Positions 1 to 33,033 of a stretch of 33,033 nucleotides of DNA are shown one piece after another. Each line of letters starts with the position of its first letter. Position 1 is the first letter of the stretch. The position numbers were made by a program, and so were the translations under genes. The notes below the pieces were generated by a model. It was not told the origin of the DNA, searched no databases, and was given only the letters and a program-made list of their open reading frames with translations. Source of the stretch: Thermotogae bacterium (GTDB lineage: Bacteria; Thermotogota; Thermotogae; Mesoaciditogales; Mesoaciditogaceae); contig JALSLY010000080.1 of assembly GCA_026988035.1 (NCBI GenBank), forward strand, positions 1 through 33,033, given 5' to 3'.

Positions 1-108
1 GCGATTTCATACATGATTTCCATGGTTTGTGAGAAGGCGAAAGAGGCATATTCTGTTTTGAATTATGGCTTATTTCCTGGATTTGTTGATGATATGTTAA
101 TTACTTAA
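1..108 (+). CDS. C-terminal end of an unidentified protein (5' end outside window)
   Basis: Frame 1 is open from the first base to a TAA at 106-108 and encodes the last 35 residues of a protein, ending in FPGFVDDMLIT. No membrane segment or known motif is visible. The gene that follows on the same strand is a MutL-family ATPase, and that family is often encoded beside adenosylcobalamin-dependent mutase or aminomutase subunits, so this could be the end of such a subunit. That is inference from context only, since I do not recognise the residues themselves. The fragment is separated from the next gene by about 220 bases holding a tandem repeat. Confidence 0.4.
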   Translation, partial: AISYMISMVCEKAKEAYSVLNYGLFPGFVDDMLIT

Positions 109-177
109 CATTGACGCACAACGTGAGATCATTAATGGTAATATGTGTTGTTCAAAAATTCACACGATCGCTATCCC

Positions 178-322
178 AAAGGAGTGGGATTCTCCAGTGG
201 AGAATATCTTTCCCACTTGCGCTCCGCAGCGAGCAAAGCGAGTGAAAGGAGTGGGATTCTCCGGTGGAGAATATCTTTCCCACTTGCGCTCCGCAGCGAG
301 CAAAGCGAGTGAAAGGAGTGGG
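178..322 (+). repeat. Tandem repeat, 67-bp unit, two full copies plus an 11-bp partial third
   Basis: Copy 1 is 178-244, copy 2 is 245-311, and the start of a third copy is 312-322. The two full copies differ at one base only (A196 versus G263). Each unit holds two hairpins. The first has outer arms AGTGGGA/TCCCACT (183-189 and 211-217) and inner arms TTCTCC/GGAGAA around a 3-base loop. The second has GCTC/GAGC arms (221-224, 231-234) inside CACT/AGTG (214-217, 241-244). Every unit begins with AAAGGAGTGGG, a Shine-Dalgarno-like string, and the partial third copy serves as the ribosome binding site of the gene at 328. A 62-codon ORF across the repeat is an artefact of it. Confidence 0.9.
312..318 (+). 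promoter_or_regulatory. Ribosome binding site supplied by the truncated third repeat copy
   Basis: AAAGGAG ends nine bases before the GTG at 328, and the string is identical to the start of repeat copies 1 and 2. It decides the start of the MutL-family gene. An ATG at 326 is closed at once by TGA, and the in-frame ATG at 343 has no comparable site. Confidence 0.6.
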
Positions 323-327
323 TTTAT

Positions 328-1680
328 GTGAGATTTGATGTCATGACAGCAGAAATAGGAAGCACAACCACGGTTGTAAGTGCTTTTACTGGTTTAGGAA
401 GCACTCCCAAGCTCGTCGCTCAAGGTGAACATTATACCACAGTTAATGAAGGAGATGTAACAATTGGCATAGAGCGGGCTTTGAAGTTTATAAAAGAAAA
501 GATCAAAGAACCCGTTGAATGGGAGAATTTGCTTGTTTCCTCGAGTGCTGCAGGTGGTCTGAAAATGACCGTTCATGGTCTTGTATATGACATGACAGCC
601 CGGGCAGCCAAAGAGGCCGCACTTGGTGCGGGAGGAGTTGTTAAATTAGTTACATCTGGAAAAATTTCACGCGATGTGATAGATAAAGTGCATCTCATAT
701 CGCCCAAACTTATCCTTTTAGCTGGTGGGGTAGATCACGGAGAATCCGAAACAGTGGTACACAACGCAAAGCTTTTTGCCCAGAGTGATATAAACGTTCC
801 CTTTGTTTATGCAGGAAATTTGGACGCTTCGGAAAGAGTAGTACAAATTTTGGAAAATAGTGGGAAAAAGGTAACTGTGACGCAGAATGTTTACCCCAAA
901 GTGGATGTTTTAAATGTGGAGCCCGTTAGAAAGATTGTCCAGAAGGTTTTTTCTCAAAATATCATTCATGCTCCCGGAATGGCAAAGCTTGATGGTCAGG
1001 TGAAGGGTCAAATAATACCAACTCCGGCAGCCGTTATGAAAGCTGGAAGTATCCTTCAAAAGGAGATGGGTGATTGCATAACAATAGATATCGGTGGAGC
1101 AACAACAGATGTGGATTCTTTTACAAACGGTAGTCCTGACATACAAAAGATTACTGTCTCACCAGAACCATTTGCAAAAAGAACGGTAGAAGGAGATCTT
1201 GGCGTTTTTATAAACGCATCTAATGTTGTAAAAAATTTCGAATGGATTTGCGAAGAATTTCCAGATAAGGATGAGCTTTTGAAAAAAATTACTCCGTATC
1301 CCAAAAATAAAAGAATTGAAGATTTTGTTCTGGCAATGGCCAAAGGGTGTGCAATAGAAAGTGTTCTGCGTCATTGCGGAACTATTCGTTATCTTTACGG
1401 TCCAACTGGGAGAATTAAACTGGCTGAAGGGAAAGACCTTACAGCCGTTACGAATATTTTTGGGACTGGTGGAGTTTTGAGTAGGTCAAGAAAAAGCTCA
1501 AAAGTCCTTGAAGAAATCCGTAATCTCGGACAGAAAAGGCCAATGGCTTTGCTCCCCCCAAAAGAGGCGAAATTATATGTAGATTCACATTATATATTCG
1601 CAGCCTGCGGTCTTATCTCTCAACTTGATGAAGAATCAGCAAAAAAATTACTTATTGGAGATGTAAAACGTGTCGGATGA
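328..1680 (+). CDS. MutL-family ATPase associated with B12-dependent mutases
   Basis: This 450-residue protein belongs to the glutamate mutase MutL family (not the mismatch-repair MutL). The family has the acetate kinase/Hsp70/actin fold and is thought to act as an ATP-dependent chaperone or reactivator for adenosylcobalamin mutases such as glutamate mutase or ornithine aminomutase. The phosphate-1-type loop AEIGSTTT lies at the N-terminus, the phosphate-2-type motif DIGGATTDVDSF near residue 250, and a late FGTGGVL glycine motif near residue 380, all as expected. The length fits the family. The start is GTG 328, nine bases after AAAGGAG in the repeat. It heads an overlapping gene series with rnhA (11-base overlap). 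No mutase subunit is certain in the window, so its partner is unknown. Confidence 0.82.
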   Translation: MRFDVMTAEIGSTTTVVSAFTGLGSTPKLVAQGEHYTTVNEGDVTIGIERALKFIKEKIKEPVEWENLLVSSSAAGGLKMTVHGLVYDMTARAAKEAALGAGGVVKLVTSGKISRDVIDKVHLISPKLILLAGGVDHGESETVVHNAKLFAQSDINVPFVYAGNLDASERVVQILENSGKKVTVTQNVYPKVDVLNVEPVRKIVQKVFSQNIIHAPGMAKLDGQVKGQIIPTPAAVMKAGSILQKEMGDCITIDIGGATTDVDSFTNGSPDIQKITVSPEPFAKRTVEGDLGVFINASNVVKNFEWICEEFPDKDELLKKITPYPKNKRIEDFVLAMAKGCAIESVLRHCGTIRYLYGPTGRIKLAEGKDLTAVTNIFGTGGVLSRSRKSSKVLEEIRNLGQKRPMALLPPKEAKLYVDSHYIFAACGLISQLDEESAKKLLIGDVKRVG

Positions 1681-2077
1681 CATTATAGTTAGAACTGACG
1701 GAGGCGCTCAAGGAAACCCCGGCCCAGCAGCTTCGGCTTTTGTTGTAGAAAATGGAGAAAGAATTATTTGTATGCACGCAGAATATATCGGATTGGCCAC
1801 TAACAATCAAGCTGAATATACAGCACTTGTGATGGCTTTGAAATATGTTCAGACAAACCTTTCAAAAAAGAAGATAAAAGTATTTGCTGACAGCCAACTG
1901 ATGATTAAACAATTGAAAGGAGAATACAAGGTGAAATCTCCAAGTCTTGTTCCACTATGGTCTAAAGCACATGAACTTGTTGATAAGCTGAATGCTTCTT
2001 TGGAGTGGGTTGAGCGCGATAAAAATCGTTTGGCAGATTCTCTTGTTGAAATGATTAGGAGGGTAAAAGGTGGATAA
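1670..2077 (+). CDS. rnhA: Ribonuclease HI
   Basis: This 135-residue RNase H-fold enzyme cuts the RNA strand of RNA-DNA hybrids and should act in the cytoplasm on R-loops and primers. The four acidic catalytic residues are visible: D10 in RTDGG, E49 in NNQAEYTAL, D74 in VFADSQ and D123 in NRLADSL. The GNPGPA turn after the first aspartate is typical of the type HI/plant-type group. The protein is a little shorter than E. coli RnhA (155 residues) and lacks an N-terminal hybrid-binding domain. Start GTG 1670 lies inside the end of the previous gene, and its stop overlaps the next gene by 8 bases, so translation is probably coupled. Confidence 0.88.
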   Translation: MSDDIIVRTDGGAQGNPGPAASAFVVENGERIICMHAEYIGLATNNQAEYTALVMALKYVQTNLSKKKIKVFADSQLMIKQLKGEYKVKSPSLVPLWSKAHELVDKLNASLEWVERDKNRLADSLVEMIRRVKGG

Positions 2078-2570
2078 AATATTCGATCTCGTGTTTTCAC
2101 CAAGACTTTTCTTCAAGACATCGAGATTCGACCTTTTGAGCTCAACATTAACTATATTTGTTGTGTGGATTGTTAACGTTTTGATTCTTTTTCCTATGCT
2201 TGGAAATATTCCGTTCTTTGGCGGTTTCTATATATTTTCAGCTATCCTCTTAGGGTTGATTGCAATCTATTACGCTTTAGCCATTGGTATTCATAGGATC
2301 GCTGGGAAGGGTGGGAAAACAGTTTTCCTGGGATTCCCTTTCGTTCTCTTTCCACATGTTATGACGGGGTGGATATTTTCCATATATTTTTTATGGAAAT
2401 GGGCAGCTGTTCTTTTTTTGATTCCTATTTTCTGGTCTTTCATACTCGAATTCTATCTTGTGAGAAGTTCCATGGGCTATGGAATGATCTACACTGTAAT
2501 TGTCAGAATCACACGTGATATAATTTTCTTTGTCTCTTTGTATGCGTTTTTAAAGGGATGGTTTGTATGA
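2070..2570 (+). CDS. Yip1-like integral membrane protein
   Basis: This 166-residue protein has about four or five hydrophobic helices (roughly residues 25-45, 50-75, 90-105, 110-130 and 145-162) after a short N-terminus with SPRLFFKT. A proline-aromatic motif before the first helix followed by a compact helix bundle is the pattern of the Yip1 family, whose bacterial members have no settled function. Start GTG 2070 follows AGGAGGG in the end of rnhA with an 8-base overlap. Its stop overlaps the ATG of the glycosyltransferase as ATGA. The family call is moderate, while membrane location is clear from composition. Confidence 0.6.
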   Translation: MDKIFDLVFSPRLFFKTSRFDLLSSTLTIFVVWIVNVLILFPMLGNIPFFGGFYIFSAILLGLIAIYYALAIGIHRIAGKGGKTVFLGFPFVLFPHVMTGWIFSIYFLWKWAAVLFLIPIFWSFILEFYLVRSSMGYGMIYTVIVRITRDIIFFVSLYAFLKGWFV

Positions 2571-3778
2571 ATATAGGCATGATGACCGACACGTATATCC
2601 CTCAAATAAATGGGGTAGCTACATCCGTCAATCTTTTCAAGAGATATCTTGAGAGCATGGGGGAAAGAGTTTACGTCTTTTCCCCTATGATACCGAAAAA
2701 CGAAAGCGGAACATTCAAAGTGAACGGTCTCAGATTTTTGTGGGAACCACAGCATAGACTTGCCATTCCGATATCCCATAAAATATTTAAGTTATCTACA
2801 AAGTTGAAGATCGACGTGGTTCATTCTCATGCCCCATTTAGCATGGGATTTCAGGCTTTGCGGATCAGTGAAAAATTGGGCCTTCCTCATATACACACAT
2901 ATCACACACTACTCACCGAATACAGGCACTATATACCATTTCCTTTTAGACCCACAGAGAATGCTGTCAGAGAATTCAGTAGTTGGTTTTGCAATTCTAC
3001 GGATGCAGTTATAGCACCAACTGGAAAAATTAAAGATGAACTCTTAGGTTACGGTGTGGAAGTTCCAATATATGTCCTTCCAACAGGTATAGACGTGGAA
3101 AATTTTAGAAGGCCTTTAAAATTTTCAATAAGAAAGCGTCACTCTATATCAGAAAATGATCATGTCATTTTGTTCGTTGGCAGGATTGCCAAGGAAAAAA
3201 ATGTAGATTTCGTTGTGAAAGCCTTCGCCCTTTTACATGAAAAGCTCAAAAACACAACGTTGATAATGATAGGGGACGGTCCAGAAATGAAGGAAGTTTC
3301 ACATCTGGCCTCCCATCTCAATATTTCAGATCATGTTGTAATGACTGGATACATGCCAAGAAATGAAATTGTAGAATACTACCGTCAATCGGATGTCTTT
3401 GCTTTTGCTTCAGTAACAGAGACTCAAGGCTTAGTTGTGCTGGAAGCTTTGGCTGCTGGTTTGCCCGTGGTTGCAGTGGCAAAAGAGGGAGTGGCAGATG
3501 CGTTAAAAGATGGTGTCGGATGCTCACTTATTGACACTGTTCAACTTAAAGACTTTGTCGACAGACTTTTGAAAATATTGAGAAACCCTGAATTTTCTAT
3601 GAAAATGTCAAATGACGGCATAAATTATGTGTTAGAACATTGGTCGATGAACACAATGGCTCGTCGACTTGATGAAATATACAAAGAAGTTGTGAAATCT
3701 TCTAAGAGAAGGAGGAAAAAATATGATTCCCAATCTTTTTTTGCTTATTTACACCGCCTCGGACTACGCGTTTTCTAA
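2567..3778 (+). CDS. GT4-family glycosyltransferase, probably lipid or polysaccharide glycosyltransferase
   Basis: This 403-residue GT-B enzyme of CAZy family 4 transfers a sugar from a nucleotide-sugar donor with retention. The N-terminal acceptor domain starts MNIGMMTDTYIPQINGVA, typical of the diglucosyl-diacylglycerol synthase-like subgroup. The donor domain begins at FVGRIAKEKN and contains the EX7E signature in ETQGLVVLEALAAG (near residues 285-295). Membrane glycolipid is a reasonable product but is inferred. I chose ATG 2567 (ATGA overlap with the previous stop) rather than ATG 2558, because AAAGGG at 2552-2557 gives it nine bases of spacing. The C-terminal tail is lysine/arginine rich and overlaps the next gene by 56 bases. 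No transmembrane helix is seen. Confidence 0.85.
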   Translation: MNIGMMTDTYIPQINGVATSVNLFKRYLESMGERVYVFSPMIPKNESGTFKVNGLRFLWEPQHRLAIPISHKIFKLSTKLKIDVVHSHAPFSMGFQALRISEKLGLPHIHTYHTLLTEYRHYIPFPFRPTENAVREFSSWFCNSTDAVIAPTGKIKDELLGYGVEVPIYVLPTGIDVENFRRPLKFSIRKRHSISENDHVILFVGRIAKEKNVDFVVKAFALLHEKLKNTTLIMIGDGPEMKEVSHLASHLNISDHVVMTGYMPRNEIVEYYRQSDVFAFASVTETQGLVVLEALAAGLPVVAVAKEGVADALKDGVGCSLIDTVQLKDFVDRLLKILRNPEFSMKMSNDGINYVLEHWSMNTMARRLDEIYKEVVKSSKRRRKKYDSQSFFAYLHRLGLRVF

Positions 3779-4358
3779 CAATTCATTGATTTACAAACAC
3801 GATAAGAAAGAAATCCAGAAGGCCTTCATATGGACAGTCTTAATTGCGTTAGCTTTGACTTTTGATCTTCTCACTAGCCTGACTGGTTTGTTAAGCGTGG
3901 CGCTTTACACCATTATTTTGATAGGATTAACTTTCCTCAAGTCTAAGAGTAACAGGAATGGATGGTATATATCTTCAGAGCTTATCAATGTGGGCTTGGC
4001 CATAGCATTCACAATTCCACTGTCTGGCTGGATAAGTTCACATTCTTATTTGCAGCCTCCATTTGTTAACTATCTTTTAGGGCTTACCATAGTGTCAGTG
4101 GTTTTTACAGACATATTCAGAAGGCTTGGATACATCCCAACAAAATCTGGAGACTCGGATGGAAATTTCGAAAGAATACTCTTTTTCATATTCGTGATGG
4201 CTTTGCAATGGTGGTACGTTGCGTTAACTCTACTTGGAATGAGCATCTACAGGCTCATAAGGTACAGAAAGTTCTCAAAAATGTGGTTGATAAGCCCTGC
4301 TATTAGCATCAGCTTTTCTTTGCTTTGGTTGCTACTCATGAGAAGTAATATCATTTAG
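3723..4358 (+). CDS. Unknown integral membrane protein
   Basis: I do not recognise this 211-residue protein. It has about six or seven hydrophobic stretches (near residues 1-12, 35-55, 58-72, 88-105, 115-130, 150-175 and 190-207) with a short charged loop DSDGNFER in the middle, and basic residues in the loops. The start at ATG 3723 is well supported by GAAGGAGG six bases upstream, although it lies 56 bases inside the glycosyltransferase gene. It is the last gene of the overlapping series that begins at 328. Its position after a GT4 enzyme allows a role in envelope lipid or polysaccharide handling, but nothing in the sequence proves it. Confidence 0.6.
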   Translation: MIPNLFLLIYTASDYAFSNNSLIYKHDKKEIQKAFIWTVLIALALTFDLLTSLTGLLSVALYTIILIGLTFLKSKSNRNGWYISSELINVGLAIAFTIPLSGWISSHSYLQPPFVNYLLGLTIVSVVFTDIFRRLGYIPTKSGDSDGNFERILFFIFVMALQWWYVALTLLGMSIYRLIRYRKFSKMWLISPAISISFSLLWLLLMRSNII

Positions 4359-4414
4359 AATATCGTGAGAATGCGCTTTTGGGAGGGTTTTTGAATACAA
4401 AAGGAGGGGTAAGA

Positions 4415-5428
4415 ATGAAAAAGTACGTGGCGTTTTTCATGATCTCGATGCTTATTCTTGGGACGGTGGCTCTATCAATTACCGTCACGTTTGTTACGGA
4501 CACAGGTGGATTAGGCGATAAATCCTTCAATGACAGTGCTTGGGCAGGAGTTGAAATGGCTGTTAAACAGTACGGAATCACAGCGAATATTATTCAATCG
4601 TACGAACAATCAGATTACGTTCCAAATCTCAGCGCCGCAGCTCAAATTTCTGACGCCGTTGTTGCTGTCGGATTCTTGATCAAAGAAGCTGTTGAACGAG
4701 TTGCACCACAATACCCTAACACAAAATTCATCTTTATAGACGGTTCTATCAAAAACATACCAAACGTGGAAAGCTACATATTTGACCAACAGCAAGGAGG
4801 GTTCTTGGTTGGCTACATAGCTGCTGCGATGTCCAAAACTGGTAAGGTGGGGGCTGTTTGCGGAATGCCTATACCACCGGTTAAAAGTTATCTGTTTGGA
4901 TACAAGGCCGGCGTTAAAACTTACAACATTCTCCATGGAAAAAATGTTCAAGTTCTTTCCGGATATGTTGGTAGTTTTGACGATCCATCAGCTGGCAAAG
5001 CTATGACAGAAAGCCAAATCAGTGCCGGTGCCGATATCGTCTTCCAACTTGCTGGATTGAGTGGCCTTGGAGTCATAGACGCGATGAGGGATCAACCTAA
5101 AGGCTACTTTGCGATAGGTGCAGATCAAGATCAAGATTATCTTGCGCCAGGGCACGTTCTTGTCAGTGCCATGAAGAGAGTTGATATCGGTGTCTTTGAC
5201 GGAATAAAATCAGTCATCGATGGAACATTTAAAGGCAAGACTTTCACACTATCGCTCAACAATGGTGGTATAGGAATAAGTCCCATGACTTACACAAAGC
5301 AACTTGTTCCAAAATCAATTTTTCACCAGCTTGACATTCTCGAGAATATGATAAGAAAAGGAAAATTGATCATACCTCAAACAAAAGCTGAATTTGACGC
5401 TTTCCAAGTTCCACAAATCAGTTTCTAA
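4415..5428 (+). CDS. BMP-family (Med/PnrA-like) solute-binding protein
   Basis: This 337-residue exported protein belongs to the basic membrane protein family, whose characterised members bind nucleosides for ABC import. An N-terminal signal sequence (residues 1-20, MKKYVAFFMISML...) precedes the family opening VTDTGGLGDKSFNDSAW. FDQQQGGFLVGYIA and GADQDQDYLAPGHVL are also typical. There is no lipobox cysteine, unlike most bacterial BMP lipoproteins, so it is probably soluble in the periplasm. The start is ATG 4415, six bases after AAGGAGGGG; a more upstream in-frame TTG lacks a site. No ATPase or permease gene is adjacent, since the neighbours are an unrelated operon and convergent bioY, so its transporter must be elsewhere. 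Confidence 0.85.
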   Translation: MKKYVAFFMISMLILGTVALSITVTFVTDTGGLGDKSFNDSAWAGVEMAVKQYGITANIIQSYEQSDYVPNLSAAAQISDAVVAVGFLIKEAVERVAPQYPNTKFIFIDGSIKNIPNVESYIFDQQQGGFLVGYIAAAMSKTGKVGAVCGMPIPPVKSYLFGYKAGVKTYNILHGKNVQVLSGYVGSFDDPSAGKAMTESQISAGADIVFQLAGLSGLGVIDAMRDQPKGYFAIGADQDQDYLAPGHVLVSAMKRVDIGVFDGIKSVIDGTFKGKTFTLSLNNGGIGISPMTYTKQLVPKSIFHQLDILENMIRKGKLIIPQTKAEFDAFQVPQISF

Positions 5429-5448
5429 AAAGTTCTTTGCCTCTATAT

Positions 5449-5487
5449 TACGCTCCCGTACTCTCTTTGGTAGAACACGGGAGCGTA
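5449..5487 (+). terminator. Hairpin after the BMP gene
   Basis: ACGCTCCCGT (5450-5459) and its exact complement ACGGGAGCGT (5477-5486) form a 10-bp stem, 11 bp with the flanking T-A pair, around a 17-base loop. It lies 21 bases after the stop of the binding protein gene. No strong T-run follows, so factor-independent termination is uncertain. It could equally serve as a 3' stabiliser, or as a bidirectional end, since bioY converges on it. Confidence 0.5.
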
Positions 5488-5597
5488 GCTTGTCCAAAAT
5501 TAAATTATTCACTCTTTGATCTTAAAGTGCTCCTATGTAACACCATGACGTTAGATCTCTCTTGTGCGTAATCAATATCGTCCAAGGTCGATTTGTG

Positions 5598-6155
5598 TTA
5601 TTTTCGTGAAGCTATATTGTTTTGTTTTCCGCCGTTCCCATTGAATGCCATGGATTCACTGAAATTCCGCACTTTGTAAGCAATTGGAAAGACAAGCACA
5701 ATTTTGATGGCGTCTATCCAAATGAAGGGAAGTACGCCAACACGTATAGCATTTACGATGCCATTGACGTACGTTGACAACAGCAAAGCCCCTGGGATGT
5801 ATATCGAGAGTAGCGATAACGCGAGTAAAATTACGCGTCCCACGCCATTTTTTCTCCATGCTGTTGATGCTATCCATGCAGCGGGAACGAACCCCCATAA
5901 ATATCCACCTGTAGGACCAACGAGTGTTGCAATTCCACTTGCACCTCCAGCAAAGATTGGAATGCCAATAGCTCCAAGAATCAAATATCCAATTGATACT
6001 TCAAGAGCTTCGATTGGATTCAAAAAGGCCGCCATCAAGAAAAAGGCAAATACCTGAAGGGTTATTGGCACAGGGCCTATTGGAAATGAGATGATCGAAA
6101 GCACTGAGACAAGCGCAAGCCATAGTGCCATTTTTGCTACATGTTTTGATGACAT
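5598..6155 (-). CDS. bioY: BioY biotin ECF transporter S component
   Basis: This 185-residue membrane protein is the biotin-binding S component of an energy-coupling factor transporter. Six hydrophobic helices are visible, with the family pattern FPIGPVPITLQVFAFFLMAAFL near the N-terminus and LVGPTGGYLWGFVPAAW near residues 78-94. It needs the EcfA ATPases and EcfT, which are not in this window, although some BioY proteins are reported to work alone. ATG 6155 follows GAAAGGAG with good spacing. It stands alone on the minus strand, so the organism may be a biotin scavenger, but I cannot judge whether biotin synthesis genes exist elsewhere. A BirA-type operator was not evident upstream. Confidence 0.9.
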   Translation of the reverse strand: MSSKHVAKMALWLALVSVLSIISFPIGPVPITLQVFAFFLMAAFLNPIEALEVSIGYLILGAIGIPIFAGGASGIATLVGPTGGYLWGFVPAAWIASTAWRKNGVGRVILLALSLLSIYIPGALLLSTYVNGIVNAIRVGVLPFIWIDAIKIVLVFPIAYKVRNFSESMAFNGNGGKQNNIASRK

Positions 6156-6201
6156 GGTAGAGCAACTCCTTTCGTATTTACATCAAAAAAATTCCCAAGT
6201 T

Positions 6202-6210
6202 GTATTAGCA
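6202..6210 (-). promoter_or_regulatory. Possible extended -10 for bioY
   Basis: On the minus strand TGCTAATAC (a TGn extended -10 with TAATAC) lies about 47 bases upstream of the bioY ATG. No good -35 is seen at 17 bases, so this rests on the extended -10 alone. Confidence 0.3.
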
Positions 6211-6334
6211 AACTTTGTGCCCAATTCAGAATTCCCATTCTTTAAAGATTCCATATTTATGAAAATCCCGCACCATCTATATTCTGGATAGTCACCAAGA
6301 TTTGGTATGTGAAATTTGAACAAAGCACATTCGT

Positions 6335-8194
6335 TTAGACTTTCAAAGCCGTTTCAAAACCAGAATGAACGGCATCATATATTTGACCTGGCTTCTTGGC
6401 ATCCCCTATTTTAATTGAACCTTCAGGGGACGGGTTAGATTTGACTCCTATGGTAAATATCACAGCGTCAAATTCCCCAATGTCAATTTGCTTGTTCTCA
6501 GTTAAGCATATAGCATGATTTGCTTCAAACCTTTCGAGCTTAGTTTTAGTATATACTTTCACTTTTGCCTTGTCCAAACGATTTAATGTTAGTGTACGCG
6601 TTATTGGTTCCATATCTCTTGCTATGTCTGAAAACATTTCGATTATACTTACCTCCTTGCCATTGTTTGCCAGGTGATCTGCAGCCTCGATGCCTATCAT
6701 CCCTCCGCCAACAATTAAAATTTTTTTCGCATTCTTTAACTTTTCCGGATTTGAGAAATACTCATGCCCTGTCAATTGAATCACGTTCTCTACACCTGGT
6801 ACATTTATCTTGATCGGGCTGCTTCCGACAGCGGAAAGAATTATGTCATAGTTTCTCGAACCTGAATTGGTGAACTTAGTATTGTAAGTTATCGTGATGT
6901 CAGAACGAAGAACTTTTTTTATTAAAGAATCTATTGGTTTTTTCATTGTTTCTTTTCCTACAGCAACATAAGCAAGTTTTGCTGTTCCACCAAGTTCTTT
7001 TGCTTCTTCAAATATCTCAACTTCATATCCACGTTCCTTTAGAACAACAGCTGCTTCCAAACCAGATGGACCTCCACCAATTATCGCTACACGTTTGTGT
7101 TTTTGAGCTTTCTCGATCTTTCCTGCCCATCCAACCCTTGGATTCACAATGCATCCAAGGCCTTCTCCGGATTTTACCTTCGCCAAACAGCCTTGTACAC
7201 ATCCACCGCAATAAATGATCTCATCTGTTTTCCCGTTTCGTATTTTGTTTGGAAATTCCGGATCCGCCACTAAGGATCTGCCAAGCGCAAAAAAATCAGC
7301 GAGCTTCCCGGAGACTGCATTTTCAAGTCTTTCGGGATCTCCAAATCTTCCAGCAGCTATGATTGGTAACGAAGTAAAGCCTCGTATTTTTCTTAATGAC
7401 TCTTCATGAAAGATTTTTGGAACAAACATGTGGTGATAGTAAAAAGCAGGAGAGACACAAGCATTTCCCATACCAACATGAATGGCAGCCACTCCTTTAT
7501 TTTCTACTAACTGGATCAGATCTTTAAGATCTTCAGTGTGTAATCCGTTTTCTGCCATCTCATCACCGGAAACGCGGACTATCACTGGCAAACCCGCACT
7601 TTTAACTGCATTTATAACATCATTTGCAAACTTCAAAGGCTCTGAATATTCGTCTTTTCTGTGGTTGATAAACTTTGAGTAAAATTGAGAAACAAGGTAA
7701 CCATGCCCCATTTGTATCTCTATTACATCTGCTCCAGATCTTTTAGCACGAATAGCTGTTTTCTTAAAAGCTTCAATTGTTTCAAAAATCTCGCCTTTTG
7801 TCATTTCATGAGCAACAGCTCCAGTTAGTGGGCATAAAACTTCGGATGAGGAAATAACAACGTTTGAGGTAACTTTCGGATTAGCAGCACGCCCAGCGTG
7901 ATTGAGATGAACACACGCAAGGGCACCATTTGAGTGAATCGTGTCTATTATTTTCTCAACAGAAGAAATGAACTCATCCGAATCAAGTCTAAGCTGCTTA
8001 GGGTGCTCTCTTCCACTTAAAGTTACAGATACTGGTTCCACACAAACCATGGCCACGCCACCTTTGGATATCGAAGAGTAATAGGCGATATGGCGGTCAG
8101 TTACTGTTTGACCATATCCGGTTTTGATCGGAGCAGAGAAGAGCCGGTTTTTCAGATGGAGATTTCCCAAAGAAGTTTCTTCGAAAATTTGCAT
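6335..8194 (-). CDS. FMN/4Fe-4S/FAD NAD(P)H oxidoreductase of the old yellow enzyme-2,4-dienoyl-CoA reductase family
   Basis: This 619-residue protein has the three-part layout of FadH-like 2,4-dienoyl-CoA reductases and related NADH oxidases. Residues 1-320 form the FMN TIM barrel, with the HGYLVSQFYSKFINHRKDEY active-site region. The cluster cysteines are C329, C332, C336 and C348 (CGGCVQGC then C). A first dinucleotide motif IIGGGPSGLEAA (about 371-382) and a second, VGGGMIGIEAA, lie in the C-terminal FAD/NAD domains. Electrons should pass from NAD(P)H through FAD and the cluster to FMN and an enoyl or other electrophilic substrate, which cannot be read from sequence. ATG 8194 has AAGGAGG upstream. 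The promoter carries a palindrome suggesting repressor control. It is monocistronic here. Confidence 0.87.
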   Translation of the reverse strand: MQIFEETSLGNLHLKNRLFSAPIKTGYGQTVTDRHIAYYSSISKGGVAMVCVEPVSVTLSGREHPKQLRLDSDEFISSVEKIIDTIHSNGALACVHLNHAGRAANPKVTSNVVISSSEVLCPLTGAVAHEMTKGEIFETIEAFKKTAIRAKRSGADVIEIQMGHGYLVSQFYSKFINHRKDEYSEPLKFANDVINAVKSAGLPVIVRVSGDEMAENGLHTEDLKDLIQLVENKGVAAIHVGMGNACVSPAFYYHHMFVPKIFHEESLRKIRGFTSLPIIAAGRFGDPERLENAVSGKLADFFALGRSLVADPEFPNKIRNGKTDEIIYCGGCVQGCLAKVKSGEGLGCIVNPRVGWAGKIEKAQKHKRVAIIGGGPSGLEAAVVLKERGYEVEIFEEAKELGGTAKLAYVAVGKETMKKPIDSLIKKVLRSDITITYNTKFTNSGSRNYDIILSAVGSSPIKINVPGVENVIQLTGHEYFSNPEKLKNAKKILIVGGGMIGIEAADHLANNGKEVSIIEMFSDIARDMEPITRTLTLNRLDKAKVKVYTKTKLERFEANHAICLTENKQIDIGEFDAVIFTIGVKSNPSPEGSIKIGDAKKPGQIYDAVHSGFETALKV

Positions 8195-8219
8195 GATATC
8201 TTTCCTCCTTTTGCCTTTT

Positions 8220-8243
8220 TATACCCTGTGCGGGTATATTATA
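8220..8243 (-). promoter_or_regulatory. Promoter -10 with overlapping operator-like palindrome
   Basis: TATACCC (8220-8226) and GGGTATA (8232-8238) form a perfect 7-bp inverted repeat around TGTGC. On the minus strand a consensus TATAAT lies at 8243-8238, so the palindrome covers the end of the -10 and the likely start site of the oxidoreductase mRNA. That is a classic repressor position. The TACCC-spacer-GGGTA form recalls operators of the CsoR/CstR/RcnR family as I remember them; no such regulator is in the window. No clear -35 is seen. Confidence 0.55.
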
Positions 8244-8316
8244 TACGAAAATATATGGAAATTGTATCTAAGCTACTTTGAGCAGTTGAGAGGTGCATCA
8301 AAAGGAGGAATGTTCA

Positions 8317-9237
8317 TCAAATCAACCTAAATTTTCCAGATGAATCGCATTCTATATCGCCATTCACTTCAAGCATCGTAAGTTTAACGTTTAATTCATT
8401 CATAGGTATTCCGATCGAGTGGCTTATCTCTTCAGTTGTTTTTGGACCTTTTTTCAAACATTCGATGATGGGATCGTCTATTTGTTCACTTTTTTGAGCA
8501 AGTTTAACGTACTCGAACTCCTCTATCACATCATCTACACATGTGGTACACTTTGCCCCTTCCTTGATCAATTCATTTGTGCCTTCACTTGATAAAGAGA
8601 AAATAGGACCTGGAACGGCAAAAACTTCTCTTCCCTCTTCAAGAGCTAAGCGAGCTGTTATCAAAGAACCGCTGCGTTTTGCTGCCTCAATTACAACCGT
8701 CCCTTTGGAAAGTCCGGCTATTATTCTGTTGCGCCTTGGAAATGTCCATTTATCGGGTTTGCTTCCAAAGGGAAACTCACTCACTAAACATCCGTGTTTT
8801 TTCACTTCTTCGAAAAGTTTCGCATTTGAACGTGGATAAACAATGTCCACTCCATTTCCAAGAACAGCAATAGTGCTTCCATTCTTGACTGCTGCGGCAT
8901 GGGCGGTAGAATCTATCCCATACGCCAATCCGCTCACGATCACCACACCATTTCTTGCAAGATCCCCTGCAATTAACGACGCTGCTGCTTTCCCATAAGA
9001 ACTTGCTTTTCTAGACCCGACGACAGCTATTGAAAATCTGCTTAACACATCTATTCTTTCTCCCCAAACATACAAAAGAGGGGGAGGCTCGTGGATCTCA
9101 ACCAAGGATTTTGGATATAGTTCATCTCCATAGGGAATGAGAGAGACTCCGATTTTCTCTGCCTTCTCGATCTCCTTTCGTATTCTTTCATGAGATTCTG
9201 TTTTTAATGCCTTAGCGACGGCTTCTTCGATCTTCAT
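8317..9237 (-). CDS. dprA: DNA processing protein DprA/Smf
   Basis: This 306-residue protein protects incoming single-stranded DNA and loads RecA during natural transformation. The Rossmann-like core is clear: AVVGSRKASSYG, VSGLAYGIDSTAHAAA, AVLGNGVDIVYP, FPRRNRIIAGLS, and EAAKRSGSLITARLALEEGREVFAVPG in family order. The C-terminal winged-helix domain (from about residue 245, CLKKGPKTTEEISHSIG) is present. The N-terminal region is short and no full SAM-like domain is obvious. ATG 9237 overlaps the mutL stop as ATGA, so translation is coupled. It is the last gene of the rlmB-mutL-dprA operon. No other competence gene is in the window. Confidence 0.93.
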   Translation of the reverse strand: MKIEEAVAKALKTESHERIRKEIEKAEKIGVSLIPYGDELYPKSLVEIHEPPPLLYVWGERIDVLSRFSIAVVGSRKASSYGKAAASLIAGDLARNGVVIVSGLAYGIDSTAHAAAVKNGSTIAVLGNGVDIVYPRSNAKLFEEVKKHGCLVSEFPFGSKPDKWTFPRRNRIIAGLSKGTVVIEAAKRSGSLITARLALEEGREVFAVPGPIFSLSSEGTNELIKEGAKCTTCVDDVIEEFEYVKLAQKSEQIDDPIIECLKKGPKTTEEISHSIGIPMNELNVKLTMLEVNGDIECDSSGKFRLI

Positions 9238-10949
9238 CGCCCAAAATACCTATCCAATCTCTTAAAATCGATCGAGTATACGAGAGGCCTTCCGTGTGGG
9301 CACGACCAAACTTCAAGCTCATCAAGATCTTTTAGAAGTTGATCGATCTCTTCTATGGATATTTTTTCTCCGGTTTTTACAGCGGCTTTGCATGCAAGCG
9401 TTGCCAAAAATTCATTTCGGGGATCTTCAACGAATGAGAGTCGAAACGATTCAACAGTGGATATAAATACTTCTCGCCAGTCTATAGCTTTTCCTAAGTT
9501 TGGAACTCCTGTGAGCTCATCATCTTTCCATTCAAAACCAAAGTCATGTATTTCATTTTTGTGCTCTTCAAGGATCTCTCTTTGTGTTTCCGTAAGATCG
9601 AGTTTTATTGATATTGCAAGATGCTGTGATGTACTAAAGGGTGTAGTTTTGAACTTATCATAAAGAATCCTTTCATGTGCTGCATGCATATCAACAAGAT
9701 ATAAAGCATTCTCACTTTCACAAGTTATATATCTCCCATGTATAACGCCAAGAAATTTAGTTTTTGAAAGTTTTTCACGTGCTTCCGCCAATTCTGGGCG
9801 TTTTGGTATCATATCCGTGTCAAACGGTACATTTAAGTTCTTAGAACTGCTTTTTTTAAGCTGAGAAAAGTTCGTGGAAAAAAGTAGATTTTTTTGAGAA
9901 ACTTGTGATGAATTAAAATCACCCGCTGTAGGTTCGGAAGTTCTCATTGGTCCTTTTTCTATCGGTATTTTAAAGACGGAAGGAGACGCCAAAGCTTTTT
10001 TAACAGCTCCAACTATCATTCCAAATATTTTCGACTGATCGCTAAATTTTACTTCCAATTTTTGAGGATGAACGTTCACATCCACTAATTGAGGTGGAAC
10101 TTCCAAAAACATGACAGCAATGGGAAACTCTCCCTTTTTCAAGTGTTGAGCATATCCCACTTCAATCGCCTTCATTAAAAGACCACTACGAACATATCTT
10201 CCATTGACAAAGATGATTTCGTTCACTCTGTTCTGTCTTCCAACTGTTGGGGCGCTGACGTAACCATAGATCCTAACGCCACCAAATACTGAATCCATTT
10301 TTACCAGCTCGTAATCTCCAAGAACTACTTTTATTCTTTCTTCGAGGGAGAGTCCCGGTTTTATGTTGTAAATTTCTTGATCATCATGAAGATACCGAAA
10401 GCCCACATTTTTAGAGAGAATAAACTTTTGAACTACTTCGGTAACCATTCTGGTTTCGACAGAAGTAGAGCTGAGGAACTTTCTTCTTGCTGGTATGTTG
10501 AAAAACAGATCTGACACAATAACACGAGTGCCTCTCTCTTTGGCGATCTTTGTAACTTCGCCTATTGCCCCACCAATTACATCAAGTGAAGCACCTATCT
10601 CTCCTGAAGAAGACGTTTCTATTCTCATCTTGGAAACAGCACTTATCGATCCTAAGGCTTCTCCTCTAAATCCAAAAGTTCCTATTCTGTACAAATCTTC
10701 AAATTTTTCTATCTTAGAGGTTGTATGCGGCAAAACAGCTACTTTGAGTTCTTCTGCAGACATCCCATTTCCGTTGTCTTCAACAACAATTCGAGATTTT
10801 CCACCACCATCTATTGAAATCTTTATTTTGTCAGCGCCTGCATCTAAACCATTTTCGATCAATTCCTTCACAACAGAAGATGGATGGTCCACAACTTCTC
10901 CAGCTGCAATTCTCCTTACAATTTCCTCTGGAAGTTTATGAATTGGCAT
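9234..10949 (-). CDS. mutL: DNA mismatch repair protein MutL with endonuclease domain
   Basis: This 571-residue GHKL ATPase couples mismatch recognition by MutS to strand incision. N-terminal motifs are complete: ELIENGLDAGA (catalytic Glu and Mg-binding Asn), DNGNGM, and GTFGFRGEALGS. The transducer region includes HPQKLEVKF. After a variable linker (about residues 320-385) the C-terminal domain has the endonuclease motif as DMHAAHERILYD, where the canonical last Glu of DQHA(X)2E(X)4E is Asp, and the metal-site CPHGRP near the C-terminus. It should therefore be a nicking MutL as in bacteria lacking MutH. It overlaps rlmB by 14 bases and dprA by 4. mutS is not in the window. Confidence 0.95.
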   Translation of the reverse strand: MPIHKLPEEIVRRIAAGEVVDHPSSVVKELIENGLDAGADKIKISIDGGGKSRIVVEDNGNGMSAEELKVAVLPHTTSKIEKFEDLYRIGTFGFRGEALGSISAVSKMRIETSSSGEIGASLDVIGGAIGEVTKIAKERGTRVIVSDLFFNIPARRKFLSSTSVETRMVTEVVQKFILSKNVGFRYLHDDQEIYNIKPGLSLEERIKVVLGDYELVKMDSVFGGVRIYGYVSAPTVGRQNRVNEIIFVNGRYVRSGLLMKAIEVGYAQHLKKGEFPIAVMFLEVPPQLVDVNVHPQKLEVKFSDQSKIFGMIVGAVKKALASPSVFKIPIEKGPMRTSEPTAGDFNSSQVSQKNLLFSTNFSQLKKSSSKNLNVPFDTDMIPKRPELAEAREKLSKTKFLGVIHGRYITCESENALYLVDMHAAHERILYDKFKTTPFSTSQHLAISIKLDLTETQREILEEHKNEIHDFGFEWKDDELTGVPNLGKAIDWREVFISTVESFRLSFVEDPRNEFLATLACKAAVKTGEKISIEEIDQLLKDLDELEVWSCPHGRPLVYSIDFKRLDRYFGR

Positions 10950-11664
10950 TATTTCTCATCTCCATTGCACGAAATAAAATTACAGCAACACTGACGGAAA
11001 CGTTGAGAGAATCCATTTTCCGCGCCATGGGAATAGACAAAAAATCATCACTTTTCTTCATGACAAGTCTTCGCACTCCTCTCCCCTCATTTCCAAAAAC
11101 AAAGGCAATTGGCCCAGTCATATCAACTTCATAATAGGGTTTCCCGTTCATGGTAGCTGTGTACACCCATACGTCCCGTTTTTTCAGTTCCTCAACCACT
11201 CTTGCAAGATTTGTTTCTATGGATATTGGCATTCTGAAAGCGTATCCTGCGGAGGTTTTTAAAACTGCCGGTGTTACGAGGCATCCACCGTGTTCCGGAA
11301 GAATCAGCAAATCAACTCCTGCGCCATAAGCACTTCGCACAATAGCGCCAACGTTGTGCGGATCCTGAACTTGATCGAGAATCACAACGAACGGAGGATG
11401 GTTAAGGTGATCAAGAACCTTAAAAGTATCTGCGTATTTGTAATCTTTAATCTTTGCCGCTATCCCTTGATGATCCTTGGAATGTGCAATATCTTCTAAT
11501 CTCTTTTCATTTACTTTTTCAATCGATATCTTTATGTGCCTCAGTTCGTTCTCGATTTGCTTCATTTCCTGTGAAAGATTTAAAGAATCTATAATGTACA
11601 CTTTATTCATGTGTATTTTGGCTCTTATCGCTTCTTTGACAACATTTCGACCGTAGATTATCAT
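10936..11664 (-). CDS. rlmB: 23S rRNA (guanosine-2'-O-)-methyltransferase RlmB, TrmH/SpoU family
   Basis: This 242-residue SPOUT methyltransferase transfers a methyl group from S-adenosylmethionine to a ribose 2'-OH, most likely on 23S rRNA. An N-terminal substrate-binding domain opens with IIYGRNVVKEAI. The three SpoU motifs follow: ILDQVQDPHNVGAIVRSA, FVFGNEGRG and IPMARKMDSLNVSVSVAV, the last forming the trefoil knot. I place the start at ATG 11664, seven bases after GAGGAGAG. The 22 extra upstream codons (to 11730) lack a binding site and family similarity. RlmB versus another TrmH paralogue cannot be settled without alignment. It is the first gene of the operon with mutL and dprA. Confidence 0.88.
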   Translation of the reverse strand: MIIYGRNVVKEAIRAKIHMNKVYIIDSLNLSQEMKQIENELRHIKISIEKVNEKRLEDIAHSKDHQGIAAKIKDYKYADTFKVLDHLNHPPFVVILDQVQDPHNVGAIVRSAYGAGVDLLILPEHGGCLVTPAVLKTSAGYAFRMPISIETNLARVVEELKKRDVWVYTATMNGKPYYEVDMTGPIAFVFGNEGRGVRRLVMKKSDDFLSIPMARKMDSLNVSVSVAVILFRAMEMRNNANS

Positions 11665-11705
11665 AACTTCTCTCCTCTTGTCTACTGTAAACTCCGTTCT
11701 TAATT

Positions 11706-11714
11706 TGCTAAAAT
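11706..11714 (+). promoter_or_regulatory. Extended -10 promoter for the MaoC gene
   Basis: TGCTAAAAT fits a TGn extended -10 with TAAAAT at 11709-11714, about 50 bases before the ATG at 11764. It lies close to the oppositely directed candidate at 11734-11742. Confidence 0.45.
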
Positions 11715-11733
11715 AGCACCAAGTACCCACATC

Positions 11734-11742
11734 ATTTTACCA
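11734..11742 (-). promoter_or_regulatory. Extended -10 promoter for the rlmB-mutL-dprA operon
   Basis: On the minus strand TGGTAAAAT (11742 to 11734) matches the extended -10 seen at several other promoters here. The predicted start site near 11727 leaves a leader of about 60 bases before the rlmB ATG at 11664. Confidence 0.45.
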
Positions 11743-11763
11743 TGTTAGAAGGAGGAAATTTTT

Positions 11764-12168
11764 ATGAATTTCGAAGAGATAAGTATTGGTGATACCAGAG
11801 AATTCGAGGCAAAGGTAACTGATGAAATGGTGAGAGAATTTGCTCGAATCACAGGAGACAACAATCCACTTCATTTAGACGAAGAATTCGCAAAAAAAAG
11901 CATCTTTGGCAGACGTATAGCACATGGAATGCTGGTTGCCTCTTTAATATCGAAAGTTTTAGGACACGACTTTCCAGGGGCTGGTACAGTATACGTTTCG
12001 CAATTTGTTAAATTTCGCAAGCCCGTTTATGTTAACGACACAATAAAAATAAGAATAGAAGTAAAAGATAAGAATCCTGAAAAGCGCAGGCTATTCTTAT
12101 CCACGACCGTAATAGACAATGACAAAAATGTTATAACTGGCGAAGCGGAAATTTATCTCCCAAGTTAG
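11764..12168 (+). CDS. MaoC-like (R)-specific enoyl-CoA hydratase
   Basis: This 134-residue hot-dog-fold protein hydrates trans-2-enoyl thioesters to (R)-3-hydroxyacyl thioesters. The hydratase-2 motif is intact: FARITGDNNPLHLDEEFAKKSIFGRRIAHGM, with the catalytic Asp and His in DNNPLH and the later AHGM, around residues 27-55. The length fits the single-domain PhaJ/MaoC type. Whether it acts on CoA or ACP thioesters is open. A GAAGGAGG site lies just before ATG 11764. It is transcribed divergently from rlmB and converges on the next gene, with interlocking stop codons at 12165-12168. Confidence 0.85.
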   Translation: MNFEEISIGDTREFEAKVTDEMVREFARITGDNNPLHLDEEFAKKSIFGRRIAHGMLVASLISKVLGHDFPGAGTVYVSQFVKFRKPVYVNDTIKIRIEVKDKNPEKRRLFLSTTVIDNDKNVITGEAEIYLPS

Positions 12169-12887
12169 TTGACGAAGCGCGCACGTATCCCCTCATCGCT
12201 TTTTACAAATTCATTGACTTCGGTTGGAAGCCTTACTAACAAATAAAGCCAGTATATGCCGAATGTGACGATTGTCAAGATAAGAACCAGGAAAATATTC
12301 CTCTTTGCTATAGGTCGGAGTTCTTCAATTTGAGGTAATCCTTTCATATTTCTGAGATACGAGTAAACTCTGTTTTTTACTCCATAAATTGATGCGGCGG
12401 TTGAGAATATTTGATGAAGATATATGAGAAAGAAAACAAAACCAACAAGACCGAACACGGTCGTTACTGGCGGCACAAAAGAGAAAATCATAGCAACTAC
12501 ATAGGATATCACGTACCCCCAAAACGCCCATCCGGGTATACTTTCGCTTTCCAATTCTCTCGCCGCTGCTTCGATTTCAGATTTGATCGAAAGATCATCT
12601 GTTTGAATGTTAGCAAGCATTGCGCGTGTGTGCACTATATTGTTGTTCAGTACATCCATGATCTGTTTTAAAACAATCAACTGCAAAATTGCTGTGACAA
12701 TGCCTAAAATTAACACAAAAACATAGGCGGTTGAACCAACCGAAAGCAAAATTGGCATATCCATCCCGGTATCCATACCACCAAATGCTCTCATGCCAGC
12801 TGCCATAATTATAGTGCTTGTTACGAACATTATCACTATTAATATGATCACAGTCACAGCTAATCCGACGTTCACTCTGCCATCCAT
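12165..12887 (-). CDS. DUF4234-like membrane protein
   Basis: This 240-residue protein has hydrophobic helices near residues 8-32, 45-75, 118-150 and 198-220. The last helix, within FLVLILTIVTFGIYWLYLLVRL, has the pattern of DUF4234 (a Tyr/Trp-rich helix after TxGIY), a family without a settled function. A soluble segment of about 35 residues rich in Glu and Ser (about 85-115) lies between helices 2 and 3. ATG 12887 follows a GGGGGTGG stretch. Its TAA shares bases with the TAG of the convergent MaoC gene, and no terminator separates them. Function unknown. Confidence 0.65.
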   Translation of the reverse strand: MDGRVNVGLAVTVIILIVIMFVTSTIIMAAGMRAFGGMDTGMDMPILLSVGSTAYVFVLILGIVTAILQLIVLKQIMDVLNNNIVHTRAMLANIQTDDLSIKSEIEAAARELESESIPGWAFWGYVISYVVAMIFSFVPPVTTVFGLVGFVFFLIYLHQIFSTAASIYGVKNRVYSYLRNMKGLPQIEELRPIAKRNIFLVLILTIVTFGIYWLYLLVRLPTEVNEFVKSDEGIRARFVN

Positions 12888-12948
12888 AGATCCACCCCCT
12901 CTATTTTTAATTAAATATTATCACAAAACAAAATAGATGGCAAAAAAA

Positions 12949-12977
12949 TTGTTTTTTAGTTTTATTAAGGGTATAAT
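12949..12977 (+). promoter_or_regulatory. Promoter of the hemolysin-III family gene
   Basis: TTGTTT (12949-12954) and a consensus TATAAT (12972-12977) are 17 bases apart. The predicted start is about 20 bases before the TGAGGAGG ribosome site at 12985. It is one of the best classical sigma-70-type promoters in the window. Confidence 0.7.
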
Positions 12978-13002
12978 CAGTGTTTGAGGAGGTTTACTTA
13001 CA

Positions 13003-13647
13003 ATGAATAATACAGAAAGCTTTAGATTGAGAGAAGAAATAGTCAATTCGATAACTCACGGCGTAGCTGCGCTTCTTTCGATAGCTGCGTTGGTCTTGCT
13101 GATCGTTTTTTCGGCTGTTCACGGAAATCCTTGGTATATTGTTAGTTTTACCATATACGGTTCCACGCTTGTAATACTCTATACGATTTCAACTTTGTAT
13201 CATAGTTTTCCAAATGGCGTAACTAAAAATGTTTTCGAAATTTTGGACCATTCATCCATTTTTTTGCTCATAGCCGGAACATATACACCTTTCACATTGG
13301 TGAGCTTAAGGGGACCGCTTGGATGGACAATTTTTGGAATCGTTTGGGGATTGGCTGCGGTGGGAATTGTTTTCAAAGTATTCTTTGTTAAGAGATTTGT
13401 CATTCTCTCAACTTTGCTTTACATTGTTATGGGCTGGATGATAGTTATTTCTATGAAAAATCTTATGGCAGTTTTGCCAGAAATAAGCTTGATTTTTCTG
13501 GTTGTCGGCGGCATCCTTTATACAGTTGGTACGATATTTTATATAAAAAGAAAGATCCCCTACCATCATGCTATATGGCATATCTTTGTTCTTGGCGGTA
13601 GTGCGTTCCACTTCTTCGCGATATTGGAACTTTTACAACCAAAATGA
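13003..13647 (+). CDS. Hemolysin III (PAQR/YqfA) family membrane protein
   Basis: This 214-residue protein has seven hydrophobic helices and the family metal-site residues: STLYHSF in helix 2, DHSSIFLLIAGTYTPF, and YHHAIWHIFVLGGSAFHFF near the C-terminus, giving the Ser/His/Asp/His/His set of PAQR-type zinc sites. The N-terminal EEIVNSITHG is also typical. Members are related to adiponectin/progestin receptors and may be hydrolases or stress-response membrane proteins; the hemolysin name is historical. ATG 13003 has TGAGGAGG upstream and a strong promoter at 12949-12977. It is monocistronic and converges on the phospholipase-D-type gene with an 11-base gap. Confidence 0.9.
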   Translation: MNNTESFRLREEIVNSITHGVAALLSIAALVLLIVFSAVHGNPWYIVSFTIYGSTLVILYTISTLYHSFPNGVTKNVFEILDHSSIFLLIAGTYTPFTLVSLRGPLGWTIFGIVWGLAAVGIVFKVFFVKRFVILSTLLYIVMGWMIVISMKNLMAVLPEISLIFLVVGGILYTVGTIFYIKRKIPYHHAIWHIFVLGGSAFHFFAILELLQPK

Positions 13648-13658
13648 TCTAACAAACT

Positions 13659-14630
13659 CTAAAGACTTCTTCTCCACAACGATTCAAAGTTTTCAAGATA
13701 AAGCCTTGCAATTTCTTTTGAGTGAATGACAATTAGGACTTCGTCATTTTTTGATTGAGCTGATCTTGTGAGGTTGTAAGAACCCGTTAGAACTTTTGCA
13801 TTTGGAGAATTTGGATCTATGATGATGTATTTGTCGTGAAGTAAACCATAAGGATTGTCAAATTTCTTAAAAAAACTAAATTCTTTCATTTTTGGTATCA
13901 CGCTGTATCCAGAGGAATTCCAGCTCTCGTCTGCGAGAACTCTTATTTTTACGCCATGTTCATCAAGAGCCATAAGCAGAAGAGAAATTCTCATGTCTGA
14001 AAAGGCATACATTGCAATGTCTACTTCATGCTTTGCGTGTTTCAATGCATCGACGATTTCGTCAAAAATTCCACCCGATGGGGAAAATCTCACATCCAAC
14101 CTTACACCTTCTACCGTTAAGCTCGTGGCCTCCTCAAGCTTTGAAATAGAAAAGAGCCCCTTGTACATGAGGTTGAACTCTTTATTGAATACGTGGGAGA
14201 GTGATTTAGAATCAAAGATCAAAGCATTATTCAGATCTTTATACATAGACGAAGTGGTAAAGTTTGCAGAACTTATCCACACCCATTCATCATCAATTAT
14301 GGCGAACTTCTCATGCATTAATCCTCCATTTATTGGATCGGCAACAGTATTCACTTCAGAGAAGAAATTGCGATTTATCAGGTAATTCTTTCCCTCTGTT
14401 ATGATCCTCACACTGATCCCTTCTGATTTCTTTTCTTCCAATGCACCTGCTATTTCAGGATCATCCATGTTGTAAATGGCAATCGATATAGTGGATTGCG
14501 CGGAATTGATGAGTTCTAACAAGTGAGATTTCAATGCGCCAGAACTTGGTGGAACATTGAATTGGAGGTCTATAGCAAACACTTTCGAGAGTGTTAGAAC
14601 AAAAAACAAAAAAACGATATATTGTCTCAT
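13659..14630 (-). CDS. Secreted phospholipase D-superfamily protein with two HKD motifs
   Basis: This 323-residue protein begins with a signal peptide (residues 1-19, ending KVFA) and has two PLD catalytic motifs, so one chain can form a complete active site. Motif 1 is HEKFAIID (H106, K108), followed by SSANFT. Motif 2 is HDKYIIID (H265, K267), followed by GSYNLT and NDE. The superfamily includes phospholipases, cardiolipin synthases and the nuclease Nuc. Two motifs in a short exported protein fit a nuclease or phosphodiesterase in the periplasm, but the substrate is not readable. ATG 14630 has no Shine-Dalgarno sequence, and an extended -10 ends seven bases upstream, which predicts a leaderless mRNA. 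Confidence 0.87.
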   Translation of the reverse strand: MRQYIVFLFFVLTLSKVFAIDLQFNVPPSSGALKSHLLELINSAQSTISIAIYNMDDPEIAGALEEKKSEGISVRIITEGKNYLINRNFFSEVNTVADPINGGLMHEKFAIIDDEWVWISSANFTTSSMYKDLNNALIFDSKSLSHVFNKEFNLMYKGLFSISKLEEATSLTVEGVRLDVRFSPSGGIFDEIVDALKHAKHEVDIAMYAFSDMRISLLLMALDEHGVKIRVLADESWNSSGYSVIPKMKEFSFFKKFDNPYGLLHDKYIIIDPNSPNAKVLTGSYNLTRSAQSKNDEVLIVIHSKEIARLYLENFESLWRRSL

Positions 14631-14636
14631 GTAAGT

Positions 14637-14645
14637 ATTTTATCA
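14637..14645 (-). promoter_or_regulatory. Extended -10 immediately upstream of the PLD gene
   Basis: On the minus strand TGATAAAAT (14645 to 14637) ends seven bases before the ATG at 14630, so transcription would start at about the A of the start codon. It abuts the T-run of the terminator at 14645-14680. Confidence 0.5.
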
Positions 14646-14680
14646 AAAAAGGCACCCACAATGATGTGGGTGCCTTTTTT
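14645..14680 (-). terminator. Strong intrinsic terminator, symmetrical
   Basis: AAAAAAGGCACCCAC (14645-14659) pairs perfectly with GTGGGTGCCTTTTTT (14666-14680) around a 6-base loop. The stem core is 9 GC-rich pairs flanked by A- and T-runs. It lies 13 bases after the stop of the minus-strand small gene and would end that transcript. It could work on the other strand too. Confidence 0.92.
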
Positions 14681-14692
14681 GCTTGAATCGAG

Positions 14693-14809
14693 TCAGAATC
14701 TGAACATCCCGTATTTTGCTATTTTAAGCATGTTTTCGTTTTTCACTTTTGTGGCTAATTTCTTTTGAATCATCTCATGAAATAATTTTTCCACACTCTT
14801 TTTTCTCAT
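14693..14809 (-). CDS. Small basic protein of 38 residues, unknown function
   Basis: The product begins MRKKSVEKLFHEMIQ and ends AKYGMFRF. It is rich in Lys, with a likely amphipathic helix and no cysteine or membrane segment. I do not recognise it. ATG 14809 follows GAGGAGGGG by eight bases. A longer reading to 14893 is possible but would begin upstream of the promoter found at 14845-14873, so the short form is preferred. The unit is complete on its own: promoter, binding site, ORF and strong terminator. It might instead be a small RNA whose ORF is incidental, but the good ribosome site argues for translation. Confidence 0.55.
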   Translation of the reverse strand: MRKKSVEKLFHEMIQKKLATKVKNENMLKIAKYGMFRF

Positions 14810-14844
14810 TTTTGACCCCTCCTCTACCTTTTTTCCTTCTTGCA

Positions 14845-14873
14845 CTTTTATTCTAACGCCAGTATCTTGACAA
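14845..14873 (-). promoter_or_regulatory. Promoter of the 38-residue gene
   Basis: On the minus strand TTGTCA (14873-14868) and TAAAAG (14850-14845) are 17 bases apart. The predicted start near 14838 leaves a leader of about 30 bases containing GAGGAGGGG. The -35 lies within the imperfect palindrome CTTGA-N13-TCAAG at 14866-14888. Confidence 0.45.
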
Positions 14874-14926
14874 TACGTGTTGTTCAAGATCAAATCTCAT
14901 TTGATTTGTTAACAATCTTAATTAAG
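14866..14926. promoter_or_regulatory. Row of four adjacent palindromes between divergent promoters
   Basis: In 61 bases lie CTTGA-N13-TCAAG (14866-14888), ATCAAAT-CTC-ATTTGAT (14889-14905, 7-bp arms), TTGTTAACAA (14906-14915) and CTTAATTAAG (14917-14926), nearly end to end. The first covers the -35 of the small minus-strand gene. The rest of 14810-15138 holds that gene's promoter, about 100 bases of AT-rich sequence in which I see nothing clear (14927-15027), and the rplU promoter and leader. Confidence 0.4.
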
Positions 14927-15027
14927 TTTTATTTAACATTTTGTCCAAGAGAAAAGATATGATCGTAGGGTTTAAGTACTATCGATTTTCTTGAATTGGT
15001 AACTTAATTGAAAATATTTCTTTCTTT

Positions 15028-15055
15028 TTGTATTTTGCTTCATTCGTGGTAAAAT
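15028..15055 (+). promoter_or_regulatory. Promoter of the rplU-rpoD operon
   Basis: TTGTAT (15028-15033), a 16-base spacer and TAAAAT (15050-15055), with TGG before it, give an extended -10 promoter. TCGTGG (15044-15049) and CCACGA (15058-15063) form an inverted repeat centred on the -10. The predicted start is near 15062, about 77 bases before the rplU ATG. Confidence 0.6.
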
Positions 15056-15062
15056 TTCCACG

Positions 15063-15138
15063 ACGCACGATCCGGGTCTGAAGAGAGTTAATAACTCCAC
15101 CTTGGATCGGCGGATGTTTTGTGGGAGGAGGTGCAAAA
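15063..15138 (+). promoter_or_regulatory. Structured 5' leader of rplU
   Basis: Two nested inverted repeats can be drawn: CGATCC/GGATCG (15068-15073, 15104-15109) enclosing GAGTT-AAT-AACTC (15085-15089, 15093-15097). The strong ribosome site GGGAGGAGG follows at 15123-15131. Autoregulatory leaders are known before rplU in some Firmicutes (L21 leader), but I cannot tell whether this one is related. Regulation by L21 or another r-protein is inference. Confidence 0.4.
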
Positions 15139-15453
15139 ATGTACGCTATTGTCGAAGTTGGAGGGAAGCAATACAAGCTTTCTGAAGGTGAGGCGTTCAA
15201 AACCGAGCGCTTCAAGAGTGTTAAAGAAGGGGAAGAAGTTGTCATCGACAAAGTTATAGCCCTCAAAAAGGATGATGAAGTAAAGATCGGTTCTCCCTAT
15301 GTAGAAGGTGCAAAGGTTAAGGCTACTCTCGTGAAAAACGGAAGATATCGAAAGGTATTAACAGTTAAGTTTAAAGGAAGAAAAGGGTATCGACGTGTTA
15401 AGAATCACAGACAATGGTACTCTATGTTAAAAGTAGAAAAAATAGAAGGATGA
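15139..15453 (+). CDS. rplU: 50S ribosomal protein L21
   Basis: This 104-residue 23S rRNA-binding protein of the large subunit starts MYAIVEVGGKQYKLSEGE, the diagnostic opening of L21. It carries the C-terminal basic GRKGYRRVKNHRQWYS region. ATG 15139 is chosen over the in-frame GTG at 15121 because GGGAGGAGG at 15123-15131 lies before it at the right distance. It heads the operon running to rpoD. Its stop overlaps the prp start as ATGA. Confidence 0.96.
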   Translation: MYAIVEVGGKQYKLSEGEAFKTERFKSVKEGEEVVIDKVIALKKDDEVKIGSPYVEGAKVKATLVKNGRYRKVLTVKFKGRKGYRRVKNHRQWYSMLKVEKIEG

Positions 15454-15764
15454 CCTATTGTTATTTCCTTTTTCGAAATGATCGCTATGTAGGCTTTAAA
15501 ATACTCGGTCATGTAGGACTGGGAACCAAGGGAAAAGATATTGTTTGTGCTGCCGTAAGTGCGGTTGCTCAAGCGACACTTATAGGGCTTGAAGAGGTTC
15601 TTAGAGAGAAGATACGGTATAAGATAGATGACGGCTTGATCAAATGTGATATAAAAAGTGATGGAGAATGCGCTCAGAAGATGATCGAAACGCTTCACAA
15701 AACGATTCTGCAGTTGTCAAAACAATATCCTAAGAACCTATCGGTTTCCAAAATGGAGGTGTGA
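15450..15764 (+). CDS. prp: Ribosomal-processing cysteine protease Prp
   Basis: This 104-residue protease removes the N-terminal extension of ribosomal protein L27, an essential step where it was studied in Staphylococcus aureus. The catalytic His-Cys pair is in [18 protein letters not shown] (His near residue 21, Cys near 34), exactly the family motif. I take ATG 15450 (ATGA overlap with rplU) rather than a GTG at 15414 inside rplU. It sits between rplU and rpmA, the usual place, and its presumed substrate L27 is the next gene and carries a matching cleavage site. Confidence 0.92.
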
Positions 15765-15769
15765 CTAAC

Positions 15770-16060
15770 GTGAAAATAGAGCTTCAATTGTTCGGTTCAA
15801 AAAGTTCCACTGGCAAAAACGGAAGAGATAGCAATCCAAAATATCTTGGGACAAAAGTTGGAGATGGGCAAAAAGTTAGAGCTGGCAATATCTTGGTAAG
15901 GCAGCGTGGAACAAAGATATGGCCAGGTAAAAATGTTGGCCTTGGTAAAGACTTTACACTTTTCGCGCTTGCAGATGGGAATGTGAAGTTTGAAAAGCGT
16001 CGAAAGAGAAAATATGCTAATGTGTATCAAGAGGTGGAACTAAATGATAACGAGAACTAA
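15770..16060 (+). CDS. rpmA: 50S ribosomal protein L27 with cleavable N-terminal extension
   Basis: This 96-residue large-subunit protein has an N-terminus that reaches the peptidyl transferase centre. It begins [25 protein letters not shown] before the usual L27 start GSK resembles the Prp recognition sequence (LQLFA in S. aureus), so cleavage after F8 would yield the mature protein. The body, [24 protein letters not shown], is typical L27, and the C-terminus is acidic. GTG 15770 is chosen over GTG 15761 because GGAGGT at 15755-15760 is nine bases from it. It overlaps ribU by 17 bases. Confidence 0.94.
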
Positions 16061-16610
16061 AAAGTTAGCTATCATAGGCGTGTTTTCAGCCATGGCTACA
16101 GTATTAATGTTAATAGAAATACCAATTCCTCAATTGGCCGGATTTAAGTACGATCCGAGTGACATCGCAGCCTTGTTAGTGGGATTCATGCTTGGACCGA
16201 TATCCGGCATCTTGACCGTGTTGATCAAAGATTTGCTTTACTTCGCCATCAGAGGAACAGATGTGGTGGGAATTTTCATGAATGCTGCTGCTGGAACATT
16301 GCTTATTGGCATTTCAGCGTGGTTTTACTCAAGAAAGAAAACAAAAGTTAGAGCAGTAGCTGCTTTAGGCGTTGCTTCAATGATCATGATAGCTGGTATG
16401 GATGCTTTGAATATGTTGGTTTATCCACCGTATTTGAAAGTCTCTTACATGTTTGTCTTGAAGAATTATCTGTGGGTAATAACACTTTTTAACGCAGTTA
16501 AAGCAACTGTTGATGGATTCGTAACCTTCTTGATTTACAAGAAGACATCCAATGTCTTTAAACTGGAGACGTGGAAAACGAATCGCGAATGGAGGAGTAG
16601 CGAGAAATGA
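16044..16610 (+). CDS. ribU: Riboflavin ECF transporter S component RibU
   Basis: This 188-residue membrane protein with about six helices captures riboflavin for an ECF transporter. [19 protein letters not shown] (near residues 32-50) is the diagnostic RibU motif, and [10 protein letters not shown] and the Asn/Asp-rich [10 protein letters not shown] segment also fit. The T. maritima gene at the same place between L27 and L13 encodes RibU. ATG 16044 follows GAGGTGG, inside the end of rpmA; its stop overlaps the rplM ATG as ATGA. The EcfA and EcfT partners are not in the window. No FMN riboswitch is seen, so it is likely expressed with the ribosomal genes. Confidence 0.88.
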
Positions 16611-17041
16611 CTCAAAAAACTTATTTCGCGAAGAAAGATGAATTAGAAAAGAAATGGTATGTAGTGGATGCGAATGGAAAACCACTTGGTCGCCTTGCTG
16701 TGGAAGTAGCCAGAATTCTTTCCGGAAAGAACAAACCCACTTATACACCACATGAAGACACAGGTGATTACGTGATCGTTATCAATGCGGAAAAGATAGT
16801 TTTGACTGGAAATAAGCTCAATGACAAATTCTATTATCGTCATACCGGATATATGGGAAATCTTAAAAAGATAAGTGCCAGGGATATGTTGAAGACGCAC
16901 CCCGAAAGGTTAATAAAATTCGCTGTGCATGGTATGTTACCCAAAGGTGTGCTTGGAAGACATATGTTTAAAAAACTCAAGGTTTACCGTGGTGCAGAGC
17001 ATCCTCATGTTGCCCAAAAACCTCAACCTTTGGAATTATGA
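16607..17041 (+). CDS. rplM: 50S ribosomal protein L13
   Basis: This 144-residue early-assembly protein of the large subunit shows the family segments [36 protein letters not shown] and [22 protein letters not shown] in order, and has the standard length. ATG 16607 overlaps the ribU stop (ATGA) with GGAGGAG upstream. rpsI follows after 35 bases, the almost universal rplM-rpsI pairing. Confidence 0.97.
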
Positions 17042-17076
17042 AGAGCGGAATGTAACAAGTGAAAGGAGTATCATGA

Positions 17077-17481
17077 ATGGCTGAAAAAGCAGATTACTAC
17101 GGTACAGGGAGAAGAAAGACTTCTGTTGCTCGAGTTCATTTGAGACCAGGCGAAGGAAAAATTATTATAAATGGCAAGAATTATGAATCTCTCAAAGACT
17201 ACTTTCAAAGAGATACACTTGTCATGAAAATCAATGATCCTTTCATTGCCACCAACACGATTGGACAATTCGATATCGTATGTAGAATAAACGGAGGAGG
17301 GCTCTCAGGGCAAGCTGGTGCCCTTCGTCTTGGAATCGCAAGAGCATTGCTGGATTTCAACGACAGCCTAAGGGGTGTTCTTAAAGAGAATGGCCTACTA
17401 ACAAGAGATTCAAGGATGGTCGAGAGAAAGAAATACGGGAAAAGAAAGGCCAGAAGAAGTCCGCAATTCTCCAAGCGTTGA
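17077..17481 (+). CDS. rpsI: 30S ribosomal protein S9
   Basis: This 134-residue small-subunit protein has a C-terminal tail that reaches the P-site t[43 protein letters not shown] and the basic tail [16 protein letters not shown] are diagnostic. The final Lys-Arg matches the conserved C-terminus. GAAAGGAG lies before ATG 17077. Sixteen bases separate its stop from the dnaG start. Confidence 0.97.
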
Positions 17482-17497
17482 TTCGAAAGTCACTCTT

Positions 17498-19192
17498 GTG
17501 AAAAGAGAATTAGAAGATTTCAAGTCAAAGTGCGACATAGTAAAAGTTGTGTCGCACTATGTTTCACTCGAAAAAGCTGGTTCAAGTTACCGAGGTTTAT
17601 GTCCTTTTCACGAGGAAAGGACTCCTTCTTTTTACGTTAACCCAGAAAAAAAATTCTTTCATTGCTTTGGATGCGGCGCCGGAGGTGACGTCATAGAATT
17701 TGTAAAAAAAATTGAGAACGTTTCTTTCATAGAAGCAGTCCAAAAAGTTGCAGAGATATGTGGTATCAGTCCACCTGTTGTTACAAACGACAGCTTTTAC
17801 TCAAAATATACTTTGATGATGGATTCTATAGCCCAAGCTTACAAAAACACACTCTTTTCAGCGAGAGGAAAACAAGCTCTTTCCTATTTAACGGAGGTTC
17901 GTGGCCTTACCAAAGAAGATGCAAAAAAATTCGATCTTGGATATGCTCCAGTTAATTCAGATATTGTAATGAGAGTAGCCCGTCAGCAGGAAATTGGAAC
18001 AGAGGATCTTATAAAGTATGGGTTAATTACAAGAACACGCGACGGAAGACTGCGGGAATTCTTCAAAGATAGGGTTATTTTTCCGATAAAGAATTCATCA
18101 GGCAAAATTGTGGCGTTTGGTGGAAGAACCTTAACCGATAAAGGACCTAAATATATCAACTCCCCTGAAAGCCGGTATTTTTCGAAATCAAAATTACTTT
18201 ATCTTTTTAATACAGCTCGTTATAAGATAAAGGAAGCTGGTTTTGCGATACTCTGTGAAGGATATATGGATGCCATAGCCTTTCATCGAAATGGATTTGA
18301 CAACACCTGCGCAGTGTTAGGTACTAATCTAACAAAATTTCATTTGAACATGCTGAGGAGAGTCACGAATAATCTGCTTTTTGTACTTGACAGTGATAGT
18401 GCTGGTGTATCAGCTATGCAAAGAGTTGCGAAAGTTCTGGCAGGAGAAGGATTCAACACCAAAGTAATAGTATTCAGAGAATCGAAGGATCCCGATGAAT
18501 TCTTTGCCTTACATGGCAAGGAGGAATTTCGAAGAATATTGGGTGAAGCTATAGATTATTGGGACTTTTATGTTCAACAATCGCTTGGAGGATTTGGAGA
18601 TCCCGTTAAGGCCATATACAGATTTAAACAGGCTATTTCTTGGGTTAGTTCTCCCGTTTTGAAAAGACAACTTGTTTCAAAGGCGGCTAAAATACTTATG
18701 ATCGACGAAAAGGATATAATGTATGAACTCCAAACAAAAAAAAGTGATAACGTCTCAAATGGTTCTTCACCCATGCGAATGACAATAGATGACTATGTGG
18801 TTTACCTTCTGTTCTTGAATGAGGATATGCGTTCCAAGATTATCAAGGAGATAGATCCAGACGTTTTGTCTCCATTAGCAAAAAAGGCATTTAAAATTGT
18901 ATCTTCAGGTGTTGTTTTACCACAAGAAGCCATGAAGCTCTTTGGAAAAGAAGAAGGAGAGAGATTCTTTCAGATTTTTACTTATGATGAACCTAATATA
19001 AATGTCGATAATATATTCAAACTCTGCACTTCAAAACTGAAAGAAAGAAAAGTGAAAATTCAAATAGAGGCATTGGAAAGGGAGATGGTTTCCACAATTG
19101 ATCGTGAGCAAAAAGCGAAACTCATGAAGAAAGCTATGAAACTCCGTTCCCTGTTAAAAAAAAGAGGAGGTGCCTCAAATGGCAGAAAGTAA
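17498..19192 (+). CDS. dnaG: DNA primase DnaG
   Basis: This 564-residue primase makes the RNA primers of chromosome replication. The N-terminal CHC2 zinc finger has C35, H38, C56 and C59 ([13 protein letters not shown] and [11 protein letters not shown]). The RNA polymerase core includes [18 protein letters not shown], and the TOPRIM domain has [11 protein letters not shown] and VLDSDSAG. The C-terminal helicase-binding part is poorly conserved but present, and ends in a Lys/Arg-rich tail. The start is GTG 17498, with only a weak GAAAG before it, so translation may depend on coupling to rpsI 16 bases upstream. It overlaps rpoD by 14 bases, an order conserved in many bacteria. Confidence 0.96.
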
Positions 19193-20369
19193 TACCGCCT
19201 TGATAAAAAAGAAGCTTAACGCTTTAATAAGAAAAGGGAAAAAACGGGGATATATAACTTATGCCGATATAGATAGTGCCATCCCTGCGAACTATGAGGA
19301 CTTCGATTCAACTTTTCTCGAGAATATATATGATATTCTCGAAAAGGAGCATATTACAATAAAGGACGATGGCGAAGATATAGCGAACACGGTTGAGGAA
19401 TATGGCAATGCTGAAGCATTTGAAGTGAAGAGGTATTTATCTTACCTTGAGAGTCAAAAACCAGAAATATACGATAATGCCAATCTCAAAGACCCTGTAA
19501 AGTTATATCTCAAAGAAATAGGAAGAATTCCCCTTCTTTCTCCAAGTGAAGAGAGAAGACTTGCCCGCAAAGCGGCAAATGGTGACGAAAGGGCAAAGCA
19601 AAAGCTTTGTACATCGAATCTCAGGCTTGTTGTCAGCATAGCTAAAAAATATATGGGAAGGGGATTATCATTTCTCGATCTCATTCAAGAGGGTAACATA
19701 GGTCTTTTAAAAGCGGTTGATAAATTTGATTGGAAAAAAGGATACAAGTTCTCAACATATGCAACTTGGTGGATCAGGCAAGCAATAACTCGTGCCATTG
19801 CTGATCAGGCACGAACTATAAGGGTACCAGTGCATATGGTTGAAACCATAAACAAACTAAACAAGATCATACGAGACTACATGCAAAAGCATGGTTCTTA
19901 TCCAACTGTTGAAGATCTCGCTGTTCTTATGGAAAAATCCCGTGAAAAGATAGCAGAAATTCTCAAAGCCGCCCGTGAGACCATTTCCCTTGAGTCCACA
20001 GTGGGAAATGACGATGAATCAACCATAGGCGATTTTGTGGAAGACTCGAATGTTCTTTCTCCAGAGGATGCTGCTTCCCAAATGATGCTTCATGAACAAA
20101 TAGAAAAAGTGTTGAATACTCTCAATTCAAGAGAAGCCATGGTGTTGAAGATGAGATATGGTTTAATAGATGGAAAAGCTAAAACACTTGAAGAAGTTGG
20201 GCAATACTTCAACGTTACGCGAGAAAGGATCAGACAAATAGAAGTTAAAGCACTCCGTAAGCTCCGACATCCAAGCAGAAGTAAACATTTGAAAGTTTTC
20301 ATGGGATTGATCGAGGAGGATGAAGAAGAAGCAGAAGAAGAAAATCAATCTCAACAGCGGAAAAAATAA
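19179..20369 (+). CDS. rpoD: Primary RNA polymerase sigma factor RpoD (sigma A)
   Basis: This 396-residue housekeeping sigma factor has an N-terminal region 1.1 ([22 protein letters not shown]), region 1.2 ([21 protein letters not shown]), region 2 ([26 protein letters not shown], then [23 protein letters not shown] for the -10), region 3 ([13 protein letters not shown]) and region 4 (the [20 protein letters not shown] helix-turn-helix for the -35). The C-terminus is very acidic. The start is ATG 19179, eight bases after GAGGAGG, rather than GTG 19170. It is the last gene of the operon and a hairpin follows. Several promoters in the window carry an extended -10 that this factor would read. 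Confidence 0.96.
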
Positions 20370-20374
20370 ACAGA

Positions 20375-20412
20375 AAGAAAGGGCCATGCAGCCCCTTCTT
20401 CCCACTTTTTTG
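20375..20412 (+). terminator. Terminator between convergent rpoD and the nucleotidyltransferase gene
   Basis: AAGAAAGGGC (20375-20384) and GCCCCTTCTT (20391-20400) pair with one mismatch around a 6-base loop, followed by CCCACTTTTTT. It lies 6 bases after the rpoD stop. The reverse direction also has a T-rich stretch, so it may end both transcripts. Confidence 0.72.
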
Positions 20413-20420
20413 TTTAACTC

Positions 20421-21491
20421 TCAACTCAATCTTATAAGACTGTAGTCCCCAATAACAAGGTTATGAACTTTTGGCTTTGTCTCCATACTTGAAACAGTTG
20501 CATTTTTCCCTATGATACTTGAGTCTATTCGCACTCCAACGTCACGAATAGTGGAATTTTCTAAGAGGATAGAATTCTCAATCTCTGAGTTTTCAATTGT
20601 AACCTTTGGACCCACTGATGTGTATGGTCCTAAATAAGAATTGATTATCAAAGCTCCCTCACCTATAATGATCGGTCCTCGAATGACTGAATCGACAATT
20701 TCAGCTCCTTTTTCTATTACCACATGTCCTTCCATGATCGTTCCACCATTGATCGTTCCCAAATTCCGAGAATTTTTCACATTCGAAAGGACTCTACGAT
20801 TAGCTTCTAAAAGATCTTTGGGTCGTCCAGCATCTTTCCACCATCCGTAAACAACATGTCCTTGAACCTTATGCCCGTGACCTATGAGATACTGTATCGC
20901 ATCAGTAATTTCCAGCTCTCCGCGCCAAGAAGGGCGAATATTGTCAATTCCTTCGAAAATCAACGGATCAAAAAGATAGACTCCTATGATCGCAAGGTTG
21001 GATGGAGGGTTTTGAGGCTTTTCAACCACTTTGACAACAGTATCACCATCAACAACTGCTATTCCGAACCTTGATGGATCCTCAACAGGCGTTAAGAGAA
21101 TTGAAGCATTTAGATCACTCTCTGAAAAATTGTTGACAAATTTAGAGAGATCCTCTTGGATCATGTTATCTCCGAGATACATTAAGAATTTATCACTGCC
21201 GATAAAGTCTTTTGACAGTTTGACGGCATGTGCTAATCCCTTTGGTTCTTCCTGAACTATATATGTCAAGTGAACTCCAAAATTAGCGCCATCTCCTAAT
21301 GTTTCTTTAAAAGCAAATGCATTCTCCGGATTGACAATCATACCTATCTCTGATATCCCAGCAGCGAGAATTTTCTCTATGCTATAAAGTATCACCGGCT
21401 TGTTTGCCACGGGTATTAACTGCTTAGCATTCGTAAAAGTTAAAGGTCTGAGTCTCGTTCCCTTTCCGGCACAGAGTATTATGGCTTTCAT
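20421..21491 (-). CDS. Glucose-1-phosphate thymidylyltransferase-like nucleotidyltransferase, long form
   Basis: This 356-residue sugar-phosphate nucleotidyltransferase probably makes dTDP-glucose from glucose-1-phosphate. The GT-A-type catalytic part starts MKAIILCAGKGTRLRPLT and has VANKPVILYSIE, YLGDNMI, VEKPQNPPSNLAIIGVYLF and a GWWKDAGRPKDLLEAN segment. From about residue 245 there is a left-handed beta-helix of hexapeptide-like repeats (GTIMEGHVVIEKGAEIVDSV..., IGEGALI), as in the long RmlA subgroup often found near antibiotic or polysaccharide genes and in Thermotogota and archaea. Nucleotide specificity is not certain. ATG 21491 is chosen over TTG 21500 for its spacing from GAGG. It lies 5 bases after the flavoprotein gene. 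Confidence 0.85.
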   Translation of the reverse strand: MKAIILCAGKGTRLRPLTFTNAKQLIPVANKPVILYSIEKILAAGISEIGMIVNPENAFAFKETLGDGANFGVHLTYIVQEEPKGLAHAVKLSKDFIGSDKFLMYLGDNMIQEDLSKFVNNFSESDLNASILLTPVEDPSRFGIAVVDGDTVVKVVEKPQNPPSNLAIIGVYLFDPLIFEGIDNIRPSWRGELEITDAIQYLIGHGHKVQGHVVYGWWKDAGRPKDLLEANRRVLSNVKNSRNLGTINGGTIMEGHVVIEKGAEIVDSVIRGPIIIGEGALIINSYLGPYTSVGPKVTIENSEIENSILLENSTIRDVGVRIDSSIIGKNATVSSMETKPKVHNLVIGDYSLIRLS

Positions 21492-21496
21492 CTTTT

Positions 21497-22849
21497 TCAA
21501 TCCTCACATGCATGTGTCTTCGAATATGCGTCCAATGCGGCTGTCACTATAGGGTAAACAACAGGAGATGCTGTGAGAAGGGGCTGAGTTCCTATTTGAA
21601 GCGCAACAAGATCTGTAACTGTCATTCGACTTTGAATAGCCATGCCGAGTACGTTGATCATCTCTCCAACGGATTTTCCACCCATCAATTGTCCGCCAAG
21701 CAAAACTCCACTTGCCTTTGAAAATACGAGCTTAACCTTGACTTTTGTTGCATCTGATAGTATCCCGGGGTGGCGATCCATCGCAGCAGAGTTGCCGCAG
21801 ATGACTTCAAATCCACTTTCTGTTGCATCTGTTTCTGTGCCACCGGCAGCTCCCAATGTTTTGCCTAAAATAGATGTGGAAAATATTCCTATGTTTCCTT
21901 TGATCTCCCTTATCAACCTAACGTTAAAAAGATTGGCTCCAGCAACTCTTGCATCAAAGGCCGCTGTAGAAGCAAGCATCAATTTGCTCGGTCTTCTCGA
22001 AAAAAATTCCTTGTGCTCTGTACAATCTCCCGCAGAAAAGACATCTGGTACACTCGTTCTCATATATTCATCAGTCCATATTCCACCAGTCATTCCAATG
22101 AAAATGCCAGCGTCTTTTGCAAGAGCCGAATTTGGACGATATCCTATCGCAAGCACAACACCATCTACGTCTATGCGCTCTCCAGATTCGAGAAGTACAC
22201 CTTCTACCTTTTCGTTACCAAGAATTTCTTTTACCCTTGAAGAGGTTTTAACTTTTATGTTTTTCTCTTCTAACAGTTTCTGAACCTCTGAAGAAAATTC
22301 CGGGTCAAAGGCCACGGGAAGTACACGTTCCAGAGCTTCGATCACGATAACTTGTTTTCCCAAATTGTGAATTTCATCACTTACCTCCATGCCAATAAAT
22401 CCAGCCCCAATGATCGCTATTTTATTCATCTTTTTCAAGGCATCTTTCATTTTTGATATCTTTGATATATCCTTTGGGACTGTGAAAACCCCGTCTAATT
22501 CAACACCTGGGATTCTCGGTACAATAGGTGTTGAGCCTGTTGCTATTACCAATTTGCTATATTCTATTTCCTTTTCTGAAGCGGTTATGATCTTCTTTGC
22601 GCTAACATCAAGTTTTTTTACCTCATCTATGATGACTTCTACGCCTTTTGATTCAATCCCCTTTGTAGTTAGAATATCACTTTCAACAGAATCCAAGGTT
22701 GCCAACGTGTACGGTATGCCACATGGTATCAAAGTCTGATTTTCTTTTTTAACGAGTGCAATTTTTTTCTTTGGATAAGTCGCCAATATGGTCGCTGCTG
22801 CTGCCATCCCGGCGGGGCCGCCTCCAATTATTACTGCATCGAATTTCAA
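21497..22849 (-). CDS. CoA-disulfide reductase / NADH oxidase-family flavoprotein
   Basis: This 450-residue pyridine nucleotide-disulfide oxidoreductase has a single active-site cysteine. The FAD motif VIIGGGPAGMAAA is at the N-terminus. The redox cysteine is in LIPCGIPY near residue 43, as in CoA-disulfide reductases. A second nucleotide motif, AIIGAGFIGMEVSDEI, starts near residue 148, and VFSAGDCTE near 275 binds FAD. The C-terminal dimerisation domain is complete. Possible activities are reduction of CoA disulfide or polysulfide, or NADH oxidation to water or peroxide; sequence alone does not decide. I place the start at TTG 22849, eight bases after GGAGG; an upstream in-frame TTG at 22864 precedes that site. 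It lies in a minus-strand series behind the PEGA gene. Confidence 0.85.
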   Translation of the reverse strand: MKFDAVIIGGGPAGMAAAATILATYPKKKIALVKKENQTLIPCGIPYTLATLDSVESDILTTKGIESKGVEVIIDEVKKLDVSAKKIITASEKEIEYSKLVIATGSTPIVPRIPGVELDGVFTVPKDISKISKMKDALKKMNKIAIIGAGFIGMEVSDEIHNLGKQVIVIEALERVLPVAFDPEFSSEVQKLLEEKNIKVKTSSRVKEILGNEKVEGVLLESGERIDVDGVVLAIGYRPNSALAKDAGIFIGMTGGIWTDEYMRTSVPDVFSAGDCTEHKEFFSRRPSKLMLASTAAFDARVAGANLFNVRLIREIKGNIGIFSTSILGKTLGAAGGTETDATESGFEVICGNSAAMDRHPGILSDATKVKVKLVFSKASGVLLGGQLMGGKSVGEMINVLGMAIQSRMTVTDLVALQIGTQPLLTASPVVYPIVTAALDAYSKTHACED

Positions 22850-22867
22850 AGTATTCACCTCCAAGAA

Positions 22868-24703
22868 TTATTTTGCAAATAACAGGTAGATCAAGCCAAG
22901 AAGTATCGCCAGTCCACCAATTATTATGATTTCTTTCAAATACGTGTATCCAGTTTTGTTTATCACTACATCCAAGGATTTTGTCATCGTCTGACCGTAA
23001 CTTTTCACTGTGACCTTCACGTTGTAAATACCATTTGGCATAGGTTGACCTTGAAGGGAGTTGCCATCCCAAGATACTTTCGTAAGCCCGTAAGAAGCAT
23101 TAATCTCACGGTACCATATCATCTGATTTCCAGAATAAATTTCTATTTTTACAGCTGCTTTTCTGCTAAGCCTGATGTAAAAAGTTGTTATATCCTGGTA
23201 CCAATCTCCATTAGGACTGAACGGGTTTGGCTCAGCTCTTATCGAGAAAGTCAAAGGCTTAAGGTTCAAAGAAATGCTAACTTCCGTTGTACGCTGAAAG
23301 CTGAAATTCAATATACCCTGATAGGGCACGTATTCTGGATTAGAAAGTGTCACAGTATGAGATCCTATTGGCACATATATTCCTTGCGAAGAATTGTTCA
23401 AATTGCCGTAATTCTGACCATCAACCTTGACAGAGACGGGATAAACATTGGAGTGCACCTTCAACATTCCGGCTGCGGAAAGGTTGACGGAAAGGTAATT
23501 GTCACCAGGAGTCACCCGGTAATTAATGGTCTGAGATATATACCATTCTTTTTCAAAAAGAAACTTATGGTAGCCAACTTTCAGCCCTGTGAGATAAAGG
23601 TATCCGTTGTATCCTGTACCTCCAGCAAAAACACCATCTATGTACACATTCACGTACGGTTGAGAACGAATGTATATATTAGCAGTTAGTGGAACAAGAT
23701 TTACTTGGAGTGTGGTCGTAAGGCCAGAATTTACTACAACCGAATCGTTGTAATAGGATTGATATCCATTTTTTTCAACGACAACTGTGTGATAACCAGC
23801 TGAAACGGTTAACACTTGATCTCCTGTACCTACGTCATTTCCATCAACATACACATGAGCATCAAACGGAGAAACATTTATCTTTAGTGTTCCAGTAAGA
23901 TTTTGTTGAACTGGGACAAGCCCTATACTTATCGAACGGGTTTGTCCAACACCAACGAAAACAGTTCCTGTCCAGGTTTGGTACCCATTCATTGACAACG
24001 AAACCGTGTGATATCCCGGGCTCACTTCAACCGTTTTAGGTGTGATCCCATAAGCTTTTCCATCAACCGTTAGATTAGCCCCTTCAGGAATGGTTTGAAC
24101 TTTCAAAAATGTTCTCTCTCCAGCGTTAAGATAAAAATATGTCCATGCTGTCCATTTCCGAGGAACAACGATGATCGATTTCATGAGATTCAGTTTGAAT
24201 TTCACAAATTCCTTTTTATTTGTTCCCCCAACTATAGCAAATGGAATTTTTTTAGTAGTTGCCGCTTTTTGCAGGAAGTTCAGAGGCTCAGACGAAAGTA
24301 TGAATTCCACAAATTCTATTCCAGACTTTGTGCCAGAAACCTTAAAATGGTACCGAGAGGATGATGGTATTTTGTGTGTTCCAGGCTTGATGAAATTATT
24401 TCGCTGGTAATAGTTTGGAAAAAGTTGAGTGATACTCCCGTTTTCTGGTATATCAAGTATGTAAAGATATCCTGGCATAGTAGTTTTTAGCGTGAACCAT
24501 ATCATTTCTCCAACTTTGTACTCGCTACCATTGGGTTTATTCATCGTGGCAGTAATGATCTTGTTAGGTGCAATTTCGATCAACTTTGTAGATGCCAACG
24601 CTTTTACCTCAGAAGGGATCTTCGGAGGTACGATTTGTGTAGAAATAGCAAGTGCCATCACGGACAGTGCAAAAATGGTAATCAACGCAAATGTTTTTCT
24701 CAC
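22868..24703 (-). CDS. Envelope protein with DUF4384, four PEGA repeats and an FlgD-type Ig domain
   Basis: This 611-residue protein is anchored or exported. An N-terminal signal or anchor helix covers residues 1-20. A DUF4384-like domain (about 60-145) includes GEMIWFTLKTTMPGYLYILD and the LFPN motif. Four PEGA-type beta repeats follow (about 198-265, 270-335, 338-405 and 408-475), each with a V(Y/T)(V/I)DG turn and a GYHTV or equivalent strand. An FlgD/CHU-type Ig-like domain (NPFSPNGDW, then NGIYNVKV) runs to about 590, and a C-terminal membrane helix ends LLFAK. PEGA proteins sit at the cell surface or periplasm; the function is unknown. The start is GTG 24703, eight bases after GAGGGG. 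It lies between apgM and the flavoprotein gene. Confidence 0.8.
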   Translation of the reverse strand: MRKTFALITIFALSVMALAISTQIVPPKIPSEVKALASTKLIEIAPNKIITATMNKPNGSEYKVGEMIWFTLKTTMPGYLYILDIPENGSITQLFPNYYQRNNFIKPGTHKIPSSSRYHFKVSGTKSGIEFVEFILSSEPLNFLQKAATTKKIPFAIVGGTNKKEFVKFKLNLMKSIIVVPRKWTAWTYFYLNAGERTFLKVQTIPEGANLTVDGKAYGITPKTVEVSPGYHTVSLSMNGYQTWTGTVFVGVGQTRSISIGLVPVQQNLTGTLKINVSPFDAHVYVDGNDVGTGDQVLTVSAGYHTVVVEKNGYQSYYNDSVVVNSGLTTTLQVNLVPLTANIYIRSQPYVNVYIDGVFAGGTGYNGYLYLTGLKVGYHKFLFEKEWYISQTINYRVTPGDNYLSVNLSAAGMLKVHSNVYPVSVKVDGQNYGNLNNSSQGIYVPIGSHTVTLSNPEYVPYQGILNFSFQRTTEVSISLNLKPLTFSIRAEPNPFSPNGDWYQDITTFYIRLSRKAAVKIEIYSGNQMIWYREINASYGLTKVSWDGNSLQGQPMPNGIYNVKVTVKSYGQTMTKSLDVVINKTGYTYLKEIIIIGGLAILLGLIYLLFAK

Positions 24704-24744
24704 AATTATCACCCCTCAATGGACACCAGAAGGTGCCCCAAGAA

Positions 24745-25968
24745 TTAAGCTCCGTATTTTTCAAGCCTCATCGCATTAGCTAAAAGAAGCGTCATGAGAT
24801 CTCTAGCTTCAATTGTTCCAAGACTTCCCCGAGCACATTCTTTTTCATTGAATGAACTTGATAACCCATAACGAGAATATTTAGAATATATCAAGAACGG
24901 AACAGGATGCCAACTGTGACCTCCAACAACACTTGGAGTAGAATGATCGCCTGTAATTACAACAACATCCGGCTTGAGAGACAAGATCTCCGGTATAACT
25001 TTGTCTACCGTTTCTATGACATCCACTTTTGCCATAAAATTAGAGTCTTCACCATAAGAATCTGTATGTTTGACGTGAAAATAGAAAAAGTCATACTTAT
25101 CGTAGTTGGCTTTCAAAACTTTTATTTCTGCTCTTATAGTTTCCAATTCGCCTTCTGCACTTGGGACCTCTAAAACGTCCATTCCAACTAATTTTGCAAG
25201 GCCACGATACATTGGGTATGTTGCTATCGCAGCGCTTTTAATTTTGTAAACTTCCGGGAATAAAGGGAGACCAGGATACTTGGAAAATCCTCTTAAAAGA
25301 CATCCTGATATTTTTTCCCCATCTTTTAGGAGATTGATAACACGATCCATGAATTCATTCACAATTTTTGCAGTTTTCTCTGAATTCTTAGAAAGTGCTT
25401 TCGCGTATTCGATTGGTTCACCATCGCGTTGTGGATCGGCATCTGTAAGCTTGTCATCAAGTCCATCACCAGTGAGTTTTAAGACAAATCTATGCTCTTT
25501 TCCTGGGAAAACCTGAACTTTAACACCATCGATCTCGGATATTTTCGAATTTATCAATTCACATACCTTGGCATTTTCTTCGGTTGCCGGCCTTCCAGCT
25601 CTTCGATCGACAATTATTCCATCCCGAATAGTTGCAAAATTTCCGCGAGCCACTACATCCTTATTTGAAACTTCAAGCCCTATCCCTAAGGCTTCAAGTA
25701 TTCCCCTGCCTATTTGATATTTAATAGGATCGTATCCAAAAAGCCCAAGATGTCCCGGACCGCTACCTGGTGTTATTCCCGGAATTACTGGCACAGTTTG
25801 TCCAAGGTCTGAAGCCAAAGCAAGCATATCCATATTTGGTGTATTTGCAGCTTCAAGTTCTGTCTTTCCGCCAACTTTTGGCACTCCTCCAAGCCCGTCC
25901 ATTATCAACATTAATATCTTGGAATCGTTTTTAATTGTGAGTTTGCTCACAAATTCTTGTTTGTCCAA
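24745..25968 (-). CDS. apgM: 2,3-bisphosphoglycerate-independent phosphoglycerate mutase, archaeal type
   Basis: This 407-residue alkaline-phosphatase superfamily enzyme interconverts 3- and 2-phosphoglycerate in glycolysis. MIMDGLGG carries the first metal ligand, TPGSGPGHLGLFGYDP the catalytic serine, VKHTDSYGED and ITGDHSTPSVVGGHSWHPVP the remaining metal ligands, all in ApgM order. The start is TTG 25968: AGGGAGG lies eight bases upstream, and the -10 TATAAT at 26017-26012 puts the RNA start near 26005, at or downstream of the alternative ATG 26007. It leads the minus-strand series with the PEGA and flavoprotein genes, with a 41-base gap to the next. Confidence 0.9.
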   Translation of the reverse strand: MDKQEFVSKLTIKNDSKILMLIMDGLGGVPKVGGKTELEAANTPNMDMLALASDLGQTVPVIPGITPGSGPGHLGLFGYDPIKYQIGRGILEALGIGLEVSNKDVVARGNFATIRDGIIVDRRAGRPATEENAKVCELINSKISEIDGVKVQVFPGKEHRFVLKLTGDGLDDKLTDADPQRDGEPIEYAKALSKNSEKTAKIVNEFMDRVINLLKDGEKISGCLLRGFSKYPGLPLFPEVYKIKSAAIATYPMYRGLAKLVGMDVLEVPSAEGELETIRAEIKVLKANYDKYDFFYFHVKHTDSYGEDSNFMAKVDVIETVDKVIPEILSLKPDVVVITGDHSTPSVVGGHSWHPVPFLIYSKYSRYGLSSSFNEKECARGSLGTIEARDLMTLLLANAMRLEKYGA

Positions 25969-26011
25969 TTCAGAAACCTCCCTTTGTGTATTTTCATTCG
26001 AATTCATTCCA

Positions 26012-26017
26012 ATTATA
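26012..26017 (-). promoter_or_regulatory. -10 element of apgM
   Basis: A consensus TATAAT on the minus strand. The predicted start near 26005 leaves a leader of about 37 bases to the TTG start at 25968. The -35 is not clear. Confidence 0.5.
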
Positions 26018-26072
26018 CCTCAAATTGACATTCATAATTGAAGTCTTAAAGGTATTTTTGTGTTACGAAAAA

Positions 26073-26081
26073 TGGTAAAAT
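26073..26081 (+). promoter_or_regulatory. Extended -10 of the metallo-beta-lactamase gene
   Basis: TGGTAAAAT, the same nine bases as at 15047 and 11742 (minus), lies 18 bases before the ATG at 26100. The RNA would start near 26088, leaving a leader just long enough for GGAGG at 26087-26091, or the true start is slightly earlier. Confidence 0.45.
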
Positions 26082-26099
26082 GATTTGGAGGTAATTCGC

Positions 26100-26849
26100 A
26101 TGAAGATCACAATTTTATGCAATGATATTGCAAAAGTTGGCTTTCTTTCAGAACACGGTTTGTCTCTTTTAATAGACGATGAAACAATTTTTGATGCCGG
26201 TTCAACCAATGTAGCCGTCAAAAATGCTGAGAAACTTGGTATAGATTTTAGTCGAATAAAAAGAATATTTGTGAGTCATGGTCACTACGATCACGTAGGA
26301 GGACTTCTGTATTTTCTAAGGAAAATTGGGAAGGTGGATTTGTATATTCACAGAAAAGCGCTTGCTCCCAAATACAGTGGAACACGCTTTGCAGGACCTT
26401 CTTACGACTGGAGGGACATCGAAGAAATATCAAATGTTCATATGTTAGATGGAGATGTGGTAATTGATGGTTTTAAGCTCATAAATAAGGTCAAGTTCAA
26501 TCCAAACGTAATCGATAAACGCTTCAACGTAAATGGTATACAAGACACTTTCGAAGACGAGATAAATCTTTTCAAAGATGGCATTCTTTTAACAGGTTGT
26601 GCACATCGAGGAATAGAATACATTCTTGAAGAAGTAAGCAAAAACCATAACGTTCACACTGTTGTTGGAGGTTTTCACTTAAAAGATTCTTCTAAAACAC
26701 GAATAGAAAGAGTCGCGATAAAGTTTCAGAAACGTGGTGTGAAGGTCGTACCTTTACATTGCACTGGTAAAACAGCCACGGAATTTTTCAAACACATACT
26801 CAAGGAGAAGTGCATTTTGAAAAGCGCTGGAGACGTGATAAGTGTTTAA
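26100..26849 (+). CDS. Metallo-beta-lactamase fold hydrolase
   Basis: This 249-residue cytoplasmic protein of the MBL superfamily carries the metal motif HGHYDH in VSHGHYDHVGGL (about residues 61-72). The later ligand histidines are in GCAHRGI and GGFHL, and LHCTGKTA lies near the end. This arrangement resembles the subgroup annotated as 7,8-dihydropterin-6-methyl-4-(beta-D-ribofuranosyl)-aminobenzene-5'-phosphate synthase and related proteins (T. maritima TM0207-like, from memory), but that pathway is archaeal and the bacterial substrate is unknown. ATG 26100 has GGAGG nine bases upstream; an earlier in-frame ATG at 26085 lacks one. It appears monocistronic, between divergent apgM and sufC, which has its own promoter. 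Confidence 0.82.
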   Translation: MKITILCNDIAKVGFLSEHGLSLLIDDETIFDAGSTNVAVKNAEKLGIDFSRIKRIFVSHGHYDHVGGLLYFLRKIGKVDLYIHRKALAPKYSGTRFAGPSYDWRDIEEISNVHMLDGDVVIDGFKLINKVKFNPNVIDKRFNVNGIQDTFEDEINLFKDGILLTGCAHRGIEYILEEVSKNHNVHTVVGGFHLKDSSKTRIERVAIKFQKRGVKVVPLHCTGKTATEFFKHILKEKCILKSAGDVISV

Positions 26850-26906
26850 TGCCTTTGAATGTATAGAACGAAAACTTTTGGAAGATAAAAATTCAAGATT
26901 TTGAAA

Positions 26907-26934
26907 TTGCGCTCGTACCGCTTAGAGGTATAAT
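26907..26934 (+). promoter_or_regulatory. Promoter of sufCB
   Basis: TTGCGC (26907-26912), a 16-base spacer and a consensus TATAAT (26929-26934). The predicted start near 26941 gives a leader of about 28 bases with AAAAGGGG before ATG 26969. No obvious IscR/Fur-type operator is seen. Confidence 0.6.
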
Positions 26935-26968
26935 GTTTTATTGTAAACCATAAAAGGGGATTTTTAAT

Positions 26969-27706
26969 ATGCTTGAATTAAGGAATGTTAGCCTTTTTCT
27001 TGAAGAAAAGCGCATATTGAGTAATTTGAGCATGGAATTCGATGATGGAAAGCGTTACGTTGTTCTTGGAAATAATGGAACTGGAAAGTCCACAATCGCT
27101 AACATGATAGTTGGCGTTGAACGATATAAGCCACAAGTTGGTGGTGTGTACCTTGACGGGAAAAATATAACTTCTCTTGGTGTCTACGAAAGGGCAAAAC
27201 TTGGGATAACAATTGCTTTTCAAGAGAGTGTGAATTTTGAAGGGATCACAACTTTCGATTATCTAACGCTTGGAGGAAAGATAAAGGCATCTTATAATGA
27301 CGCAAAGCGGGCACTCGAATTAGCGGGATTAAATTCAGAATACTTGAAGCGTCGTGTCGATGATTCTTTAAGCGGCGGGGAACGAAAGAGGATAGAACTT
27401 GCTTCCATACTCATGCTGAAAATGCGTTATGTCATTCTCGATGAGCCAGATTCAGGTATTGACATGATGTCTCTCGATACAATTTCGAGGATTATCAATA
27501 CTCTGAATTCAAGTGGCGTAACAGTTATAACGATAACTCACCGCGAGGAGATCGCTCGAAATGGCGATTATGCTTATCTTATATGCTCTGGAACGGTTCT
27601 GAGAGAAGGTGTCCCAGCAAATATAGCTTCTTATTACAAAAAATTGTGTGATCGTTGTGATCATCCAAATGAAATTGTAGAGAGTTCAGAAAGAGCAGAA
27701 GCATAG
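26969..27706 (+). CDS. sufC: Fe-S cluster assembly ATPase SufC
   Basis: This 245-residue ABC-type ATPase drives cluster assembly on the SufB-type scaffold. Walker A is GNNGTGKST (34-42), the Q-loop is in AFQESVNF, the signature is LSGGE (134-138), Walker B ends in ILDEPDSGID (Glu159), and the switch His is in ITHRE. DEPDSGID is the SufC hallmark. The C-terminus has an extension with CDRC, which could bind a metal or form a disulfide. sufB-like starts 15 bases downstream, so the two form a two-gene unit with the promoter at 26907-26934. SufD, SufS and SufU are not adjacent. Confidence 0.9.
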   Translation: MLELRNVSLFLEEKRILSNLSMEFDDGKRYVVLGNNGTGKSTIANMIVGVERYKPQVGGVYLDGKNITSLGVYERAKLGITIAFQESVNFEGITTFDYLTLGGKIKASYNDAKRALELAGLNSEYLKRRVDDSLSGGERKRIELASILMLKMRYVILDEPDSGIDMMSLDTISRIINTLNSSGVTVITITHREEIARNGDYAYLICSGTVLREGVPANIASYYKKLCDRCDHPNEIVESSERAEA

Positions 27707-27721
27707 GAAGGATGTAAGAAC

Positions 27722-28681
27722 ATGAGAATCGCTCCAAACTACTCAAAAGAATTTGAGAAAATAGCCGAAGCTTATGAAAAAAGCGGAGGCGAAGTTTCAA
27801 AGCTTTTAGACAAACGTGTAGCTTCGATAATAATAAGCGGAGATAAGATCATCGGCCTTAACAGTGTTGATGGAGTTGAAATAGAATCAGGGAAATTGGA
27901 AAAAGGTGTATGGGCGAAAATAAAGATCCTAAAAGATAAAAAAATAGAGATGCCCATTCATCTGTGTACAGGCTTTCTTGGAAAAGAGGGTGAACAACGT
28001 GTGGATTTCGATTTCACTGTGGAAGATGGTGCAAATGTTAAATTCGTCTCGCATTGTTCTTTTCCTTGGTCTACAAAGTTAACTCACAAAATGTTTGCAA
28101 CCGTTCGTATAGGTAAGGGGGCTACAATGATTTATGAAGATGCTCATTTTCATTCAGAGAATGGCGGAGTTACACTAATTTCTGACACGCATGCGGTAAT
28201 AGAAGAAAAGGGACGCTACAAAAATTCGTTTGAATTGATAAAAACAAGAGTAGGTGAATTAAAGGTTAGAATGGACGTTGACTTGAAAAAAGACGCGATC
28301 GCCGAGCTTAACAGTAAGGTTCGCGGTAAGAAAAATGACGAGATATCGATAGTTGAAAGCTTGGGACTGAATGGTGAAGGTTCTCGCGGAATAGCAAAGT
28401 CCACAGTTGTAGCAACTGATGAGACACACGCAAGAATAATAAACGAAGCATTTGGAAACGCTCCATATTCAAAAGGACATATAGAATGTACCGAAATCAC
28501 AAAAGGAGATAATGTTGATGTTTCGACGCTACCCGTTTTAAAAGTTACCAATGACCTTTCTGAACTCACTCACGAAGCTTCCATAGGACGTGTGAATTCC
28601 AAACAGTTGAATACTCTCATGGCTAAAGGCATGTCCGAGGAAGAAGCAACAGAGTTTATAATCAAAGGTCTTTTAGGGTGA
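27722..28681 (+). CDS. sufB: SufB-like Fe-S scaffold protein, short form
   Basis: This 319-residue member of the SufB/SufD family has a beta-helix core. The C-terminal part is clear: HIECTEITKGDNVDVSTLPVLKV, then LTHEASIGRVNSKQLNTLMAKGMSEEEATEFIIKGLL. The cysteine in HIEC falls where the functionally important SufB cysteine lies, and HEASIGR is conserved. It is shorter than usual SufB (about 470) and SufD (about 420), mainly at the N-terminus, and is the only such subunit here. It resembles the proposed minimal, archaeal-like SMS system where one B-type protein replaces the SufBD pair. ATG 27722 follows GAAGGATG. A transposase remnant begins in its last bases on the other strand. Confidence 0.8.
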   Translation: MRIAPNYSKEFEKIAEAYEKSGGEVSKLLDKRVASIIISGDKIIGLNSVDGVEIESGKLEKGVWAKIKILKDKKIEMPIHLCTGFLGKEGEQRVDFDFTVEDGANVKFVSHCSFPWSTKLTHKMFATVRIGKGATMIYEDAHFHSENGGVTLISDTHAVIEEKGRYKNSFELIKTRVGELKVRMDVDLKKDAIAELNSKVRGKKNDEISIVESLGLNGEGSRGIAKSTVVATDETHARIINEAFGNAPYSKGHIECTEITKGDNVDVSTLPVLKVTNDLSELTHEASIGRVNSKQLNTLMAKGMSEEEATEFIIKGLLG

Positions 28682-29000
28682 ATAGAAGTCTATATATAAC
28701 TTCTCCCACTCGGAAGATTGTAGTGTTCCCATCAAAATTGGACAGAATATCTCTTCTTTTACAGTCCTGAAATATCTCTCAGTATTCGCATTGCCCTTTG
28801 GATTGTTGTACGTCGTGAATATTTGCTCTATTTCCAAACTCTTGCAAAATTCACCAAATGCTTTGCTCGTTGGTTAGCCCCTGTTGTCACTTAGGATCCT
28901 TATCTTCGCTGCTTCCCTTTCATTCAACATCTGAGTTGCCTCCTCTAATATAATGAGATACTCAGATGTTAACTCAAACCATCTCATATGTCTCCACTTT
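28673..29000 (-). pseudogene. Remnant of an integrase-core (DDE) transposase
   Basis: Read on the minus strand, the frame ending with TAA at 28675-28673 gives a peptide with ILSDNRG, then a stop, then PTSKAFGEFCKSLEIEQIF, TTYNNPKGNANTERYF and RTVKEEIF. The SDNxG aspartate and the NTERYF glutamate are the second and third catalytic residues of rve-type (IS3/IS481-like) transposases. A TAA (28874-28876) stands where Gln is expected in SDNRGQPTS. The frame stays open to about 29044, but the N-terminal domain and first catalytic Asp are missing and no terminal inverted repeats are seen. It is a dead 3' fragment that fills most of the gene-free stretch after sufB. Confidence 0.75.
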
Positions 29001-29053
29001 TTGACCGATGAATCCTTTACTTTTTGATTGGCGTTTTCTCCATTTTACAACTG

Positions 29054-29323
29054 ATGTCGACAGAAAGGATGCCAAAGCGAGTAAGAGAAAGATTCATCCA
29101 AAGATATCTCACACTCAACGATGAAGAAAAAGAAATCATAGACAGATTCGCACGTGATTACGTCAGATATGACATACACTTAGGAATGCGCGTGAAGATG
29201 CCGGATGAGATGGAGAAATACACCAAATCTTTTCATCTCAAGAAGATTCCCACGGCTCTTGCTTATTTTGCCTTGAATGATGAAAAGGAAAGAAACAAAT
29301 TGATTGAAGTATTGGAGAAATAA
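29054..29323 (+). CDS. Hypothetical protein of 89 residues, possibly 5'-truncated
   Basis: I do not recognise this protein. It is charged and probably helical, beginning MSTERMPKRVRERFIQRYL and containing LNDEEKEIIDRFARDYVRYD, GMRVKMPDEMEKY and a C-terminal DEKERNKLIEVLEK. There is no membrane helix or signal. Neither ATG 29054 nor ATG 29069 has a convincing ribosome site, and an in-frame TTG at 29024 lies in the transposase remnant. The true 5' end may have been lost when the element inserted, leaving a gene fragment. The composition looks like a real protein. It converges on trmB with a one-base gap. Confidence 0.45.
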   Translation: MSTERMPKRVRERFIQRYLTLNDEEKEIIDRFARDYVRYDIHLGMRVKMPDEMEKYTKSFHLKKIPTALAYFALNDEKERNKLIEVLEK

Positions 29324-29324
29324 T

Positions 29325-30287
29325 TTATATAGATTGCTTGGCTTCAATTTCTTTGGCCGCAAGTTCTATGCTTTTTTTGACCGCTGGTGTTTTGAAAACC
29401 TTAGCTGTATCATCCAATTTTATAAGCCATCCGTCTCTCTGACGCTTCACCAGAATGTAGTACATTTGGGAAAAACTGCCATCCGTAGCCACGACTTTTA
29501 GAAGATATCCCCATTCACCTTCGAAAAGTCCTTTGAATTGAACTATTAAATCTGAATTTGAATCTGTGAACTTACTCGTGGAGAGTTCCTTTAGTTTCTC
29601 AAAATTTAATTCTTCCAAATGTGCATGCGGCATATTGCATTCCTCCAGAATTCTTTTCACTTCAAAATGACGTGGACGCGCAACTATTGACCATGATCTC
29701 TTTCCAAAACTCTCCCACTTTCTTCCATACTTTGTTGTTCTTATGGGCTTGAGTTGATGAACATCGAATGAGATTTTGAGACGTTTCATATTCTCTCTCG
29801 TCCATTCCAAATAGTCTCGATCGTCCGTAACCATAACAAATTTACCTTGAGGTTTCAAAGCAGCAACCACACTTTTCAGAAAATCATTTCCAAAAAGTCT
29901 ACGCTTTGATTGAGACGCCTTTGGCCACGGAATTGGATAGAAGGCGAGAATAAGATCTACGCTTTCATCAGGAAAAATTTCGCGAACCAAAAATCTGGCG
30001 TCTCCTTTGATGAACCTGATATTTTCCAATCCGAGTTCGCCAGAGCGCTTTGAGGCTTTCTCACACGAAATTTCTGAGCTTTCTATTCCTATGAAAAAAT
30101 CCTTCGACCTTGCTTTTGCCATACATGTTATAAGTTCACCATTGCCGAATCCAATCTCAACTACAAGGTTATTTCCTATATTCCAGATAGGTGGTATTGA
30201 GGAACATGAAAAGTTAAGAATGTATTTTTCAAGAAACTTGATATTCCTCAAAGCTTTGGAGGCGGTAGAGTTTCGCGTATATTCCAT
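29325..30287 (-). CDS. trmB: tRNA (guanine-N7-)-methyltransferase with C-terminal extension
   Basis: This 320-residue enzyme methylates G46 of tRNA using S-adenosylmethionine. The AdoMet motif VVEIGFGNGELI (about residues 42-53), FFIGIESSE, FIKGDAR, and LAFYPIPWPKASQSKRRL (near residues 115-133, the TrmB signature around the usual DPWPK) are present, as is the TKYGRKWESFGK substrate segment near 190. About 110 residues follow the catalytic domain, as in the long TrmB of Aquifex and Thermotoga-type bacteria. The usual DPWPKKRH motif is diverged here to YPIPWPKASQ. ATG 30287 lies 59 bases inside the ABC exporter gene with only GAAG before it, so the start is the weak point. Confidence 0.85.
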   Translation of the reverse strand: MEYTRNSTASKALRNIKFLEKYILNFSCSSIPPIWNIGNNLVVEIGFGNGELITCMAKARSKDFFIGIESSEISCEKASKRSGELGLENIRFIKGDARFLVREIFPDESVDLILAFYPIPWPKASQSKRRLFGNDFLKSVVAALKPQGKFVMVTDDRDYLEWTRENMKRLKISFDVHQLKPIRTTKYGRKWESFGKRSWSIVARPRHFEVKRILEECNMPHAHLEELNFEKLKELSTSKFTDSNSDLIVQFKGLFEGEWGYLLKVVATDGSFSQMYYILVKRQRDGWLIKLDDTAKVFKTPAVKKSIELAAKEIEAKQSI

Positions 30288-32172
30288 TTTTCTTCATCAG
30301 CTCCTCATGGGTACCTTCTTCTGCTATTTTACCCTCACTTATCACCACAATCCTGTTAACGTTTCTAATCGTCGAAAGCCTATGTGCTATGATCACTGTC
30401 GTCCTATTCATTGTGAGTTTCTGAATAGCATGTTGAATCATGGACTCCGTTTCGACATCGACACTACTGGTAGCCTCATCCATTATCACAACCTCAGGTT
30501 TCCTAACAAATGCACGTACAATGGAAATCAATTGTCTCTGCCCAGTAGACAGATTTGTCCCGCTTTCCCTAACGTGTGTATCCACACCACTTGGGAGAGA
30601 ATTTATGAGTTTTTCAAGATCAAGATCGCGAATTGCTTTTAAAACCATGTCACGTGTTATATTTTTATCCCACAGCGTGATGTTCTCAAGAACAGTGCCA
30701 GAAAACAGCATTACTTCCTGAAGAACTATGTTAATTTTGGTCCTTAATTCCTCGGTTGGACATTCTTTTACTTCCACTCCTCCGATTTTAACACTTCCAT
30801 TTGAATAGTCGTAAAGCCCTGTCAAAATAGATGATATTGTGGATTTACCGGCCCCTGTATGGCCGACTATTGCTATTTTTTCTCCACTTTTAATGTTTAA
30901 TGAAATTCCTTTTAGTGCCCACTCTTCCTCATTGTAAGAAAACCAAAGGTTCTTGATAACAATTTCACCAGAAAGGATGCGAGCGTTTGATTTAGGCTTT
31001 TGAGGAAGAGGTATATTTAGAAGTCCACGTATTCTTTCTACAGAAACCATTGTAGACTGAAGATTAGAAAAATTTTGAGCCATATCATTTATAGGTTGAA
31101 AAATCATGCCAATATATGTAATAAATGCAAAAAGCGTTCCAATTTCGACGTTTCCAGATACAACTGCACGTGCTCCAAACCATATTAGCAGTGTGATGGC
31201 AAAGTATCTCGTGAAACTTATCATCGGTCTAAAAATTGCATAAACGAGTATCATTTTTAACGTTGAGCGATAATAATTGTCGTTAACTTTATAAAATTCA
31301 CGTGACTTCTCAATCTCTTTGTTGAACAAGAAAGTTACTATCATTCCACTTATATGTTCTGCCAAAAATGCATTAACAGCTGCAAGTTTTGCTCTGACGA
31401 CGCGATAAACTTTTCTCGAAAAAAATCTAAACAGATAAGTGATCAGCACAACCGCCAGAAAAACTGGAAGAATTATCAAAAAGAGATGTCTCTCCATAGC
31501 AAAAAGTATATACAAAATTCCAACAATGAGAAAGGTATCCTTGAATATTGAAGCCAATATTTTTGAGAACATGTCATTGAGATTCTGAGTATCGTTGGTC
31601 ACACGTGTCACAAGCCTACCACTGATATTGGAATCAAAGAATTTCATGGGTTGTTTCAAGATATGATCAAAAAGTACGTTTCGCACATCATTAACAGTTT
31701 TTATAGCTACCATTTGTGATGTCCACACTTGAGCATAAGAAGCAAAAAATATTATCAAATAGATGATAAAAATCTCGATCGCTATCATGATCACCCCGGC
31801 TATCTTCATGCGCTTTATATCCCCCGTGCTAACCGGGTACTTGTGACCTTTGCCTTCGATGAATGTTTTTGTTCCTTCATGAGTCAAGGTGTATTTCCCA
31901 TTTAGTGATGGAATAAAATAAGTCGAACCGAACTTAATAGATCCTTGAGAAGGAGCATGAGTTATAGAATAATTAGTAGGATAGAGGTAAAGGTTTATAG
32001 CATTTTTGGTTAGATAAGGAGGAATAAGGTTCATGAAACTCACGAACATCATGAGAGCGACTGAAGCACTTAGCATTTTCCAATAAGGTTTTACGCGCTT
32101 GAAAACCCAGGAAAACAACTTCAAATTTTCAAAAAACGATACATTGTACTCTTCTCTTTCTGCTTTGCCCAT
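30229..32172 (-). CDS. ABC exporter, fused membrane and ATPase domains (TM287/288-type half-transporter)
   Basis: This 647-residue half-transporter has six membrane helices in residues 30-370, followed by the nucleotide-binding domain. Walker A is GHTGAGKST, the Q-loop is in IVLQEVMLF, the signature is LSTGQ, Walker B is VVIMDEATSSVD with a catalytic Glu, and the switch His is in AHRLST. A 60-70-residue extracytoplasmic insert lies between helices 1 and 2 (about 65-125: YPTNYSITH...HKYPVSTGD), longer than usual. With no partner half adjacent it may be a homodimer, or its partner lies elsewhere. The substrate (drug, lipid or peptide) cannot be read. ATG 32172 shares one base with the dnaA stop (TAATG), so it is coupled to dnaA. 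Confidence 0.88.
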   Translation of the reverse strand: MGKAEREEYNVSFFENLKLFSWVFKRVKPYWKMLSASVALMMFVSFMNLIPPYLTKNAINLYLYPTNYSITHAPSQGSIKFGSTYFIPSLNGKYTLTHEGTKTFIEGKGHKYPVSTGDIKRMKIAGVIMIAIEIFIIYLIIFFASYAQVWTSQMVAIKTVNDVRNVLFDHILKQPMKFFDSNISGRLVTRVTNDTQNLNDMFSKILASIFKDTFLIVGILYILFAMERHLFLIILPVFLAVVLITYLFRFFSRKVYRVVRAKLAAVNAFLAEHISGMIVTFLFNKEIEKSREFYKVNDNYYRSTLKMILVYAIFRPMISFTRYFAITLLIWFGARAVVSGNVEIGTLFAFITYIGMIFQPINDMAQNFSNLQSTMVSVERIRGLLNIPLPQKPKSNARILSGEIVIKNLWFSYNEEEWALKGISLNIKSGEKIAIVGHTGAGKSTISSILTGLYDYSNGSVKIGGVEVKECPTEELRTKINIVLQEVMLFSGTVLENITLWDKNITRDMVLKAIRDLDLEKLINSLPSGVDTHVRESGTNLSTGQRQLISIVRAFVRKPEVVIMDEATSSVDVETESMIQHAIQKLTMNRTTVIIAHRLSTIRNVNRIVVISEGKIAEEGTHEELMKKNGIYAKLYRLQSFEEYQVS

Positions 32173-33033
32173 TAACCTACTGATTTCCCGCTTTCAATGT
32201 GAAGAAGTTTCTGAAGGACTGATATTTTCTCTCTTACCTTGGAATTTCCCTTTCGAAGTGATTCATCAACTTTTTTACATGCATACATAACCGAAGAATG
32301 ATCTCTCCCAAACCATTTCCCGAGTTCAGAAAAGGTTTTGTGCATATACTTTCTGGCAAAATACATACCTACTTGTCTTGCTGATGAAAGTCTGGCCGTT
32401 CTCAACTTTGCATCCAACTCTGCTGGAAGAACGTCAAAAACACTTGATAGTGCTTGAAAGAATCTTTCTTTCTCTGAATTTCCAATTTTGATAGGTATAT
32501 GCTCTCCCACAACGTCTCTGACAACATCCGAGATTAGGGAATTACTTATAGTCCTCTTGGCACTCTTGAAAACAAGTTTCGTCACTATTCCCTTGATCGT
32601 TCGTATGTTGTCAGAAGACATTGCTATCTCTTTTGCCATGTCTTTAGTTAAGAGTATCCCGTTTCTTTTCGCAAAAGTTCGTGCGATCTGCATCCCGGTT
32701 TCTATATCAGGTTCATACACTTTCACAACGAGTCCCATTTGAAAGCGTGAAACCAAACGGGGTTGAAACTCAGACAATTGTGTGGGAGTGCGATCGCTAC
32801 ACAAAACTATTTGTTTGGAATGATCTATCAAATGATTAAGTGTATGAAAAAGTTCCGATTGTATTCCATTCTTTCCTATCAGGAACTGGATATCATCTAT
32901 CATCAATACATCTATTTTCTCTCGGAAATCTTTTCTAAATTCCTGCGTTGTTCCACCTCTTATGGCCATAACAAGATCATTCATGAATTTCTCTGCCGTT
33001 ACGTACAACACACGCATGTCAGGGCTGTTTTTC
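32172..33033 (-). CDS. dnaA: Chromosomal replication initiator DnaA (5' end outside window)
   Basis: The visible 286 residues cover part of the AAA+ domain III and domain IV. Walker B-type VLMIDDIQFLIGK, CSDRTPTQL (sensor 1 region), RLVSRFQMGL (arginine finger) and the domain IV signature ARQVGMYFARKYMHKTFSELGKWFGRDHSSVMYACKKV are diagnostic. The open frame runs off the window at 33033, so the Met at 33017 is internal. Domains I-II and Walker A are missing only because of the window edge. It is followed directly by the ABC exporter. No cluster of DnaA boxes, hence no origin, is visible here. Confidence 0.95.
   Translation of the reverse strand, partial: KNSPDMRVLYVTAEKFMNDLVMAIRGGTTQEFRKDFREKIDVLMIDDIQFLIGKNGIQSELFHTLNHLIDHSKQIVLCSDRTPTQLSEFQPRLVSRFQMGLVVKVYEPDIETGMQIARTFAKRNGILLTKDMAKEIAMSSDNIRTIKGIVTKLVFKSAKRTISNSLISDVVRDVVGEHIPIKIGNSEKERFFQALSSVFDVLPAELDAKLRTARLSSARQVGMYFARKYMHKTFSELGKWFGRDHSSVMYACKKVDESLRKGNSKVREKISVLQKLLHIESGKSVG

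Follow-up and report, generated by a model that had tools for sequence, protein, structure and literature searches.

The CsoR fold and the general mode of action of the regulators that carry it are already known. CstR leaves DNA through the formation of di- and trisulfide bridges (PMC9918477, PMC9405070), and sulfane-sulfur release from DNA has been described for CstR/YrkD (PMC9918477). In T. thermophilus, the CsoR-family protein TTHA1953 contains two cysteines, binds DNA in the reduced state and loses this binding on disulfide formation; it represses sulfur genes, including a thioredoxin, through an operator distinct from that of TtCsoR (CCCCACCCCACCTGGGGTGGGG; PMC10318464). Among the Thermotogota, S0-induced genes of T. 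maritima, including mbxA and nsr, were reported in 2022, with the mechanism of sulfur reduction described as 'not fully understood' (PMC9431562).

The window, which is the whole 33,033-nucleotide stretch of DNA analysed here, carries a perfect palindrome in front of a gene for an Fe-S flavoprotein. The best explanation overall, and a likely one, is that a CsoR-family repressor with a Cys-Tyr-Cys signature (C-Y-C) uses this palindrome as its operator, acting as a thiol/sulfur switch that would control a protein disulfide oxidoreductase-thioredoxin reductase operon (PDO-TrxR), a glutaredoxin gene (Grx) and the flavoprotein gene. The features concerned are the following.

6335-8194, minus strand: Fe-S flavoprotein of 619 aa, from its open reading frame and profile matches.
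8204-8212, minus strand: AAAAGGAGG, ribosome-binding site of the flavoprotein gene, read from the sequence.
8220-8238, no strand assigned: predicted palindromic operator with perfect 7-base arms, TATACCC-TGTGC-GGGTATA, with the core ATACCC-N5-GGGTAT; best match in the genome.
8238-8243, minus strand: TATAAT, probable -10 of the flavoprotein gene, read from the sequence.

The perfect 7-bp inverted repeat reported by the first-pass annotation is present at 8220-8238; the end point of 8243 originally given to it is reached only by including the minus-strand TATAAT, with which the repeat overlaps by a single base. If transcription is assumed to start about 7 nt past the -10, the repeat spans approximately -7 to +12 of the flavoprotein gene. 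No standard -35 is recognisable upstream of the TATAAT, the promoter scan returned no minus-strand sigma-70 match, and no terminator-like signature was found at the palindrome. With up to two mismatches allowed, the window contains a single occurrence of the pattern versus 0.05 expected from dinucleotide shuffles, 5 of 100 of which contain one match. The flavoprotein gene is followed on the same strand by a gene for a BioY-family protein (5598-6155, minus), and upstream of it lie dprA (8317-9237) and a mutL-like gene (9234-10949).

Across the genome (2.04 Mb in 86 contigs; Mesoaciditogaceae, Thermotogota), the palindrome in the window is the sole perfect 14-base match, joined by one site with one mismatch and five listed with two mismatches. 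The further top sites, sought elsewhere in the genome as first proposed, precede genes of thiol-disulfide enzymes. The one-mismatch site (TATACCCTGTGTGGGTATT) is directly upstream of the gene for PDO, a glutaredoxin-like protein disulfide oxidoreductase (TIGR02187, 272 bits versus a cut-off of 185), with a thioredoxin reductase gene (TIGR01292) directly downstream to form the PDO-TrxR operon, and a two-mismatch site (GATACCCCGTGGGGGCATA) lies upstream of a YruB-type glutaredoxin gene (TIGR02196). The two-mismatch sites on C12, C23 and C41 fall within coding genes (that on C69 was left out). Only the top few sites in the genome are meaningful, because matches with three mismatches show no excess over the control pattern (65 versus 101). 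A relaxed scan yielded 18 matches versus 20 for the control, on which ground a large regulon in this genome was rejected; only four of the matches inspected are at promoters (C76:75431 and C84:15210 were left out), the scan adding a promoter site at C28:13402, upstream of an Mrp/complex-I-like operon. The best promoter sites in this genome are those of the flavoprotein, PDO-TrxR and Grx, and no rhodanese gene with an operator site was found in it.

The suggestion, made at first from the TACCC/GGGTA arms, that a regulator of the CsoR/CstR/RcnR family acts here is well supported, given that the genome encodes two PF02583 (CsoR/RcnR) genes and that one of the two types co-occurs with the palindrome throughout the class. 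This C-Y-C regulator (G000:C53:7245-7478) is a protein of 86 aa with Cys33, Tyr58 and Cys62, and its PF02583 score of 92.8 bits (cut-off 22.8) places it in the family. The other gene encodes a copper-type CsoR with a Cys-His-Cys signature (C-H-C; C52:31892-32128) and lies downstream of copZ. The 79 CsoR-family proteins in 61 genomes of the class divide into 46 of the C-H-C and 33 of the C-Y-C type, with no intermediates. One C-Y-C regulator per genome is found in 33 of the 61 genomes, spread over six families, and all 33 proteins retain both cysteines and have Tyr in place of His. This histidine is a copper ligand in CsoR; the C-Y-C type, which does not have the Cys-His-Cys ligand set, is therefore not a classical copper sensor. 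With two conserved cysteines (Cys33 and Cys62) and no metal-binding His, its place being taken by Tyr, the C-Y-C protein resembles CstR, and the solved chain closest to it, 7mq1 (61 bits), is deposited as 'csoR', has Asn at the His position and is presumably a CstR.

The C-Y-C gene sits between RNase R-like and CtpA-like genes (named from sequence inspection) and does not adjoin its proposed targets. Autoregulation was considered and rejected, as no palindrome with at most one mismatch lies upstream of the gene in the C-Y-C loci inspected. A gene for a CtpA-like S41 protease follows the C-Y-C gene, directly or after one gene, in most families inspected, and this neighbourhood (L001, L084, L072) is kept whatever lies upstream.

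The regulator and the site occur together with near-perfect regularity. In the 61 genomes, nearly all of which have PDO, promoters were searched for TACCC-N5-GGGTA with zero to two mismatches. The motif is present at the PDO promoter in 32 of 33 C-Y-C genomes, 45-131 nt upstream of the matched start, versus 2 of 26 genomes without the regulator, and at glutaredoxin promoters in 28 of 31 versus 1 of 27. The corresponding Fisher p values (4e-13 for PDO, 8e-12 for glutaredoxin) are nominal and overstated since the genomes are related; the genomes are phylogenetically clustered, with perhaps three to four independent joint losses of regulator and site. Genus g10 (family f7) and families f2, f10 and f11 have neither. 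The exceptions are G026 and G032, which have a one-mismatch site at PDO without a C-Y-C regulator, and G027, which has the regulator and no PDO site. The spacer is fixed: with at most one mismatch, N5 is found in 55 of 64 promoters versus 0-1 for N2-4 or N6-9. Sixty sites yield the consensus ATACCC-N5-GGGTAT, and the target promoters thus carry the TACC..GGTA half-site pseudo-palindrome expected of CsoR/RcnR operators. Exact sites summed over the 61 genomes show no overall excess (76 versus 74 for the control), with 65 in C-Y-C genomes (control 35) and 11 in the others (control 39); the operator signal resides in location and in C-Y-C genomes. From this co-occurrence we infer that the C-Y-C protein binds ATACCC-N5-GGGTAT, and the palindrome in front of the flavoprotein gene is very probably one of its operators.

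The shared operator extends to a further thiol-redox gene, that of the membrane thiol-electron carrier CcdA (PF02683), whose promoters carry the site in families f3, f7 and f9. In G026, which has no C-Y-C regulator, PDO, TrxR, glutaredoxin, a thioredoxin-like protein and CcdA are encoded together in a single cluster, which provides independent evidence that PDO, TrxR, Grx and CcdA work together. In family f1, near-operator palindromes with other spacers are found about 90-194 nt upstream of CcdA (L368, L372, L373 and L382, from G005, G004, G007 and G008, respectively), including TACCC-N4-GGGTA in G008 (TATACCCTATAGGGTATA) and palindromes with six-base spacers in G004 and G005 (e.g. CATACCCCAGAGGGGGTATAC); these could be variant sites or those of another regulator.

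A reduced oligomer of the C-Y-C regulator would occupy the palindrome over the -10/start and block transcription. Thiol oxidation or loading with sulfane sulfur (from disulfides, persulfides or polysulfide) would link Cys33 and Cys62 across subunits, whereupon the linked regulator would leave the DNA and allow expression of PDO and TrxR, the YruB-type glutaredoxin and this lineage's flavoprotein. Elsewhere CcdA would join the induced set, as probably would, in some members of the family, an operon resembling that of membrane-bound sulfane reductase (MBS). By restoring thiols, the induced reductases would then reset the switch.

It is fairly likely that the effector is a sulfur or thiol oxidant. 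Among the effectors originally proposed (copper, persulfide, nickel and formaldehyde), this kind fits best because the targets are thiol-disulfide reductases, the copper-ligating His is replaced and the copper paralogue has its own operator; metals and formaldehyde are less likely. A C-Y-C regulator that responds to formaldehyde, to some other metal or to electrophiles (enones or quinones, for example) would suit the habit of Old Yellow Enzyme-type flavoproteins of reducing electrophiles, and we know of no tested precedent for Tyr at the His position. FrmR and RcnR are also members of the family (PMC5016687). Such an effector is nevertheless unlikely, as both cysteines are invariant in the 33 proteins, PDO-TrxR and Grx, the core targets, are thiol-disulfide enzymes, as is CcdA, and 7mq1 is likewise without the His.

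It is very unlikely that the C-H-C copper CsoR is the protein that uses the operator, with the flavoprotein, PDO and Grx forming a copper response. Copper attacks thiols, the two regulators are of the same protein family and their half-sites (TACCC/TACCCC) are alike; however, the motif is missing from genomes that have C-H-C only. None of these 12 genomes has the palindrome at Grx (G013 has one two-mismatch site far upstream) and only two have a one-mismatch site at PDO, while three f3 genomes and G007 carry sites together with C-Y-C and have no detected C-H-C gene. The copper operon of this genome, comprising copZ and the C-H-C CsoR gene, starts from the promoter TATACCCCACCCCGAGGGGGTGGG, similar to the copper operator of T. 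thermophilus (PMC10318464), and carries a different, G-tract operator (TACCCCACCCCGAGGGGGTGGG). Copper CsoR was rejected as the main owner of the site for these two reasons, the missing motif and the differing operator.

The flavoprotein itself combines an N-terminal Oxidored_FMN domain, a CxxCxxxC-x11-C cluster motif and a C-terminal Pyr_redox_2 domain. Among curated families, BaiCD, long-form bilirubin reductase and mycofactocin OYE come nearest, each matched well below its equivalog cut-off, and the best relative with a solved structure is 2,4-dienoyl-CoA reductase. We take the characteristic residues of the E. coli enzyme (FadH) to be the pair Tyr166/His252, with His252 catalytic; the flavoprotein keeps the GY motif but places no His opposite His252. 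A search of the genome for acyl-CoA dehydrogenases found none, and the protein thus has neither the residue pair nor the fatty-acid oxidation setting of FadH. On these two grounds a part in fatty-acid breakdown was rejected as unlikely, in agreement with the first-pass annotation, which had set the enzyme apart from that process. The flavoprotein probably uses NAD(P)H to reduce thiol-reactive electrophiles or oxidised sulfur species.

The initial reading looked to a CsoR-family regulator in the genome, which is encoded, and to a palindrome upstream of orthologues of the flavoprotein gene, which is absent from the nearest three (G002, with 78% identity, and G007 and G004, with 70-71%). The G002 promoter keeps the -10 and upstream sequence, the palindrome being replaced. 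Control of the flavoprotein gene is therefore not conserved even within the genus, and only two of five homologues with at least 40% identity in C-Y-C genomes have a site. These observations would suit a palindrome that is genuine but idle in front of the flavoprotein, with a true regulon of PDO and Grx only. This is very improbable, however, given that the flavoprotein site is the best match in the genome, that it lies at the -10/start like the PDO and Grx sites, and that a perfect site (TTACCCCTCAGGGGTAC) also stands some 27 nt ahead of the start of a homologue with 40% identity from a different family (G035, L026). The flavoprotein looks like a lineage-specific member of the regulon, recruited or retained separately, and it is quite probable that the C-Y-C regulator truly controls it.

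A chance palindrome or a transcription terminator or attenuator is hardly credible, for although some genomes have the exact motif inside genes or in longer hairpins (TAGGCTACCCCTCAGGGGTAGCC in L098; AGACTACCC...GGGTAGTCT in L047/L128), no terminator-like site is present at 8220-8238, and the promoter position, the fixed spacer and the class-wide link to thiol-redox genes all argue for an operator. The hairpins of family f1 (L047, L098, L052, L128), such as TAGGCTACCCCTCAGGGGTAGCC, have exact TACCC-N5-GGGTA as their core and directly precede a gene for a membrane protein of about 86 aa starting MWQTI; they are perhaps terminators, not operators.

The operon on C28 encodes MrpE, other Mrp-like subunits, two MrpD-like subunits, NuoH and B-, C- and D-like subunits, as well as a fusion of NuoI and GltD-like domains and an additional GltD-like protein of the NfnB/SudA type. 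Its L subunit matches 6u8y_L with an E value of 5e-118 versus 2e-40 for MBH 6cfw_L, its J subunit matches 6u8y_J at 4e-69 versus 7e-30 for MBH 6cfw_J, and two Proton_antipo_M proteins are present. We take 6u8y to be MBS; with its L, J and two MrpD-like (H/H') subunits, the operon is of the MBS and not the MBH type. The site before it is perfect and beside TATAAT in G007 and G004, has one mismatch in G000, G001 and G002, takes weaker forms in G005, G012 and G059, and is absent in the genus g2 and f9 genomes inspected. The C-Y-C regulator probably controls this operon in some members of family f1, though not throughout the class. The NuoI-like subunit fused to a GltD-like (Fer4_20 + Pyr_redox_2) domain is found at L315 (G000:C28:1-20000; 166-13320, minus); this fusion and the GltD-like gene that follows point to a possible connection of the sulfane-reductase module with NADPH. 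For the control genome of T. maritima no PF02583 match was reported; that species must therefore rely on a different sensor.

In comparison with known systems, the C-Y-C protein is closest to CstR (S. aureus, E. faecalis; YrkD of B. licheniformis), with which it shares the CsoR fold, two conserved cysteines and the lack of a copper-binding His. The two differ in the residue at the His position, which is a conserved Tyr in C-Y-C and Asn in CstR, and in their targets: PDO-TrxR, Grx, CcdA and the flavoprotein for C-Y-C, versus rhodanese/sulfurtransferase, CoA-persulfide reductase or SQR operons for CstR. Moreover, CstR usually adjoins its targets, whereas the C-Y-C gene lies away from them. TTHA1953 offers a second parallel: its C39/C68 have the same 29-residue spacing as C33/C62 of C-Y-C, and each is a second CsoR-family protein besides a copper CsoR, encoded far from its targets. 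In contrast, its operator is TACNNTACNNNNGTANNGTA rather than ATACCC-N5-GGGTAT, and it serves the Sox oxidation pathway, whereas C-Y-C would serve anaerobic thiol and sulfur reduction. Cu(I) CsoR (C-H-C) is alike in family, fold and half-sites; C-Y-C differs from it in the replaced metal-binding His, the operator and the targets. The C-Y-C signature, its operator and a class-wide PDO/Grx/CcdA regulon are without description in the literature searched, a search outside of which lay most subscription journals and RegPrecise itself.

A similar gene set is controlled in Thermococcales by the sulfur-response regulator SurR, whose targets include PDO and whose response includes the MBX/MBS operon (PMC6981617). 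SurR is archaeal, with an ArsR-type DNA-binding domain, and is unrelated to C-Y-C, such that the likeness is at most functional convergence. Tentatively, the C-Y-C thiol switch may be a SurR-like bacterial system, a sulfur/redox regulator in about half of the sampled Thermotogota that controls thiol repair and, in some lineages, sulfur respiration, and is reset by PDO. For 33 genomes, the analysis names a candidate regulator, defines its putative operator precisely and lists a small number of targets, and it places a BaiCD/OYE-like Fe-S flavoprotein in a putative thiol/sulfur response. It also suggests that bacteria and archaea living in comparable environments assembled sulfur regulons that are alike around repressors that are not related.
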